Shown: positions 1 to 64,000 of the stretch, piece after piece
Numbering within the stretch: the stretch's first letter is position 1
Layout: the number at the start of each line of letters is the position of its first letter
DNA from: Deltaproteobacteria bacterium
GTDB taxonomy: Bacteria; Desulfobacterota; Desulfobulbia; Desulfobulbales; Desulfurivibrionaceae
NCBI GenBank assembly: GCA_021802645.1
Contig: JAJZRO010000002.1
Span: forward strand, 66,257 to 130,256
Length of the DNA stretch: 64,000 nt
Direction of reading: 5' to 3'
Position numbers and translations under genes: made by a program
The notes under the pieces: model-generated
What the model was told of the DNA's origin: nothing
The model's database searches: none
What the model saw: the letters and a program-made list of their open reading frames with translations, nothing else

Positions 1-2462
1 CGCTCATCGACGAGTTCCAGGACACCGATCCGGTCCAGTACCGGATCTTTCAGGCGATTTACGGCCAAGCGGCGGAACAGACCGGCCTGTTTCTGATCGG
101 CGACCCCAAGCAGGCGATCTATGCGTTTCGCGGGGCCGACATCTTCGCCTATCTCAAGGCCGCGGCCGATGCCGGCGATTGCCATACCATGACCACCAAC
201 TGGCGGGCCGACAACGGCTTGGTCAGCGCGGTGAACCGGCTCTTTGGCGGCGCGCTCGGCCCCTTCCTGGATGAGCGCATCGTCTTTACGCCGGTCTCCG
301 GCGCCCACGCCGAGACACGCTGGCAGGGGCAGGGCGCCTGGCAGGCGCCGCTCCAGTTCCTGGCCCTGCCCGCCGAGTATCTGCCCGGTCGGGGCAACCG
401 GATTGCCGCCACTACCCTTGAAGAGCTGATGCCGGAACTGGTGGCGCGCGACATCGTCCGGCTGCTGACCAGCGGCAGCCGCATTGAGGGGCGGGCAGTG
501 CGGCCGGCCGACATCGCGGTGCTGGTGCACAAGAACAGGCAGGCCGACGCGATGCAGCAGGCCCTCCATCGTCACGGCGTGGCCTCGGTGTTGCAAAGCC
601 GAGCCAGTGTCTTCGACAGCCACGAGGCGCGGGAACTGCTGCTGCTGCTATGGGCGGTGGCGGAACCGGTCGATTCGCTACGGCTGCGTTCCGCCCTGGT
701 CACCGATTATCTCGGCCTCTCGGCTGGCGAGCTGTTACAGCTCGATCGCGATGAGCAGGCACTGCAGGTGTGGCTCGACCGTTTCGGCCGCTGGCATCAG
801 CTGTGGCGCGATCATGGTTTCATGCGGTTCATGGGACAGTGCCGCGAGGAGGCCGGGATCACCGCGCGGCTGGTCCGTTACGCCGACGGCCTGCGGCGTC
901 TCACCAACCTGCGTCACCTGAGCGAACTCCTCCACGCCCGCGAGCAGCAGACCCACTGCCGCCCCCTGGCCCTCTGTGCCTGGCTGGCCGAACAATGCCG
1001 CGACAGGGAGGGGGCGGAAGAGGCGGAACTGCGGTTGGAGAGCGATGCCGAGGCGGTGCAGCTCGTCACCATCCATCGCAGCAAGGGCTTGCAATATCCC
1101 GTGGTCTACTGCCCTTATCTGTGGCGCGGCCTGAGCGACCGCCGACCGCCGCCAAAATTCCTGACCTACCATGACCCGGCCGCCGAGTGGGCAGGCCGGC
1201 TCGCGGTTTTTCCCGATGCGACCCAGCGGGCGGAACAGGAGCGGGAGACTTTTGCCGAGAACCTGCGGCTCCTCTATGTGGCAGTCACCCGTGCCAAACA
1301 CTGCTGCCTCATCCCGTGGGCCGGCGCCTCTTCCTATTCTTCGTCGGCCCTGGCCTACCTTCTGCACCGGGCCACTTCGCCGTCGGCGGCGCTGGACGAG
1401 TGGTACAGCCAGCTGGACAGTCTTTCCCACGCCGAGCTTTTTGACCGGCTGGCCCGGCGGGTTGCAAGGGAAGAGGGGTGGGGGTTGCGGGTGCTCGATC
1501 CCGGCGAACAGGTGAAACCTCTGGCCGCGGCCACCGCCACCGCCACGCTGCCCCCCTGCCCAGTGCCGATGGTGCAGGTGGATCGCGGCTGGCGGGTTGG
1601 CAGCTTCTCGGGCCTTACCGCCAGCGCCACGGCAAGTACGCCGGAAGGGGAACGCGATTACGATGCGGTCGCCGCAGCCTCTGCGCCCGCTGCCGAGGCC
1701 CCGGCCGGCGAGGTGCTGCTGGCCGCGTTTCCCAAAGGCGCCACGGCGGGCAACTTTTTCCACCGGCTGCTGGAGGTGGCGGATTTTCAGGCCGCCGCCC
1801 CCGAGCTTCTGCCGCTGGTGACCGAGCAGCTCCGCGCCTTTGGTTTTGCAGGGGAGCCGTGGCAGGAGCCGGTCTGTCTGGCGATGCAGGAGATGCTGGC
1901 CACGCCTTTGGCGCCGGCGGCCTTTGCCCTGCGCGACCTTGCGCCGGCGCAGCGGCTGCACGAGCTGCCCTTCCTCTTTCCGGTGCGCTCGGCTGGCAGC
2001 GGCGCGGTGCGCCAGCAGGATTTGTCGCGGGCGATGGCCGTCGAGGCGGCCGGCGTCATGGCCGACTATGCCGACCGGTTGGCAGCCCTGGCCTTCGTGC
2101 CGCTGGCCGGTTATCTCAAGGGCTTTGTCGATCTCGTTTTCGAGCACCAGGGCCGCTGGTACCTCGTCGACTACAAGAGCAACCACCTTGGTGACCATTA
2201 TCCGGATTACGAGCAGTCCGCCCTCTGCCGTGCCATGGCTGACCATCACTATTATCTCCAGTATCACCTCTACTGTCTGGCCCTGGACCGCTATCTGCGG
2301 TTGCGGCTCCCCGACTACCGCTATGAGGAGCACTTCGGCGGGGTCTTCTACCTCTTCCTCAAGGGCATGCATCCGGAGAAGCCTGGCAACGGCGTCTTTT
2401 ACGACCGGCCGCCGGCGGCCCGGCTCGCGGCCCTGGCCGAACTCTTCGCGGGGAGGGAATGA
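1..2462 (+). CDS. recB: RecB, exonuclease V beta subunit (5' end outside window)
   Basis: This is the C-terminal part of the RecB helicase-nuclease, which unwinds and degrades DNA ends as part of RecBCD. The reading frame is open from base 3 and enters at the Walker B motif LIDEFQDTDPVQ, followed by motif III GDPKQAIYAFRG. UvrD-type motifs V (VTIHRSKGLQYPVVY) and VI (LLYVAVTRAKH) come next. The C-terminal RecB-family nuclease signature is visible as GYLKGFVDLVF and YLVDYKSNHLG, giving the Asp/Asp-Tyr-Lys metal site. The N-terminal ATPase part, and probably recC, lie upstream of the window. The stop overlaps the recD start as ATGA, so translation is coupled. Only the 5' truncation is uncertain. 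Confidence 0.96.
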   Translation, partial: LIDEFQDTDPVQYRIFQAIYGQAAEQTGLFLIGDPKQAIYAFRGADIFAYLKAAADAGDCHTMTTNWRADNGLVSAVNRLFGGALGPFLDERIVFTPVSGAHAETRWQGQGAWQAPLQFLALPAEYLPGRGNRIAATTLEELMPELVARDIVRLLTSGSRIEGRAVRPADIAVLVHKNRQADAMQQALHRHGVASVLQSRASVFDSHEARELLLLLWAVAEPVDSLRLRSALVTDYLGLSAGELLQLDRDEQALQVWLDRFGRWHQLWRDHGFMRFMGQCREEAGITARLVRYADGLRRLTNLRHLSELLHAREQQTHCRPLALCAWLAEQCRDREGAEEAELRLESDAEAVQLVTIHRSKGLQYPVVYCPYLWRGLSDRRPPPKFLTYHDPAAEWAGRLAVFPDATQRAEQERETFAENLRLLYVAVTRAKHCCLIPWAGASSYSSSALAYLLHRATSPSAALDEWYSQLDSLSHAELFDRLARRVAREEGWGLRVLDPGEQVKPLAAATATATLPPCPVPMVQVDRGWRVGSFSGLTASATASTPEGERDYDAVAAASAPAAEAPAGEVLLAAFPKGATAGNFFHRLLEVADFQAAAPELLPLVTEQLRAFGFAGEPWQEPVCLAMQEMLATPLAPAAFALRDLAPAQRLHELPFLFPVRSAGSGAVRQQDLSRAMAVEAAGVMADYADRLAALAFVPLAGYLKGFVDLVFEHQGRWYLVDYKSNHLGDHYPDYEQSALCRAMADHHYYLQYHLYCLALDRYLRLRLPDYRYEEHFGGVFYLFLKGMHPEKPGNGVFYDRPPAARLAALAELFAGRE

Positions 2463-4255
2463 TGCAGAATCCCCTGGCTGCCGCGGTGGAGGCCTTGATT
2501 GATGGCGAGCATCTTGCCGCGGTGGATCGGTATTTGGTCCAGACCTTGCAACGCCTGGTCCCTCAGGCCACGCCGGTAGCCTTGCTGGCTGCCGCCTTGG
2601 CGCGGCGGGCCATTGACCACGGTCATGTCTGCCTCGATTGTGACCAGTTCGATCCGGCGCTGGTTGCCGTGCTGGCGGAGGTGCCTTTTTGGCCAAGCGA
2701 GCCGACGGCGGTGCTGGCTGATTTGGCGGCAAGCCCCCTGGTGGGTGACGGCGCCCACCCGAGCCCGCTGGTGCTGGTGGGCCAGCGTCTCTATCTCTTC
2801 CGCTACTGGCAGTATGAGACGCAGTTGGCAGCAGCGATCCGGTTGCGGGCCGGCGCGGATTTGCCGACCGAGGGGGCGGCCGAGGGGCTCACCCGGTTGT
2901 TGGCCGGCACCAGCATGAGTGCAAGCGCGGCCCAGCGCCAGGCCATCGTCATGGCGGCCACCCGCCGGCTCGCCGTGATCTCCGGTGGTCCCGGCACCGG
3001 CAAGACCACCATCGTGCTCTATCTGCTGGCGTTGATCCAGGAGCTGGCCAAGGCCAGCGGCCGCGACTTTGCGCGGATCCTGCTGCTGGCCCCCACCGGC
3101 AAGGCCGCGGCGCGACTGGCGCAGTCGGTGCAGGAACGGCTGGCCGCCCTGCCGGTGGACGAGGCGGTCCGCGCCGCCGTGCCCCGTGAGGCCGCCACCA
3201 TCCACCGCGCCTTGGGCTATCAGTACCGCACCCCCACCACCTTCCGCCATGGGCCGGACAATCCGTTGCCGGCCGAGGTGGTGATCGTGGACGAGGCCTC
3301 CATGGTCGATCTCGCTCTGATGGCCAAGCTCTTTGGCGCCGTGGCACCCGAGGCCCGGCTGGTGCTGCTGGGCGACAAGGATCAGCTCGCCTCGGTGGAG
3401 GCAGGCTCCCTCATGGGCGATCTCTGCCTGGCCGCCGGCCTCGAGGCCTCAGGGGAGGGCGTCCCCCCCAGCCGACTGGCCGGTTCGGTGGTGCAATTGG
3501 AGGAGAGTTTCCGTTTTGCCGCGGAAGAGGGCATCGGGGCGCTGGTACGGCAGCTCAAGGCCGGCGACAGCGACGCCCTGTTGGCCCTGCTCGACGGCCA
3601 GGCGCCCGACGCGGTGCTGCATCCTGCCACGCTGCCCCTGGCCGCCAATGGCCCATTGAACGAGGCGATCACCGAGGGGTATCGTTCCTATCTGGCGGCA
3701 ACGAGCCCGGACGAGGCCCTGGCCCGCCTCCATGATTTCCGGGTGCTGTGCGCCCATCGCCGCGGCCCGGTCGGGGTACGGGCGGTGAACGAGCTTTGCG
3801 TGCGGGTGCTGGCCGAAGCGGGTTGGTTGCGGCCAGAGGGGGAGTGGTATAAAGGGCGGCCGCTGATGATCACCGCCAACAATTATGCGCTCAAGCTCTT
3901 CAACGGCGATCTCGGTGTGGTCTGGCCGGACCCGGCCGAGGGTACCCTGCGCGCCTGGTTCATCGACCAGGACAGCGGCCGGCTGCGCGCCCTGCCGCCC
4001 GGCAGGTTGCCGGCGCACGAGACGGCCTTTGCCATGACCGTGCACAAGAGTCAGGGCTCGGAGTTCACGCGGGTGGCGGTGGTGTTGCCGGAGGAGGTCT
4101 CACCGGTGTTGACCCGGGAATTGCTCTACACCGCGGTCTCCCGGGCGAGAAAGGCGGTCGCTCTTTTTGGCGCGCCGGAAATTTTGCGCCAGGCCGTGGC
4201 GCAGCGGGTGGTGCGCCGTTCCGGCCTGCGACAGCGGTTGACGGCCGGCGAATAG
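2459..4255 (+). CDS. recD: RecD, exonuclease V alpha subunit
   Basis: RecD is the 5'-to-3' helicase subunit of RecBCD and modulates nuclease and Chi responses. The 598-residue length is usual for the family. The Walker A motif is ISGGPGTGKTT (about residue 180), Walker B is VIVDEASMVDL, and the C-terminal helicase motifs are TVHKSQGSEFTRVAVVLP and ELLYTAVSRARK. The ATG overlaps the recB stop by four bases and reads MMQ, so initiation at either of the first two codons is possible. Translational coupling to recB fits subunits made in equal amounts. The gene ends five bases from a convergent kinase gene, and no terminator hairpin is visible between them. Confidence 0.96.
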   Translation: MMQNPLAAAVEALIDGEHLAAVDRYLVQTLQRLVPQATPVALLAAALARRAIDHGHVCLDCDQFDPALVAVLAEVPFWPSEPTAVLADLAASPLVGDGAHPSPLVLVGQRLYLFRYWQYETQLAAAIRLRAGADLPTEGAAEGLTRLLAGTSMSASAAQRQAIVMAATRRLAVISGGPGTGKTTIVLYLLALIQELAKASGRDFARILLLAPTGKAAARLAQSVQERLAALPVDEAVRAAVPREAATIHRALGYQYRTPTTFRHGPDNPLPAEVVIVDEASMVDLALMAKLFGAVAPEARLVLLGDKDQLASVEAGSLMGDLCLAAGLEASGEGVPPSRLAGSVVQLEESFRFAAEEGIGALVRQLKAGDSDALLALLDGQAPDAVLHPATLPLAANGPLNEAITEGYRSYLAATSPDEALARLHDFRVLCAHRRGPVGVRAVNELCVRVLAEAGWLRPEGEWYKGRPLMITANNYALKLFNGDLGVVWPDPAEGTLRAWFIDQDSGRLRALPPGRLPAHETAFAMTVHKSQGSEFTRVAVVLPEEVSPVLTRELLYTAVSRARKAVALFGAPEILRQAVAQRVVRRSGLRQRLTAGE

Positions 4256-4260
4256 CCAGC

Positions 4261-5895
4261 CTATGGTTTTTTGAAGATTACTTGCAGCGCGTCACGGAGC
4301 GCCGACATGGTGTACGGCTTCTGGATGAAGCCGGCCAGTCCCTTGCCGGTAAAGCGCTGGGTCACTTCCTGCTCGTGATAGCCGCTGGAGAGCACCACCT
4401 GGACGTCGTTCCTGATGCGGCGCATTTCGCGGAAGGCCTCCTCACCATCCATGTGCGGCATGGTCAGGTCCATGATGACGCAATCGAGGATGTCCGCCTG
4501 TTTGCGGAAGACATCCAGCGCTTCGCGGCCGTCTCCGGCCGGGATCACGACAAAGCCCATGCGTTCGAGCATCTGACGGCCCACCGTGCGCACCGTTTCT
4601 TCGTCGTCGACCAGCAGCAAGGTCTTGCCGGCAAAGGCGGGATCGGCATAGCTGGGGATGGCCCTGGGTTGGCGGTCGCTGGCCGGCATGGCCGGAAAGA
4701 GCACTTTGATGGTGGAGCCGCGGCCGCTTTCGGTATACACCTTGATGGCGCCGCGATGGCTGCGGGCAATGCCGAGCACCGCCGACATCCCCAACCCACG
4801 GCCGGTGAATTTGGTGGTGAAGAAGGGATCGAAGAGCCGGCTCTTGATCTCGTCATCCATACCGCAACCGGTGTCGGCCACCTCGATATAGCAATAGACC
4901 CCTTCCGGCAGGTGCTGCTCGTAGACGAAGGTGTTGGCGAGGTACGCGGTATCGCACTCCATGGCGCCGCTGGTGATCGAGATGACGCCGCTCCGTTCGC
5001 CAATGGCCTCGGCCGCGTTGATCACCAGGTTCATGATCACCTGCCGCACCTGGGAGATATCCGCCTCCACCAAGGGAAGATTGGGGGCGAGATGGTATTT
5101 GAGGACGTTTTTCTTGGAGACCGAAACCTCCAGCATTTGGATCATGGCTTCGATGATCTCGGAAAGGTTGACGGCCTGCACCACGAAACGACCCTTGCCG
5201 GCATAGGCGAGCATCTGCTTGCACAGCTCGGCGGAGCGGCGGGCCGCCTTTTCGATGGCCAGGATGTTTTCGCGGGCCGGCGAGACCGGGGAGAGTTCGG
5301 AGAGGGCCAGATCGGCGTTGCCGAGGATGACCATGAGCAGGTTGTTGAAGTCGTGGGCAATGCCGCCGGCCAAGACACCAAGGCTTTCGAGCTTCTGCAC
5401 ATGGCGCATCTGCTCTTCGATTTTCTTGCGTTCGTCCTCGGCCCGTTTGGTGTCGGTGACATCCTGGAGCAGGCAGTGGGTCTGCTTCACCGCGCCGTTG
5501 GTGTCATAGCTGATCCGGCCGTTGATCGAGACATCGACGAACATGCCGTCCTTGCGGATCAGTTTGTACTCCACGCCGCTGATGGCGCCCTGTTGCTTGA
5601 GCTTGGGGAAATCCTCCTTGACCCGGTCAAGCCATTTGGGATGGACAAAGGCGGTGAAGGGTTTGCCGATTACCTCGGTCTTTTCCCGGTAGCCGAGCAT
5701 GTCGAGCCAGCTGCGGTTGACCTCGCGGAATATCCCGTTGTTGTCCAATGACTGATAGGCGACGGGCGCCTGGTCGAAAAGATTATGGTAGTAGAACCAG
5801 TTCCGCTCGGCCTTTTCCTTGTCGACAAGGCAGGCGGTCAGCTCCTGTTGCAGGCTCGTGAGTTGCGCCTCGATCTGTTGCGGCGATGGCGGCAT
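4261..5895 (-). CDS. Hybrid sensor histidine kinase: PAS, HisKA, HATPase, receiver
   Basis: This is a soluble hybrid histidine kinase of 544 residues. A coiled-coil-like start is followed by a PAS domain (about residues 35-150). The HisKA box is GGIAHDFNNLLMVILGN with the phospho-acceptor near His181. The ATPase domain shows DTGCGMD and FTTKFTGRGLGMSAV, and a C-terminal receiver carries LLLVDDEETV, VIMDLTMPHMDG and the Lys in QKPYTM. No transmembrane segment is seen, so the signal is probably cytoplasmic. The start at MPPSPQ is chosen because AAGGA lies seven bases upstream; the frame stays open further upstream but without family-like sequence. No output partner is adjacent and the ligand is unknown. 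Confidence 0.9.
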   Translation of the reverse strand: MPPSPQQIEAQLTSLQQELTACLVDKEKAERNWFYYHNLFDQAPVAYQSLDNNGIFREVNRSWLDMLGYREKTEVIGKPFTAFVHPKWLDRVKEDFPKLKQQGAISGVEYKLIRKDGMFVDVSINGRISYDTNGAVKQTHCLLQDVTDTKRAEDERKKIEEQMRHVQKLESLGVLAGGIAHDFNNLLMVILGNADLALSELSPVSPARENILAIEKAARRSAELCKQMLAYAGKGRFVVQAVNLSEIIEAMIQMLEVSVSKKNVLKYHLAPNLPLVEADISQVRQVIMNLVINAAEAIGERSGVISITSGAMECDTAYLANTFVYEQHLPEGVYCYIEVADTGCGMDDEIKSRLFDPFFTTKFTGRGLGMSAVLGIARSHRGAIKVYTESGRGSTIKVLFPAMPASDRQPRAIPSYADPAFAGKTLLLVDDEETVRTVGRQMLERMGFVVIPAGDGREALDVFRKQADILDCVIMDLTMPHMDGEEAFREMRRIRNDVQVVLSSGYHEQEVTQRFTGKGLAGFIQKPYTMSALRDALQVIFKKP

Positions 5896-5969
5896 GGTAT
5901 GTTCCTTGTGGTGCCTGGTGTGCGGTCGTGTTGCCCAACAGCCGGAATTGACCGCTTTCGCATCAGTAC

Positions 5970-5999
5970 CAATTACGCCCAATCCACCGTGGTTGTCAA
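5970..5999 (-). promoter_or_regulatory. Candidate promoter of the hybrid kinase gene
   Basis: Read on the minus strand there is a perfect TTGACA (-35) and, 18 bases on, a weak TAATTG (-10), about 75 bases upstream of the kinase start. The -35 is consensus and the -10 is poor, so this is a tentative call made by eye. Confidence 0.35.
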
Positions 6000-6053
6000 G
6001 GGAATGCCCATATTTTTTGATAGATGGAGGGCGACAACGGCGGCGGAACAGGG

Positions 6054-7787
6054 TTACAACAGGCCGATCTCCTGCAGCATCTCCTGAGCGGTGGCGAGCA
6101 GGATCGCCTTGCCGGATTCCGAGCGGGCCTCGACGTAGAAGCGCACCTTGGGCTCGGTGCCCGAGGGGCGGATCATCAGCCAACTGCCGTCGTCGAGGAG
6201 CATCTTGCGGCCGTCGATGGCGATCACCTGCCTGATCGTCCGTTCCGCATCGCCGACGCGGAGCCGCACCCCTTCCTGGTAACGCTCAAGTCCGCGGAGC
6301 GTGGCGGTCAGCGCGTCGCCCTGCTGGTTGACCGTCACGCCGCCGCGGCCGGGATAGTAGGAGCCGTATTGCGCCTGGAGTTGAGTCAGGTAGTCGCCCA
6401 GGTTCTGGTTGCGGCTCACCACCATGTCGAGCGCGAGAAGGAGGCCGATGTAGGCGTCCTTCTCCGGGGTGTGGCCGATGGTGGTGATGCCGTCCGATTC
6501 CTCGAAACAGACCAGAGCCTTGCCGATCACCGGCTTGAACTCCTTGAAGCCCACCCGCGGCTCGAAGACCTCTTCGCCCAAGGCGTGGGCAACGGCATTG
6601 GCGAAGTTGCTGGTGGCGACCGTCTTGGCCACCAATCCCCTTTTGCCTTTGTGTTCGTGGAGGAAGTGGTAGGCCATGGTGCCGAACATGTTCATGTCGA
6701 TCTCGGTGGTGCCGTCGGTGAAGCGGATGCGGTCGGCGTCCGGATCCATAATCACCCCCAGCTTCAGCGGCTCCGGCCGGCGCTGGAGGGCGGCGGTGAT
6801 GGCCGCCATGTTGGCGGTGGAGGGTTCAGGCGCCACCCCGCCGAAAGTCGGGTCGGCACTGTCGCGAAGGAAGATCAGGCGTTCCGGCGGCAGGCCATGC
6901 AGCAGCCGGTGGATGTGGACGCGACTGGCGCCATGCACGCAGTCCACGGCCAGCACGTAGTCGCGGCGCTGGCGCAACTGGGCGATGATGCTGGCATAGT
7001 CCAGCCCATGCCGGTCTGCGCCTTGCTGCAACAGGGTGAACCAGCAGGCCAGGGCATCGAGGGGGGCAACGAGTGCGGGGACGGCCGGGTCGGTATGGTC
7101 GCGATCTTCGGCCATGATTTCTCGGGCCAGGGCGGTGATGCGGCTGGTAAGCGCGCTGGCGGCCGGGCCGGCGTCGGCGGCGTTGTACTTGAACCCCGCA
7201 TATTCCAGCGGGTTGTGGCTCGGGGTGAGGTTGATGGAAAAGGCGGCCTTCTTGACCAGCACCGCGGCGGAAAGCACGCCGGTGGTCGCCTCGCCGGCGT
7301 AATGGACCCGAAAGCCGTGGCTGGTCAGCACGGCCGTGGCCTGTTGAGCAAAGTACTTGCCGTCGAAACGGTTGTCGAAGCCGACCACCGCCCCGCGTTC
7401 CTGCGCCTCGGCAAGCGAGGCAACGCCGAGGGCCGCGGCCAGTTCAGCGTGGCGGGCCAGCTCCTGGTACATGGCGACGATGGCCAGCGTCACCTGGCGG
7501 ACCGAGCGGCCGAAGAAATCCTTGCCCAACATGCCGCGCCAGCCCGAGGTGCCGAAGGTGACCGGGGTACGCGGTTGGCCGGTCCGGCCGACGATTTCGT
7601 CGTGGAGCAGGGCATAGGTGGCGTCGATCTCCTGTTGCCAGGCGGTATAGACGATGGAGCCGGCGGGGGGGTGGGCGTTGCGGTGCGTCACCAGGGCGCG
7701 GATCAGGGGAAAATAGTCACTCCGGTCGTGGTTGCCAGGGATGAGAAACCGCTGGCGCAGGGCGGTGGCGTCGTCCTTGTGGGGCAT
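6054..7787 (-). CDS. pgm: Phosphoglucomutase / alpha-D-phosphohexomutase family
   Basis: This enzyme interconverts hexose 1- and 6-phosphates (glucose and possibly mannose), feeding glycogen, LPS and polysaccharide synthesis. At 577 residues it has the four-domain phosphohexomutase pattern: an N-terminal FGTSGWRG, the phosphoserine loop TPSHNP, the metal loop DPDADR, a sugar loop near CFEESDGI, and the phosphate-binding loop RPSGTEPKVRFYVEA. The active-site loop has Pro where many homologues have Ala (TASHNP), which is tolerated in the family. The start MPHKDD has AGAGGA nine bases upstream. The gene diverges from the PEP synthase. The exact substrate cannot be fixed from sequence alone. Confidence 0.88.
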   Translation of the reverse strand: MPHKDDATALRQRFLIPGNHDRSDYFPLIRALVTHRNAHPPAGSIVYTAWQQEIDATYALLHDEIVGRTGQPRTPVTFGTSGWRGMLGKDFFGRSVRQVTLAIVAMYQELARHAELAAALGVASLAEAQERGAVVGFDNRFDGKYFAQQATAVLTSHGFRVHYAGEATTGVLSAAVLVKKAAFSINLTPSHNPLEYAGFKYNAADAGPAASALTSRITALAREIMAEDRDHTDPAVPALVAPLDALACWFTLLQQGADRHGLDYASIIAQLRQRRDYVLAVDCVHGASRVHIHRLLHGLPPERLIFLRDSADPTFGGVAPEPSTANMAAITAALQRRPEPLKLGVIMDPDADRIRFTDGTTEIDMNMFGTMAYHFLHEHKGKRGLVAKTVATSNFANAVAHALGEEVFEPRVGFKEFKPVIGKALVCFEESDGITTIGHTPEKDAYIGLLLALDMVVSRNQNLGDYLTQLQAQYGSYYPGRGGVTVNQQGDALTATLRGLERYQEGVRLRVGDAERTIRQVIAIDGRKMLLDDGSWLMIRPSGTEPKVRFYVEARSESGKAILLATAQEMLQEIGLL

Positions 7788-7844
7788 GGGTGGCGATCCT
7801 CTGGAGTGGAGGTAAAAATGGTGCAGGTTTTTCGAGGCGAACTG

Positions 7845-7865
7845 TGCTATAACCATACCATAGCA
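7845..7865. promoter_or_regulatory. Inverted repeat in the pgm upstream region (possible operator)
   Basis: A perfect TGCTAT-N9-ATAGCA repeat lies about 60-80 bases upstream of the pgm start and overlaps a possible minus-strand -10 (TATAGC). It could be an operator or part of a leader hairpin. The rest of the 322-base divergent gap with ppsA holds weak promoter-like elements only. Confidence 0.35.
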
Positions 7866-7984
7866 TCTGTTTGAATCTCCATCTCTAATGTATGTTTTTT
7901 TCAATGGTGCCGCGGACAAACGGGGTGGGGAGAGTTTTTTCCCCAATCGCGCGTGGCATTTTTCCGAATCGGTTCAGGTTTCGG

Positions 7985-8013
7985 TTGCTTCCCTGGCCAA
8001 GATTGGCTATAGA
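7985..8013 (+). promoter_or_regulatory. Candidate promoter of the PEP synthase gene
   Basis: TTGCTT and TATAGA are separated by 17 bases, about 100 bases upstream of the ppsA start. Both hexamers are imperfect (three and four of six bases), so this is tentative. A small hairpin around a GACAACG...CGGTTGTC repeat follows in the leader. Confidence 0.3.
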
Positions 8014-8109
8014 GTGTGGGCGCAACCGTTTGAATCGCTTTTGAAATCAGGTCGCGACAACGTTTCGGTTGTCCTCCAAATAATTAACCCTGAGCAGGAG
8101 AGGAAGAAG

Positions 8110-10548
<2,439 letters not shown>

Positions 10549-10578
10549 CCCTTTTCTGCCTGCCCAACGCACCAACGC

Positions 10579-10621
10579 AACAGGGGGGAAGGACCAAGCT
10601 GGTCCTTCCCCCCTGTTTTTT
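10579..10621 (+). terminator. Rho-independent terminator after ppsA
   Basis: A near-perfect 16-bp stem (ACAGGGGGGAAGGACC and its complement) with a five-base loop AAGCT is followed by a run of six T. It lies about 30 bases after the ppsA stop. In the minus direction (after cpoB) the stem lacks a clear U-tract. Confidence 0.92.
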
Positions 10622-10646
10622 GTTTCCCCGGAACAGGCGGGCGCTT

Positions 10647-11633
10647 TTACTTTTTGAGCGCCTTCAGTTTTTTCTCCGCGGTGGCCGCCTGGTCGCTCTT
10701 GGGATAATCATCCAGCACCTTCTGGTAGACGATCTTGGCGGTGTCCCGTTCCTTCAACGCCTCGAAGGCCATGGCCTGTTTGAGCAGCGCTGCCGGGGCC
10801 TTGGGCGAGTCGCCAAAATGGGCGATCACCTTCTGGTATTCGAGGATGGCCAGTTCGTATTCCTTTTGCTGATAGAGGCAATCCCCCAGCCAGAAGCGGG
10901 CATTGGCCGCCATATCGCCCTTGGGATGCTTGTTCAGATAGTCGGAGAAGGTGTTGTAGGCCACTTTGTACTTTTTGGCCTTGAAGAGGCTCACCCCTTT
11001 CTCGTAGATCTCCTTGCCGCTGCCCGTCGCCTTCTCGGCCTTGTCCGCCTTGGGGGAGGCGTCTTCCTTGTCGGCCTTGGCGTCATTCTCCTTTTTGCTG
11101 CCGGCCTTGGTCTTTTCTACTTTGCCGTTCTTCTTGCCCTTTCCCGGCGTGGCCTCCGGGGCCTCATTCGCCACCTTCTCCGCTTTTTCCGCCTTCTCGC
11201 GGGCCGCCTCGGCGGCCTTGGCCGCGGATTCGGCCCGGGCGGTGGTCAGAGCCTGCATGTCCTTGGTGTTCTGGGTGAGCTGGTCGTTGAGCTGGGTCAA
11301 GCGGCTGTTGATGTCCTTGATCTGGCCATCCAGGGCGTCGAGCCGGCCAGAGGTCGCGGTATCGCGTTCCTTATTCGCTTCCTGGGTCCGTCTGTTGCTC
11401 TGCGTCCGTTCGTCGAGCCGGCTTTCCAGACGGACGATGCGGTTGTTCATCTGGTCCAGGGTGTTGGACAGCTCGTCCTGGTTTTTCAGAGCGTGTTCCA
11501 ACTCGATGATCCGCGCATCCATGGTGCGCATCCTGAGATTGATGCCGTTGACCTCCTCATCCTGGACCGCGCAGTGGACCAGCAGGGGAGAGAGCCCGAT
11601 AAGCAGGGCGTGGGCGAGAAACTTTTTCTTCAT
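10647..11633 (-). CDS. cpoB: Tol-Pal accessory protein CpoB/YbgF with TPR domain
   Basis: This periplasmic protein coordinates Tol energy with peptidoglycan synthesis at division. At 328 residues it has a signal sequence ending LLVHC (a possible but atypical lipobox with His at -1), an N-terminal coiled coil rich in Asp, Leu and Gln (about 30-125), and a Lys/Ala/Glu-rich low-complexity linker (about 130-200). The C-terminal TPR repeats include YEKGVSLFKAKKY, NARFWLGDCLYQQKEY and IVYQKVLDDYPKSD. It follows tolB by 12 bases as the last gene of the tol operon. The linker is longer and more charged than in the Escherichia coli protein. Lipidation is uncertain. Confidence 0.88.
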   Translation of the reverse strand: MKKKFLAHALLIGLSPLLVHCAVQDEEVNGINLRMRTMDARIIELEHALKNQDELSNTLDQMNNRIVRLESRLDERTQSNRRTQEANKERDTATSGRLDALDGQIKDINSRLTQLNDQLTQNTKDMQALTTARAESAAKAAEAAREKAEKAEKVANEAPEATPGKGKKNGKVEKTKAGSKKENDAKADKEDASPKADKAEKATGSGKEIYEKGVSLFKAKKYKVAYNTFSDYLNKHPKGDMAANARFWLGDCLYQQKEYELAILEYQKVIAHFGDSPKAPAALLKQAMAFEALKERDTAKIVYQKVLDDYPKSDQAATAEKKLKALKK

Positions 11634-11645
11634 TGTGGCCTCCTG

Positions 11646-12989
11646 TTATTGGACATCCATCCGCGGTGACCATTGGGGGCTGGTCTGGCTGCCTGGCTCT
11701 CCTTCGTAAAGCACCCGCAGGCCGCTGCCATTTTTGAACATCACGCAGAGTTGCGAGCGACCCTGGCGTTTCCGTGAGAAGACGAGTTGGCGGCCGTCCG
11801 GCGACCAGGATGGGGACTCGTAGTCGCCCCAGAACTGGGTGAGCTGGATCGGCGTGCCGCCGGTGGGTTTGATCAGGAAGATGTTGTGGGTGCTGCCGTT
11901 GCGGGCGGTGTAGGCGATCCAATCGCCCTTGGGTGACCACGCCGGCGTGGTGTTTTCGCTGCCGCTCATGGTCAGCCGCTGCACCGCCTTGGTCTGCATG
12001 TCCATGATAAAGAGTTGCGGGTGGTTGCCCACGCGGTCGGAGACAAAGGCGAGTTTCTTGCCGTCCGGCGACCAGGAGGGGGAGACGTTCACCCCCTCGC
12101 CGTGGGTGAGCCGCTCCAGGATCTCGCCCCGGTTGTCCATGAGATAGAGGTCCGGATTGCCGTCCTTGCTCAAGGTCACCGCCATGCTTCGGCCGTCTGG
12201 CGCCCAGGCCGGCGCCATGTTCAACCCCCGCCGCCGGGAGATGGGGCGGGTGGTCTTGAGGATGCGCAGATCGGTGACATAGAGGTCGGGGTTGCCGTGA
12301 TGGTATGAGGTGTAGGCGAGAAAATTGCCATCCGGCGAGAAGCGGGGCGAAACCGTAAGATAGCCGTGGCGGGTGACCTGGATGATGTTGGTGCCCAGCG
12401 CGTCGCCGAGATAGACCTCCTTGTGGCCGCTGCGGTTGGAGATGAAGGCGATGCGGGTAAGGCTCACCCCACGCTCGCCGGTGAGCTGCTCGATGATGTC
12501 GTCGCAGAACTTGAGCACGATCTGGTCGTGTTTGGCCCAGGGGCCACGGTAACGGCGACCGAAGATCATCTGCCCCTGGTGGACGTCGATGAGTTTGAGC
12601 TCGATGCTGACCCCGGTGAAATCGGTATCGAATTGGCCGATCACCGCGAAATCGGCGCCGAGGCCGGCCCAGTCGGCATCCGACCGGCCGCCATAGAGGG
12701 AGGGGTTGATGACGTTGATGAAGCCGTGGAAGGTGAGGCCCCGGGCCATGAGGCCGGCCATCTGCCGACCGCTGGCCATGGTTTCGCTCGGCTTGGTTTT
12801 TTCGACGAAATAGGGCACCGCCACCGAAACTTTGCGGAGTTCCGGCGAGGTGATGTCCAGGTAGACCCGGGCCTGGCTGACCGTGGCAAGGCACAGGAGG
12901 CACAGGAGGCAAAAGCAGGCCAAGATGAAGCGAGGCAAGCGGCGGGAAAGAGCGGTGCGGGATGGTTTCATGGCAGTGGTGGGCGGCAT
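11646..12989 (-). CDS. tolB: TolB, periplasmic beta-propeller of the Tol system
   Basis: TolB binds Pal and TolA in the periplasm and helps outer-membrane constriction. At 447 residues it has an N-terminal signal peptide with a Leu/Cys-rich core (LACFCLLCLLCLATVSQA), a TolB N-domain (ARVYLDITSPELRKVSVAVP), then a six-bladed propeller of repeated WSPDG units (FSPDGNFLAYTS, WSPDGKKLAFVSDR, WSPDGRQLVFSRKR). The start at MPPTTA is supported by AAGGAAG about ten bases upstream; a Met six codons later (MKPSRT) lacks a ribosome site. It lies between tolA and cpoB with 12-15 base gaps. Confidence 0.95.
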   Translation of the reverse strand: MPPTTAMKPSRTALSRRLPRFILACFCLLCLLCLATVSQARVYLDITSPELRKVSVAVPYFVEKTKPSETMASGRQMAGLMARGLTFHGFINVINPSLYGGRSDADWAGLGADFAVIGQFDTDFTGVSIELKLIDVHQGQMIFGRRYRGPWAKHDQIVLKFCDDIIEQLTGERGVSLTRIAFISNRSGHKEVYLGDALGTNIIQVTRHGYLTVSPRFSPDGNFLAYTSYHHGNPDLYVTDLRILKTTRPISRRRGLNMAPAWAPDGRSMAVTLSKDGNPDLYLMDNRGEILERLTHGEGVNVSPSWSPDGKKLAFVSDRVGNHPQLFIMDMQTKAVQRLTMSGSENTTPAWSPKGDWIAYTARNGSTHNIFLIKPTGGTPIQLTQFWGDYESPSWSPDGRQLVFSRKRQGRSQLCVMFKNGSGLRVLYEGEPGSQTSPQWSPRMDVQ

Positions 12990-13004
12990 GGGTTGAGGTC
13001 TTCC

Positions 13005-13937
13005 TTAAAAGACGCGGCCGGGCCGGAAACGCAGGCCGATTTCCATATCCTTTTGGTCAAGGGCCGCCGGGAAGGGCGGCAACGGTGCGGCATCCTTGAC
13101 CGCACGTTCGACATACTGGTTGAAGGTGAGGCTTTCCGAACGGTGTTCGAAGAAGGTGTCGATCAGGGTGCCGTCACGGCGGACCCGGATGACGATGATC
13201 GCTTCCAGATTGTTTTTCCAGGTCTGCGATTCCGGCAGTTTCCAGTGCTGTTGCACCTGGGTGTTGACCGCCAGCAGGTAACGGCGGAGCAATTCGTCCA
13301 CCATGACGCTGCCGCTTGGCCCGGTGGCCGCGCCCGTGGCGCTGCCTTTCTGGGCAGCCCCGACGGCGGCCTGGGGAGGAGCGCTACTGGGCTTGGCGGG
13401 GGTCGACTGGGCCTGGAGCGAACGCCTGAGGGCCTCTACCGCCTCTGTGGTCCGCTGCTGGGCGACCTTTTCCGCCTCCTTGGCGTGCTCCTCCGAGTTG
13501 AGGGATTCCTTGAGCTTTTTCAGCCGTTCGAGATCGGCTTTCGACTTCACCGGCAGCGGCTGGGTGGAGATGGCCTTGGGGGGCGGTGCGGCGGCTGCGG
13601 GAACTGGCGTCGGTGGGACGGGCGGCACCTTGACCGGCTTGGGCGGCGCCTTTTCTTCCACCTTCTTCACCTCGGGCGGGGCGGCCGTCACCTTGGTCGG
13701 CGACGGCGCGGTCAGTCGCGCGGCCCCCACATCCCGCACGGTGTAGAGGTTGACCGTGTAGACTTCAGGAATCTTGCGGCGCTGATTGAAGAGATAGGGC
13801 GAGAAAAAGACCAGCAGGAAGACGAGCACGTGCACGCCAACGGCCAGCGCGAAGGAAGCCCCCCAGGGTTGTTCCTGCAGAAGGGGCTGGAGCGGTGAGG
13901 GCTCCTGACTGGTGCTGGGACTGGTCAGAGGACGCAT
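13005..13937 (-). CDS. tolA: TolA/TonB-like energy-transducing protein
   Basis: This single-pass inner-membrane protein spans the periplasm and links the TolQR motor to outer-membrane partners. At 310 residues it has a short cytoplasmic N-terminus, one membrane helix (SFALAVGVHVLVFLLVFF), a Pro/Val/Lys-rich stretch (about 80-130), an Ala/Lys/Glu-rich helical segment, and a C-terminal TonB/TolA fold ending PFPAALDQKDMEIGLRFRPG. The start codon shares one base with the tolR stop, so translation is coupled. The Pro-rich linker is TonB-like, but position between tolR and tolB makes TolA the better name. Confidence 0.85.
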   Translation of the reverse strand: MRPLTSPSTSQEPSPLQPLLQEQPWGASFALAVGVHVLVFLLVFFSPYLFNQRRKIPEVYTVNLYTVRDVGAARLTAPSPTKVTAAPPEVKKVEEKAPPKPVKVPPVPPTPVPAAAAPPPKAISTQPLPVKSKADLERLKKLKESLNSEEHAKEAEKVAQQRTTEAVEALRRSLQAQSTPAKPSSAPPQAAVGAAQKGSATGAATGPSGSVMVDELLRRYLLAVNTQVQQHWKLPESQTWKNNLEAIIVIRVRRDGTLIDTFFEHRSESLTFNQYVERAVKDAAPLPPFPAALDQKDMEIGLRFRPGRVF

Positions 13938-14356
13938 TACGGCCGTTCGGTGCGGGGTTCGGTGACCATGCCGAGTTTATCGAAGCCGGCGCCTTTGATG
14001 TCGGCCATGACCGCCACCACCAGGCCGTAGGGAACATCCTTGTCCGCCTTGAGCAGGATGGTGCGGTTGGTATTCCGTTGGGCGAGATCGACGAGCTGAT
14101 CCCGCAACTTGGCCTGGTCGCCCCGGGTGCGGTCCACGAAGATCTCGCCTTTCTTGGTCACGGTGACGATGATCGGCGCCTCATCCTGTTGGAGCGGGCG
14201 GGCGGTGGTCTGCGGCAGATTGACGTCCACCCCCTGGGTCATCATCGGCGCGGTGAGCATGAAGATGATGAGCAACACCAGCATGACGTCCACCAACGGG
14301 GTGACGTTGATGTCGGAGACCAGGCCGCGTTTGCCGTTGTTCTGCGAAAAGGCCAT
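13937..14356 (-). CDS. tolR: TolR/ExbD family biopolymer transport protein
   Basis: TolR is the stator-associated subunit that, with TolQ, uses the proton gradient to energise TolA. At 139 residues the single N-terminal membrane helix carries the conserved Asp ([20 protein letters not shown]), followed by a small periplasmic domain ([45 protein letters not shown]). It starts 14 bases after tolQ and overlaps tolA by one base. The membrane Asp is intact. Confidence 0.94.
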
Positions 14357-14370
14357 GGGGGCGTTCCTTG

Positions 14371-15069
14371 TCAGCTGTTGCGGCGGGAGATGAAATCACG
14401 CTCGATCAGGTTGAGAAAATCGGTGGAAAAGCTGTGCATGCGGCTCTCGATCCCGGCGAGCAGGTTCGAGTAGTAGTTGTAGAAGACTACGGCCGGGATG
14501 GCGACCACCAGACCCAGGGCGGTGACGATCAGTGCCTCGGAAACGCCGGGCGCCACCACCGCCAAGGAGGCCGAGCCGCGCAGGCCGATCTCGCGGAAGG
14601 AGGTCATGATGCCCCAGACGGTACCGAAGAGGCCGACAAAGGGCGCGGTGCTGCCGGTGGTGGCGAGAACCGGCAGCGAGAGGCCGAGTCGGCTGCTTTC
14701 AAGGATCTCGGTCTTTTGCACCGCCCGCTTCAGGGGTTCCATGCCGGCCAGGCGCCGTTCCAGCGTTTCGTGGCCCATCGAGGTATGGGATTTGCTGAGT
14801 TTCTGCAACTCATGATAGCCGGTGAGGAAGATCGCGGCTTCCGGGCAGACCGTGGCTTTTTTGGCGGCCTTGTGGGCATCCGCCAGATCGCGGCATTCCC
14901 AGAAGGCGGCAACGAACTCTTCCGTCTCGTGGCGGGCCTTGCGGAAGAGGCTGAATTTCTGAAAGACGATGAACCAGCAGTAGACCGAAAAGCCGAGCAA
15001 GAGGAGCATGACGCATTTGACCACCAGGTCGGCGTGCCAGAACAAGGCGAAGACATTAAGATGTTCCAC
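14371..15069 (-). CDS. tolQ: TolQ/ExbB family proton channel
   Basis: TolQ is the three-helix inner-membrane stator of the Tol motor. At 232 residues its first helix is near residues 13-35 ([20 protein letters not shown]). A cytoplasmic loop follows, then two helices with the family motif [17 protein letters not shown] and [29 protein letters not shown]. It is the first gene of a five-gene operon tolQRA-tolB-cpoB. A candidate promoter lies about 140 bases upstream. Confidence 0.95.
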
Positions 15070-15210
15070 GGGGTATCTTCCTTGCAGAGAGTAGTGAACA
15101 GTTCAGTAGGATAGTAACACGGCAGGCGGCAGAAGCGGAGCCGGGCCATCGGTTCTTTGCCGAAAGGTCGGTCGGCCATGTCCGCTGTCCGGGTGACAAA
15201 TCGAATTCTT

Positions 15211-15237
15211 TGTATATACTTTTCTCCATAAAGTCAA
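15211..15237 (-). promoter_or_regulatory. Candidate promoter of the tol operon
   Basis: On the minus strand TTGACT is followed after 15 bases by TATACA, about 140 bases upstream of tolQ. Both hexamers are close to consensus but the spacing is short. It sits in a 320-base divergent gap between tolQ and hom. Confidence 0.4.
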
Positions 15238-15315
15238 TGGCACTCTACATCTTTCCCGCTGCCTGACAAGGGGTAATTTGCCGCCCGGACCAACCCCTTC
15301 ATGCCGCATTATGCT

Positions 15316-15344
15316 TTGACAAGCCAAGGGAAAGAGGGTAATGG
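15316..15344 (+). promoter_or_regulatory. Candidate promoter of hom-apgM-ybgC
   Basis: A perfect TTGACA lies 17 bases before a poor -10 (TAATGG), about 45 bases upstream of the hom start. The -35 is convincing and the -10 is weak. No threonine attenuator-like leader was seen in the short 5' region. Confidence 0.35.
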
Positions 15345-15389
15345 TGGGTACTTTTCTTGAATGAAAACCCCGAGGTGTGAGGCAATGGT

Positions 15390-16697
15390 ATGCGAGAGAT
15401 TCGGGTTGGTCTGATCGGGTTCGGCACGGTGGGCAGCGGTACCGCCGAGGTGCTCCATTTGCAGGCGCAGCGGTTGAGCGCCAAGACCGGCGCGGTGATC
15501 CGGCTGGTGCGGGTGGCGGACATTCGCACGGAGTCCCTGCCGTCTCATTTCGCCGGGGTGGAGCTGACCAAAGATGCCGACCAGGTGCTCACCGCCGCCG
15601 ACATCGACATCGTGGTCGAACTCATCGGCGGCATCGAGCCGGCCAAGTCCTTTATCTTGAGGGCCATCGACCACGGCAAGCACGTGGTCACTGCCAACAA
15701 GGCCCTCATCTCCCAGCATGGCCGCGAGATCTTCGAGGCCGCGGCGCGGCAGAACGTCGAGGTCGGCTTCGAGGCCAGCGTCGGCGGCGGCATCCCGGTA
15801 ATCAAGGCCCTCAAGGAAGGATTGGTCGCCAACCGCATCGACGCCATCCTCGGCATCATGAACGGCACCGCCAACTACATCCTGAACAACATGACCGATC
15901 ACGGCATGGCCTTTGCCGAGGTGCTGCAAGATGCCCAGGCCAAGGGCTTTGCCGAGGCCGACCCGACCTACGACGTGGAGGGCATCGACACCGCCCACAA
16001 GCTGGTGATCCTGATGACCATGGCCTACGGCTCCCATGTGAAGCTGAGCGACGTCTCCATCGAGGGCATCTCGCAGATCGACCCCATCGACATCGAGTTC
16101 GCCCGGGAGTTCGGCTACCGCATCAAGCTCTTGGCCATCAGCAAGAACCACGGCGACAGCGTCGAGGCGCGGGTCCATGCCACCATGCTCCCGGAGAAGC
16201 ACATGCTGGCCAACATCGGCGGCGCCTTCAACGGCATCCAGTTCGTCGGCGACATGGTCGGCGACGTCTTGCTCTACGGCCTCGGTGCCGGCAAGATGCC
16301 CACCGGCAGCGCGGTGGTGGCGGACATCGTCGATATCGCCCGAAACATCGTCAACAGTGCCGTGAACCGGGTGCCGGCCCTCTCCTGGCTGCCGGAGAAG
16401 TTCCAGGCGGTGGCGATCACCCCCATGGAACACATCCGCGGCCCCTATTATTTCCGCATCACCGCCCAGGACAAGCCCGGTGTGCTGTCGAAGATCTCCG
16501 GCATCCTGGGCAACCACGGCATCAGCATCGAGTCGGTGATCCAGAAGAGCCGGGAGAAGAAGGGCACGGTGCCGATTGTCATCCGCACTTACGAGGCCGA
16601 GGAGTCGGCGGTGCGCAAGGCCCTGGCCGAGATCGACGCCCTCGAGGTCTGCGCCGCCAAGACGGTCAAGATTCGGATTATGGACGATGAAGGCTAA
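15390..16697 (+). CDS. hom: Homoserine dehydrogenase with C-terminal ACT domain
   Basis: This enzyme reduces aspartate semialdehyde to homoserine, the branch point to threonine and methionine. At 435 residues the N-terminal NAD(P)-binding loop is GLIGFGTVGSGTAEV. Catalytic-domain signatures are ANKALISQHG, FEASVGGGIPVIK, GIMNGTANYILNNM and AEADPTYDVEGID. The C-terminal ACT domain (FRITAQDKPGVLSKISGIL) suggests feedback control, usually by threonine. A GAGG element lies upstream of the start. The last 11 bases overlap the next gene, an ApgM-family enzyme, which hints that both act on the same pathway. Confidence 0.95.
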   Translation: MREIRVGLIGFGTVGSGTAEVLHLQAQRLSAKTGAVIRLVRVADIRTESLPSHFAGVELTKDADQVLTAADIDIVVELIGGIEPAKSFILRAIDHGKHVVTANKALISQHGREIFEAAARQNVEVGFEASVGGGIPVIKALKEGLVANRIDAILGIMNGTANYILNNMTDHGMAFAEVLQDAQAKGFAEADPTYDVEGIDTAHKLVILMTMAYGSHVKLSDVSIEGISQIDPIDIEFAREFGYRIKLLAISKNHGDSVEARVHATMLPEKHMLANIGGAFNGIQFVGDMVGDVLLYGLGAGKMPTGSAVVADIVDIARNIVNSAVNRVPALSWLPEKFQAVAITPMEHIRGPYYFRITAQDKPGVLSKISGILGNHGISIESVIQKSREKKGTVPIVIRTYEAEESAVRKALAEIDALEVCAAKTVKIRIMDDEG

Positions 16698-17895
16698 TGG
16701 CCTGAAATATGTGATCCTGGTCGGCGACGGCATGGGCGACGAGCCCATCGCGGCGCTCGACGGCAAGACTCCCCTCGAGGCCGCCAAGACCCCGGCCATG
16801 GATGCGCTTGCCAGCCAGGGTCAGCTCTATCGGCTGCGGACGGTGCCGCCGGGGTATCCGCCAGGCAGCGATGTGGCGAACCTCTCCTTGCTCGGGTACC
16901 GGCCGGAGGAGTGCTATTCCGGCCGGGCGCCCCTGGAGGCGGCCAGCATGGGGGTTAGCCTGCCCGAAGGAGCTACGGCCTTTCGCTGTAACCTGGTGAC
17001 CCTGGAGCGCCAGGGCGAAGCGGTGCGGATGGTCGATTACAGCGCCGGCCATATCACCACGGAAGAGGCGGGCGAGCTGATCGCCTTCCTCCAGCAGGAG
17101 TTGGGCAACGATCTTTGCCATCTCCACGCTGGCGTCAGCTACCGCCATCTCCTGGTCTTCCGCGGCCACTGCGAAGGCCTGGTAACGGTCCCGCCCCACG
17201 ATCACACCGGCCAGGAGGTCACCGCATACTGGCAGCGCTACCAGCCCTATCCGGCCTTGATGACGCTCATGGAGCAGGCGAGCAGGCTCCTGGCCGACCA
17301 CCCGGTGAACGTGAAGCGGCGGGCCGCCGGCAAGAACCCGGCCAACGGCATCTGGCTCTGGGGCGAGGGCAAATCACCCTCCATGGTGACGCTCAAGGAG
17401 CAGTACGGCATCACCGGCGCCCTGATTTCCGCAGTGGATTTGCTGCGCGGCATCGGGGTCTGCGCCGGCATGGAGATCATCCGGGTACCCGGCGCCACCG
17501 GCTATCTCGACACCAACTACAGCGGCAAGGCCGCTGCCGCCATCGAGGCGCTCGACCGCCATGACCTGGTCTTTGTCCACGTCGAGGCACCGGACGAGGC
17601 CGCGCACCAAGGCGAACTCCAGTTGAAACTCCAGGCCATCGAGGATTTCGACCAGAAGATCGTCAAGCCCATCAGCGACGGCCTTACGGCGCGCGGCATT
17701 TCTTTCCGGCTCGCGGTGACCATGGATCACTTCACCCCGCTTGCCATCCGCACCCACTCCGAGCCGCCAGTGCCCCTCTTTGTCTACGACTCCCGCACCA
17801 TTGCCAGCGGCGCTCCCTATGGCGAGAAGAACGCCGCGGCGGCGCCGCTGCTCGCCACTGGCCGCGATTTTATGAATCTACTGCTGGAGCGCTAA
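16687..17895 (+). CDS. ApgM-type phosphoglycerate mutase family; possible homoserine kinase
   Basis: This alkaline-phosphatase-superfamily metalloenzyme of 402 residues is of the archaeal cofactor-independent phosphoglycerate mutase type. The nucleophile/metal loop is VGDGMGDEP and PPGSDVANLSLLGY, and metal ligands appear in PPHDHTG, VEAPDEAAHQG and MDHFTPLAIRTHS. Members encoded next to hom in genomes lacking ThrB have been classed as proposed homoserine kinases (TIGR02535). Here the start lies inside hom (11-base overlap), which favours a threonine-pathway role; a glycolytic mutase role remains open. ybgC follows after one base. Confidence 0.82.
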   Translation: MKANGLKYVILVGDGMGDEPIAALDGKTPLEAAKTPAMDALASQGQLYRLRTVPPGYPPGSDVANLSLLGYRPEECYSGRAPLEAASMGVSLPEGATAFRCNLVTLERQGEAVRMVDYSAGHITTEEAGELIAFLQQELGNDLCHLHAGVSYRHLLVFRGHCEGLVTVPPHDHTGQEVTAYWQRYQPYPALMTLMEQASRLLADHPVNVKRRAAGKNPANGIWLWGEGKSPSMVTLKEQYGITGALISAVDLLRGIGVCAGMEIIRVPGATGYLDTNYSGKAAAAIEALDRHDLVFVHVEAPDEAAHQGELQLKLQAIEDFDQKIVKPISDGLTARGISFRLAVTMDHFTPLAIRTHSEPPVPLFVYDSRTIASGAPYGEKNAAAAPLLATGRDFMNLLLER

Positions 17896-17896
17896 G

Positions 17897-18346
17897 ATGG
17901 CCGGGAGCGATCTCGAACTGCACGAGCCGATCCACCGCTACGCCTGCCGGGTGCTCTACGGCGATACCGACTCCGGCGGGGTGGTCTATTACGCCAACTA
18001 CCTGCGCTACTTCGAGGCGGGCCGCACCGAATACATGCGGGAGTTGGTCGCCTCCTACCGTGATTTGGAGGCGCAGGGCTTCATCCTGCCGGTGGTGGAA
18101 TGCCACGTGCGCTACAAGGCCTCGGCCCGCTACGACGACCTGCTGGTGGTGGAGACCTCGCTTGCCGAGGTAAAACCCCTTTCCTGCCGCTTCACCTACC
18201 GCATCAACCGGGAGGATGGCAAAGTCCTGATCCTCGGTTATACCACCCACGCCGCGGTGGACCGGGCCGGGAAGCTGGTCAGGCTGCCGGCCGACCTGAT
18301 CGCGCGGCTGCAAGGTCTCGCGGGAAAACGAGAAAACGCCGGGTGA
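17897..18346 (+). CDS. ybgC: YbgC-type hotdog acyl-CoA thioesterase
   Basis: This is a hotdog-fold thioesterase hydrolysing short-chain or acyl-ACP-type thioesters. At 149 residues it shows the 4-hydroxybenzoyl-CoA thioesterase signature YGDTDSGGVVYYANYLRYFE with the catalytic Asp, and EYMREL. ybgC often heads tol operons; here it sits on the other side of the divergent region, downstream of apgM by a single base. It is probably co-transcribed with hom and apgM. Its start, MAGSDLEL, is the first Met after the apgM stop. Confidence 0.88.
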   Translation: MAGSDLELHEPIHRYACRVLYGDTDSGGVVYYANYLRYFEAGRTEYMRELVASYRDLEAQGFILPVVECHVRYKASARYDDLLVVETSLAEVKPLSCRFTYRINREDGKVLILGYTTHAAVDRAGKLVRLPADLIARLQGLAGKRENAG

Positions 18347-18350
18347 AGGC

Positions 18351-18378
18351 TTGACATTTCTTGGGAATCGGGTACAGT
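18351..18378 (+). promoter_or_regulatory. Promoter of initiator tRNA
   Basis: A perfect TTGACA is followed after 16 bases by TACAGT, ending 13 bases before the tRNA 5' end. This gives a transcription start a few bases upstream of the mature tRNA, so the tRNA is independently transcribed from ybgC. Confidence 0.7.
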
Positions 18379-18391
18379 ATGCCACTCGTGA

Positions 18392-18468
<77 letters not shown>

Positions 18469-18477
18469 GAACAGACC

Positions 18478-18508
18478 AAGGGGTTAGGTGATTCGCCTAA
18501 CCCCTTTT
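18478..18508 (+). terminator. Terminator after initiator tRNA
   Basis: An 11-bp perfect stem (AAGGGGTTAGG and its complement) with a seven-base loop is followed by TTTT, starting 10 bases after the tRNA. Confidence 0.9.
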
Positions 18509-18551
18509 CTCGTTGTGCCAAGGCATTTCTCTTCAGCTCGGGAATGATGCG

Positions 18552-19592
18552 ATGACTCCGCAGGAAAGGGAAATAATCCGCAAGATCGCGCTGCTGTTCC
18601 GGGAGCATCAGGATGCCATCCTCCAGAACTGGATCACCATCATGCACCAGGGGGGGATTTTCCGGGACAACGTCGAGTTGGGGTACTTCCAGTATGGCTT
18701 TGAAAAGCTGCTGCACGATTTTGTCACCCATCTGGGCCATGGCGATCTAGAGGCGTACTATGAGGGGAATCGGGAGATTGCCCGGCAGATCAGCTACAAC
18801 GATATCTCCTATGAGCACTTCATTGAGGCGTTTCATCTCTTTGAAGACAGTTACATGGAGATCCTTACCCGTGCCAAGGAGAAGGAAGGCAAGAACGTCT
18901 GTGACTGTTTGAGCGTCATCGACCGGCTGCACCACAAGACCATCGCCATTGTCGCCCAATCCTATTTCGAGATCCACGACAACACCGTCTTCGCGCTGGC
19001 CAAACTTGCCGCCATGCGCGATTCCGGCACCGGCTATCATCTGGAACGGACCCGGGAGTACGCGGCGCTGCTGGCCAGAGACCTGCACCCGGAGGGGGAT
19101 TTTGCCCAACTGATCTATCGGGTCGGACCCCTGCACGATATCGGCAAGACCGGTATCCGCGATGCGATCCTGCTCAAGGAAGGGCGTCTGACGGAAGAAG
19201 AGTTTGAAGCCGTGAAGCTGCATACGGTGATCGGGGCGGAGGCGATCAAGCAGATCATCGGCGCCCATAAGCTTGAGCGGGGATATCTGAAGATGGCGTG
19301 GGAAATCGCACTCTATCATCACGAAAAATATGACGGCAGCGGCTATCCGACGGGATTGCGGGGCGAGGCGATTCCGCTGGCCGCCCGAATTTTTGCGGTG
19401 GCCGACGTCTATGACGTGATCACCACCGCACGGCCGTACAAATCCGGCGCCCCCCACGCCGAGGCGGTGGCTCGCATCGAGGCCGAAGCGGGCAAGCATT
19501 TCTGCCCGGCGGTGGTAGCGGTTTTTTTGCGGCTCCAGGAGGAATTCGACGCCATCCGGTGCCGGTATCAGGATCAGGTGGCGGTTTTCTAA
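18552..19592 (+). CDS. RsbRD-type sensor with HD-GYP phosphodiesterase domain
   Basis: This is a predicted cyclic-di-GMP phosphodiesterase of 346 residues. The N-terminal helical part (about 1-140; KIALLFREHQDAILQNWI, YEHFIEAFHLFEDSY) resembles the RsbRD/RsbR N-terminal sensor domain. The C-terminal half is HD-GYP: PLHDIGKTGIRDAIL, HTVIGAEAI, YHHEKYDGSGYP and AARIFAVADVYDVITTARPYK. The HD and GYP residues are all present, so it is likely active. No membrane segment is seen. The start MTPQER is the first Met consistent with the domain. It stands alone between the tRNA and a small gene 57 bases downstream. Confidence 0.85.
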   Translation: MTPQEREIIRKIALLFREHQDAILQNWITIMHQGGIFRDNVELGYFQYGFEKLLHDFVTHLGHGDLEAYYEGNREIARQISYNDISYEHFIEAFHLFEDSYMEILTRAKEKEGKNVCDCLSVIDRLHHKTIAIVAQSYFEIHDNTVFALAKLAAMRDSGTGYHLERTREYAALLARDLHPEGDFAQLIYRVGPLHDIGKTGIRDAILLKEGRLTEEEFEAVKLHTVIGAEAIKQIIGAHKLERGYLKMAWEIALYHHEKYDGSGYPTGLRGEAIPLAARIFAVADVYDVITTARPYKSGAPHAEAVARIEAEAGKHFCPAVVAVFLRLQEEFDAIRCRYQDQVAVF

Positions 19593-19649
19593 CGGTTGGG
19601 CGTACAAGACCAGCCAAACAGCAGACAAAGCGTTCGGGAGGCAGATGCC

Positions 19650-19931
19650 ATGGCGGCAAAGGTGGAAGATATCACGATCAACTACGAGGAGGACGGCGTC
19701 CAACTCGTCAAGGAGCTTGACAAGGAGATTCTCTCCAAGGGGGCCTGGGCCACCCTGGTTTTCCGCTACCAGCAATGGGACGCGAAGAAGGAGGCCTACG
19801 GACCGGACCAGTATTCCATCCGCCGCTACCGCAAGGTGAACGGTGAGTACATGCAGCAGTCGAAATTCAACATCTCCAGCCCCGATCAGGCGCGCAAGAT
19901 CGTCGAGGTCCTCACCCGCTGGCTCAAGTAG
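19650..19931 (+). CDS. Small conserved protein of unknown function
   Basis: This 93-residue soluble protein has alternating charged and aromatic residues (GAWATLVFRYQQWD, YGPDQYSIRRYRKVNGEY) and a C-terminal helix. It has no cysteines or signal peptide. GGGAGG stands eight bases before the start. I recall similar short proteins in deltaproteobacterial genomes but know no function. The gap to the HD-GYP gene is short, so joint transcription is possible; a separate promoter follows it for the protease. Confidence 0.8.
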   Translation: MAAKVEDITINYEEDGVQLVKELDKEILSKGAWATLVFRYQQWDAKKEAYGPDQYSIRRYRKVNGEYMQQSKFNISSPDQARKIVEVLTRWLK

Positions 19932-19966
19932 CAGGGCTGTTTCGCGATCGACCGGGACGGCGGTGG

Positions 19967-19996
19967 TTGACGATGTCCGGCCTCTCGGGCTATAAG
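19967..19996 (+). promoter_or_regulatory. Promoter of the HtrA-like protease gene
   Basis: TTGACG and TATAAG, each five of six to consensus, are spaced by 18 bases. The expected start is near 20003. A small hairpin (CCCCT...AGGGG, 20004-20021) lies at the very 5' end of the leader. Confidence 0.6.
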
Positions 19997-20125
19997 AAAG
20001 AAGCCCCTGGGTCTTTAGGGGGGAATGATCTGCGCGGGGAGGAGGGGAGGCGGCGACGTTTTATCAAGGAGCGCGCCTCTCCATTCGGGAGAGAGTGAAT
20101 AATGGCCTTACCGGGAGAGTCGCCA

Positions 20126-21235
20126 ATGCCGACGAAAAACAAACGCGTCTCCTTGCTGGTGGTGGTGGCGTTGATTCTGGTGGGTTGGTGGTTCCTGTTC
20201 AAATCGCCGCTCCGCAAGCCGGCGCCGCCGCCCGATGCCGGACCGCGGGCCGTCGTGGCGCGGGGCGACCTGGCCGCCGATGAAAAGGCCGCGGTCGAGA
20301 TCTTTCGCAACAGTTCCCCGGCGGTGGTCTATATCACCACCATCGAGTTGCAGCGCAATCTCTTCAACCTCAACGTCTACGAAATCCCCAAGGGTACCGG
20401 CTCCGGTTTCATCTGGGACCGGGAGGGGCGCATCGTCACCAATTATCACGTCATTGAAGGGGCCAACCGGCTGGAGGTGACTCTGGCCGACCAGTCGGTG
20501 TGGAAGGGGAGTATCGTCGGCGTGGCGCCGGACAAGGACCTCGCCGTGCTGCGCATCTCTGCCCCGGCGGAAAAGCTGCGTGCCCTGCCGGTGGGCGAGT
20601 CGCATAACCTGCTGGTGGGGCAGAAGGTCTTTGCCATCGGCAACCCCTTCGGCCTCGACCAGACCATGACTTCCGGTATCGTCTCGGCCTTGGGCCGCGA
20701 GATCCAGGCGGTGACCGGCCGCACCATTCAGGGCGTCATCCAAACCGACGCCGCCATCAATCCCGGCAACTCCGGCGGCCCGTTGCTTGACAGCGCCGGC
20801 CGGTTGATCGGGGTGAACACCGCCATCTACAGCCCCTCGGGCGGCAGCGCCGGTATCGGCTTTGCCGTGCCGGTGGATGTGGTCAACCGGGTGGTGCCCG
20901 AGATCATCCAGCACGGCCGGGTGATCCAGCCGGGCCTCGCCATTTCGGTAGCCAACGACCGGCTGGCCCAGCGGCTCGGCATCGACGGGGTATTGGTCAT
21001 CAACATCGAACCGGGCAGCGCCGCGGCCAAGAGCGGCCTGCGCGGTACCCACCGGGCCTTGGGCGAGGTGGTGCTGGGCGACATCATCGTGGCGGTCAAC
21101 GGCCGCCGGGTTCACACCTTCGACGATCTGCGGAACGAACTGGAGCAGTACCGGGTGGGCGATACGGTGACGCTGACCGTGCTTCGCGAAGACCGCGAGA
21201 TACCGCTACGGACGGTACTTGAGGAGGTTGGCTGA
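20126..21235 (+). CDS. HtrA/DegP-like trypsin-family serine protease with PDZ domain
   Basis: This membrane-anchored periplasmic S1C protease of 369 residues resembles DegS/HtrA. An N-terminal anchor (VSLLVVVALILVGWWFLF) is followed by the protease domain with His in IVTNYHVIEG, Asp in DKDLAVLRI and Ser in INPGNSGGPLLDSAG. The C-terminal PDZ domain includes LAQRLGIDGVLVINI and DIIVAVNGRRVHTFDDL. Two starts are possible eight codons apart (20102 and 20126), each with a GGGAGA-like site; the later one places the anchor directly at the N-terminus. The polyferredoxin gene starts 34 bases on, so the two may be co-expressed. Confidence 0.9.
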   Translation: MPTKNKRVSLLVVVALILVGWWFLFKSPLRKPAPPPDAGPRAVVARGDLAADEKAAVEIFRNSSPAVVYITTIELQRNLFNLNVYEIPKGTGSGFIWDREGRIVTNYHVIEGANRLEVTLADQSVWKGSIVGVAPDKDLAVLRISAPAEKLRALPVGESHNLLVGQKVFAIGNPFGLDQTMTSGIVSALGREIQAVTGRTIQGVIQTDAAINPGNSGGPLLDSAGRLIGVNTAIYSPSGGSAGIGFAVPVDVVNRVVPEIIQHGRVIQPGLAISVANDRLAQRLGIDGVLVINIEPGSAAAKSGLRGTHRALGEVVLGDIIVAVNGRRVHTFDDLRNELEQYRVGDTVTLTVLREDREIPLRTVLEEVG

Positions 21236-21269
21236 GCGTGGCGGCAGGGCCGGCTGGGGGAAGGCGCCG

Positions 21270-22631
21270 ATGATGTGGTGGACCAAGGCGCTCCGGAGTC
21301 TCATCTCCGCAGAGGAAGAGAACCGGCTCGATCTCTTCCAGCTCTTTCCGAGCATCCGCCGCTTCCTTGCCGCCCGTCATCATTATGCCTATATGCGCAC
21401 CGCCGGTGACGTGCTGTTCGTCCTGGTGGTGATCTCCGGCCTCTTCGGGCCTTCCGACCCCCGCCGCAACGTCGCGGTGTTCCTGAGCTGGGGGGTGATC
21501 TGGCCCACCATCGTGCTGAGTTGGTTCTTCGTGGGGCGTATGTGGTGCGGCATCTGCCCCTTTCCGGGGTTGGGCGTCTTTCTGCAGCGCAAGGGGTTCA
21601 CCCTCAACTGGGAAGTGCCTCGCCTGCTCCAGAAATACGGGGTCTACGCCTCGGTCTTCCTGCTGGCCGTCATCATCTGGACCGAGGTCGTGGCCGGCCT
21701 CGACCGCTCGCCGGTCGGGACCTCGCTCTTCGTGCTTTCCATCGTCTTGGGCGCCGCGCTCTTGTCGATCCTTTACCCGGGGCAGGCGTGGTGCCGTCAC
21801 CTCTGCCCGTTGGGCCGGATCAGCGGCGCAGCGGCCACCTTGTCCATCACGGAATTCCGGCCCGATCTTGAACGCTGCCGGAGCTGCGAATCCTTTGCCT
21901 GCAAGAAGGGCGGCGCCGGCCGGCGCGGCTGCCCGGTCTATCTCGGCGCCTTTAACGTGCAGAACAACCTGCACTGCCTGATCTGCGGCCACTGCCTGCC
22001 GTTCTGCGACCGCGACTCGCCCCGGCTATTGCTGCGGAACCCCTATTCGGAGCTGATCCGCAACAAAGGGCGCTACATCACCTGCACCTATATCGTGCCG
22101 TTCCTGATCGGTTCGCAGCTCGCCCGCTTCCTGCGGGTGCACCCGGCCTACTTGCATCTCCAGCAGGTCTTCGGCCTCAACGACGCCTTGCTTTTCAGCT
22201 TCCTGCTGGTAGTGGGCTTTGCCTTCATCCTCGCCCTCATCCGCTCGGGCTCGCGGCTCTTCGGCATCACCCGCGAGGATCGGACCATGGGCCGTTTCGC
22301 GCCGCTGGTGCCGATTCTTATCCCCATGGCCTTTTCCGGCGAATTGGTCTATCGCATGGGCTATTTTGCCCGGGGGGTGGGCGATTTCCTGCCCACGGTG
22401 GGGCGGCAGGTAGGGATCGGCCTGCTCGAACGGCTGGCCTTCACCATTCCGAGCTTTCCGGTACAGGTGCTCTCCGCCTTCTTCCTGCTCAATGGCGCGC
22501 TGGCCGGCTGCTATATCCTCTGGCAGTTCTGCCTGCGCGACTTCGAAGGGTTGGTGCCGTTCAAGAATTTCCTCGGCATCAATTTACTGATCGGTGCCCT
22601 GCTGGTGTCCTATCTCATGGTCATCTTCTAG
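21270..22631 (+). CDS. NapH/CcoG-like polytopic 4Fe-4S polyferredoxin
   Basis: This membrane electron-transfer protein of 454 residues has about eight or more hydrophobic segments and several Cys clusters. Those seen are MWCGICPFPG, WCRHLCPLGR, a CRSCESFACKK to GCPVY set, and CLICGHCLPFCDRDSP. These match the NapH/NosR/CcoG type, which passes electrons from quinols to periplasmic or cytoplasmic redox partners. The final CxxCxxC-P set looks like a standard ferredoxin cluster. Start MMWWTK is preceded by GGGGGAAGG. The 3' end overlaps the convergent CNNM gene by 48 bases. The partner enzyme is not in the window. Confidence 0.82.
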   Translation: MMWWTKALRSLISAEEENRLDLFQLFPSIRRFLAARHHYAYMRTAGDVLFVLVVISGLFGPSDPRRNVAVFLSWGVIWPTIVLSWFFVGRMWCGICPFPGLGVFLQRKGFTLNWEVPRLLQKYGVYASVFLLAVIIWTEVVAGLDRSPVGTSLFVLSIVLGAALLSILYPGQAWCRHLCPLGRISGAAATLSITEFRPDLERCRSCESFACKKGGAGRRGCPVYLGAFNVQNNLHCLICGHCLPFCDRDSPRLLLRNPYSELIRNKGRYITCTYIVPFLIGSQLARFLRVHPAYLHLQQVFGLNDALLFSFLLVVGFAFILALIRSGSRLFGITREDRTMGRFAPLVPILIPMAFSGELVYRMGYFARGVGDFLPTVGRQVGIGLLERLAFTIPSFPVQVLSAFFLLNGALAGCYILWQFCLRDFEGLVPFKNFLGINLLIGALLVSYLMVIF

Positions 22632-23672
22632 ATCGACCACCTGCTGGAGCAGGGTTCCGCGTTTCTCCCGGGCCAGCTCCCGCATGTCCTTGGCCCGGTC
22701 GCTCTCGTCGACGATCTCCCGCCCCACCAGCTCCTCGATCACATCCTCCAGGCTGATCACCCCGGTAAAGCTGCCGTATTCGTCCACTACCACGAAGAGG
22801 TGGCTGTGCCTTTCGAGAAAAGCGAGCAGCACCGGGGTGAGGCGGGCGGATTCCGGCACGAAGTGGACCGGCTGCATAAGCTGACCCAAGGTGGTTTCCT
22901 CCTTGTCCGCCGCGGCAGAGAGCAGCACGTCCTTGCGCAAAACGATGCCGACGATGTCATCCGGATTTTTGTCGTAGACCGGTACCCGGCTGTGGAAGTT
23001 CCATTTCTTCTCGAACTCGGTGGATTCGGCCACGGTCAGGTGGGCGCTGAGGCAGAAGGTCACGGTGCGGGGGGTCATGGCCTGGCGCACCTCCTTGTGG
23101 CGCAGTTCCAGCACATTGGTGATGACCCGCTCCTCCTCGGTGTCGATTTCGCCGGACTTACGGCTCAGGCGGGCAATGGCCTGCACCTCCTCGGCCGAGA
23201 CCAGCAGCTCCTGGTCCTTGGCGCCGATCAGGCGGGTCGCCACGTGGATGAGCCAGAGGACTGGCGAAAGGATGGTGACCATGGCCTGGATCGGCAGGGC
23301 GATCCAGGCGGCGAGCGCCTTGCTGTGGGCAACGCCAATGGTCTTGGGCAGGATCTCGGAAAAGAAGAGGATGGCGATGGTGAAGGCGGCGGAGAACCAG
23401 ATCAGGTTCGCCTCGCCGAAAACCGAGGCGGCCAGGGCGCCGGAGATGGCGGCCCCGGCGGTACCGGCGATGGTGTTCAGGGTGAGGACGGCGGCGATGG
23501 GCTTGTGGATCTCGTGTTTGAGTCGTTTGAGCAGCCGGCCGGAGAGTTTGTTGGCCTGGGCCAGCACCTCGACGTGGCTCAATGGCACCGAATAGAGCGC
23601 GGCCTCAAAGAGGCTGCAGGCCGCGGAGACTACCAGGGCGCAGCCGACGGCAATGATGAGGTAGGTCAGCAC
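22584..23672 (-). CDS. CNNM/CorC-like membrane protein (DUF21 plus CBS pair)
   Basis: This member of the hemolysin C/CorC/CNNM family is associated with magnesium or cobalt homeostasis. At 362 residues the N-terminal DUF21 domain has about four membrane helices (LIIAVGCALVVSAACSLFEA, EILPKTIGVAHSKALAAWIA). The CBS pair includes AMTPRTVTFCLS, SRVPVYDKNPDDIVGIVLRK and HLFVVVDEYGSFTGVISLED. No C-terminal CorC_HlyC domain is visible, only a charged tail. The last 48 bases overlap the polyferredoxin gene tail to tail. Transport function is inferred from family membership. Confidence 0.85.
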   Translation of the reverse strand: MLTYLIIAVGCALVVSAACSLFEAALYSVPLSHVEVLAQANKLSGRLLKRLKHEIHKPIAAVLTLNTIAGTAGAAISGALAASVFGEANLIWFSAAFTIAILFFSEILPKTIGVAHSKALAAWIALPIQAMVTILSPVLWLIHVATRLIGAKDQELLVSAEEVQAIARLSRKSGEIDTEEERVITNVLELRHKEVRQAMTPRTVTFCLSAHLTVAESTEFEKKWNFHSRVPVYDKNPDDIVGIVLRKDVLLSAAADKEETTLGQLMQPVHFVPESARLTPVLLAFLERHSHLFVVVDEYGSFTGVISLEDVIEELVGREIVDESDRAKDMRELAREKRGTLLQQVVDLEDDHEIGHQQGTDQ

Positions 23673-23803
23673 AGGGCCTCCTGATCTCGGGGGTGGTCGG
23701 GAACAGATCTGTTTTTTATAAAACTACCGCGTTTGCGACAACGAAACCAGCGCAAATTCGTTTTGTTCAGCGCCATGCCGGCGCGTCGCATGCAGGATGG
23801 AAA

Positions 23804-23832
23804 TTGCAATCGCACCGCTGAACAGGTATACC
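23804..23832 (+). promoter_or_regulatory. Candidate promoter of leucyl aminopeptidase
   Basis: TTGCAA, 17 bases, TATACC; each hexamer is four of six. It lies about 95 bases upstream of the pepA start in the 256-base divergent gap. Confidence 0.45.
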
Positions 23833-23928
23833 AAGGCAGGAGCCGCAAGGAGTGGGTGGCGCGTTCCCCTGCCGACTTGCCGCACGAGAGTCACGCGCAA
23901 TTATTCAAGGAGAGAGCAAGGAGAACGT

Positions 23929-25413
23929 ATGCTAAAGGTGAACATCAAGGCCGCGCCAACGGCTAATGAGATAGCGGTCTATTTTGTGCGGCAGCCAGCC
24001 AAGGGGAAACCTTCCTGTTCAGAGCCGACCGTGAACGAGTTGCTCGCCAGGGCCGCCGCGAGCGGCGATTTTACGGCCAAGGAAGGACAGAGTGTGCTCT
24101 TCTACCCGGCGGCTGGGGGCGGCAAGAAAATCGACCAGCGAGTGCTGGTGGTGGGTCTTGGCAAGGAGAAGCCCACGGCGGAGGCGATTCGCAAGGCCGC
24201 CGGCGTGGCGGTGGCCCAGGTCGGCAAGACCAAGGCCAAGGAGACGGTGGTGCGGCTGCCGGAAAAAACCGGGCTTGCCATTCCGGAATTGCTGGAGCTT
24301 CTTACCGAGGGGCTCATCCTCGGCAGCTACCGTTTTCAGAAGTACCAGACCGCGGCCGACCCGGAGGAAAATGGCTCGCAACTCAAAAGCGTGGTGCTGG
24401 CGGCCTCTCCCACCAAGGAGACGCAGGCCGCCCTGGCCCGCGGGATGAACGCGGCCGAGGCCGCGTGTCTGGCCCGCAACATGGCCAATGAGCCGGGCAA
24501 TCACTGGACCCCCACCCATTTTGCTAGGGAGGCGAAGAGGCTTGCCCACGGCGTGGGGCTCAAGGTGTCGGTGCTGGGCAAAGCCGAGATGCAGAAGCTG
24601 GGCATGGGCGGCATCCTGGGGGTGAGCCAGGGCTCGGCTCAGCCGCCGACCCTCACCATCGTCGAATACCGCGTCTCCCCCAAGGCGCCGACCCTGCTTC
24701 TGGTGGGCAAGGGGCTCACCTTCGACTCCGGTGGCATCTCGCTCAAGCCCAGCGCCGGCATGGAGGAGATGAAGTACGACATGTGCGGCGGTGCCGCGGT
24801 GCTGGCGACCATGCAGGCCGTGGGCCGGGAGCGGCCGACCAAGCTCAACGTGGTCGCGCTGATTCCCTCCAGCGAGAATCTGCCCGGCCCGGCGGCCTTG
24901 AAGCCCGGTGACGTGATTACCCACTACGGCGGCAAGAACGTGGAGGTGGTGAATACCGACGCCGAGGGGCGGCTCATCCTGGCCGATGCCCTGGCTTACG
25001 GCATCGAGAAGTACAAGCCCGCGGCAGTGATCGATATTGCCACCCTCACCGGCGCGGTGATTATCGGCCTCGGCCACCACCGCACCGGCTTGCTCGCCAA
25101 CGACGACACGCTCTGCGACAAGGTAGTGGCCGCCGGCGAGGCAGCCGGCGAACCGCTCTGGCGGCTGCCGCTTGGCCCGGAATACCGCAAGCAGCTCAAG
25201 TCCACGGTGGCGGACTTGAAGAACGTGGACAAGCGCGATGGTGGCACCATCCTCGGCGCTGCCTTCCTGCAGGAGTTTGTCGGCAAGACCCCCTGGGCGC
25301 ACCTCGATATTGCCGGCACTGCCTGGAGCTTCACCGAGAAGTCCTACGTACCCAAAGGCCCCAGCGGCATCGGCGTGCGGACGCTGCTCACGCTGATCCG
25401 GAGTTGGAAGTGA
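23929..25413 (+). CDS. pepA: Leucyl (cytosol) aminopeptidase, M17 family
   Basis: This binuclear metallo-aminopeptidase releases N-terminal residues during peptide turnover. At 494 residues it matches PepA. The N-terminal macro-like domain is followed by the catalytic domain with the first metal Lys/Asp region GKGLTFDSGGISLKPS, MKYDMCGGAAV, and the signature NTDAEGRLILADALAYG. The start MLKVNIK has AAGGAG six bases upstream; the frame stays open upstream but lacks homology-like sequence. A candidate promoter and a 3' terminator bracket it as a single-gene unit. Confidence 0.94.
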   Translation: MLKVNIKAAPTANEIAVYFVRQPAKGKPSCSEPTVNELLARAAASGDFTAKEGQSVLFYPAAGGGKKIDQRVLVVGLGKEKPTAEAIRKAAGVAVAQVGKTKAKETVVRLPEKTGLAIPELLELLTEGLILGSYRFQKYQTAADPEENGSQLKSVVLAASPTKETQAALARGMNAAEAACLARNMANEPGNHWTPTHFAREAKRLAHGVGLKVSVLGKAEMQKLGMGGILGVSQGSAQPPTLTIVEYRVSPKAPTLLLVGKGLTFDSGGISLKPSAGMEEMKYDMCGGAAVLATMQAVGRERPTKLNVVALIPSSENLPGPAALKPGDVITHYGGKNVEVVNTDAEGRLILADALAYGIEKYKPAAVIDIATLTGAVIIGLGHHRTGLLANDDTLCDKVVAAGEAAGEPLWRLPLGPEYRKQLKSTVADLKNVDKRDGGTILGAAFLQEFVGKTPWAHLDIAGTAWSFTEKSYVPKGPSGIGVRTLLTLIRSWK

Positions 25414-25422
25414 GAGAAGAGG

Positions 25423-25442
25423 AGAGGGGGGACCTCTTTTTT
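25423..25442 (+). terminator. Probable terminator after pepA
   Basis: A short AGAGG/CCTCT stem with a five-base loop is followed by a run of T, ten bases after the pepA stop. The stem is short, so strength is uncertain. Confidence 0.55.
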
Positions 25443-25460
25443 GAAGCTGCTAAAAAATGA

Positions 25461-25489
25461 GTTACAAATATCGCAAATTGCGATATAGT
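25461..25489 (+). promoter_or_regulatory. higBA promoter with overlapping palindromic operator
   Basis: GTTACA and TATAGT are spaced 17 bases apart. A perfect 9-bp inverted repeat with a one-base centre, ATATCGCAA-A-TTGCGATAT (25468-25486), fills the spacer and overlaps the -10. This is where a HigA repressor dimer would block polymerase. The expected start, near 25496, leaves only about four bases before the higB ATG. Confidence 0.65.
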
Positions 25490-25499
25490 GGAATTGACC

Positions 25500-25802
25500 A
25501 TGCACGTGATCGCGAAAAAGGCGCTGGAGGATTTCTGGAAGAGTCACCCCACCGCCAAAGCGCCGCTGGAAGCATGGTACAAGGTGGTCAGCAGATCACA
25601 CTTCGCCAATTTCAGCGAGGTGCGGGAGACGTTCCGGGCGGCAGACTACGCTGACCCGTACACGATTTTCGATATAGGCGGGAACAACTTCCGACTCATC
25701 GCCGTGATCCACTACAACCGGCAAAAGGTCTATATCCGGCACGTGTTCACCCATGCCGAATATGACCGCTGGTGCAAGCAGAAGAGGAGCAACAGAATAT
25801 GA
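25500..25802 (+). CDS. higB: HigB-type mRNA interferase toxin
   Basis: This RelE-superfamily toxin (HigB) would cleave mRNA on the ribosome. At 100 residues the typical pieces are AKKALEDFWKSHPTAKAPLEAW, VRETFRAADY, FDIGGNNFRLIAVIHYN and VYIRHVFTHAEYDRW. The terminal aromatic/basic residues used in catalysis are present. Toxin precedes antitoxin, the usual order for hig. The antitoxin start overlaps the stop as ATGA. No Shine-Dalgarno is visible and the predicted leader is about four bases, so the message may be nearly leaderless. Confidence 0.9.
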   Translation: MHVIAKKALEDFWKSHPTAKAPLEAWYKVVSRSHFANFSEVRETFRAADYADPYTIFDIGGNNFRLIAVIHYNRQKVYIRHVFTHAEYDRWCKQKRSNRI

Positions 25803-26230
25803 CGACCGCAGGAATTTCCATTGATCCGGCCGCAATTGCGCCGGCGTGGCGTTCCTTTCAGAAGGCGCTGCCGGTCCCGCTGACGCCGATCCGCACCGAG
25901 GCGCAGCTTGAAGAGTTGACCGCCTTGATGCACAGCCTCGTCGATGTCGTTGGCGACGACGAGCACCATGAACTGGCCGACTTTCTGGACCTGGTCGGCC
26001 AACTGATCGAGGATTACGAGGCAGAACGCCATCCCGTTCTAGAGGCGGAACCGCGGGCGGTGCTACGCTTTCTCATGGAGCAGCACGGGCTCAAGCAGAC
26101 CGACCTCTCCGAGGAGATTGGCGGACAGTCGGTGGTGAGCGAGATACTGTCCGGCAAACGCGAGATCAACGCTCGCCAGGCCAAGGCTCTGGCCGTCCGC
26201 TTCGGAGTTTCACCGGCGGTTTTTATCTGA
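25799..26230 (+). CDS. higA: HigA-type antitoxin with HTH domain
   Basis: This antitoxin and autorepressor has 143 residues. The N-terminal acidic region (about 40-85; DVVGDDEHHELADFLDLVGQ) probably contacts the toxin. The C-terminal XRE-type helix-turn-helix is FLMEQHGLKQTDLSEEIGG, then SVVSEILSGKREINARQAKAL and a short end. It overlaps higB by four bases. The upstream perfect palindrome is its likely operator. Its start at MTTAG is set by the overlap. Confidence 0.9.
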   Translation: MTTAGISIDPAAIAPAWRSFQKALPVPLTPIRTEAQLEELTALMHSLVDVVGDDEHHELADFLDLVGQLIEDYEAERHPVLEAEPRAVLRFLMEQHGLKQTDLSEEIGGQSVVSEILSGKREINARQAKALAVRFGVSPAVFI

Positions 26231-26319
26231 TGCGGTAATGTCTCTCACGTTGCCGGACTTTTGCTAGGATAAGTAATGTTGTCCCCGAAATTTCCGACCC
26301 CCGGAATATGGAGAATACA

Positions 26320-26670
26320 ATGAGAATATACCTCGCTACAATCATGTGCATATTCTTCATCGCGATGCCCGCCCACGCAGAGGATGACTGGCGTGCGATG
26401 TGCAATTCTGTCGCTAGCATAGCTGAAACAATTATGAAGGCTCGACAGGATGGGGTTTCAATGGCAAAAATGATGGAGATACCTGAACCGGAGGGCAGCA
26501 ATGGGCTTGGGGAAGGTCTCATCATCGCCGCTTATGAGAGTCCACGATACAGTACCGAAGAAATGCAGACGAGAAGTATAGAAGAGTTTCGCGATAAAGC
26601 ATACCTGCAATGCGTCAAAGCAATTAAACCCAAGCCCAAGGCTCGACGATCAAAAATTACGCGTGAATAA
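26320..26670 (+). CDS. Small secreted or periplasmic orphan protein
   Basis: This 116-residue protein has a clear signal peptide (MRIYLATIMCIFFIAMPAHA, cleavage likely after AHA). A mature helical part follows with two Cys (RAMCNSV and LQCVKAI) that could form a disulfide, and a basic tail rich in Lys/Arg/Pro. ATGGAG eight bases upstream serves as ribosome site. Base composition is more AT-rich than the core genes, which suggests acquisition. I do not recognise a family. Confidence 0.6.
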   Translation: MRIYLATIMCIFFIAMPAHAEDDWRAMCNSVASIAETIMKARQDGVSMAKMMEIPEPEGSNGLGEGLIIAAYESPRYSTEEMQTRSIEEFRDKAYLQCVKAIKPKPKARRSKITRE

Positions 26671-26733
26671 TAGGCATATTCCTCCCGGAATCTTGCCTTA
26701 TGCCGTCAACACCTTACCCCTTTTTTGTGACGA

Positions 26734-27681
26734 ATGAGCAACATGTCCCCCCATTCAAAACGCGTACAGATATGGTTTGATCGACTTGAGACAAATCTGG
26801 AAGCAGAAGCCCAACAGGCTGGTTTATTTGAACACGGCACGATGATCGGTTCGGCCCGAGAATTTTTAGTTAAAAGAGTTCTTCGATCCATCTTGCCGCC
26901 TCTGCTCCACATTGGCTCGGGAAAGATCATCGATGCCGTAGGAAATAGCTCCAAGCAAGTGGATATCATTTTATACGACTCGCGTTTTCCTGTTTTTGAA
27001 ATCGAATCTGGAGTTGGGTTGTACCCGATCGAAGGCGTCCTCGGAACAATTGAAGTGAAATCCTCCCTTACGCAGGATCATTTGCGTAAAGCCCTTGAGA
27101 ATACCCGCTCAATTCTTGCCCTTTCCGCATCTATATATAAAGAAAGCAAATGGAGCGATCGAATTGAACAATTAGTTAAGGAACAGGGTATCAACGCTGA
27201 CGAAGCAACCCGAAAATTGTCGTATGAATTTATACCGGCCAGTTATGTTTTTGCCTACAATACCTGTTTGTCATTCGAGAAGCTGTCGAGTGCCGTTAAT
27301 GATTGGTTCAATGGTCACGGTGAGCCATCTATCCAATCTGGTCTTTGTGCTGTACTTCCCCGTATAATCATCGCCGGCCAGCGTATCGGTCTCCTTGACG
27401 ATGGCTATATACAAATTGACCCAGGGGATGACGTAAGGAAGGAATGGTATAAACAATGTGGTCCAACAGCAAGGGCGCTCATGTCATTTTGGGATACCAA
27501 GCGCCGATTCGGATTTCTGGCGGCGCACATACTGCATACGGTGTCGGCGCGCTTGGGACCATCGCATACAACAAACGGTTGTCAATACAGCAGCGACCAC
27601 TATTATCAAGGGATAGACTATTTCGAGGTAGACATGAAAGGGAAAGGGGCGTTGCACATTTGTTGGAAGGGAAACAAATAG
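26734..27681 (+). CDS. DUF6602-like protein, putative PD-(D/E)XK-type nuclease
   Basis: This 315-residue protein has a segment typical of DUF6602 as I recall it: HGTMIGSAREFLVKRVLRSI, LHIGSGKIID, then SSKQVDIILYD and EGVLGTIEVKSSL. The D...E-V-K spacing on predicted strands resembles a PD-(D/E)XK nuclease core. No signal peptide or membrane helix is seen. It is AT-rich relative to the backbone, lies between an orphan and a broken kinase copy, and has no good ribosome site. A defence or mobile-element role is possible but not shown. Confidence 0.65.
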   Translation: MSNMSPHSKRVQIWFDRLETNLEAEAQQAGLFEHGTMIGSAREFLVKRVLRSILPPLLHIGSGKIIDAVGNSSKQVDIILYDSRFPVFEIESGVGLYPIEGVLGTIEVKSSLTQDHLRKALENTRSILALSASIYKESKWSDRIEQLVKEQGINADEATRKLSYEFIPASYVFAYNTCLSFEKLSSAVNDWFNGHGEPSIQSGLCAVLPRIIIAGQRIGLLDDGYIQIDPGDDVRKEWYKQCGPTARALMSFWDTKRRFGFLAAHILHTVSARLGPSHTTNGCQYSSDHYYQGIDYFEVDMKGKGALHICWKGNK

Positions 27682-27707
27682 TTGCCCAAAAGAAAAGCGA
27701 AACAACT

Positions 27708-27805
27708 ATGACCGACCACCTTTGTCCTTCCGACATATCCCAGCAACCACGCTGCTCTTAGGCTGAGATCGAAAAGCAGAGCAGGGCGATCAATAGATCG
27801 TCTTT
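27708..27805 (+). pseudogene. Broken duplicate of a histidine-kinase 5' end
   Basis: From its ATG this stretch matches the first about 95 bases of the kinase gene at 29833, at roughly three-quarters identity by eye. The translations align as MTDHLCPSDISQQPRCS, stop, AEIEKQSRAI against MTESLCPSDIPQVAHCSQGEIENQCKAI. The in-frame TAG at 27759 and the loss of similarity after about 27805 show that it is a remnant. It begins 27 bases after the DUF6602-like gene. Similarity starts exactly at the ATG; the upstream flanks differ. Confidence 0.7.
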
Positions 27806-27861
27806 GCCAATCGGCGTTTTTCGCGGTTCCTTTTCCCTTGGAACTTTACCGCGAAAATCTG

Positions 27862-29394
27862 TCAGAGCAGGTCGTAGTTGGCTTTCATCACCTGGTAGAT
27901 CATTGCGGAGATATGCCGAATCACGTTGCCGCGGGCCATTTGCCAGTGCCCATAGTTGCGGGTCTTTCTCTGTTTTTCAATGATCCCGACGACCACATAG
28001 GGATAACGGTGGCCATCTTGGGCGCGGGGGGACAGAATACCCATATCCCCGCAGAGTTTCGCGGTGGTGCCGGTCTTGTTGTAGATCAGGGTTCCCCGGG
28101 GGATCGGCGTGCCGCGGTAGAGTCGGTCGGGGCCGGGCAACGCCATCAGGCGGCGAAGTTCCTTGCTCTGGGGGAGTTGATTGCGCCAGAGTGCGACGAG
28201 GAATCGGCCGTAGTCCTTGGCCGAGGCCTTGTTCCGGTAGGTTCTCCCGCCGCTCGGGATGTACTCGACAATGCTGGTTTCTCTAAGCAGGTGGCTGTAA
28301 TGTCTGCGGAGAATTTTCTGCGCCGCTCCGGGACCGCCGACTTGCCTTAATATCCAGTTGGCAGCACTATTGCTGCTGTGCTGAATCATCGCCTCCATTT
28401 TTCTGTGGCTCTTGGGGCCGTAAACTACTTTGCCCTCCTTGAGTCGCTGAAAATAGGCGAGGGCGATGAAAGGTTTGATCATGCTCGCCGCCTGGTAGGG
28501 TCTGTCGGCATTGATGGTGACAAGGGTCTCGCCCTTGGTCAAATCAACGACTAGCCAGCCGGTTTTTTCGTCCCTGGCAACCTGCCCTGTGTGCCGCAGC
28601 TCGGCGAGATACCCTTCCAGCCGTTTTTCCAGGTCGCCGTCGCAGCTGGCCACCTTTTCGTCGATGCTTTTCGTGTCGGCCGCGGCAGGCACGGGGGCCG
28701 TTATGGCCGGTTCGGGAGCAACCTCCGCAGCCTTTTCCTCGTAGTCAAGCAGGCTTGATTCGCCGAAAACCACCTCGTTGTTTTCCTCGCGGGTGATGGA
28801 GGCCGAAAGATGGATGGCGGCCAGCAGTTCGGCGTGGCGCCGAGCCAAGGCCATGGTAGACTGCCTGTCCATCTGTCTTCGGTAAATCAGGGTGAAATTT
28901 CCGTCATCGCCCTTTTCGATAAAGAGATCCTTGCCGATTTCGGAGCCGAGGTAGCGGTAGATTGTTTGATACTCGTCGACCAGGACGGCAAGATTCGGGC
29001 CATGGCCGTAAGAGACGTTATAGAGTTTGTGGTAGTTCTCGTCCTTGATGGCCCTGGCGTCCCCCAGTCCGACCTTGTCAAGGAGGACGCTGTGGCGAAT
29101 AGCTATTTTTGCCGAGGAGAGCGCGGTGGTGTTGCAATCGTAAATGATGCCGTATTGGTCGCCACGCTGGATAAAGCGCAATTTTTTGCCGACTTCGGGG
29201 CCGAGTTGTGCCTCCAGCTCCTCCCTGTAGTCCTGAAGATTGTTCAGATCGTTGTCCCAGATATAGAGCACGTCGTAGCGGTTGGCAGGAGGAGGAACGG
29301 CCTTGGCGGCGGCGGGAAGGAGGAGCACCGCAAGAAGGAAAAGCATGGCCGCGATGCCCAGGGGAGAGCAAGGGCGCAGAGGAATTGTTCTCAT
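27862..29394 (-). CDS. Secreted class A beta-lactamase-like serine hydrolase
   Basis: This penicillin-binding-type hydrolase of about 510 residues has a signal peptide (SPLGIAAMLFLLAVLLLPAA). The C-terminal domain has the Ser-x-x-Lys motif ASMIKPFIAL, an SxN-like motif (HSSNSAANW) and the KTG box YNKTGTTAKLCGDMG. The N-terminal region (about 35-200) holds two similar repeats of about 70 residues, each with a hydrophobic start, LG-E-GK and IY or LIY strands. A beta-lactamase would be shorter and lack these. A cell-wall peptidase or inactive-ligand role is equally possible. The start MRTIPL lacks a strong ribosome site, so an earlier Met cannot be excluded. Confidence 0.75.
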   Translation of the reverse strand: MRTIPLRPCSPLGIAAMLFLLAVLLLPAAAKAVPPPANRYDVLYIWDNDLNNLQDYREELEAQLGPEVGKKLRFIQRGDQYGIIYDCNTTALSSAKIAIRHSVLLDKVGLGDARAIKDENYHKLYNVSYGHGPNLAVLVDEYQTIYRYLGSEIGKDLFIEKGDDGNFTLIYRRQMDRQSTMALARRHAELLAAIHLSASITREENNEVVFGESSLLDYEEKAAEVAPEPAITAPVPAAADTKSIDEKVASCDGDLEKRLEGYLAELRHTGQVARDEKTGWLVVDLTKGETLVTINADRPYQAASMIKPFIALAYFQRLKEGKVVYGPKSHRKMEAMIQHSSNSAANWILRQVGGPGAAQKILRRHYSHLLRETSIVEYIPSGGRTYRNKASAKDYGRFLVALWRNQLPQSKELRRLMALPGPDRLYRGTPIPRGTLIYNKTGTTAKLCGDMGILSPRAQDGHRYPYVVVGIIEKQRKTRNYGHWQMARGNVIRHISAMIYQVMKANYDLL

Positions 29395-29832
29395 GCTGCG
29401 AGGGCGGTTGCTTCCGCTTTTTATAGGCACCACGAGACGACCGGGGGAGGTTGTTTGGCCTGGCGAGGGGATTTCCCTTGACTTTGAATACAACATAACC
29501 TGCCCATAAAAACAAACTCCCGGCGGAATGGCAAGGTGCTGGGGATATTTTTTCCCAAAAATGCATGAACACCGGCAACTAATCAGTACGCATCGAATTC
29601 CTGACCGCGAACCGCTGTAACAGCGGTTCGCATGAAGCCTTGTTGACACGTTGGTGCGGAATCCGCCCATGCGTCGAGCGACCGACCCAGCACTGGAAAT
29701 GGTGGAAGCGTCTGTTCGCCCCGCAAAAAAACAGGCTCACTTTGCCCGGAATAAAGTATGATGCCTCTGAATCAGGAATTGAAGCCGTCTCCCTAGGCCG
29801 GCCCCGACCAATTGAACGCTGTCTTTCCATAC
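29395..29832. other. Gene-poor 438-base stretch with a strong inverted repeat
   Basis: There is no convincing gene here. It holds a perfect 11-bp stem, GCGAACCGCTG-TAA-CAGCGGTTCGC (29607-29631), without a U-run, an isolated TTGACA (29643-29648) and a TATGAT (29757-29762) that do not pair at normal spacing. It separates divergent serine hydrolase and kinase genes and may be decayed mobile DNA, but nothing recognisable supports that. Confidence 0.5.
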
Positions 29833-30996
29833 ATGACCGAAAGCCTTTGTCCTTCCGACATACCCCAAGTTGCACATTGCTCGCAGGGTGAGATCGAGAA
29901 CCAGTGCAAGGCGATCAGCACCAATCGTCAGCTATTGGACGTCCTGGATGGTTTCCCCGGCTTTGTCCTGGTGCTCAACCAGGCCCGGCAGATCGTCTTT
30001 GCCAATCACGCCTTTTTGGGTTTCCTTGGCGCACCAAGCCTTGCCGAGGTGCTGGGGAAAAAGCCGGGAGATGCCCTGGCCTGTGAACATGCGGTGCACA
30101 GTGCGCGCGGCTGCGGCACCACCGACTTCTGCTCCACCTGCGGCGCCGCCAAGGCCGCCCCGCCGTCCCTTGCGCATCTGCCGGCAAACGGTGCCGCCCA
30201 GGAATGCCGGATCAATCAGGAGGGCAGCGGCAGGGCCTTTGATTTCCAAGTACAGACCGCGCCCTTTCCCGGTGTTGACGACCGCCTCTACCTCTTTTTT
30301 CTCACCGATATTTCCCATGAGAAAAGGCGACGGGCCCTGGAACGCATCTTCTTTCACGACGTGGCCAATATCGCCAACGGCATGGTGGGGGTGAGCCGCA
30401 TCCTCTGCGAACGCGAGCTGGCCCTGGAAAAGAAGAAGCAGTTCCATGAGGTGCTGCACCGCTCGGCGCATCGGTTGGCCGAGGAGGTCGAGGCGCAGCG
30501 CGTCCTGGCCGCGGCGGAAAGCAGCGAGCTGCGCCTCGACCTCCGGTCGTGTGCCAGTCGCGCCCTGCTCGACGAGGTGGCTGCCTTTTACAACAACAGC
30601 GGCGATCACCACTGCCGGGTGGAGGTTGGGGCCGAGGCGGTGGACACGGAGTTTGTCACCGATCCGCGGCTGTTGCACCGCATCCTCGTCAATATGACCA
30701 AGAATGCCATCGAAGCCTCCCCCCACGGGGCAGTGATTCGCCTCGGCTGCGACCAGGCCGGAGACGATCTGGAAATCTGGGTCCACAACCAAGGGTGCAT
30801 GCCGGAGAAGGTCCGACTCCAGATTTTCCAGCGCTCCTTCTCCACCAAGGGGACGGGCCGGGGGCTGGGCACCTACAGCATGAAGCTGCTGGGCGAGCGC
30901 TATCTGAAAGGGCGGGTCAGCTTCACCTCCAGCCCGGAAGAGGGCACCACCTTCCGCTTCCGTTGTCCCGGCAGCATCGAGACCGCCAGCACCTAA
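29833..30996 (+). CDS. Cytoplasmic PAS histidine kinase with Cys-rich PAS insert
   Basis: This soluble kinase of 387 residues has a short N-terminal leader (its duplicate lies at 27708). The PAS domain (about 35-160) carries a Cys cluster (ALACEHAVHSARGCGTTDFC, then STCG) typical of a deltaproteobacterial kinase type. The HisKA box is FFHDVANIANGMVGVSRIL, and the ATPase domain has NMTKNAIEAS and TKGTGRGLGTYSMKLLGERY. The Cys set could bind metal or sense redox state; that is inference. There is no transmembrane segment and no adjacent response regulator. The start at MTESL is one of two nearby Met codons. Confidence 0.85.
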   Translation: MTESLCPSDIPQVAHCSQGEIENQCKAISTNRQLLDVLDGFPGFVLVLNQARQIVFANHAFLGFLGAPSLAEVLGKKPGDALACEHAVHSARGCGTTDFCSTCGAAKAAPPSLAHLPANGAAQECRINQEGSGRAFDFQVQTAPFPGVDDRLYLFFLTDISHEKRRRALERIFFHDVANIANGMVGVSRILCERELALEKKKQFHEVLHRSAHRLAEEVEAQRVLAAAESSELRLDLRSCASRALLDEVAAFYNNSGDHHCRVEVGAEAVDTEFVTDPRLLHRILVNMTKNAIEASPHGAVIRLGCDQAGDDLEIWVHNQGCMPEKVRLQIFQRSFSTKGTGRGLGTYSMKLLGERYLKGRVSFTSSPEEGTTFRFRCPGSIETAST

Positions 30997-31017
30997 GCGC
31001 CGACGCCGCAGGCCGTG

Positions 31018-32082
31018 ATGAAACTCCTGGTGGTGGAACCCTACTACGGCGGCTCGCACAAGGCCTTTCTCGACGGGTTGCTCCGAGAGCTGCCCCATGA
31101 CCGCGAGTTGCTCACCCTGCCGGCCCAACACTGGAAATGGCGGATGCGGCTGGCGGCCCCCTATTTTGCCACCCTGCTGCGCGAGCGGCAAGCGACAGGG
31201 TACGACGCCATCTTCTGTTCCTCGTTCATCGATGTGGCAACCTTCCGTGGCCTGCTGCCCCTGCATCTCGCTGGACTGCCGCTGCTGGTCTATTTCCACG
31301 AAAACCAGTTCGCCTATCCGGTGCAGGTGGAGGCGGAGCGGGACGTGCACTTCGCCCTCACCAACGTGACCACGGCCCTGAGCGCGGACAAGGTTGGTTT
31401 CAACTCCCGCTACAACCTGGAATCCTTCCTGGACGGCGCCAAGGGACTGCTGGCCAGGATGCCGGACATGGCCCTGCCCGGTTGGGAGGAGGCCATCCGC
31501 GCCAAGGCGGTGGTGCTCTATCCGGGATTGGATTTTCAAGGGCTTGACGATTGCCCGATTCCAGAGCTGGACGATGGCCCGCCGGTGGTGCTCTGGAACC
31601 ACCGCTGGGAGCACGACAAGGACCCGGAGTTTTTCTTCCGCACCCTCTTTGCCTTGGCAGATCAAGGCGTGGCGTTTCGCCTCATCGTCCTCGGTCAATC
31701 CTTCCGCGCTCAGCCGCCGATCTTTGCCGAGGCTGCCTCAAGGCTGGCCTCGCGGATCATCCATTTCGGCTATGCACCATCACGGGAAGAATATTGTCGG
31801 TTGCTGCGGCAGGCCGCGGTGGTCGTCTCCACCGCCCGACATGAGTTCTACGGCATCGCGGTGCTGGAGGCGGTGCGGGCGGGTTGTCGCCCCCTGGTGC
31901 CCGATCGATTGTCTTACCAGGAGCTCTTTCCCGCCCGATTCCGTTATCAGGACGAGGAGTTCGCAGAATGTCTCCGGCGCAGTCTCACAGACGGCCGGAT
32001 GTCGGGGGAAGAGGCGCAGGAACTTACCACGCCATACTCTTGGCCCGCCGTGCTCCCCCAGTATCTCCGCTGGTTCCCCTGA
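31018..32082 (+). CDS. Glycosyltransferase related to tRNA-queuosine mannosyltransferase (QTMAN/GTDC1)
   Basis: This 354-residue GT-B glycosyltransferase has the N-domain once called DUF3524. The opening VVEPYYGGSHKAFLDGL, the LPAQHWKWRMR segment and VYFHENQFAYPVQ match what I recall of human GTDC1/QTMAN, which mannosylates queuosine in tRNA-Asp. The C-domain matches closely too: LWNHRWEHDKDPEFFFRTL, HFGYAPSREEYCRLL and STARHEFYGIAVLEAV. It starts 21 bases after the kinase gene. If function is conserved it modifies tRNA; other acceptors are possible in bacteria. The ATG is preceded in frame by GTG. Confidence 0.8.
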   Translation: MKLLVVEPYYGGSHKAFLDGLLRELPHDRELLTLPAQHWKWRMRLAAPYFATLLRERQATGYDAIFCSSFIDVATFRGLLPLHLAGLPLLVYFHENQFAYPVQVEAERDVHFALTNVTTALSADKVGFNSRYNLESFLDGAKGLLARMPDMALPGWEEAIRAKAVVLYPGLDFQGLDDCPIPELDDGPPVVLWNHRWEHDKDPEFFFRTLFALADQGVAFRLIVLGQSFRAQPPIFAEAASRLASRIIHFGYAPSREEYCRLLRQAAVVVSTARHEFYGIAVLEAVRAGCRPLVPDRLSYQELFPARFRYQDEEFAECLRRSLTDGRMSGEEAQELTTPYSWPAVLPQYLRWFP

Positions 32083-32232
32083 GCCCGCAAAAAGCGTGAC
32101 GCAATTCGTGGTCTGGAAGGAAGGTGTTGCCGGACTGGCGAGGCAGTACAGTTCGGTACGGCGAGGAGCCGCGCAGCGCGTTGAGCCGGCAGCAGCGAAG
32201 CGGCGAAGTTAGCGCGTGAGTGAGGATTGGGG

Positions 32233-33831
32233 TTACGCCCCGTAGTCGAAGGCGGCGCTGAAGAGGGTCTTGGTGTAGGGGTGGCGCGGCCGGGCAAAGA
32301 TCTGGGAGGCCGGGCCGGACTCGACGATGCGGCCGTTCTGCATCACCGCCACGTCGTCGGCCAGGGCGCGGACGGTACGCAGGTCGTGGGAGATGAAGAG
32401 ATAGGTCATCTGGTGGCGCTCCTGCAGGCGCTTTAAGAGCTCGATGATCTGCGCCTGGATAGTCATGTCCAGGGCGCTGGTCGGTTCGTCCAGCACCAGG
32501 AAGCGCGGTTGCAGCACCACCGCCCGGGCAATGGCGATGCGTTGGCGCTGACCGCCCGAGAACTCGTGGGGGTAGCGGTCCGCCATCTCGGGCGTCAGCC
32601 CCACCTCATCCAGGGCCTGTTCCACCAGCGCCCGCCGTTCATGGCGATCCTTGCCAATCTTATGCACCGCCAATCCTTCACCCACGATCTGTTCGATGGT
32701 CATCCGGGGCGAGAGCGACGAATACGGGTCCTGGAAGACCACCTGCAACTCGCGCCGCAGAGGCCGCAATTCCTTGGTGGTCAGGGCGGCGAGGTCGTAA
32801 TCCTGATAGTGGATGCCCCCCTGGCTCCCGGTCAACCGCAGGATGGCGAGGCCCAGCGTGGTTTTGCCGGAGCCGGATTCGCCCACCACGCCGAAGGTGG
32901 TGCCTTCGCGGATGGAGAGCGTCACGTTGTCCACCGCCCGCACGGTGCCCACGGTGCGGCGGAAGAAGCCGGCCTTGAGCTGGAAATGGCAGCGCAGGTT
33001 CTTGATCTCGATGAGCGGGGCAGTGGGCTCCTTGGCGGTCGGTTCGCCATGCGGCACGCTGTTCATCAGGTGGATGGTGTAGGGGTGGTGCGGTTCCGTG
33101 AAGATGGTCTCGGTCGGCCCCTCCTCGACGATGGTGCCCTGGTTCATGATCGCCACCCGGTCCGCCACCTTCCGCACCATGTTGAGGTCGTGGGTAATGA
33201 GCAGCACCGCCATACCCATCTCCCGCTGGATTTCCTTGATCAGCGCGAGGATCTGCGCCTGGATGGTGACATCGAGCGCAGTGGTGGGCTCGTCGGCGAT
33301 GAGCAGCGAGGGCTTGCAGGCCAGGGCCATGGCGATCATCACCCGCTGGCGCTGGCCGCCGGAAAGCTGATGCGGGAAGGCGTCGAGACGGTGTTTCGGG
33401 TCCTGGATACCGCTGCGGCGCATGAGATCGACGGCGTATTCCCGGGCCGACTCCCTGGGCAGCTTCTGGTGGAGCATGATCGGCTCGATGAGCTGGTCGC
33501 CGATGGTGTACACCGGATTGAGCGAGGTCATCGGCTCCTGGAAGACCATGGCGATGCGGTTGCCGCGCACCTCCCGCATTTTGGCCTCGGGCAGAGTCAA
33601 CAGGTCGCCGTACTCCTCGAAGAGGATGCGGCCGCTGGTGTCGATGCTCTCCCGTTCCAGCAGCTGGAGGATGGAAAGGGCGGTGACCGATTTGCCGGAG
33701 CCCGATTCGCCGACCAGAGCCACGGTTTCGCCCTGGTGGACGGTGAACGAAACCTGATTGAGCACCGGCGTAAGCCCGCTGGCGCCCTTGAAGCCGAGAG
33801 AAAGATTATCGACGGTGAGCAGTTCTTTCAT
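32233..33831 (-). CDS. yejF: Oligopeptide/microcin C-type ABC transporter ATPase YejF
   Basis: This is the double ATPase subunit of a Yej-type peptide importer. At 532 residues there are two complete ABC modules: Walker [15 protein letters not shown] with [15 protein letters not shown] and DEPTTALD, then [15 protein letters not shown] with [15 protein letters not shown] and DEPTSALD. Oligopeptide-type C-terminal extensions follow each ([21 protein letters not shown]). It is the last gene of the operon, two bases after yejE. About 150 unexplained bases separate it from the glycosyltransferase gene. Confidence 0.92.
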
Positions 33832-33833
33832 GG

Positions 33834-34865
33834 TTAGATCTTGCGCGGATCAAAGGCCTCGCGCAGGGCCTCGCCGATGAAGATGAGCAGGATGAGGGTG
33901 CCGACCAGCACGGTGAAGGTGCCGAGCGAGAGCCACCACGCCTCGATGTTGGCCTTGCCCTGCGCCAGCAGTTCGCCGAGGCTCGGGGTGGGCGGCGGTA
34001 CGCCTAAGCCCAGGAAATCGAGGCTGGTCAAGGCGAGGATCGCGCCGCTCATACGGAAGGGCAGAAAAGTGATCACCGGGGTCATGCCGTTCGGCAGCAG
34101 ATGGCGGAACATGATGGTGACGTTGCTGACCCCCAGAGCCTTGGCCGCCTTGACGTAATCGAGGTTGCGGCCTTTGAGAAACTCGGCCCGCACATAGTCG
34201 GAAAGGCCCATCCAGCCGAAGAGCGAAAGCAGAATCAGCAGCAGCAGCACGCTCGGCTTGAAGATGGAGGCGAAGATGATGAGCAGGTAGAGTTCCGGCA
34301 TGGCGCTCCAGATCTCGATGAAGCGCTGGAGGAAGAGGTCAGTGCGGCCGGCGAGGTAGCCCTGGACGGCGCCGGCGATAATGCCGATCACTGTCCCCAC
34401 CAGGGTGAGGCCGAGGCCGAAGAGCACCGAGAGCCGGAAGCCGTAGAGCAGGCGGGCCAAAACGTCCCGGCCGCGGTCGTCGGTACCGAGCAGGTTGACC
34501 CTGCTGGGTGGCGACGGCACCGGGCCGTTGATATTGAGGTTGATCGAGGCGTAGCTGTGCGGGTTGGGCGGAAAGAGCGCCCAGTTGCCGTTGCTGGCGA
34601 GGCGCTGGCGAACGGTCGGGTCCTGGTAGTCCGTCTCGGTGTCGAAGTCGCCGCCGAAGGTGGTTTCCGGGTAGGCGGTGAAGAGCGGGAAGTAGTAGTG
34701 CTGATGGTAATAGACCACAAAGGGCTTGTCGTTGGAGAGCACCTCGGCAAAAAGGCTGGCGACAAAGAGCAGGGCAAAGAGGATGAGGCTCACGTAGCCA
34801 CGGCGGTTTGCCTTGAAACGCTGCCAGCGGCGCTGGTTCGGGGTTTGTTTCGGGGGCGTACTCAT
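33834..34865 (-). CDS. yejE: ABC transporter permease YejE
   Basis: This inner-membrane permease of 343 residues has a charged N-terminus, one helix (YVSLILFALLFVASLFAEVL), a long periplasmic insert characteristic of YejE (NDKPFVVYYHQHYYFPLFTA and the following segment), and five further helices. The ATPase-contact EAA loop is DYVRAEFLKGRNLDYVKAAK, then LGVSNVTIMFRHLLPNGM. It is encoded between yejB (seven-base gap) and yejF (two-base gap). Confidence 0.92.
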   Translation of the reverse strand: MSTPPKQTPNQRRWQRFKANRRGYVSLILFALLFVASLFAEVLSNDKPFVVYYHQHYYFPLFTAYPETTFGGDFDTETDYQDPTVRQRLASNGNWALFPPNPHSYASINLNINGPVPSPPSRVNLLGTDDRGRDVLARLLYGFRLSVLFGLGLTLVGTVIGIIAGAVQGYLAGRTDLFLQRFIEIWSAMPELYLLIIFASIFKPSVLLLLILLSLFGWMGLSDYVRAEFLKGRNLDYVKAAKALGVSNVTIMFRHLLPNGMTPVITFLPFRMSGAILALTSLDFLGLGVPPPTPSLGELLAQGKANIEAWWLSLGTFTVLVGTLILLIFIGEALREAFDPRKI

Positions 34866-34872
34866 GGGGACG

Positions 34873-35937
34873 TCAGCGTGACTCGATGCCTTCGAAGGTG
34901 ATGCGCGGGTCCACGGCCACGTAGCTCAGGTCGGTAAGCAGCCGTGAGATGAGGCCAATGATGGTGAAAAAATAGAGGGTGCCCAAGACCACGGGATAGT
35001 CGCGGTTCATGATCGATTCGTAGGCGAGTAACCCCATGCCGTCCAGTGAGAAGATGGTCTCGATGAGCAGACTGCCGGTAAAGAAGGCGGTGATGAACGA
35101 GCCGGGAAAGCCGGTGATGATCGGGATGATGGCGTTGCGGAAGATGTGGCGGTAGAGCACCTTGTTTTCGGAAAGCCCTTTGGCGCGGGCGGTGATGACG
35201 TACTGCTTGCGGATTTCTTCGAGGAAGCTGTTTTTGGTCAGCAGCGTCATCACGGCGAGACTCCCCATCGCGCTGGAGACGATGGGCAACACCATGTGCC
35301 AGAGGTAGTCGAGCACCTTGTGGATCAGGCCCAGATCGTGCCAGTTGTCCGAGACCAGTCCCCGCAAGGGGAAAAGGCTCCAGAAGCTGCCGCCGCCGAA
35401 GAGCACGATGAGCAGGATCGCCAGCACGAAGCCGGGGATGGCGTAGCCGATCAGGATGACGGTGCTGGTGAAGACGTCGAAGCGGGAACCGTCCCGCACC
35501 GCCTTGGCGATGCCGAGGGGGATGCAGGCGCCGTAGACGATGAGGAAGGACCACAGCCCCAGCGACATCGAAACCGGCAGCTTGGAGACCACCAGCGCGG
35601 CGACGCTGCGATGATGGTAGTAGGACTCCCCGAAGTTGAAGCAGAAGTAGTTTTTCATCATGGTGATGAAGCGGGTGACCGGCGGCTGGTCGAAGCCATA
35701 GAGCTTCTTGAGTTGAGCGATGCGTTCCTCGTCGAGGCCCTTGGCCCCCTGGTAGAGGTCGCTGGTCCGTGCCGCCCGCACCTCGCCGCCCATGCCGGCG
35801 GTCTGCCCCTTCATCTCGGCGAGCATACGCTCCACCGGACCACCGGGTACGAACTGGGTGACGGTGAAGGTAACGAGCATGACCCCGATCAGAGTGGGGA
35901 TCATCAGCAGGAGGCGGCGGAGGATATAGGCGACCAT
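34873..35937 (-). CDS. yejB: ABC transporter permease YejB
   Basis: This DppB-type permease of 354 residues has an N-terminal helix (ILRRLLLMIPTLIGVMLVTF) with the family VTQFVPGGPVERML, a periplasmic insert, and five more helices. The EAA loop is EIRKQYVITARAKGLSENKV. The 3' part carries FFTIIGLISRLLTDLSYVAVDPR. It lies nine bases after the receiver gene, so it is likely transcribed with it. Confidence 0.92.
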   Translation of the reverse strand: MVAYILRRLLLMIPTLIGVMLVTFTVTQFVPGGPVERMLAEMKGQTAGMGGEVRAARTSDLYQGAKGLDEERIAQLKKLYGFDQPPVTRFITMMKNYFCFNFGESYYHHRSVAALVVSKLPVSMSLGLWSFLIVYGACIPLGIAKAVRDGSRFDVFTSTVILIGYAIPGFVLAILLIVLFGGGSFWSLFPLRGLVSDNWHDLGLIHKVLDYLWHMVLPIVSSAMGSLAVMTLLTKNSFLEEIRKQYVITARAKGLSENKVLYRHIFRNAIIPIITGFPGSFITAFFTGSLLIETIFSLDGMGLLAYESIMNRDYPVVLGTLYFFTIIGLISRLLTDLSYVAVDPRITFEGIESR

Positions 35938-35946
35938 GGGCGTAAG

Positions 35947-36342
35947 TTACGAGGCGGCGTTGCGCTGCTGCATCGTTTCGGTGATGATTTCCTTGAGTTC
36001 CTGCATCTTGAAGGGCTTGGCGAGGTAGTTGTCCATCCCGTTCTCCAGGCATTTTTCACGGTAGCCCGGCATCACGTGGGCGGTGACGGCGATGATCGGG
36101 ATATGGCCGCCGTTGCTCCTCTCGTGGGCGCGGATGGCGGCGGTGGCCTCGAAGCCGTCCATCACCGGCATCTGGATGTCCATGAGCACCGCGTCAAAAG
36201 AGCCCTTCCGGTATTCCGCGACGCCGATTTTACCGTCGGCCGCGATCACGCAGGTGTACCCGAATTGCTTGAGCATGAGGCCCAGCAGCTTCTGGTTTAC
36301 CGGGTTGTCTTCCACCACGAGGATGTGAAGCGGGTTGCCCAT
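35947..36342 (-). CDS. Stand-alone response-regulator receiver
   Basis: This 131-residue protein is only a receiver domain: acidic pair VVEDNPVNQKLLGLML, phospho-acceptor Asp in VLMDIQMPVMDGFEATAAIR, Thr in IPIIAVTAHVM and Lys in YLAKPFKMQELKEII. The VNQKL and DIQMPVMDG signatures are typical of receivers paired with hybrid kinases. There is no output domain. It sits between yejA and yejB in the same orientation with a candidate promoter upstream; no kinase is adjacent. The ATG MGNPLH lacks a clear ribosome site; a TTG two codons upstream is possible. Confidence 0.88.
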   Translation of the reverse strand: MGNPLHILVVEDNPVNQKLLGLMLKQFGYTCVIAADGKIGVAEYRKGSFDAVLMDIQMPVMDGFEATAAIRAHERSNGGHIPIIAVTAHVMPGYREKCLENGMDNYLAKPFKMQELKEIITETMQQRNAAS

Positions 36343-36454
36343 GAGCAATACGACTACTGCCCCCAGCGGGAGGCGATTGCCTCTCTTGGCTGCCGGTGAC
36401 CACGGGCCGCGGGGTAAAAACGCCGGACAAGAGGCCGTTGTCAGCCGTTTGTTA

Positions 36455-36484
36455 CCATTACCGTGCCGGCCCGCGATTTGTCAA
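36455..36484 (-). promoter_or_regulatory. Candidate internal promoter before the receiver-yejBEF genes
   Basis: On the minus strand a perfect TTGACA is followed after 18 bases by TAATGG, in the 182-base gap between yejA and the receiver gene. It would allow yejBEF and the receiver to be expressed apart from yejA. Confidence 0.4.
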
Positions 36485-36524
36485 CCGCAAACGCGGGCAA
36501 AAACCGGAATTGTCGCGGCGGTTG

Positions 36525-38348
36525 TCATGGCTTCGCCGTTGGCCGCAGCCACCAGGTCATCAGCTCCTGCATCGGCGAATAATAGAGGGGCAGAGTGGCG
36601 GGGCGGGCGAAGATGGTGCGGTAGGCAATGCGATGGTGGTCGAGATACCAGTTGGGGACCACGTAGTAGCCATACCACAGCACCCGGTCCAGGGCGCGGG
36701 CTGCGGCAGTGAGTTCCTCCTGGGTGGGGGCGTAGATGAGGCGGTCCACCAGCTGATCGACCACCGGATTCTTGAGGCCGATCAGGTTGCGGGAGCCCTC
36801 CCGGTCGGCGGTGGTGGAAGACCAGTAGTCGCGTTGTTCGTTGCCCGGCGACTGGGATTGGCCAAAGACGTTGACGGTCATATCGAAGTCGAAGGCGTTG
36901 AGGCGGCGGACATAGAGGGCGGGGTCGATGGTGCGGTAGGTGGCGATGATCCCCAGTTTGGCGAGATTCTGCACATAGGGTTCCATCACCCGGTCGAAGG
37001 CGGAGGAGGCCGAAACCAGCAGGATCTCGAAGGTGAAGGGGCGCCCCGCCTTGTTGGTGAGCACGCCGTTTTTCACCTTCCAGCCGGCGCCCTCCAGCAG
37101 TTTTTTGGCTGCCAGCAGATTGGCGCGCAGACTCCCCGGCGGATTGGTGGAAAAGGGGGTGGGCGGGGTGGTGAAGACCTCCGGCGGCAGTTGGTCTTTA
37201 AAGGGGGTCAGCAGTTTCAATTCCAGCCCCTCGGGTACCCCGCGGGCCGCCAGCTCCGAGTTGCTGAAGTAGGAGGAGCAGCGGGTGTATTCCCCGTAAA
37301 ACAGGGCCTTGTTGGCCCATTCGAAGTCGAAGGCCAGGTCGAGCGCCTTGCGCACCGCCGGGTCTTGGAAGAGGGGGCGGCGCAGGTTCATGACGAAACC
37401 CTGCATGCCGGCGTCATTGTGGTGGGGCAGGTTTTCTTTTTTGAGTTCGCCGCGCTCAAAACGAGGCCCCTTGAGGTCACGGGCCCATTGCTTGGCGATG
37501 TTGACCGCCATGAAATCGAATTCCCCGGCCTTGAAGGCCTCGAGCGCCACCACTTGGTCCTTGTAATATTTGTAGGTGATGGTGTCGAAGTTGAACATGC
37601 CGCGCCGGACGTTGAGGTTCCGTCCCCAGTAGTTGGGGTTGCGCTGGTAGGTGATGGTCTTGCCGGGGACTACCTCCTTCACCACGTAAGGGCCGGAGGC
37701 GACGGGCGGGGTGAGGCTGGCGGCATCGAAGGGCGTGGTCCGGTAAAACTTGCTGGAGAAAATCGGCAACTGGCCGGCGATCATGTGCAGTTCCCGGTTG
37801 GGCCGGGCGAAGTGCATGCGGACCCGCAGGGGATCGAGGATCTCGGCGCTGGTGATGTCCTGGAGATAGGCCTGGTAAAAGGGGTGGGCCTTGCTGCTCT
37901 TGAGGGTATCGAGGGAGAATTTGACGTCGGCGGCGGTGACCGGGCTGCCGTCCGAGAAACGGGCCTGTTCGTTGAGGGTGAAGGTGACGGAGAGCCGGTC
38001 TTTGGCCACCTCGATATCCTTGGCGAGCAGACCGTAGGCGGCAAAAGGCTCGTCGAGACTCGGCACGGTCAGAGTCTCGAAGACCAGCTCCTCCAGCCCC
38101 GCCGGCGCGGTGCCCTTGAGGGTAAAGGGGTTCATCTTGTCGAAGCTGCCGAGGTCGTGGAGCACCAGATGCCCGCCCTTGGTCGCCTGCGGGGAGGTGT
38201 AGTCGAAGCGGGTGAAGCCGGCCGGGTACTTGAGTTTGCCGTCGATGCTGATGCCATGGGCGGCATGGGACAGCGGCGGCTGGGCGAACAGGACGAAGAA
38301 TATGAAAAAACAGGCCAGCCTGAGGCCGGGGCGGGAAGCGAAGAACAT
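36525..38348 (-). CDS. yejA: Yej-type oligopeptide-binding periplasmic protein
   Basis: This extracellular solute-binding protein, family 5, has 607 residues. The signal peptide (LACFFIFFVLFAQPPLSHA) is followed by the YejA-type opening ISIDGKLKYPAGFTRFDYTS, then KMNPFTLKGTAP, ARFSDGSPVTAADVKFSLDTL, and a C-lobe with IAYRTIFARPATLPLYYSP. It would deliver oligopeptides (or microcin C-like peptides) to YejBEF. The gap to the HD-GAF gene upstream is 15 bases, so they probably share a transcript. The receiver gene follows after 182 bases. Confidence 0.9.
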   Translation of the reverse strand: MFFASRPGLRLACFFIFFVLFAQPPLSHAAHGISIDGKLKYPAGFTRFDYTSPQATKGGHLVLHDLGSFDKMNPFTLKGTAPAGLEELVFETLTVPSLDEPFAAYGLLAKDIEVAKDRLSVTFTLNEQARFSDGSPVTAADVKFSLDTLKSSKAHPFYQAYLQDITSAEILDPLRVRMHFARPNRELHMIAGQLPIFSSKFYRTTPFDAASLTPPVASGPYVVKEVVPGKTITYQRNPNYWGRNLNVRRGMFNFDTITYKYYKDQVVALEAFKAGEFDFMAVNIAKQWARDLKGPRFERGELKKENLPHHNDAGMQGFVMNLRRPLFQDPAVRKALDLAFDFEWANKALFYGEYTRCSSYFSNSELAARGVPEGLELKLLTPFKDQLPPEVFTTPPTPFSTNPPGSLRANLLAAKKLLEGAGWKVKNGVLTNKAGRPFTFEILLVSASSAFDRVMEPYVQNLAKLGIIATYRTIDPALYVRRLNAFDFDMTVNVFGQSQSPGNEQRDYWSSTTADREGSRNLIGLKNPVVDQLVDRLIYAPTQEELTAAARALDRVLWYGYYVVPNWYLDHHRIAYRTIFARPATLPLYYSPMQELMTWWLRPTAKP

Positions 38349-38363
38349 ACGTGTCTCCGGGGG

Positions 38364-40028
38364 TCAGCGGGTCAGATGCTCTTGGATGATGCTCATGAGG
38401 GCCGAAGAAATCATGTTGGCCAGCATGGTCAGGATATGCATATCATGTTCGGTGAAATTGTCATCCTTTTTGTTCACCCCCTCGATCACCCCAATGCAGA
38501 GCCCATTGATGCGCAACGGGACGGCGAGCAGCGACCGTGTTTCGAAGTCGAAGCGGCGGTCGAGCGCCTTGTCGAAGCGGGCATCGGTAAGGACGTTGGT
38601 GGTGAGGGCCGGCCGGCCGTTGCGGTAAACCCAGCTGGCCAGCCCCATGTCGAGGGTGATGGCCTGGCCCTGCAGCATCTTGCTCCGGGGGCCGGTGGGA
38701 AGCGCGATGAGCATCTCCTCCTTATTTGGCTCGGCCAGCAGGATGGAACTCGCTTCGCAGCCAAGGAGGTGGTTGGCCATCTCCAGCGCCTGCCGGAGGA
38801 TCCACGGCCCTTTACGGGTGTTTTGCAGCAGCACGGAGATGCGGAGCAGGGTGGCGATTTCCCGTCGGTCCATCTTCTCGAGCAGGGAGTCGGGCACCAT
38901 CTGGTGCAGAAGGCCCGTAGCCAGGGCCGAGGAGCTGATGGCGTTCATGTCCATCAGGATTTCGCCCAGGCAGCGGCCGCTGGTCTGGTGGTTGATCCAG
39001 GGCAAAAGGGTTTTTCTGATGGCGGTCGTCAGGGTTTCGTTGGGCTCCTTGGCTTGTGCCCGCTGCTGCTGGACGGCGAGGGCGGCGTTGATCTGTTCGC
39101 GGGAGGCGAGCCCCAGTTCCCGCAGCACCTCGCCGAGGCGGCGCCACTGGCCGCGGAGGTCCAGGAGATGTGACGAAAGGTTGGCAGCGATGTTTTCGTG
39201 GTACGGGTTATGGCCGTTGCCGAAGAAAACGGCAAGATAGCGGTCCATGCGGCCATAGCGCTCAAGCCGCGGCGCCACGAATTCTTCATAGAAGTGAAGC
39301 ACCCCTTCCTTGAGTTCCTGGGCGGACTTGTAGACCGGGGCGCCGAGTTGCCGGATTTGTTCGGCGCCTTCGCGCTCATAAACCTCTCTGAACTCGACGT
39401 AGAGGTCGGTGAGCCGGGGCAGGTATTTGTTATCCGCCATCTGGGCGACGAGGTCGGCGGTGGGAACCATCTTGGCCAGGGCCAGTTCGAGCGGGTCATG
39501 GAAGAGGGCCGTCGCCTCGGGTTCGTGACGGTAATCGGTGAGCGAAATCATGGCCGGCACCAATTCCCGGGCCCGGGCCGGCCAGCGGGATTCCGTCAGA
39601 TAGCGGCCCGCCATCTCCATGCCCCGCTGGACGTGGGTAAAGGTGTATTTGCCGCCCCGGCCATCGTGGTCGCCCTTGTCCTTGATGTAGCCGGCATCGT
39701 GGAACAGCCCTGCGGCAATGCCGCACAGAAACAGGTCTTCGGGAAATTTCGGTTGATCGCCCGAACGGTTCCAGCCCGCAGCCATACGGGTAAGGGTGAC
39801 GGCGGCATCGAGGGCGTGACCGCAGTTGTGGTAGGAAACCTCGCACGCCTCGTAGGCGGGCCAGCGGCCGTCATAGAGAGCGACGACATCGCGGAGCAGG
39901 CGACTGAGTCGGGCAGGGACGCGGCCGTATTCCTCTTTGACGATGGTCAACAGAAGGCTGGTGGCGGTCCGTGTTCTGGCGGCCTCGGGGGTAAGCGAGG
40001 GTTTGCGGTGCTTTTTCGCTGGTGCCAT
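38364..40028 (-). CDS. HD-phosphodiesterase-like, MshEN-like and GAF domain protein
   Basis: This predicted signalling protein has 554 residues. The N-terminal HD domain has YHNCGHALDAAVTL and AGLFHDAGY, a pattern like the metal site of class I cyclic-nucleotide phosphodiesterases, with TFTHVQRGMEMA and a later conserved Asp. A middle section (about 285-360) has two MshEN-like repeats (LGEVLRELGLASREQI and LGEILMDMNAISSSALATGL). A C-terminal GAF domain includes LGCEASSILLAEPN and SLLAVPLRINGLCIGVIEGV. The substrate is unknown. It sits 15 bases upstream of yejA. No strong ribosome site is visible. Confidence 0.78.
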   Translation of the reverse strand: MAPAKKHRKPSLTPEAARTRTATSLLLTIVKEEYGRVPARLSRLLRDVVALYDGRWPAYEACEVSYHNCGHALDAAVTLTRMAAGWNRSGDQPKFPEDLFLCGIAAGLFHDAGYIKDKGDHDGRGGKYTFTHVQRGMEMAGRYLTESRWPARARELVPAMISLTDYRHEPEATALFHDPLELALAKMVPTADLVAQMADNKYLPRLTDLYVEFREVYEREGAEQIRQLGAPVYKSAQELKEGVLHFYEEFVAPRLERYGRMDRYLAVFFGNGHNPYHENIAANLSSHLLDLRGQWRRLGEVLRELGLASREQINAALAVQQQRAQAKEPNETLTTAIRKTLLPWINHQTSGRCLGEILMDMNAISSSALATGLLHQMVPDSLLEKMDRREIATLLRISVLLQNTRKGPWILRQALEMANHLLGCEASSILLAEPNKEEMLIALPTGPRSKMLQGQAITLDMGLASWVYRNGRPALTTNVLTDARFDKALDRRFDFETRSLLAVPLRINGLCIGVIEGVNKKDDNFTEHDMHILTMLANMISSALMSIIQEHLTR

Positions 40029-40208
40029 GCGACAGGAAAGGTGTTTGTGTCCGGTTGATTTTTTTCATGGTATATGGGGTGGCGCAAATGGTCAATCGGA
40101 TATTGCCGGTTGCAGTTATCTTTTGCGAGTATGTCCAGAGCCGGATTTACCGCCCTGACGGAGAAGGGAAACCCTTTGCGATGCCGGCGCGTTTTTCAGA
40201 TGCATCCG

Positions 40209-40236
40209 TTGCGCTGCGTATGGTACATAGTAAAAT
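40209..40236 (+). promoter_or_regulatory. Candidate promoter of leuCD
   Basis: TTGCGC, 16 bases, TAAAAT (five of six), about 90 bases upstream of leuC. No T-box or leucine attenuator peptide was recognised in the leader. The rest of the 298-base divergent gap shows nothing clear. Confidence 0.35.
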
Positions 40237-40326
40237 TTGTCATGTTGTCGAGGCTGAGCGGCCTGGTCAGTTGCATCAAGATACAAGCGGGACCCCGAAC
40301 AGGTGCCCGCTCCGGAGGTGTAGAGC

Positions 40327-41610
40327 ATGGGGAAGACAATTACCGAAAAGATCTTTGACGCCCACCGTCGCGACAACCCGACCCCGGACAACGTGATCCT
40401 CGATCTCGACGTGGTCATGTGCCACGAGATCACCACTCCGATCGCGGTGACCGACCTCGAGGCGCGCGGCATGGACCGGGTCTTTGATCCGGACAAGATC
40501 AAGGTGGTGATCGACCACGTCACCCCGTCGAAGGATTCGAAGACCGCCACCCAGGCCAAGATTCTGCGCGACTGGGCGCGGCGCCAGAAGATTCACGACT
40601 TTTTCGATGTCGGCCGCAACGGCGTGTGCCATGCCCTGTTCCCGGAAAAGGGCTTCATCCGCCCCGGCTACACCGTGATCATGGGCGACTCCCACACCTG
40701 TACCCACGGCGCCTTTGGCGCCTTTGCCGCCGGTATCGGCACCACCGATCTCGAGGTCGGCATCCTGAAGGGGGTCTGCTCCTTCCGGCTGCCCAAGACC
40801 ATGAAGGTCACCATCACCGGCAGCCTGCCCCAAGGGGTGTATGCCAAGGATGTGATCCTCTATATCATCCGCCAGATCACGGTGAACGGTGCCACCGACG
40901 CCATCATGGAGTTCGTCGGTCCGGTGGTCGAGGCCATGAGCATGGAATCGCGGATGACCCTGTGCAACATGGCCATCGAGGCCGGCGCCACCTGCGGCAT
41001 CTGTCTGCCGGACCGGGTCACGGCCGAATACCTCTGGCCCTTTATCAAGGACGAATACGCCTCCGTCGAGGTGGCCACCATCGATTTCAAAAAGTGGCAT
41101 TCCGACCCGGATGCGGTCTATTGGAAGGAGCTGACCTACGATGTTTCCGGTCTTGTCCCGCAGGTCACCTACGGCTTCAAGCCGGACGAGGTCAAGGATA
41201 TCACCGAGATGGAAGGGCGGCCGGTGGATCAGGTCTATATCGGTTCCTGCACCAATGGCCGCATCGAGGATCTACGCGAGGCCGCCAAGGTATTGAAGGA
41301 CCGCACCATCGCCGACACGGTGCGCGGCATCCTCGCCCCGGCCACCCCTCAGGTATACAACCAGGCCCTGGCGGAGGGAATCATCTCTATTTTCATGGCG
41401 GCGGGGTTTTGCGTGACCAACCCCACCTGCGGCGCCTGCCTCGGCATGTCGAACGGCGTGTTGGCCGAGGGCGAGATCTGTGCCTCCACCACCAACCGCA
41501 ACTTCAACGGTCGCATGGGCAAGGGCGGCATCGTCCACCTGATGAGCCCGCTTTCCGCCGCGGCGGCGGCGGTGGCCGGCCACATCACCGATCCGCGCAA
41601 GTATCTGTAA
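40327..41610 (+). CDS. leuC: 3-isopropylmalate dehydratase large subunit
   Basis: The large subunit of the leucine-pathway aconitase-type dehydratase isomerises 2- to 3-isopropylmalate with a 4Fe-4S cluster. At 427 residues (the shorter, archaeal-type LeuC2 length) it has DLDVVMCHEITTP, GDSHTCTHGAFGAF, the cluster motif YIGSCTNGR and CGACLGMSNGVLAEGE. GGAGGTGTAGAGC precedes the ATG. leuD starts 12 bases on. A homoaconitase role cannot be excluded from sequence, but the leuD pair makes leucine synthesis likeliest. Confidence 0.93.
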   Translation: MGKTITEKIFDAHRRDNPTPDNVILDLDVVMCHEITTPIAVTDLEARGMDRVFDPDKIKVVIDHVTPSKDSKTATQAKILRDWARRQKIHDFFDVGRNGVCHALFPEKGFIRPGYTVIMGDSHTCTHGAFGAFAAGIGTTDLEVGILKGVCSFRLPKTMKVTITGSLPQGVYAKDVILYIIRQITVNGATDAIMEFVGPVVEAMSMESRMTLCNMAIEAGATCGICLPDRVTAEYLWPFIKDEYASVEVATIDFKKWHSDPDAVYWKELTYDVSGLVPQVTYGFKPDEVKDITEMEGRPVDQVYIGSCTNGRIEDLREAAKVLKDRTIADTVRGILAPATPQVYNQALAEGIISIFMAAGFCVTNPTCGACLGMSNGVLAEGEICASTTNRNFNGRMGKGGIVHLMSPLSAAAAAVAGHITDPRKYL

Positions 41611-41622
41611 GGGGAAACGAGC

Positions 41623-42138
41623 ATGAAGAACTTCAGCGGCAAGGCCCTGTTTCTGGACCGGAGCGACATCAACACCGACGAGATCATCCCGGCCAAGTAC
41701 CTGACCGAAAACACCAAGATGGCGTTGCAGCCTTACGTGCTGGAGGATTTGAAGCTGGGTGGCTTCGACCCCCGCAAGGACGTAGCCGGCAAGGGCGTTA
41801 TCGTCACCCGCGCCAACTTCGGCTGCGGTTCCTCACGGGAGCATGCGGTCTGGGTCTTCGAGATGAACGACATCAACGTAGTCATCGCCGAGAGTTTCGC
41901 CCGCATCTTCCGGCAGAACATGTACAACTGCGGCATGCTGGCCATTGAGCTGCCCAAGGAGGAGATCAACACCCTCTTCGGCCTCGGCGACGACGTCGAG
42001 ATCACGGTGGACTTGGCCAAGAGCGAACTCACCGCCAAGGGCAACACGACCGTGACCTGCCGCTTCACCCTCAATGCGTTCGACCGCAAGCTGGTGGAGG
42101 CTGGCGGCTGGCTCGCCTACGCCGACAAGAATTACTGA
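41623..42138 (+). CDS. leuD: 3-isopropylmalate dehydratase small subunit
   Basis: The small subunit forms the swivelling substrate-recognition domain of LeuCD. At 171 residues it shows LDRSDINTDEIIPAKYL, the active-site loop FGCGSSREHAVWVF, and FRQNMYNCGMLAIELP. It is translated from a GGGGAAACGAGC leader 12 bases after leuC. A bidirectional terminator follows. Confidence 0.93.
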   Translation: MKNFSGKALFLDRSDINTDEIIPAKYLTENTKMALQPYVLEDLKLGGFDPRKDVAGKGVIVTRANFGCGSSREHAVWVFEMNDINVVIAESFARIFRQNMYNCGMLAIELPKEEINTLFGLGDDVEITVDLAKSELTAKGNTTVTCRFTLNAFDRKLVEAGGWLAYADKNY

Positions 42139-42171
42139 TCCGCCGAATCTGGTTGCGGCAACAAAAAAAAG

Positions 42172-42206
42172 AAACGCCGGTCTTCCGCAGGGGGGACCGG
42201 CGTTTT
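42172..42206. terminator. Bidirectional terminator between leuD and the LtaS-like gene
   Basis: An 11-bp stem (AAACGCCGGTC and its complement) has TTTT on the plus side and an A-run on the left that gives a U-run on the minus strand. It therefore serves both leuD and the convergent gene ending at 42229. Confidence 0.85.
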
Positions 42207-42228
42207 GCATTGATGGCAAACGGCCTTG

Positions 42229-44235
42229 CTAATGGTCCCAGCGATTCAGCCGCCTGGTGTTGGCCAGACTGGCGCCCTGGTAGTAGCAGACCGCCTCCCG
42301 GACCAACTCCGGTTGCTCAGGCACTTTTTCCAGCACGCTGTCCTGCATGGTCTCTTCCTTGATCCGATACTGGTTCATCGACCGCCGTTCGTTCAAAACG
42401 GTGAGGTAGCCGTTTCTGAGGTAGCCCAGTCGCTCGTAGGTACTGATGAAGGCCCGCGGGGTAAAGTCCGGCCGCAGGATGTCCTGGCCGAACAGCTTGG
42501 TCTCGTAACGCCAGTGCAGGAGCCCCAGCAGGGTGGGCACCACATCGATCTGGCTGGCGAGCTTGGTGTTGACCCCCGGAGTGATGAGCCCCGGCGCATA
42601 GAAGATCAGCGGGATGTGGTAGCGGTGCACCGGCAATTCCTGGCTGCCGGCGCTGCCGGCACAGTGGTCGGCCACGATGATGAAGATGGTGTTCTTGAAC
42701 CAGGGGTGCTGCCGGGCCCCCTCGATGAAGCGGTTGATGGCGTAATCGGTGTATTTGACCCCGCCGAACCGGCCGGTGTGGGAGGGGATATCCACCTTGC
42801 CGTCCGGATAGGTGAAGGGGCGATGGTTGGAGGTGGTCATCAGATAGCCGAGAAAAGGCTTGCCCTGGACATGGGAGGCGTCGAACTCCTTGGTCGCGCG
42901 GCGGAAGAGGTCCTCGTCGCAGACCCCCCAGATGTTGGCAAAGGTGATCTCGTCGGAGGCGAGGTCGCTGCGATCGATGGTCTTAAAGCCGTTGCCGCCG
43001 AAAAAGGCGTTCATGTTGTCGAAGTAGCCATAGCCGCCGTAAAGGAATTTGGTGTCGTAGCCGTGTTGCCGGAAGAGAAAGCCCATGGAGAAGAGATGGT
43101 CGTTGTCCGGCCGGCGGACGATGGCCTGGCCGGGCGTGGGTGGTTCGGAGAGGGTCACCGCTTCCATGCCGCGCACGGTGCGGGTGCCGGTGGCGTAGAA
43201 GTTCTTGAAGAGCAGCCCCTGGCTGGCGAGCCGGTCCAGATTGGGGGTAAGCCCCTCCTGGTTGCCGAAGGTGCCGAGGTATTCGGCGCTCAGGCTCTCC
43301 ACCATGATGAGCACCACGTTGGGACGCTGTTCCGGGCCGGTGGCGGTGACCAGCCGGGTGAGATCCTGGGGCTGCTGGCCGAGGAAGCGGCTGTTGCCTT
43401 GGGTCAGGAGAGGATGCAGGCCGGCCAGGGCCTGCTGGTCGTTGATGTTCAGATAGAAGGTGCGATAATCGAGGGCGTTGCCACGGAAGGCGGCAAAGAG
43501 TTGGTAGAGGCCGTTTTCGGCGAGTTCGGTTTCATAACGGTTGGTGTTGGCGGCAGCGCCAGTGGGGCTGGAGACGGTGAAAAAGGCGAGCAGCGGCAAG
43601 GTGAGAAACGCGAGGGCGGCGATGAACCGGTTGGCTGAGCGGGCGTTGTCGCGCACCGCCTGCTGCTCCCTGGTGCCGATCTGATCCAAGGAGGACCGGA
43701 TCAGCAGAAAGACGACGACGCTGGCGATGCCGATGGCGGTCAGCAGCCGGGGGATGGGATAGGATTCGGTGATGTTGCCGACCACTTCATGGGTATAGAC
43801 GAGGTAGTCGACGGCGATGAAGTTGAAGCGGACGCCGAACTCGTCCCAGAAAAGCCATTCCGCCACCGCCAGGAAACCCAGGGCATAGATGAAGGCAAAG
43901 AAGAAGGGATAGAGCACGGCGCGGTGCCAGCGACTCTGGACCAAGCGGCAGGGGACAAGCAGCAGATAGAGGACCAACGGGATGACCACGTAGAGTCCGC
44001 TGACCAGATCGTAAAAAAGGCCGAGGCCGAAGATGGCGCCAAGGGTATACGGGCCATGGCCGATCTGCGGCCAGATGCGCACCAGCAGCGCGAGCCGGGT
44101 AAGGAAGGCCAGGCCGGCATAAAGCAGCAACGTGAGATGGACCAGCCGGAAACGCTGCGGATAGGCGAGGACAAAGCGGTTTGTCAGCGGCAGGGTCTGC
44201 ATCTTGTCGGCATTGGCCAGGAGCGTCTTCGGCAT
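42229..44235 (-). CDS. LtaS/OpgB-like membrane phosphotransferase (sulfatase fold)
   Basis: This inner-membrane enzyme of the alkaline phosphatase superfamily has 668 residues. The N-terminal half has about five membrane helices. The periplasmic domain has metal/nucleophile loops VLIMVESLSAEYLG, ATGTRTVRGMEAV (catalytic Thr) and IFIIVADHCAGS. The family transfers glycerol or ethanolamine phosphates to envelope glycans or lipids, or removes them. The start MPKTLL has GAGGA five bases upstream. It lies downstream of a two-component pair, with 11-bp repeats in its promoter region. The acceptor is unknown. Confidence 0.86.
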   Translation of the reverse strand: MPKTLLANADKMQTLPLTNRFVLAYPQRFRLVHLTLLLYAGLAFLTRLALLVRIWPQIGHGPYTLGAIFGLGLFYDLVSGLYVVIPLVLYLLLVPCRLVQSRWHRAVLYPFFFAFIYALGFLAVAEWLFWDEFGVRFNFIAVDYLVYTHEVVGNITESYPIPRLLTAIGIASVVVFLLIRSSLDQIGTREQQAVRDNARSANRFIAALAFLTLPLLAFFTVSSPTGAAANTNRYETELAENGLYQLFAAFRGNALDYRTFYLNINDQQALAGLHPLLTQGNSRFLGQQPQDLTRLVTATGPEQRPNVVLIMVESLSAEYLGTFGNQEGLTPNLDRLASQGLLFKNFYATGTRTVRGMEAVTLSEPPTPGQAIVRRPDNDHLFSMGFLFRQHGYDTKFLYGGYGYFDNMNAFFGGNGFKTIDRSDLASDEITFANIWGVCDEDLFRRATKEFDASHVQGKPFLGYLMTTSNHRPFTYPDGKVDIPSHTGRFGGVKYTDYAINRFIEGARQHPWFKNTIFIIVADHCAGSAGSQELPVHRYHIPLIFYAPGLITPGVNTKLASQIDVVPTLLGLLHWRYETKLFGQDILRPDFTPRAFISTYERLGYLRNGYLTVLNERRSMNQYRIKEETMQDSVLEKVPEQPELVREAVCYYQGASLANTRRLNRWDH

Positions 44236-44305
44236 AGGTTCCTCGTCCAGGGAGCGTGGCCCCGCAGCCATGGCGGACGCAGGGTATGTCGGCCGAAGAT
44301 ACCTG

Positions 44306-44338
44306 CCGGATCATTGCCGGAAGATTGCCGAAAGATTA
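44306..44338 (-). promoter_or_regulatory. Three 11-bp direct repeats upstream of the LtaS-like gene
   Basis: On the minus strand the units TAATCTTTCGG, CAATCTTCCGG and CAATGATCCGG follow one another with an exact 11-base period and end four bases before a TATCTT -10-like hexamer (44301-44296). This is the tandem-site geometry used by OmpR/PhoB-type regulators, one of which is encoded upstream. Confidence 0.6.
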
Positions 44339-44399
44339 CAAAAAGGAAAGAAAAGATACCACAAGGTCGTACCGTGGCAGCAGGAGAGGAAAAGGACGG

Positions 44400-45821
44400 T
44401 CAGGAGGCGACAGATGGCTTGGCCGGGAGGTGGACGGTAAAGATGGCCCCCTGGCCTGGCTGGCTGGCAACGGTGATGGTGCCGTAGTGCGCCTGCACCA
44501 CCGCCTTGACCAGGCTGAGGCCCAGGCCGAGGCCGCGCTGGGAGCGGCTGGCATCGGCTCGGTAGAGGCGGTCGAAGATATGGGGCAGGTCGTGGGAGGA
44601 AATACCTACTCCGGTATCGGCGATGGCGACGGTTATTTCCTCCCCCTGCCGAACCGCCGTGATGTCGATGCGGCCCCCGGCCGGCGTGTACTTGATGGCG
44701 TTGTCCAACAGGTTGGCCATCACCTGCCGCAACCTCCCCGCGTCGGCCTGGACCGTGAGGGAGCCTGCCATTTTCGTGGTGATGGTGAGCCCTTTTTCTT
44801 CCGCCACATACTGATAGAGTTCCGTCACCTGATCCACCAAGGCCTTAAGATCGATCTGCTCCGGCCGGAGTCGAAGGACCCCGGTTTCCGCCTCGGAGAT
44901 GTCCATGAGGGTGTTGACCAGGGTGACGAGACGCTCTGATTCCTCGGCGCAATCCATGAGTGATTCCCGTAAGGTCTCAACATTGGCGGCGTTGTCCTGG
45001 AGTGTTGTCTCCACCACCCCGCGGAGCCTGGTCAGCGGGGTGCGCAGATCGTGGGCGACGTTATCGAGCGCGGCCCGCATGCCGGCGATGAGCTGTTCGA
45101 TCTTTTCGAGCAGGGTGTTGAAGAGCAGCGCCAGTTCGTCGAGTTCGTCACCGGTGTGGCTGCGGGGGGCGCGGGCATCGAGTTTGCCGGTGTCCACCCC
45201 GCGGCGCACGGTCTGGATGAGGTCGCGGACCGGGCGTAAAGCGCGGAAGGCGAGCAGAAAGCCACCGGCAAAGCCGAGCAGGAGCATGGGCAGGGTGCTT
45301 GCCGTAAAGATCCGGCGGAACCGCTCCAGATATTTTTCCCGTTCCTCCGATCCCTTGCCGACCTGGAGCACAAAGCCATGGTCCAGGATCTGGCAGGTAA
45401 CCAGAAGCTCACCATGGCCGGCGCCCCTGGGCCACTGCTGCCAAACACCCGGCGGCAGACTCCTGGCCCGCATCTCTATCTCGGCGGGGGAGACAGCCCG
45501 CCAGCGGTGGGGCAGGGTCACGAAGAGCGTACTGTTGTCGGACCGGGCGACGCGGACAAAAAAACCGATATCCCCGTTACTATCCTGCTCCAATTCGGCC
45601 ACGTGCAGTAAGGCGGCGATGTCGCCGTGGTGGGCCTGGAGGGTGTATTCCTTCAGCTTCGTTTCAATCATCTCCTGATCCTTTGCCGCAAGGGAGGAGC
45701 CGAGCAGAAGATAGGCGAACAGGAACAACGCGAAGGAGCTGACGATGAAAATGGCCGAATACCAGAGGGCCAGGCGAAATCCGGCGGTGCGGATCAGGCG
45801 GCTAATCGCCTTTAAGGACAT
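44400..45821 (-). CDS. Sensor histidine kinase with HAMP domain
   Basis: This membrane sensor kinase has 473 residues. Helix 1 ([20 protein letters not shown]), a periplasmic domain (about 40-165), helix 2 ([20 protein letters not shown]), then HAMP ([19 protein letters not shown]) precede the HisKA box [20 protein letters not shown]. The ATPase domain has [20 protein letters not shown] and [18 protein letters not shown]. It overlaps its response regulator by 20 bases. It resembles CusS/heavy-metal-type kinases, but the signal is not known. The LtaS-like gene downstream may belong to its regulon. Confidence 0.9.
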
Positions 45822-46479
45822 AGCCGACCCCGCGGATGGTGTGGATCAGTTTGTGGGAAAAATCGCGATCGATTTTGTTGCGCAGCCGGCAGACCAGGAC
45901 ATCCACCACGTTGGTCTGGGGGTCGAAATTATAGTCCCAGATGTGTTCCAGGATCATGGTCTTGGAGACGGCCCGTCCCGCATGGCGCATCAGGTAGTCG
46001 AGCAGGGCGAATTCCCGGGGTTGCAGTTCGATCTTTTCCGCCCCCCGTCGCACTTCGCGTTTCAGCCGGTTCAGGCTGAGGTCGCCGATTTGGAGCAGGG
46101 TCTGTTCCGTCGCTCCCGCGTTGCTTCGCCGGAGCAGGGCCTGCACCCTCGCCAGCAGCTCGTTGAAGGCGAAAGGCTTGGTGAGATAGTCGTCGCCGCC
46201 GGCTTGCAGCCCGCGCACCCGGTCCTCCACCGTGTGTTTGGCGCTCAGGATGAGGACCGGCATGTTCACGCCGCGACGGCGTAGTTCGTCGAGCAGGGTC
46301 AGGCCATCGCGTTTCGGGAGCATGATGTCGAGGATGGCGGCGTCATAGCCCGCCTGCAGGGCCAGCTGGAGTCCCTGTTCGCCGTCCGTCGCGTGGTCGA
46401 TCGTAAATCCGGCCTGCCGAAGGCCCATGCTGATGAGCGAGGCGATTTTGGAGTCGTCCTCCACCACAAGGATGCGCAT
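45802..46479 (-). CDS. OmpR/PhoB-family response regulator
   Basis: This transcription factor has 225 residues. The receiver has [15 protein letters not shown], Asp in [17 protein letters not shown], and KPFAFNEL. The winged-helix output domain includes [40 protein letters not shown] and [11 protein letters not shown]. It overlaps the kinase gene by 20 bases. AAGAGGG precedes the start. The CusR/CopR-like opening sequence points to envelope or metal stress, tentatively. A similar repeat unit (TAAGTTTACGG) lies upstream of this gene. Confidence 0.92.
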
Positions 46480-46667
46480 CGAACCCTCTTGTCTGCCTGG
46501 GGTTGGAGCGGGGAAGGGCTTGAGGAAGCGCGGCGGCTGCGGTATGCTGCGGCTGACGGCGGCCTTTCCCCTTTTGCCGTAAACTTACCGTGCGTCAGGC
46601 GCGAACGCAAGGGGTTCCGGCAGGTCGGCGGGTTGCCGCCTTAACACGAAAGCGTGAGCAGTTGCGA

Positions 46668-48029
46668 ATGTCCATGACCAGGAAGACTATCCAGGCCACC
46701 ATTGAGAAGATCATCGCCGGCGGCGTCGGGCTGGCCCGTCTGGCGGACGGCGTCGTGGCCATGGTGCCGTTGACGTTACCCGGCGAGAGGGTGGTGCTCC
46801 GCCCGCGGTCACGGAAAAAACAGTTTGTCCAGGCCGAGTTGGTCGAGGTGGTTACGCCGGCGGCCGAACGTCGTGTCCCCCTTTGTCCGCATTTCGGCCT
46901 CTGCGGCGGCTGCGATCTCCAGCACGCGGATTATCCGGCGCAGCTCGCGCTCAAGGAGGCGATCCTGCGCGAACTCCTGCTGCGGTCGGGCATCAGCGGC
47001 GCGGGAGAAGAATTTTCTTTTACCGTGGCGGGTGCGCCGCATGAATCCGGTTACCGCCAGCGGATTCGCCTCCAGGTGGCGCCAGACGGTCGGCTCGGTT
47101 TCCACCGCCCCCACTCCCACGAGGTGGTGGCGGTTGCGCATTGCCCGCTGGCCGCGCCCGCCCTCAACGAGATGATGGCCATTCTACGGCACGAGGAAGC
47201 GGCCCGACGGCTCTGCGACCACGCAACGGCCGTGGAATGCATCTTGAGCCCCGCCGAGGACCGGGTGGTGCTGCTCATCCACACCACACGACCGGTGCGG
47301 GCGGCGGATCGCCAGTACGCCACCGCCCTCTGTGCCACGTCCGACAAGCTCAAGGGCATCCTCTTCAGCGTGCCGGGGAAGGCACTTGGCCCGGCCATCA
47401 CCAGGAAATCCGGGGCGGACGACGCCACGGAACCCTCTTCTTTTGCCATTCGCTTCACCCTGCCGGCCACCCTTGCCGGCCGCGATCTCCATCTCACCGT
47501 AGAGCCCGGGGGCTTCAGCCAGGTCAACCCGGAGCAGAACGAAGCGATGATCGCCACCCTGCTGGCGTGGCTCGACCTTGCCGGCAGTGAGAGGGTGCTC
47601 GACCTTTTTTGCGGCATGGGTAATTTTTCGCTGCCGCTGGCGCTGCGGGCACGGTCGGTGGTGGGCATGGATCTCCAGGGGGCGGCCATCCGCAGCGCCC
47701 GGCGCAATGCCGAACTGAATGGGCTGGCCAACTGCCGGTTCGAGAAATGCGGAGCCGAAGAGGGGGCGCAAAAACTGGTAACGGCGGGCGAAAAGTTCGA
47801 CGTGGTGCTGCTCGACCCGCCCCGGGCCGGGTGCAGGGAGGTGATCCCACATCTGGCTACCTTGGGGGCCAGCCGGCTTGTCTATATCTCCTGCGACCCC
47901 GCCACCCTCACCCGCGATCTTGGCCTGCTCGTGCAGCAGGGATATGCCATCGACCGGATGCGCCTTGTCGACATGTTTCCCCAGACCCACCACCTGGAGA
48001 CCATGGTCCTGCTAAGGCGTCTTGCCTAA
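46668..48029 (+). CDS. 23S rRNA (uracil-5-)-methyltransferase, RlmD/TrmA family
   Basis: This SAM-dependent 5-methyluridine methyltransferase has 453 residues. An N-terminal TRAM-like domain (about 5-65) is followed by the 4Fe-4S motif CPHFGLCGGCDLQH. The SAM fold has LDLFCGMGNFSLPLALRA, LLDPPRAGCREVI, and the catalytic Cys loop YISCDPATLTRDL. A histidine and Glu-rich end (THHLETMVLL) is typical. The four conserved Cys favour RlmD/RlmC-type activity; the target nucleotide cannot be fixed from sequence. It converges with the PBP4 gene, overlapping by four bases. Confidence 0.88.
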   Translation: MSMTRKTIQATIEKIIAGGVGLARLADGVVAMVPLTLPGERVVLRPRSRKKQFVQAELVEVVTPAAERRVPLCPHFGLCGGCDLQHADYPAQLALKEAILRELLLRSGISGAGEEFSFTVAGAPHESGYRQRIRLQVAPDGRLGFHRPHSHEVVAVAHCPLAAPALNEMMAILRHEEAARRLCDHATAVECILSPAEDRVVLLIHTTRPVRAADRQYATALCATSDKLKGILFSVPGKALGPAITRKSGADDATEPSSFAIRFTLPATLAGRDLHLTVEPGGFSQVNPEQNEAMIATLLAWLDLAGSERVLDLFCGMGNFSLPLALRARSVVGMDLQGAAIRSARRNAELNGLANCRFEKCGAEEGAQKLVTAGEKFDVVLLDPPRAGCREVIPHLATLGASRLVYISCDPATLTRDLGLLVQQGYAIDRMRLVDMFPQTHHLETMVLLRRLA

Positions 48030-49249
48030 CGTCCCCGGTGCAGAGATTCCAGATACCGCAGCAGCCGGTCGCGGCGGTTGTCGGGCTGGTTGAGCATGAG
48101 CACAAAGGGATCGAGCCCCTGGGGGCCGGGGAAATAGCCGGCGTAACAGTAAACGCCGTTCAGGGTCCCCGACTTTACCAGCACACCCTCCTTATGGACC
48201 AGCAGGTCGCTGTATGGCCGGAAGGCGTGCAGCACCGTCAGCATGGCCCGCGGCGTGATCCGATTCCGGCGTGACAGCCCGGAGCCTTCCTCCACATTGA
48301 AGCTCAGCGGCTCCAGCTGGAGCCGTCCCTCGAGGAATTGGGTCAGCGCCTCCCGGCCCTTGTCCCAGGTGGCGGGGTAGCCGAAGCGCTTGGCCCCGCA
48401 GGTAAGGAAGAGTTGGTTGGCGATGAAGTTGTTCGAATAGCGCAGCATGGCGCCAATGATTTCGGGCAGGCCTTTGGTGGAGAGGTGGCGGCAGATGGGC
48501 GCCAGCTGGCTCGGCACCCGGCCCGGCCGGATCGGGCCATGGACGGTGATCCCCTGCCCGCGGAGTTCTTCGCCGAGGAGTTCGCCGGTATACTGCCAGA
48601 TCTGTTCCTGATTTTGCGAGATGTTGATCCGGTGTGTGCCCGGAGGCAGCGTCTCGCCGAGGCGGAGCATAAGCGGCAGGGTAGGGGTCTGGGCCTCGGC
48701 GGACTGGACGCCGCCGCGGTTGTCCCTGGTCAGGTCGATGGTGTTGAAGTTCACCGCCAGGGCGCTGTTCGCCACATCGTACGGATTGAGGGAGTCGCCG
48801 GCGCCGTCGGCTGGGCCGGGGAGGTGAAACGCGCTGTCGTCGAGGACGATGGCCGCCACCTCTCGTACCCCGGTGGCCCGCAGCCGGCTGGCGATGAGGG
48901 CCACCTCCTCGGAAACCAGCATGGGGTCGCCGCCTCCCTGCACGTAGAGGGTCTGGTCCGGGCCGTAATAGCAGCGGGTTTCGAAGCGGAAGTCCGGACC
49001 GAGGAGGGTCAGGGCGTGGAGGGCGGTGGCAAGTTTCCAGATGCTGGCCGGCACGAAGGGGGTGTCGGGCTGGTAAGCGGCCAGTAGGCGGCCATTCTGC
49101 TCAAGGAGATAGCCGCCGTGGCTAATGGGAATGCCTGGCGAAGGAGTCGGGGCGGCGACCACCTCTGTCGGCGCGCTGATGCCCAGCAATATTGCGAGCA
49201 GAAACGCCAAGGCGTGCGGATGACGCAGGAGTGGTCGCCGCCGGAACAT
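48026..49249 (-). CDS. dacB: PBP4-type D-alanyl-D-alanine carboxypeptidase (S13)
   Basis: This periplasmic peptidoglycan carboxypeptidase/endopeptidase has 407 residues. A signal peptide (HALAFLLAILLGISAPTEVV) is followed by the Ser-x-x-Lys active site PASIWKLATAL. The SxN-type motif YSNNFIANQL and the KSG box VKSGTLNGV are also present. The domain insert between motifs I and II is retained. It starts nine bases after the CBS gene, so the two probably share a transcript. Confidence 0.9.
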   Translation of the reverse strand: MFRRRPLLRHPHALAFLLAILLGISAPTEVVAAPTPSPGIPISHGGYLLEQNGRLLAAYQPDTPFVPASIWKLATALHALTLLGPDFRFETRCYYGPDQTLYVQGGGDPMLVSEEVALIASRLRATGVREVAAIVLDDSAFHLPGPADGAGDSLNPYDVANSALAVNFNTIDLTRDNRGGVQSAEAQTPTLPLMLRLGETLPPGTHRINISQNQEQIWQYTGELLGEELRGQGITVHGPIRPGRVPSQLAPICRHLSTKGLPEIIGAMLRYSNNFIANQLFLTCGAKRFGYPATWDKGREALTQFLEGRLQLEPLSFNVEEGSGLSRRNRITPRAMLTVLHAFRPYSDLLVHKEGVLVKSGTLNGVYCYAGYFPGPQGLDPFVLMLNQPDNRRDRLLRYLESLHRGR

Positions 49250-49258
49250 CGGTGTTCG

Positions 49259-49675
49259 TTACGAGATGGCGAGCTTGAGCAGATCGGCCACCGAGATCAT
49301 GCCAATGGGCTTGCTGCCGGCGCCGGCGACCAGGAGATGGTGGGTACCGGCCTTGTGCATGGTGGCGAGGGCATCCTGCACCTTTTCGTTCTCGTCCAGC
49401 TGGACGCACGGCGATACCGCGGCCTTGCTGGAGATGATCTCACACGGGGTCATGAAGCGGGTCACCCGGGTGGCGTCGAGGTCGTCATGGCGCACGATAC
49501 TGTCCAACAGATCCATTTCGCTGACCACCCCGACCAGATCCACGCCGCTCTTGACCACCAAAGCGGAGCATCCTGTCGAGGTCATCTTCTGAATGGCTGT
49601 CCGTAACGTGTCGTCCAGCGAAACCGCCGGTGCATCCTTTTTTACCGCCACGCCAATCGTTGCTGTGAGTCCCAT
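49259..49675 (-). CDS. CBS-pair protein
   Basis: This 138-residue protein is a single CBS pair (Bateman module): VSLDDTLRTAIQKMTSTGCS, VGVVSEMDLLDSIV, then ENEKVQDALATMHKAGTHHL and PIGMISVADLLKLAI. Such proteins bind adenylates and act as energy or redox sensors. A perfect AAGGAGG lies six bases upstream of the start. The gene heads a unit with the PBP4-like peptidase. Its ligand is unknown. Confidence 0.88.
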   Translation of the reverse strand: MGLTATIGVAVKKDAPAVSLDDTLRTAIQKMTSTGCSALVVKSGVDLVGVVSEMDLLDSIVRHDDLDATRVTRFMTPCEIISSKAAVSPCVQLDENEKVQDALATMHKAGTHHLLVAGAGSKPIGMISVADLLKLAIS

Positions 49676-49830
49676 ACGCAACCTCCTTAAAGGTTTGGGA
49701 TGAGATGCAGGATAGTACCTTATATCACATTTCCGACCCACGAGCACATTGGGGGCGTTGAAGAATGACAGGCTGCCCAGAGGACCGGGGCCAAGAGTGG
49801 CGGACGGGCGGGTAGGGGGAAGCAGGCCGG

Positions 49831-49878
49831 TAAAAGATTCGGCACTCCCGAGACAGTATGGTTGTCCCGGGAGTGCCG
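49831..49878 (-). terminator. Terminator after trpB2
   Basis: Just beyond the trpB2 stop, the minus strand has a 16-bp stem (CGGCACTCCCGGGACA, one mismatch to its partner) with a seven-base loop, then ATCTTTT. Confidence 0.85.
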
Positions 49879-49884
49879 AGCGGG

Positions 49885-51231
49885 TCAGATCTTGGGCAGA
49901 TGCCTGGTGGCCTCGGCAATCGCCTCGGCCGGGTACTCGTAGTTGCTCAGCTCGCCGGCAAAATACTTCTCGTAGCTCGAGAGATCGAGCAGGCCGTGGC
50001 CGGAGAGGTTGAAGAGGATGGTCTTGGGCTCGTTCTTGTCCCGGGTCGCCTCGATGATCGCCGCCCGCACCGCGTGGCAGGATTCCGGCGCCGGGATGAT
50101 GCCCTCGGTCTGGGCAAAGAGCACGCCGGCCTCGAAGCATTCGAGCTGATTCAAGGCCATGGCCTCCATCAGGTTCTCGCGCTGCAAGGCGCTGATGATG
50201 GGCGCCATGCCGTGGTAGCGCAAGCCGCCGGCATGGATGCCCGGCGGGATGAAGTCGTGGCCCAGGGTATACATATAGAGCAGCGGGGTACGCTGGGAGA
50301 CATCGCCGAAGTCGTAGGCGTAGATGCCCTTGGTCAGGCTCGGGCAGGAGGCGGGCTCGACGCCGATGAGGCGGATCTTCTTGCCGTCGAGCTTGTCGGG
50401 CACGAAGGGCGAGGCGAGCCCCGCGAAGTTGGAGCCGCCGCCGCAGCAGCCGATGATCACGTCCGGATAGTCGCCGACCATGGCGAGCTGTTTCTTGGCC
50501 TCAAGGCCGATGACCGTCTGGTGGTGGCAGACGTGGTTCAGGACCGAACCCAGGGCGTACTTGGTGTCATTGCGGGAAACGGTATCCTCCAGGGCCTCGC
50601 TGATGGCAATGCCGAGCGAGCCGGGGGTGTTCGGGTCCCGCTCCAGGATGGCACGGCCGGTCGGGGTGTCCGGGCTGGGACTGGCCACGATCTGGGCGCC
50701 GTAGGTGTTCATCATCACCTTGCGGTAGGGCTTCTGATCGAAGGAGACCCGCACCATGTAGACCTTGCACTCCAGGCCGAACTTGTGGGTGGCAAAGGAG
50801 AGGGCGCTGCCCCACTGGCCGGCGCCGGTCTCGGTGGCGAGCCTTTTTACCCCTTCACGTTTGTTGTAGTAAGCCTGGGCCACGGCGGAGTTGGTCTTGT
50901 GGCTGCCCGAGGGAGAGACGCCTTCGTACTTGTAGTAGATCTTCGCCTTGGTGCCGATGGCCTCTTCGAGGAAGTTGGCGCGGATGAGCGGCGAGGGCCG
51001 CCAGATCTGCCAGATGTCGAGCACCTCCTCCGGGATGTCGATCCACCGCTTGTCGCTCATCTCCTGCTCCAAGAGCCCCATGGGGAAGATGCGCGCCATC
51101 TTTTCCGGCGCCACCGGCTGCTTGGTTTCCGGGTCGAGCGGCGGCTGGACACCGTTGGGGATGTCGGTCATCACGTTGTACCATTGGGTGACCCGCTGGT
51201 CGGGGGGGAGCTCGATGCGTTTCTGCTTCAT
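49885..51231 (-). CDS. trpB: Tryptophan synthase beta chain, TrpB2 type
   Basis: This PLP enzyme of 448 residues belongs to the TrpB2 group found in archaea and many anaerobes. The PLP lysine is in [15 protein letters not shown]. Other motifs are [30 protein letters not shown] and the C-terminal [11 protein letters not shown]. TrpB2 condenses indole (or phosphoserine-derived aminoacrylate) to tryptophan and need not pair with TrpA; no trpA is adjacent. The start MKQKRIEL is chosen at the first Met before the homologous part, with AAAGG upstream. It diverges from rubrerythrin. Confidence 0.92.
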
Positions 51232-51377
51232 GATGGCAACCTTTTTGTGCTGACGGTATTCTTTCTGCTCCGGGGGCCTTGAAAATCCCCATTTATTTAC
51301 CCCCCTTCGCCCGAAATTCAAAGCGAAAATCGTCGGCGCAATGGTATCATGGCCCAAAACCTACCAGGAGGCGCATC

Positions 51378-51875
51378 ATGAGCACCACCGAACAGAATCT
51401 GTGGGAGGCGTTTGCCGGCGAATCCCAGGCCAACCGCAAGTATCTCGCCTTTGCCAGGCGGGCGGAAAAGGACGGCTACCTCCAGGTGGCCAAGCTCTTC
51501 CGGGCCGCGGCCCATGCCGAGACGGTCCACGCCCATGCCCATCTGCGGGCCTTGAAGGCCATCGGCGACACCCGGGAGAACCTCAAGACCGCCATTGCCG
51601 GCGAGACCCACGAGTTCGAAAAGATGTACCCGGCCATGATTGAGGCGGCCAAGGCGGAGGGCCACAAGGCGGCGGAGATGTCCTTTACCTTTGCCAACAC
51701 CGTGGAAAAAACCCATGCCGCGCTCTATGAAAAGGCGCTGGAACAACTCGAGCAGATGCCAACCACGGATTACTACGTCTGCGAGGTATGCGGCCACACC
51801 CACGCAGGCAGTGAGCCGCCGGAAAAATGCGTGGTCTGCGGCGCCAACCGCAAGGCCTTCAGCAAGATCGACTGA
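51378..51875 (+). CDS. rbr: Rubrerythrin
   Basis: This non-haem di-iron peroxidase detoxifies peroxide in anaerobes. At 165 residues the ferritin-like domain has iron ligands in EAFAGESQANRKYLAFARRAE, AAAHAETVHAHAH and GETHEFEKMYP, with a second ligand set at TFANTVEKTHAALY. The C-terminal rubredoxin-like domain has CEVCGHTHAG and CVVCGANRKAF. AGGAGG lies six bases before the start. It is followed by a terminator. Confidence 0.96.
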   Translation: MSTTEQNLWEAFAGESQANRKYLAFARRAEKDGYLQVAKLFRAAAHAETVHAHAHLRALKAIGDTRENLKTAIAGETHEFEKMYPAMIEAAKAEGHKAAEMSFTFANTVEKTHAALYEKALEQLEQMPTTDYYVCEVCGHTHAGSEPPEKCVVCGANRKAFSKID

Positions 51876-51895
51876 AGGCGCTGGGAGCCATGGGG

Positions 51896-51923
51896 AACAG
51901 GCGACGGCCGGCCGCCTGTTTTT
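51896..51923 (+). terminator. Terminator after rubrerythrin
   Basis: The AACAGGCG...CGCCTGTT stem has a nine-base GC-rich loop and is followed by TTT, about 20 bases after the stop. Confidence 0.75.
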
Positions 51924-51944
51924 GCAGCGCCCGCGCCCTTGCCG

Positions 51945-51973
51945 TTGACAAAACCTCCTGTTCTGACTAAGGT
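51945..51973 (+). promoter_or_regulatory. Candidate promoter of gmhA
   Basis: A perfect TTGACA lies 17 bases before TAAGGT (three of six), about 27 bases upstream of the gmhA start. Confidence 0.5.
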
Positions 51974-51999
51974 TCCTGCCTATTCGACAGGAGGAAACG

Positions 52000-52593
52000 A
52001 TGGCATTGGACATGGAGCGGATCATCGACGAGAGCCTCAAGGAATCCCTGGCGGCCAAGGAGTCCTTCGCCAGCCGCGAACGGGCGGCGATCAAAACCCT
52101 GGTCGGCTGGATGGTGGAGGCGATCAAGGGCGGCAAAAAGATCCTCATCTTCGGCAACGGCGGCAGCGCCGCCGATGCCCAGCACATGGCGGCGGAGTTC
52201 GTCAACCGTTTCCTCATCAACCGCCGCCCCCTGCCCGCCATCGCGCTCACCACCGACAGCTCGATCCTCACCAGCATCGGCAACGATTTTTCCTTTGACG
52301 ATATTTTTCTGAAACAGATCCAGGCCCTGGGCCAGCCCGGCGACGTGGCCCTCGGCATCTCCACCAGCGGCAACTCGCCCAACGTGCTCAAGGCCGTCGA
52401 GGAGGCCAGGGAGATGGGGCTGCGCACTGCGGCCTTGACCGGTGGCAGCGGCGGCAAGCTGCTCAAAGTGGCGGAACTGACCCTGAACGTACCGAGCAAA
52501 CGCACCCCGGCCATCCAGGAGACCCACCTCTGGGTCGAACACCTGCTCTGCCAGCTGGTGGACGAGGTGCTCTTCGGCCAGGGCGCCGTCTAA
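52000..52593 (+). CDS. gmhA: Sedoheptulose-7-phosphate isomerase GmhA
   Basis: GmhA converts sedoheptulose 7-phosphate to D-glycero-D-manno-heptose 7-phosphate for LPS core. At 197 residues the SIS domain has GKKILIFGNGGSAADAQHMA, ALTTDSSILTSIGND, GISTSGNSPNVLKA and the C-terminal QETHLWVEHLLCQLVDE. AGGAGG lies before the start. The TAA stop is part of a CTAA motif that is repeated on the far side of the adjoining repeat element. Confidence 0.93.
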   Translation: MALDMERIIDESLKESLAAKESFASRERAAIKTLVGWMVEAIKGGKKILIFGNGGSAADAQHMAAEFVNRFLINRRPLPAIALTTDSSILTSIGNDFSFDDIFLKQIQALGQPGDVALGISTSGNSPNVLKAVEEAREMGLRTAALTGGSGGKLLKVAELTLNVPSKRTPAIQETHLWVEHLLCQLVDEVLFGQGAV

Positions 52594-52755
52594 CAGGATG
52601 TTGAAAAAGTCATCCATGACCTTTTTCAACCACGAACTCGCAGAAGTGAATTCCGCGAGTTCTCGCAAATCCAACAAGTTAAAACTTCGTCGGATTTGGC
52701 GCCCCATCCATGGGGCGCACACAAGCTGCCGAAAAACAAGTTTTTCAACAGCCTG
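52594..52755. mobile_element. MITE-like multi-hairpin element with CTAA duplication
   Basis: This 162-base element has terminal inverted repeats CAGGATGTTGAAAAA and TTTTTCAACAGCCTG (14 of 15 matched). It is flanked by CTAA at 52590-52593 and 52756-52759, a likely four-base target duplication. Inside are further stems: GTTGAAAAA...TTTTTCAAC, GAACTCGC...GCGAGTTC, AAATCC...GGATTT, and GCGCCCCAT-CC-ATGGGGCGC. It has no coding capacity. IS5-group elements use YTAR targets, so an IS5-like transposase may have moved it. The whole gmhA to 52769 gap is this element plus a ribosome site. Confidence 0.8.
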
Positions 52756-52768
52756 CTAAGGGGAGGCC

Positions 52769-53719
52769 ATGAAGAAATACATCCCGCTCGATTTTTCCGG
52801 CCTCAACACCTATTCCCTGCACGGCCGCCACAGCAAGGTGACGGTGGCCAATTTCGCCAAGCCTTTGGCGCCGGGCGCCACCATCGGCGACTATCTCGCC
52901 GCCCTGCCGCAGCAGTTCCTCGGGGTCGATTTCCCGGAGCTGGTGGATCGCCTGGTTGCCATCCATCGGGCCGGCCGGCCCATCGTGGTGGGCATGGGCG
53001 CCCATGTCATCAAGGTAGGGCTGAACCCGATCCTGATCGACCTCATGGAGCGCGGCATCATCACCGGCCTGGCCTTAAACGGCGCCGGCATTGTCCACGA
53101 CACCGAGGTCGCCATGGTGGGCCGCACCTCCGAAGAGGTGGAGCAGGTGCTCGGCGCTGGGGCCTTTGGCGCCGCCAAGGAGACCGGCGAGGAGATCAAT
53201 GCCGCCATCAACCAGGGCGCGGCCAAGGGGCTGGGGCTCGGCGCGGCCATGGGCGACTATCTGCTGGCGAAAGAATTTCCCCACAACAGCGTGAGCCTGC
53301 TCGCCACCGCCCGTCGGCTTGGGGTGCCGCTCACCGTGCATGTGGCCATCGGCACCGACATCATCCACATCCACCCCTCGGCCAGTGGCGCGGCCATCGG
53401 CCAGACCAGCCACGAAGATTTCAAACTCTTCTGCGCCATGGTCGCCGACCTCGAAGGCGGCGCCTACCTCAACCTCGGCTCGGCGGTGCTGCTGCCCGAA
53501 GTCTTTTTGAAGGCAATCACCGTGGTTCGCAACCTAGGCCATAAGGTGGAGCACTTCGTCACTGCCAACTTCGACTTCATCCGCCACTACCGGCCCATGA
53601 CCAACGTGGTCAACCGGCCGACCATGAGCGGCGGCAAGGGGTTCAACATCACGGGACATCACGAGCTGATGATCCCGCTGCTGGCCGCAGCGCTCGTCGA
53701 TCGCCTGGCCAAAGGCTGA
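52769..53719 (+). CDS. Deoxyhypusine-synthase-like protein of unknown function
   Basis: This 316-residue soluble protein has a Rossmann-like pattern: PIVVGMGAHVIKVGLNPILI, ALNGAGIVHDTEVAMVG, HVAIGTDIIHIHP, EGGAYLNLGSAVLLPEVFL and VEHFVTANFDFI. The order of a G-x-x-x-x-D loop followed by a Gly-rich GSA loop recalls deoxyhypusine synthase, but similarity is too thin to name it. Such genes occur in bacteria that lack eIF5A. AGGGGAGG precedes the start, just after the repeat element. It may be read from the gmhA promoter. Confidence 0.75.
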   Translation: MKKYIPLDFSGLNTYSLHGRHSKVTVANFAKPLAPGATIGDYLAALPQQFLGVDFPELVDRLVAIHRAGRPIVVGMGAHVIKVGLNPILIDLMERGIITGLALNGAGIVHDTEVAMVGRTSEEVEQVLGAGAFGAAKETGEEINAAINQGAAKGLGLGAAMGDYLLAKEFPHNSVSLLATARRLGVPLTVHVAIGTDIIHIHPSASGAAIGQTSHEDFKLFCAMVADLEGGAYLNLGSAVLLPEVFLKAITVVRNLGHKVEHFVTANFDFIRHYRPMTNVVNRPTMSGGKGFNITGHHELMIPLLAAALVDRLAKG

Positions 53720-53791
53720 GTCGCGACGGGGGCGGGCGGAGTATTGTCTTGAAAATCCGTAGAAAAGAGGATAAAGAGCGGAGTCGGGGCC

Positions 53792-54001
53792 ATGCCTCTC
53801 TTTGATTTTGTCTGCCGCGCCTGCGGCGCCGAATTCGAGCTCCTGGTCCGGGGCAGCGAGAAACCCGCCTGCCCCAGATGCCAAAGCACGGACCTGGCCA
53901 AGCAGATGTCCACCTTTTCCGCTCGTACCGGCAGTGCGGCCGGCAGCGGCGGTGGCAAATGCGCCGGCTGTCGAGGCGGCAGCTGCGGCACCTGTCATTA
54001 G
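53792..54001 (+). CDS. FmdB-family zinc-ribbon protein
   Basis: This 69-residue protein begins with the FmdB pattern MPLFDFVCRACGAEFELL and CPRCQS (C4 zinc ribbon, about 1-40). A Gly/Ser-rich linker is followed by a second Cys cluster, CAGCRGGSCGTCH, at the C-terminus. The family was linked to formamidase regulation but its role is largely unknown. It sits between the DHS-like gene and hemC. Confidence 0.85.
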   Translation: MPLFDFVCRACGAEFELLVRGSEKPACPRCQSTDLAKQMSTFSARTGSAAGSGGGKCAGCRGGSCGTCH

Positions 54002-54076
54002 AAAAAAAGCGGAACGCCGGACGGTTCGGCGTCGTCATTCAGAAAAACCCTTGGCTTGGGGCGGTAAGGAATTTCC

Positions 54077-55012
54077 ATGCAGAAACGCATCAAGATCGGC
54101 ACCCGCGGCAGCCTGCTCGCCCTGGCGCAATCGACCTGGATCAAAGGCCTCATCGAGGCCGAACATCCCGGTACCACCGTCGAACTGGTGAAGATCGTCA
54201 CCAAGGGCGACAAGATCCTCGACGTGCCGCTGGCCATGGTGGGTGGCAAGGGGTTGTTCGTCAAAGAAATCGAGGAGGCCCTCCTCTCCCGCGAGGTGGA
54301 CATCGCGGTGCACAGCATGAAGGACGTGCCGGCCGAGCTGCCGCCGGAACTCCACATCGGCATCGTCACCAAGCGGGAAAATCCGCACGATGCCTTCATC
54401 TCCAAAAAATACGCGAACCTTGCCGAGATGCCGGCCGGCGCCAGGGTCGGCACCAGCAGCCTGCGGCGCAAGGCCCAGATCGCCGCCCTGCGGCAGGACC
54501 TCGTCATCGAGGACCTGCGCGGCAACCTCGACACCCGGCTGCGCAAGCTTGACGAGGGGCAATACGACGCCATCATCCTCGCCGCCGCCGGCTTGAACCG
54601 CCTGAAATTGAGCGAGCGCGCCACCCGCTATTTCACCGCCGACGAGATGCTGCCTGCCGTGGCCCAGGGCGCGGTGGGCATCGAACTTCGGCGGGCGGAC
54701 AGCGACCTGCTCGCCGGCCTTTCCTTTCTCATCGACCATGCCACCGAAGTCTGCGTGCAGGCCGAACGCAGCTATCTCCACCGGCTGGAGGGCGGCTGCC
54801 AGGTGCCGCTGGCCGGCTTTGCCATCTTGAACGGCAAGGAGCTCACCATGACCGGCCTCATTGCCTCGGTGGACGGCAGCCGGATCATCAAGAAGGTCAT
54901 GACCGGCCAACCCGAAGACGCCGCTGCCATCGGCCACAACTTGGCGGAAGAACTGCTGGCCATGGGTGGCCGCGAGATTCTCGAAACGGTGTACGGCTCC
55001 AAGATTCACTGA
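54077..55012 (+). CDS. hemC: Porphobilinogen deaminase
   Basis: HemC polymerises four porphobilinogens to hydroxymethylbilane for tetrapyrroles. At 311 residues it has KIGTRGSLLALAQSTWIKG, VGGKGLFVKEIEEALL, DIAVHSMKDVPAELP, GTSSLRRKAQIAALR, DLRGNLDTRLRKL and the dipyrromethane Cys in RLEGGCQVPLAGFA. The next gene continues the pathway. Confidence 0.96.
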   Translation: MQKRIKIGTRGSLLALAQSTWIKGLIEAEHPGTTVELVKIVTKGDKILDVPLAMVGGKGLFVKEIEEALLSREVDIAVHSMKDVPAELPPELHIGIVTKRENPHDAFISKKYANLAEMPAGARVGTSSLRRKAQIAALRQDLVIEDLRGNLDTRLRKLDEGQYDAIILAAAGLNRLKLSERATRYFTADEMLPAVAQGAVGIELRRADSDLLAGLSFLIDHATEVCVQAERSYLHRLEGGCQVPLAGFAILNGKELTMTGLIASVDGSRIIKKVMTGQPEDAAAIGHNLAEELLAMGGREILETVYGSKIH

Positions 55013-55076
55013 TCGCCCCACAACTCCCGGCGTGGACGACCCTGCGCCGGGTCTCTTGTTTGGGATGGGCGCCTAT

Positions 55077-56663
55077 ATGAAAAAGACAATGCATCCCCCC
55101 CCTCCGACGCATACTCCCCCCACGCCCTGCCGTGCCGGCAAGGTCTATCTGATCGGCGCCGGTCCGGGCGATCCGGAACTCATCACAGTCAAGGGGTTGA
55201 AGCTCTTGCAGCGGGCCGAGGTCGTGGTGTACGACTACCTGGCCAGCAAGAAACTCCTCAAGCACGTGCCCCAAGCGGCGCAGTTGGTCTATGTCGGCAA
55301 GATGGGCGGGGTGCATCACGCCCACACCCAGGACGAGATCAACCAGATGCTGGTCGATTTCGCCAGGCAGGGCAAGCTGGTGGTGCGTCTGAAAGGCGGC
55401 GACCCCTTCATCTTCGGCCGCGGCGGCGAGGAAATCGAGATGCTGGTCGAACATGGCATTGCCTACGAGGTGGTGCCGGGCGTCACCTCGGCCACGGCGG
55501 CGGCCACCTACGCCGGCGTGCCCATCACCCATCGGCAGCACACCACCTCGGTCGCCTTTGTCACCGGCCACGAGGATCCGACCAAGGCGGCGAGCACCAT
55601 CGCCTGGGACAAGATCGCCACCGGCATCGGCACCCTGGTCTTCTACATGGGGATCAAGAACCTACCGATCATCACCGAAAAACTCATGGCCCATGGCCGC
55701 AGCCCCGAGACCCCGGTGGTGGTGGTGCGCTGGGCCTCGACCCCGGAACAGCAATCGGTGGAAGGAACGCTGGCCACCATTGCCGACAAGGTGCAGGCCG
55801 CCAGGATCAAGCCGCCGGCCCTCATCGTGGTGGGCGAGGTGGTCTCGCTGCGCGACAAGATCAACTGGTACGAGAAGCGGCCGCTCTTCGGCAAGCGCAT
55901 CCTGGTCACCCGCACCCGCGAGCAGGCGAGCGAGCTGGTGCATCGGCTGGAGGACCTCGGCGCCAACTGCCTGGAGGGTTCGACCATCGCCCTGGTGCCG
56001 CCGGATTCCTGGGCGGCGCTCGACAAGGAGTTGCACCGGCTGGCCGACTACGACTGGCTGCTCTTCACCAGCATCAACGCCATCAAGTTTTTCTTCCAGC
56101 GCCTGACGGAAATCGGCATGGATGCCCGCGACCTCAAGGGCCCCAAGATCGGCGTGGTGGGCACCACCACCGCCGAGTTTCTGCAGGGCCACGGCCTCCG
56201 TGCCGATTTGCTGCCCGAGGAGTTCACCGCCGAGGGCTTGGCAGCGGCGTTGGAGAAAGAGGGGATGAGCGGCAAGAAGGTGCTGCTGCCCCGGGCAGCC
56301 AAGGCCCGCGAGGTGCTCCCCGAAACGTTGGCCACCGCCGGGGCCGAGGTCGTCACCGTGCCGGTCTATCGCAACGTGCAGCCGGCGGACTATGCCGAGG
56401 TGCGGCAGGCGCTGGAGGAAAAGGCCATCGACCTTATTACCTTCACCAGTTCCTCCACGGTGATCAATTTCCTGGAGATGCTCCATTGCGCCGACGAGGC
56501 GGAACAGCAGCGCCTGCTCGACGGCGTCAAGATCGCGACCATCGGGCCCATTACCGCCAAGACCGCGTCGCAAAACGGCATGGCCATTCACATCCAGCCG
56601 AAGACCTTCACCATCCCCGCCCTGGTGGACGCCATCCTTGCCTACTACGCCAGCCGGCGCTGA
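55077..56663 (+). CDS. CobA-HemD fusion: uroporphyrinogen-III methyltransferase/synthase
   Basis: This bifunctional enzyme closes hydroxymethylbilane to uroporphyrinogen III and methylates it to precorrin-2 for sirohaem, cobalamin or the alternative haem route. At 528 residues the N-terminal methyltransferase (about 20-260) has VYLIGAGPGDPELITVKG, VVRLKGGDPFIFGRGGEE and VTSATAAATYAGVPITHR. The C-terminal synthase (about 270-525) has ILVTRTREQASELV, FTSINAIKFF and FTSSSTVINF. The N-terminus is Pro-rich. Two starts (55065 or 55077) are possible, both weakly supported. hemC precedes it by 64 bases. Confidence 0.93.
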   Translation: MKKTMHPPPPTHTPPTPCRAGKVYLIGAGPGDPELITVKGLKLLQRAEVVVYDYLASKKLLKHVPQAAQLVYVGKMGGVHHAHTQDEINQMLVDFARQGKLVVRLKGGDPFIFGRGGEEIEMLVEHGIAYEVVPGVTSATAAATYAGVPITHRQHTTSVAFVTGHEDPTKAASTIAWDKIATGIGTLVFYMGIKNLPIITEKLMAHGRSPETPVVVVRWASTPEQQSVEGTLATIADKVQAARIKPPALIVVGEVVSLRDKINWYEKRPLFGKRILVTRTREQASELVHRLEDLGANCLEGSTIALVPPDSWAALDKELHRLADYDWLLFTSINAIKFFFQRLTEIGMDARDLKGPKIGVVGTTTAEFLQGHGLRADLLPEEFTAEGLAAALEKEGMSGKKVLLPRAAKAREVLPETLATAGAEVVTVPVYRNVQPADYAEVRQALEEKAIDLITFTSSSTVINFLEMLHCADEAEQQRLLDGVKIATIGPITAKTASQNGMAIHIQPKTFTIPALVDAILAYYASRR

Positions 56664-56676
56664 ACTGGGGGAGCCG

Positions 56677-56949
56677 ATGCAGTGTCATGCCTGTCGGAAG
56701 GAGGTCTCCAGCAGCGGCCGGGTCGCCTTCCGCGAGGAGTGCCCCCATTGCGGCGCCGATCTGCACAGCTGCGTCCACTGCCGCTTCCATGATCGCGGGG
56801 CCTACAATGAGTGCCGGGAATCAGGGGCCGAACGGGTAGGGGACAAGGAAAAAGCCAACCGCTGCGAGTACTTTCAGCCGGCAACCGGGCAAGGCGCGGC
56901 ACCGGCCAACGACGCCAGGGCCAAACTCGAAGCCCTGTTCAGAAAGTAG
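56677..56949 (+). CDS. Small Cys-rich zinc-ribbon protein
   Basis: This 90-residue protein has a Cys/His array (CHACRKEV, CPHCGADLHSCVHCRFHD, YNECRES, NRCEYF), enough for two zinc sites. The C-terminal part is Ala/Lys-rich and helical. GGGGAG lies before the start, 13 bases after the cobA-hemD stop, so it is likely co-transcribed. I recall similar proteins in deltaproteobacteria but know no function. Confidence 0.85.
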   Translation: MQCHACRKEVSSSGRVAFREECPHCGADLHSCVHCRFHDRGAYNECRESGAERVGDKEKANRCEYFQPATGQGAAPANDARAKLEALFRK

Positions 56950-56994
56950 TCCGCTGCCGTTTCTCCTGCCGTTCACCGCCAAAGGCCCACCAAC

Positions 56995-58164
56995 ATGGAC
57001 CGCCAGATCTCGCTTTCCATCCTGATCCGTTTTCTGATCTATTTCGTCCACTGGATGGTGCTGGCCCATCTGCCGGTGTTACTCAAGCAGCAGGGTTTCG
57101 ACGATGTGGCCGTCGGTCTGGTCATCGGGCTGTTCGCCCTTTCCTCCATGCTGCTCATGCTGCCCATGGGGCTCTTTTCCGACTTCTTTTCGCCCAGGCG
57201 GACGCTCCTCACCGGCGCCCTTTCTTTTGCCCTCTATTTTTTTCTGCTGCCCCGCGCCACAACGCTCGGCTCCCTGCTGCCGGTGGTCCTGCTCGGCGGC
57301 CTGGGCGCGGCGGCGCTGATCGTGGTGAGCGAATCGCTCTACCTCAAGCAGTTCGGCCAGGAACGGCGCGGCAGGAGGGTGGCGCTCTATCACCTCAGCA
57401 CCTACCTCGGTTTCGGCCTTGGCCCCCTGGCCGGCGGTTTTTTACTCAGGTCGGGGCTGCTCTTTCCGGCGGCCAGCCTCGGCGCCTTGCTGATCTTCGG
57501 TGTCGTCCTCGGGATCGAGGACCATTCGGTACGGGTCTTCGCCTTCCGCGACTACGGCGAGGATCTGCGCCAGTTCAAGCCGCTCATGCTCATGGCCTGT
57601 ATTTTCATGCTGGGAACCCATTTCGGGGTGGAGCAGACTTCAATTTCCCTGCTGATGCGGGAGACCCTCCATTTCACGCCGGAACGCATCGGCCTCTATT
57701 TCGCGGTGGTGGGGTTGTGGATGGCGGCGGTGGTGCCTTTTGTCGGCCATCTGCACGACAAGCGCAGCACCGTCTTTCTCTTCTTCCTTGCCGGGCTCGG
57801 CCTGTCGGCCTTTTTTCAGGCACTGACCGCCTTGGCCTTTGATTTCTGGAGCCTGCTCGTCATCCGGATGCTCCATACCCTGGGTGATGCGGTGGCCTTG
57901 CTGGAATTTTCAGTGCTCACCGCGCTCTTTTTCCCCGCCCGCCGGCTGGGCGGCAATTCCGGAGTGCTCTATGCCGTCCGCACCCTGGCCACCTTTGGCG
58001 CGGCGGTTCTCACCGGGATAGTGAATCACCGCTGGTCATACGGGGCCTCCTTTCTGGTCAACGGGCTTTTTGTCCTCCTCTTCGTGGGGCTGAGCTTCAC
58101 CCTCATCGCCACCAATCCCCAACGACGGCTGGAGGTGGGGTGGGGCAACCGCGACGACGCCTGA
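56995..58164 (+). CDS. MFS transporter
   Basis: This 389-residue major facilitator superfamily protein has about twelve helices. The loop 2-3 motif is GLFSDFFSPRRTLLTGA. A mid-protein cytoplasmic loop (FAFRDYGEDLRQFKP) separates two six-helix halves, with VGHLHDKRSTVFLFF as the second-half version of the loop motif. No substrate can be inferred. It lies 45 bases after the zinc-ribbon gene and may be part of the hemC transcript. Confidence 0.88.
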   Translation: MDRQISLSILIRFLIYFVHWMVLAHLPVLLKQQGFDDVAVGLVIGLFALSSMLLMLPMGLFSDFFSPRRTLLTGALSFALYFFLLPRATTLGSLLPVVLLGGLGAAALIVVSESLYLKQFGQERRGRRVALYHLSTYLGFGLGPLAGGFLLRSGLLFPAASLGALLIFGVVLGIEDHSVRVFAFRDYGEDLRQFKPLMLMACIFMLGTHFGVEQTSISLLMRETLHFTPERIGLYFAVVGLWMAAVVPFVGHLHDKRSTVFLFFLAGLGLSAFFQALTALAFDFWSLLVIRMLHTLGDAVALLEFSVLTALFFPARRLGGNSGVLYAVRTLATFGAAVLTGIVNHRWSYGASFLVNGLFVLLFVGLSFTLIATNPQRRLEVGWGNRDDA

Positions 58165-58193
58165 ACCGCTCCCCCAAACCCATCCGGCAAAGG

Positions 58194-58207
58194 TTGACCT
58201 ACGTCAA
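58194..58207 (+). promoter_or_regulatory. FNR/CRP-type operator, TTGAC-N4-GTCAA
   Basis: The site is a perfect palindrome TTGACCTACGTCAA. Its centre (58200.5) is 41.5 bases upstream of the start predicted from the -10 hexamer TATACT at 58230-58235. That is the class II activator position used by FNR/DNR/HcpR-type proteins. It stands upstream of the cupin gene. Confidence 0.65.
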
Positions 58208-58229
58208 GGCAATGGCAGGCTCCGGGTGC

Positions 58230-58235
58230 TATACT
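58230..58235 (+). promoter_or_regulatory. -10 hexamer of the cupin gene
   Basis: TATACT (five of six to consensus) would set the start near 58242, about 22 bases before the ATG. There is no good -35, as expected for a class II activator-dependent promoter. Confidence 0.55.
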
Positions 58236-58263
58236 CTTGGTAAACCCCACGGAGGTGGCTGCC

Positions 58264-58578
58264 ATGAAAAAAATCGCCCTTGCCGAAACCAGCGTCTTTG
58301 ACGAAAAGAGCTTTAAACGTTTTCTGCTGCACGATTCGCCTTATTTCCGGGTGCTGAACTTCAACCTCAAGGCCGGCCAGCTCTTTCCGGTCCATTCGCA
58401 TCCCACCGAGGGTCAGCTCACCATCCAGGTGGTGGAAGGCAGTGGCGAATTTCTGTCGACCGATACGGCCATCCCCGCCGCCAGCGGCGACATCCTGGTG
58501 AGTGACATCAGCGAACCGCACGGGGTGAGGGCCGTCACCGACATGCGCATCCTGGTCACCATCGCCCCGCCGTTCTAA
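58264..58578 (+). CDS. Small single-domain cupin protein
   Basis: This 104-residue cupin has the first motif FPVHSHPTEGQLTIQVVEGSG (two His and a Gln in place of the usual Glu) and the second motif SDISEPHGVRA with one His. Metal binding is likely but the usual Glu is missing. GGAGGTGG lies before the start. The FNR/CRP-type site upstream suggests expression tied to redox, nitrogen-oxide or respiratory state. Substrate unknown. Confidence 0.85.
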   Translation: MKKIALAETSVFDEKSFKRFLLHDSPYFRVLNFNLKAGQLFPVHSHPTEGQLTIQVVEGSGEFLSTDTAIPAASGDILVSDISEPHGVRAVTDMRILVTIAPPF

Positions 58579-58624
58579 ATCGGCGGCATGCAGCATTGCG
58601 GGTGGCCTGACCGGTGGCCGCCAC

Positions 58625-58653
58625 TTGCAACATCTTACGACAGGGGGTAGAGT
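58625..58653 (+). promoter_or_regulatory. Candidate promoter of the rhodanese lipoprotein
   Basis: TTGCAA and TAGAGT (four of six each) are spaced by 17 bases, about 70 bases upstream of the rhodanese start. Confidence 0.35.
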
Positions 58654-58723
58654 GTGCCCCTAACTCTCCCTATCCCGCCTGGAACAAGGGAGAAGGTCCA
58701 CGAACGATCCTTGGGGATGTGTC

Positions 58724-59131
58724 ATGAAACATTTGCTCGCTTTGTTGGGAATGGTGGCGGTGCTGGCACTCGCCGTCGCCTGTTCGGATAACCGGGCCAG
58801 TCAGAGCGGCCCGATTTTTCGCACGCTGACGCCGCTGGAGGCCAAGACGCTCATTGCCCAGCGTTCCGGTCTCGCCATCATCGACCTGCGCGAACCGCAG
58901 GAACTCCACGAGGGGTCCATTGCCGGCTCGCAACTGATGCCCTTTCGGGAGATCGCCCAGGGCCGCCTTACCCTGCCCAATGACCGGCCGTTGCTGCTGA
59001 TCTGCGCGATCGGCGGCCGCAGTTACATGGTGGGCCAGTATTTCAGCCGCAAGGGATACCCGGAGATATATAGTCTTGAAGGGGGAATCGCGGCCTGGAA
59101 GCAGGCGGGCCTGCCGGTGGAATACCACTAA
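58724..59131 (+). CDS. Rhodanese-domain lipoprotein
   Basis: This 135-residue secreted lipoprotein has a signal peptide ending LALAVAC (lipobox) and a rhodanese domain: LAIIDLREPQELHEGSIAGS and the active-site loop LLICAIGGRSY with the catalytic Cys. The periplasmic location fits sulfur-atom transfer or thiol handling in a sulfur-metabolising anaerobe. GGGGATG lies before the ATG. A convergent symporter shares a terminator region. Confidence 0.9.
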   Translation: MKHLLALLGMVAVLALAVACSDNRASQSGPIFRTLTPLEAKTLIAQRSGLAIIDLREPQELHEGSIAGSQLMPFREIAQGRLTLPNDRPLLLICAIGGRSYMVGQYFSRKGYPEIYSLEGGIAAWKQAGLPVEYH

Positions 59132-59149
59132 ACAACCGGGCAACAAAAA

Positions 59150-59171
59150 GGCGGCCGGACTGCCGGCCGCC
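59150..59171. terminator. Terminator between rhodanese gene and symporter
   Basis: The stem GGCGGCCGG-ACTG-CCGGCCGCC has a U-run on the minus strand (TTTTTG after the stem), so it mainly ends the symporter message. On the plus strand the tail is weaker (TTCGTCCC). Confidence 0.7.
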
Positions 59172-59182
59172 TTCGTCCCTTC

Positions 59183-60505
59183 CTACCATTCGAAGTAGCG
59201 CATCGTCTCCGCCTTGACCACCTGCGCCAGCAGGAGCAGACCGATGATGTTGGGAATGGCCATCAGGCCGTTCGCGAGGTCCGAGAAGTTCCAGACGAAT
59301 TCCAGTTTCATCATCGCGCCCACGACCACCATGCTCACGAAGACCACCCGATAGGGCCTGATGGCGCGGGGGCCGAGCAGATATTCGATCGCCTTCTCGC
59401 CATAGTAGTTCCAGCCGATGAGGGTCGAGTAGGCGAAGAGGGCGGTGGCGATTGCCACCAGCACCACGCCGGTATGGCCCAGGCTCTCGCCGCAACTGAC
59501 GCTGGTGAGCTGGCCCGGGGCGATACCATGCTGCCAGGCAGTACTGGTCAGGATGATCAATGCGGTCATGGAACAGACCACCAGGGTATCGATAAAGGTC
59601 TGGGTCATGCTAACCAGGGCCTGCTTCACCGGATCGTGGGTGCGGGCCGCTGCCGCGGCAATGGGCGAGGAGCCCAGGCCCGACTCGTTGGAGAAGACGC
59701 CGCGGGCGATGCCGAAGCGCATGGCCGCGGCGACCGCCGCGCCGGCAAAACCACCGCTGGCCGCGGCCGGAGTGAAGGCGTGGCCGAGGATCAGGGCCAA
59801 GGCCTGGGGAATCTCGGCCGCATTGACCGCCAGCGCAGTCAACGCGGTAATGATGTACCCCACGATCATAAAGGGCACCAAGAACGAGGTGAAACGGGCG
59901 ATGGACTTGATGCCGCCGAGGATAACGAGGCCGGTCAAGAGCATCAGCACCGTGCCGGTGAGCCAGGGCTCGATTTGAAAGGTGGCCTGGAAGATGGTGG
60001 CCACCGCGTTGGCCTGGGCCATGTTGCCGATCCCGAAGGTGGCCAGCGCGGTAAAGAGGGCGAAAAGCCAGCCCAGGGTGGGGAGGTTGGCGCCCTTGGC
60101 CAGGTAGTACATGGGGCCGCCACGCATGCCGTGCTCGCCCTTTTCGCGGTATTTCACCGCCAGCACCGCCTCGGCGTACTTGGTGGCCATGCCGACCAGG
60201 CCGGTCATCCACATCCAGAAGACCGCCCCCGGTCCGCCCAGGGTGATGGCGGTGGCCACGCCGACGATGTTACCGATGCCCACCGTGGCGGCCAGCGCCG
60301 TCATCAGGGCGGCAAAATGGCTGATGTCGCCGTCGCCGGCGTGCTCCTTCTGCCAGATCAGCTTGAGGGCATGGGGCAGGGCACGGAACTGCATGCCCTT
60401 GAGGATGATGGTAAGATAGAGGCCGGTACCCACCAGCAGCACCAGCATGGGTGGTCCCCACACCCAGCCGGAAAGGGTAGCGATCAGCGATTCAAGAGCG
60501 GCCAT
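59183..60505 (-). CDS. Sodium:alanine symporter (AGCS family)
   Basis: This 440-residue sodium-coupled amino-acid symporter is of the AlsT/AgcS type. It has about ten helices; signature segments include GDISHFAALMTALAATVGIG, NIVGVATAITLGGPGAVFWM, GMRGGPMYYLAKG, IARGVFSNESGLGSSPIAAA and AYSTLIGWNYYGEKAIEYLL. The N-E-S-G-L-G motif is intact. A candidate promoter with TTGACT lies upstream. Alanine or glycine is the likely substrate. Confidence 0.93.
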   Translation of the reverse strand: MAALESLIATLSGWVWGPPMLVLLVGTGLYLTIILKGMQFRALPHALKLIWQKEHAGDGDISHFAALMTALAATVGIGNIVGVATAITLGGPGAVFWMWMTGLVGMATKYAEAVLAVKYREKGEHGMRGGPMYYLAKGANLPTLGWLFALFTALATFGIGNMAQANAVATIFQATFQIEPWLTGTVLMLLTGLVILGGIKSIARFTSFLVPFMIVGYIITALTALAVNAAEIPQALALILGHAFTPAAASGGFAGAAVAAAMRFGIARGVFSNESGLGSSPIAAAAARTHDPVKQALVSMTQTFIDTLVVCSMTALIILTSTAWQHGIAPGQLTSVSCGESLGHTGVVLVAIATALFAYSTLIGWNYYGEKAIEYLLGPRAIRPYRVVFVSMVVVGAMMKLEFVWNFSDLANGLMAIPNIIGLLLLAQVVKAETMRYFEW

Positions 60506-60538
60506 GGAGTCCCCCGTGGTTTGGTGTTGGTGTCACTC

Positions 60539-60568
60539 CTGATACCTGATTCACCGCGAGGGAGTCAA
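60539..60568 (-). promoter_or_regulatory. Candidate promoter of the symporter
   Basis: On the minus strand TTGACT and TATCAG are spaced by 18 bases, about 35 bases upstream of the start. Confidence 0.5.
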
Positions 60569-60630
60569 TGACGATGGCGGCAGAGGAGAGTTTTTCTCCA
60601 AACGGAAGGCGAGAAACAGGCCACAACAGA

Positions 60631-60660
60631 TTGACAGGATAACAGTGGGCCGGTTAATTT
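60631..60660 (+). promoter_or_regulatory. Candidate promoter of the AT-rich membrane orphan
   Basis: A perfect TTGACA lies 18 bases before TAATTT, 60 bases upstream of the start. The -10 is poor. Confidence 0.4.
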
Positions 60661-60719
60661 AATTGTTGAAGGGCGACAGCGAAGCAAGGGGGACGGCAAT
60701 CTCTACGTGAGAGGCGACA

Positions 60720-61130
60720 ATGGACAAGAAGGATTGCGGCGGAAACGACAGGGGGTTTTACGAGCCATATTCAAATATAACAGCAAAATTAAGAGGTTGG
60801 TTCGTAACGTATGGCATTGGAGCGCCGGTATTATTCGTTTCTCAACTTACCATTTCTACTGCATTAGAAAAATCCGGGTGTGGCCGCTTCGTGATAACGC
60901 TATTTCTCATCGGTGTGGCCCTGCAAGTTTTGATCGCGCTTATTCATAAAACAACAATGTGGTATGCGTATCTTGGCGAAGTTAAAGAAAATTTCAAAAA
61001 AACAAGACGTTACAAAATATCCGATAAATTATCAGAGATTTATTGGCCGGAATTTATCGCTGATTGTTTTTCAATGGGGCTTTTTATCGTGGCAACGTAT
61101 CAGTCTTTGTCCGTGGCGATACAACAATAA
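60720..61130 (+). CDS. AT-rich small membrane protein of unknown function
   Basis: This 136-residue protein has two or three predicted membrane helices (GAPVLFVSQLTISTA; FVITLFLIGVALQVLIALI; FIADCFSMGLFIVATYQSL) and a basic loop (VKENFKKTRRYKI). Codon use and AT content differ sharply from its neighbours, which suggests recent acquisition. Its stop lies three bases from the convergent calcium-loop gene. No family recognised. Confidence 0.6.
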   Translation: MDKKDCGGNDRGFYEPYSNITAKLRGWFVTYGIGAPVLFVSQLTISTALEKSGCGRFVITLFLIGVALQVLIALIHKTTMWYAYLGEVKENFKKTRRYKISDKLSEIYWPEFIADCFSMGLFIVATYQSLSVAIQQ

Positions 61131-61133
61131 CTC

Positions 61134-62207
61134 TTATACTGCCACGTCCAGTTCCTGAATGGTGCCGGCCCTGCCGGACTCGGTAAGATAGATCGAGGTG
61201 TCGCGCAGTTGGCCTTCCACGTTGTTGGCGCCGTCGGTGAGCGAAAACGGCGTGGCGGCGTGGTCGAGGAGCAGGGCGCCAATCTCCTTGTCCTTGAGAG
61301 AATAGAGGACATCGTTGCCGGCCCCATCCTTCCCCCATATTCGCAGCTGTTCGAACATCGGGTCGTTTTCGTCGAGCCAGCCGTTGCCGTCGCTGTCCAG
61401 TTTGGCCAGTTCGCTGAAGCCGTTGCCGGTCTGGGGGCCAAAGAGTTCGGTGCCGGAATCGATCGTGCCATTGTTGTTGCGGTCCAGGGCGAGAAAGCCG
61501 CTTCCACTGGCAAGGGAGGGCATTGCCTCGGCCTTGCCGTCCCCATTGAGGTCAAAGGCCATTCGCTGACCGGCAAGTTGCACGGTGGACCTATCGAAGT
61601 TGACCACCAACGGATCCACCTTCCGGGCATCGCCGGCCCGAACCGACAGGGAGGTCTCCTGTCTCACCTCGCGGGACATGGTAAATTCGAGATTGAACTG
61701 CACGGTGTTGCCGTCCGCGGTTTTGATCTCGCCGCTGGCGGCAAACTGGAGGCTTTCCTTTTCCTGGTCGAGTTGATGGTAATCGTATTCGAGCCCCCAG
61801 CCCTGCCGTGACGGTGCGGAACCTTCGGTGGTCGGCTTGGCCGGAATAGCCGGCGTGTCGGGGGTGGCAAGGGTAAACCGCGTCACCCGGATTTTTCTGC
61901 CGGTGAGCGCCTCCAGAATAAGACGGATGGTACGGAGTTTCGGATCTTCTGCGGCCTCGTCAGGTGGGGCCGGGGTCTCGGCTTCAGCCTTGCCGGAGGC
62001 CACCAACTCCTCCTTGGCGCGGGCGCGGGCCTCGGGGGACAGGGTGACCACCACGGCCGGTGGCGTGGGCGATGTGGGGTTGCGGCCGGTGCCTTCGAAG
62101 TCCGGCCGTTCGTTGCCTTGCCAGAAGTGGAGTGTCTCCTCCTGGAGCCGTTGTTGTTCGTGCAGATGGGTGCTGGTAAGCGCCACCGTGGCTTCACTGA
62201 TCCGCAT
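61134..62207 (-). CDS. Protein with EF-hand-like Asp/Asn-rich calcium loops
   Basis: This 357-residue protein has no signal peptide. The N-terminal half is Pro/Ala/Glu-rich (VVVTLSPEARARAKEELVAS). The C-terminal half has calcium-loop-like segments DLNGDGKAEAMP, LALDRNNNGTIDSGTELFGP and LDSDGNGWLDENDPMFEQLR, then LRIWGKDGAGNDVLYSLKDK. This block occurs in large adhesins and in stand-alone bacterial proteins as I recall. Calcium binding is likely; the role is unknown. The start MRISEA is preceded by GGGAACC. Confidence 0.8.
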   Translation of the reverse strand: MRISEATVALTSTHLHEQQRLQEETLHFWQGNERPDFEGTGRNPTSPTPPAVVVTLSPEARARAKEELVASGKAEAETPAPPDEAAEDPKLRTIRLILEALTGRKIRVTRFTLATPDTPAIPAKPTTEGSAPSRQGWGLEYDYHQLDQEKESLQFAASGEIKTADGNTVQFNLEFTMSREVRQETSLSVRAGDARKVDPLVVNFDRSTVQLAGQRMAFDLNGDGKAEAMPSLASGSGFLALDRNNNGTIDSGTELFGPQTGNGFSELAKLDSDGNGWLDENDPMFEQLRIWGKDGAGNDVLYSLKDKEIGALLLDHAATPFSLTDGANNVEGQLRDTSIYLTESGRAGTIQELDVAV

Positions 62208-62281
62208 GGTTCCCTCCCGACGGATGGTGGTGTTACCAGACGTATCGGCAGACGGGAGAAAAAGTTAAATAGCGGGGAAAG

Positions 62282-63118
62282 TCAGTGCGGGAGGAATTCC
62301 ATGCTGATGTCGATGGCTGGCGCCGAGTGGGTGAGGGCGCCGATGGAGATGCAATCGACCCCGGTTTCCGCGATACGGCGGATGTTTTTGAGTGTCACCC
62401 CGCCCGAAGCCTCGGTGATGGCGGCATTATTCACCAGGGCCACGGCTCTGCGCATGGTGGCGAGACGCATGTTGTCGAGCATGATGATGTCGGCCTTGGC
62501 AGCCAGGGCCTGCCGCACCTGGGCCAGGGTTTCGCATTCCACCTCAACCTTGAGTCCTTTGGGGGCGTAATCACGCGCCTTCTGCACCGCAATGCCGATG
62601 GAGCCGGCAGCGGCGATATGGTTGTCCTTGATGAGAATCAGGTCGTGCAGGGAGAAACGATGGTTGTGGCCGCCGCCGACGGTGACCGCGTACTTTTCCA
62701 GCATGCGCAGGCCCGGCGTGGTTTTGCGGGTGTCGAGAATCCGCACCGGCAGCCCCTTGACCTGATCGACGAAGCGGCGGGTCAACGTCGCGATGCCGCT
62801 CAGGCGTTGGCAGAGATTCAGAGCCACCCGCTCGGCCGCCAGCAAAGCGAGGATGGGGCCGCTGACCGTGAGCAGGATGTCGCCGGCCTTGACGCTGGTG
62901 CCGTCCGCGACCGGTTGGCAGCAAACCGCGGGATTACGGGCCTGGAAGACGAGGGGCGCCACGGTTTCGACGCCAGCCACCACGCATTTCTGCCTGGCGA
63001 TGAAGATCGCTCTGCCGGTTTGTTCGGGGGTGAAGATGGCCTCGCTGGTGACATCGCCACCAGCGAGATCCTCCGCCAGAAATCGGATAATAGCCCCCTC
63101 CAGGGCTTGGCGATCCAT
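62282..63118 (-). CDS. nadC: Quinolinate phosphoribosyltransferase (decarboxylating)
   Basis: NadC makes nicotinate mononucleotide from quinolinate and PRPP in NAD synthesis. At 278 residues it has AEDLAGGDVTSEAIF, ALNLCQRLSGIATLTRRFV, ILDTRKTTPGLRMLEKYAV, GGGHNHRFSLHDLILIKDNH, EVECETLAQVRQAL, IMLDNM and EASGGVTLKNI. nadA and nadB are not in the window. The glycine-zipper gene precedes it by nine bases on the same strand. Confidence 0.95.
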   Translation of the reverse strand: MDRQALEGAIIRFLAEDLAGGDVTSEAIFTPEQTGRAIFIARQKCVVAGVETVAPLVFQARNPAVCCQPVADGTSVKAGDILLTVSGPILALLAAERVALNLCQRLSGIATLTRRFVDQVKGLPVRILDTRKTTPGLRMLEKYAVTVGGGHNHRFSLHDLILIKDNHIAAAGSIGIAVQKARDYAPKGLKVEVECETLAQVRQALAAKADIIMLDNMRLATMRRAVALVNNAAITEASGGVTLKNIRRIAETGVDCISIGALTHSAPAIDISMEFLPH

Positions 63119-63127
63119 CCGGTCAGC

Positions 63128-63580
63128 TTACTGCTGCTGCAACACCCACTGGCCCTGGTCGTTGCGGCAGGCAGTGGCCAAGGTTTTCTGCTTCCTGCCG
63201 TCGATGACCGCCACGATCTCTGCCTTGCGGCATACCCGGTCGGCGTTGTCCTGATAGGCAGGTTCAGGGGTGACGGAATAGCTCTTGCCGGTATCGGGAT
63301 TCACCCAGGTGGTGGTCTTGTAGGAAGGGCTCCGGTCGTACGCCGCGGTGAGCTGCTGATGGTCATACTTATCCATCTCGTTGCCGACGATATAGCCAAG
63401 CACGCCGCCGATGGCTGCCCCCAGCAAGGTGGCCTTGGTGTCCCTGCCGATCGCCTGGCCGAGCACGGCGCCGGCCGCGGCGCCGCCGACGCCGCCGATC
63501 GCTGCCTTGTTGGTGTCCATGGTGGCGCAGGCAGTGAGCAGGGCAGCGACGACCAGTGCACATACGGTATTTTTGAACAT
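63128..63580 (-). CDS. Glycine-zipper lipoprotein
   Basis: This 150-residue protein has a signal peptide with a lipobox (VVAALLTAC). A glycine-zipper membrane-like segment follows (AAIGGVGGAAAGAVLGQAIG and LLGAAIGGVLGYIVGNEMDK), then a C-terminal domain with paired Cys (DRVCRKAEIVAVI and ATACRNDQGQWVL), a pattern like the surface antigen/17 kDa family. GGAGGAGAAGG lies before the start. nadC is read nine bases later, perhaps on the same message. Outer-membrane location is inferred. Confidence 0.85.
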   Translation of the reverse strand: MFKNTVCALVVAALLTACATMDTNKAAIGGVGGAAAGAVLGQAIGRDTKATLLGAAIGGVLGYIVGNEMDKYDHQQLTAAYDRSPSYKTTTWVNPDTGKSYSVTPEPAYQDNADRVCRKAEIVAVIDGRKQKTLATACRNDQGQWVLQQQ

Positions 63581-63700
63581 ATCCTTCTCCTCCTTGTCTG
63601 TTATGGTGAGAGGTACCGTTGTTGTGAATATGAGTGATGCCCTTCCTCTTGTCAAGGGTAAGCGGCAGCGGCAGAAGGACCGCCCGTCATAAAACAACGA

Positions 63701-63729
63701 TTGCCAGCGACGCGGAAAACCAATATGCT
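63701..63729 (+). promoter_or_regulatory. Candidate promoter of the last gene
   Basis: TTGCCA (five of six), 17 bases, TATGCT (four of six), about 46 bases upstream of the ATG at 63775. Confidence 0.5.
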
Positions 63730-63774
63730 ACCCACCGGAAAGCGCAACAATAAAGCCACCACAAGGAGAGAATC

Positions 63775-64000
63775 ATGACGGGCGAAGCCAAACAGCCGGC
63801 CAACACTACGGTCAAAAAGGAAACCCTCTATCTCGTGGCCAGCGTCTGCCTCATCATCGGCTTCCTGGGCGGAATCGTCTTCAGCGTTTTCAAGTCGCCG
63901 ACCGCCATGACCCGCAGCGCCTCAGCGCCGCAAGAGGGCGAACAGGTCCGGTTGACACCGGAACAGACGACGGCCATGCTCAATCTGGAACGCGAGGTGG
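63775..64000 (+). CDS. Single-pass membrane protein, 3' end outside window
   Basis: The first 75 residues are visible. A charged N-terminus is followed by one membrane helix (LYLVASVCLIIGFLGGIVF), then a Ser/Thr/Gln-rich periplasmic start (SPTAMTRSASAP) and a helical part (LTPEQTTAMLNLEREV). AAGGAG lies before the ATG. Such a start occurs in membrane-anchored TPR proteins, but the visible part does not identify it. Confidence 0.7.
   Translation, partial: MTGEAKQPANTTVKKETLYLVASVCLIIGFLGGIVFSVFKSPTAMTRSASAPQEGEQVRLTPEQTTAMLNLEREV

Follow-up and report, generated by a model that had tools for sequence, protein, structure and literature searches.

The window, a stretch of 64,000 nucleotides from contig JAJZRO010000002.1 of a sulfur-cycling anaerobe, a member of the Desulfurivibrionaceae (assembly GCA_021802645.1), contains a short gene for a single-domain cupin preceded by a compact promoter region (Table 1). 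The operator TTGACCTACGTCAA reads TTGAC-N4-GTCAA and does not have the form of a CRP-type operator (TGTGA-N6-TCACA). The first-pass annotation described it as a perfect dyad, which is correct for the 5-bp arms and incorrect for the central CTAC, which is not palindromic. The sequence reading gives a gap of exactly 22 bp between the operator and the hexamer TATACT. For a transcription start at A58242, 7 nt past the hexamer, the centre of the dyad would be located at -41.5, the class II position; the same placement had been proposed in the first-pass annotation, and the 22-bp gap bears it out for a start predicted from the hexamer. The position of the -35 hexamer is occupied by AGGCAA, which is not a -35, and between 58100 and 58760 a scan with the sigma-70 consensus returned no promoter, in agreement with the earlier statement that a usable -35 is missing. 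The sequence thus combines an operator at about -41.5 with the lack of a functional -35, the two features of a class II promoter. Basal transcription may occur via the extended -10. Downstream of the cupin gene, on the same strand, positions 58724-59131 encode a short protein that has a rhodanese domain and a signal resembling that of lipoproteins (LAVACS). A rhodanese gene beside the cupin is not conserved among the distant loci searched.

Table 1. Features of the cupin promoter and gene; positions refer to the window.
Feature	Position	Strand	Remarks
Operator TTGAC-CTAC-GTCAA, putatively HcpR/DNR-type	58194-58207	+	Centre 58200.5; read directly
GG flank directly after the operator	58208-58209	+	From the ortholog alignment
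Extended -10, TGcTATACT	58227-58235	+	TG 58227-58228, hexamer TATACT 58230-58235; 22 bp from the operator
Predicted transcription start, A	58242	+	From the position of the -10
Ribosome binding site GGAGGT	58251-58256	+	Read directly
Single-domain cupin gene	58264-58578	+	ATG 58264; 104 codons and stop

Exact TTGAC-N4-GTCAA occurs twice in the window, while 0.08 occurrences are expected from shuffling. The other copy, TTGACGATGGTCAA at 39937-39950, has no -10 at class II distance and is probably background. Taken singly, the match at 58194 would be suggestive at most. Promoter geometry, regulon and conservation together make a convincing case for its function as an operator, as predicted from sequence.

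The source genome (2.55 Mb, 38 contigs, 99.4% complete) was analyzed genome-wide by pattern searches. Exact TTGAC-N4-GTCAA was found in five places, and perfect TTGAY-N4-RTCAA in 12, seven of them just before genes. The genome scan suggested in the first-pass annotation revealed further sites and a putative regulon. The seven site-bearing targets are the cupin, hcp, a hemerythrin-PAS gene, two octaheme cytochromes, a NirB-like gene together with ygbA, and a second NirB-like gene. The hydroxylamine reductase/hybrid cluster protein gene hcp (846 bits to NCBIfam PRK05290) carries the operator TTGATGTAAGTCAA at C37:168418, the same operator type as that of the cupin in the same genome, and a 4Fe-4S ferredoxin-like gene lies about 850 bp beyond hcp. 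Both octaheme cytochromes match Multi-haem_cyto. Both NirB-like genes belong to NIR_SIR, and the first is followed by ygbA, a member of the 'nitrous oxide-stimulated promoter' family. The location of these sites before nitrogen-oxide genes is consistent with the response to nitrogen oxides or redox state that had been suggested for the cupin.

A -10-like hexamer is located 21-24 bp downstream of the operator at all seven regulon sites and matches TATAAT in at least four of six positions at six of them. Among ten readings of the five non-regulon sites, one reached four matches. The extended 16-mer TTGAYNYANRTCAARG, with one mismatch allowed, yielded 15 strand matches vs. 2 for the reversed control pattern; only two places beyond the seven regulon sites were matched. 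The remaining five of the 12 perfect TTGAY-N4-RTCAA places (L002, L003, L008, L009 and L013, with L003 being window position 39937) have no -10 geometry and were classified as background.

The two octaheme cytochromes (L101 2107-3624 and L102 2210-3496) are distantly related to each other and have one operator each. They weakly resemble proteins of the hydrazine dehydrogenase/HAO type and are candidate NO or hydroxylamine enzymes. The octaheme operator in L001 is followed by two possible -10 hexamers, TATGAT at 1526-1531 (gap 11) and TATCCT at 1537-1542 (gap 22), an arrangement that might let the site serve in two ways. A structured RNA before this octaheme gene was considered and dropped; Rfam gave no matches in the loci that carry sites.

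One clear gene for a Crp-type HTH protein is present genome-wide (C6:16758, 69.7 bits in the HTH domain search). A Crp/Fnr regulator, whose absence from the genome would have spoken against the first-pass reading, is thus encoded. A weak HTH match, L007, reads like a DtxR-type protein, and the cNMP-binding proteins L096-L100 gave no Crp-type HTH match; all were rejected as regulators. The C6:16758 protein has 228 amino acids and no cysteine, which excludes an FNR-type iron-sulfur cluster. Of the solved structures, DNR (3dkw) matches the protein best, with E = 1.7e-35. An FNR-type recognition helix, GTIPETLSR, is conserved in this one candidate and was identical in 29 of 30 regulator sequences taken from genomes with the cupin; the search expression did not match the 30th. 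A regulator homolog (E <= 1e-10) was detected in 49 of 50 cupin-bearing genomes, with at least 45% identity in 45. In two genomes (G038 and G043) the homolog adjoins hcp in divergent orientation. The lack of cysteine, the match to DNR and the homologs divergent to hcp characterize the protein as probably HcpR/DNR-like. These observations support the FNR/CRP-type prediction of the first-pass annotation and narrow it to the HcpR/DNR type. The strict control by a DNR/FNR/HcpR-like regulator predicted there is retained as far as the regulator is concerned; control need not be strict because the extended -10 may permit basal transcription. A genome of the same genus, G056 (90% complete), encodes a regulator with 88% identity and has no detectable cupin ortholog.

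A wide search found 77 cupin orthologs; most come from records under the names Desulfobulbaceae, Desulfocapsa and Desulfurivibrio or their relatives. A perfect site is located upstream in 22 of them; shuffles gave a mean of 0.14 sites (maximum 2) and random windows of the same loci a mean of 0.48. After alignment on the site, the similarity to TATAAT peaked at gap 22 with 3.52 of 6, vs. 1.0-2.5 at other gaps. The second flanking G occurs in all of these 22 distant perfect sites, the first in 19. The other 55 orthologs have no perfect site within 300 bp; hence, regulon membership of the cupin is not universal. In Desulfocapsa-like loci (L019, L023, L024, L025, L028, L036, L037, L040 and L041), the cupin is located behind a leuA-like gene and has no operator. 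The C-terminus encoded by this preceding gene reads like 2-isopropylmalate synthase (leuA). The hcp of one genome of this group (L157) does carry the operator.

Within the family of the window itself, 22 of 25 cupin orthologs have the site. A hexamer with at least four of six matches is found at gap 22 in 15, and at 21 or 23 in most others. In the 22 promoters, the columns of the core and the GG are invariant (top-base fraction 1.00), while the flanks average 0.56. The upstream region of one siteless ortholog, L188, is cut by the contig end. Another is encoded in G055 (1.7 Mb), where a frameshift and two in-frame stops interrupt the HcpR homolog (L257 1108-1789, G055:C19). In this genome the site and the regulator seem to have decayed in parallel; a sequencing error is also possible. 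The third siteless ortholog occurs in G075, a genome only 60% complete, in which no regulator homolog was found. In G025, sites are present at cupin and hcp, and the best regulator homolog found is only 34% identical.

As a control, 30 Prismane/CODH Pfam loci from the cupin-bearing genomes were examined, in which hcp and CODH-like genes were separated by length as a presumptive criterion. A perfect site was located just upstream in 16 of the 18 loci of hcp length, and one of the remaining two is cut by a contig end; no site within 300 bp precedes any of the 12 longer, CODH-like loci. When neighbourhoods are considered without regard to the motif, the cupin gene lies near hemerythrin-PAS, octaheme or hcp genes (L035, L058, L062, L072, L076, L080, L087 and L091). 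The 20 Desulfovibrionales cupin loci comprised 15 picked blind to their neighbours and five chosen for an Hcp noted earlier at the locus. Of the 15 blind-picked loci, 10 have within 3 kb a homolog of Hcp, HcpR, octaheme, NIR_SIR or hemerythrin-PAS; some of the sampled genomes may be closely related. The TTGAC-type motif is absent before most Desulfovibrionales cupins, and no CRP-like sites were found before those examined. The rarity of the motif fits the published, differing HcpR motif in Desulfovibrio.

The cupin protein (104 aa) is a single domain that matches Cupin_2 with 28.3 bits (cut-off 27.2). Its AlphaFold model (mean pLDDT 95.8) forms a cupin barrel. The closest structure is 2q30 (Dde_2303), with 54% identity and a TM score of 0.96 over the whole chain. 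Across 46 orthologs, H44, H46 and H86 are invariant, a pattern in keeping with the metal site of cupins, and most of the sequences have Q or E at position 51. The protein is presumably a small, probably metal-binding accessory of the nitrosative-stress defence.

On this evidence, 58194-58207 is almost certainly a conserved binding site for an HcpR-type nitric-oxide regulator, judged by sequence, and the cupin is likely part of the cell's defence against nitric oxide and nitrite. The region is very probably a class II activator promoter under an HcpR/DNR-like Crp/Fnr protein, which would activate the cupin together with the regulon, most likely in response to NO. NO, or nitrite through NO, would activate the protein, with heme as the sensor, as is the case for characterised relatives. 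The activator dimer would bind TTGAC-N4-GTCAA centred at -41.5 and, touching RNA polymerase, would substitute for the absent -35. Cupin, hcp, hemerythrin-PAS, octaheme cytochrome and siroheme nitrite-reductase-like genes would be switched on together. From these patterns we infer that the protein binds and activates rather than represses, that the signal is NO, that heme senses it, and where transcription starts.

Control of the cupin by the same Crp/Fnr protein, sensing oxygen or the general redox state as an FNR-like anaerobiosis regulator, is improbable. The operator resembles an FNR box, the recognition helix has the E..SR pattern and FNR promoters typically have class II spacing. However, a cysteine-free protein could not hold the FNR-type iron-sulfur cluster, its best structure match is DNR, and its targets are hcp, hemerythrin, ygbA and NirB-like genes. 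Still less probable is a repressor operator, where an HcpR-like protein would block the cupin promoter until relieved by NO. HcpR2 of Desulfovibrio desulfuricans has been modelled as repressor of a cupin-hcp operon (PMC5701242), and the extended -10 may function without an activator. The missing -35 of the cupin promoter fits activation instead, and the gap is fixed at 22 bp across genera, an exactness that a repressor does not need. A chance palindrome beside an ordinary or different cupin promoter, as the five background matches without promoter geometry might suggest, can practically be dismissed in view of the coherent regulon, the invariance of core and GG over the flanks, the excess of sites over shuffles, and a spacer from TTGACC to TATACT that would be 30 bp long, beyond the sigma-70 range.

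With activation by an HcpR/DNR-like protein as the preferred reading, a small conserved family that has a crystal structure and no assigned role gains a testable place in nitrosative-stress defence. A putative NO regulon of seven promoters is defined in a little-studied lineage of the sulfur cycle. The class II spacing, kept at 22 bp in different genera, and the genome that seems to have lost site and regulator function together constitute clean natural evidence for the predicted mechanism. More tentatively, and at somewhat less than an even chance, the 2q30-family cupin could be a core part of the NO and nitrite defence that is widespread among anaerobic Desulfobacterota and their relatives and has so far gone unrecognised; it would then carry out its own chemistry, acting on NO, on a nitrosated metabolite or on a metal site that has been damaged.

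The kind of operator and regulon predicted here is already known. An HcpR motif, wyTTGACnnnnGTCAArw, has been predicted for Geobacter, Desulfotalea and Desulfuromonas (Rodionov et al., 2005, PMC1274295). The same study reports that the HcpR regulon frequently includes genes like those for ferredoxin, hemerythrin and cytochrome c. The regulon of the delta-proteobacteria described there, of the FNR-like motif type, has the motif in common with the present one, as well as hcp and, in the hcp locus, a ferredoxin-like gene. Its main text names no cupin, whereas the cupin is a conserved member here, and the -41.5 spacing, given the predicted start, has additionally been measured across genera. Pseudomonas DNR (3dkw) resembles the regulator in the lack of a cysteine cluster and in an FNR-like box with C/G flanks. 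The two proteins are related at the level of distant homologs; DNR targets denitrification genes, in contrast to the hcp, octaheme and NirB-like genes found here. The structure 2q30 (Dde_2303, Desulfovibrio desulfuricans subsp. desulfuricans) represents the same small RmlC-like cupin family. It was deposited as uncharacterized, and no paper on Dde_2303 or 2q30 turned up in the literature searched. In the same literature, the conserved membership of the cupin in the regulon appears undescribed, with the exception of an NO-induced cupin of Desulfovibrio. This cupin-fold gene, Ddes_1828, adjoins hcp in D. desulfuricans 27774 and is induced by NO with a log2FC of 4.4, compared with 3.17 for hcp (PMC5701242). 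It differs in the type of HcpR and in that no TTGAC-type site has been reported, and it is likened to the present cupin by fold and context. The likeness in gene context consists in an adjoining hcp and HcpR-family gene, and for Ddes_1828 the induction by NO is known.
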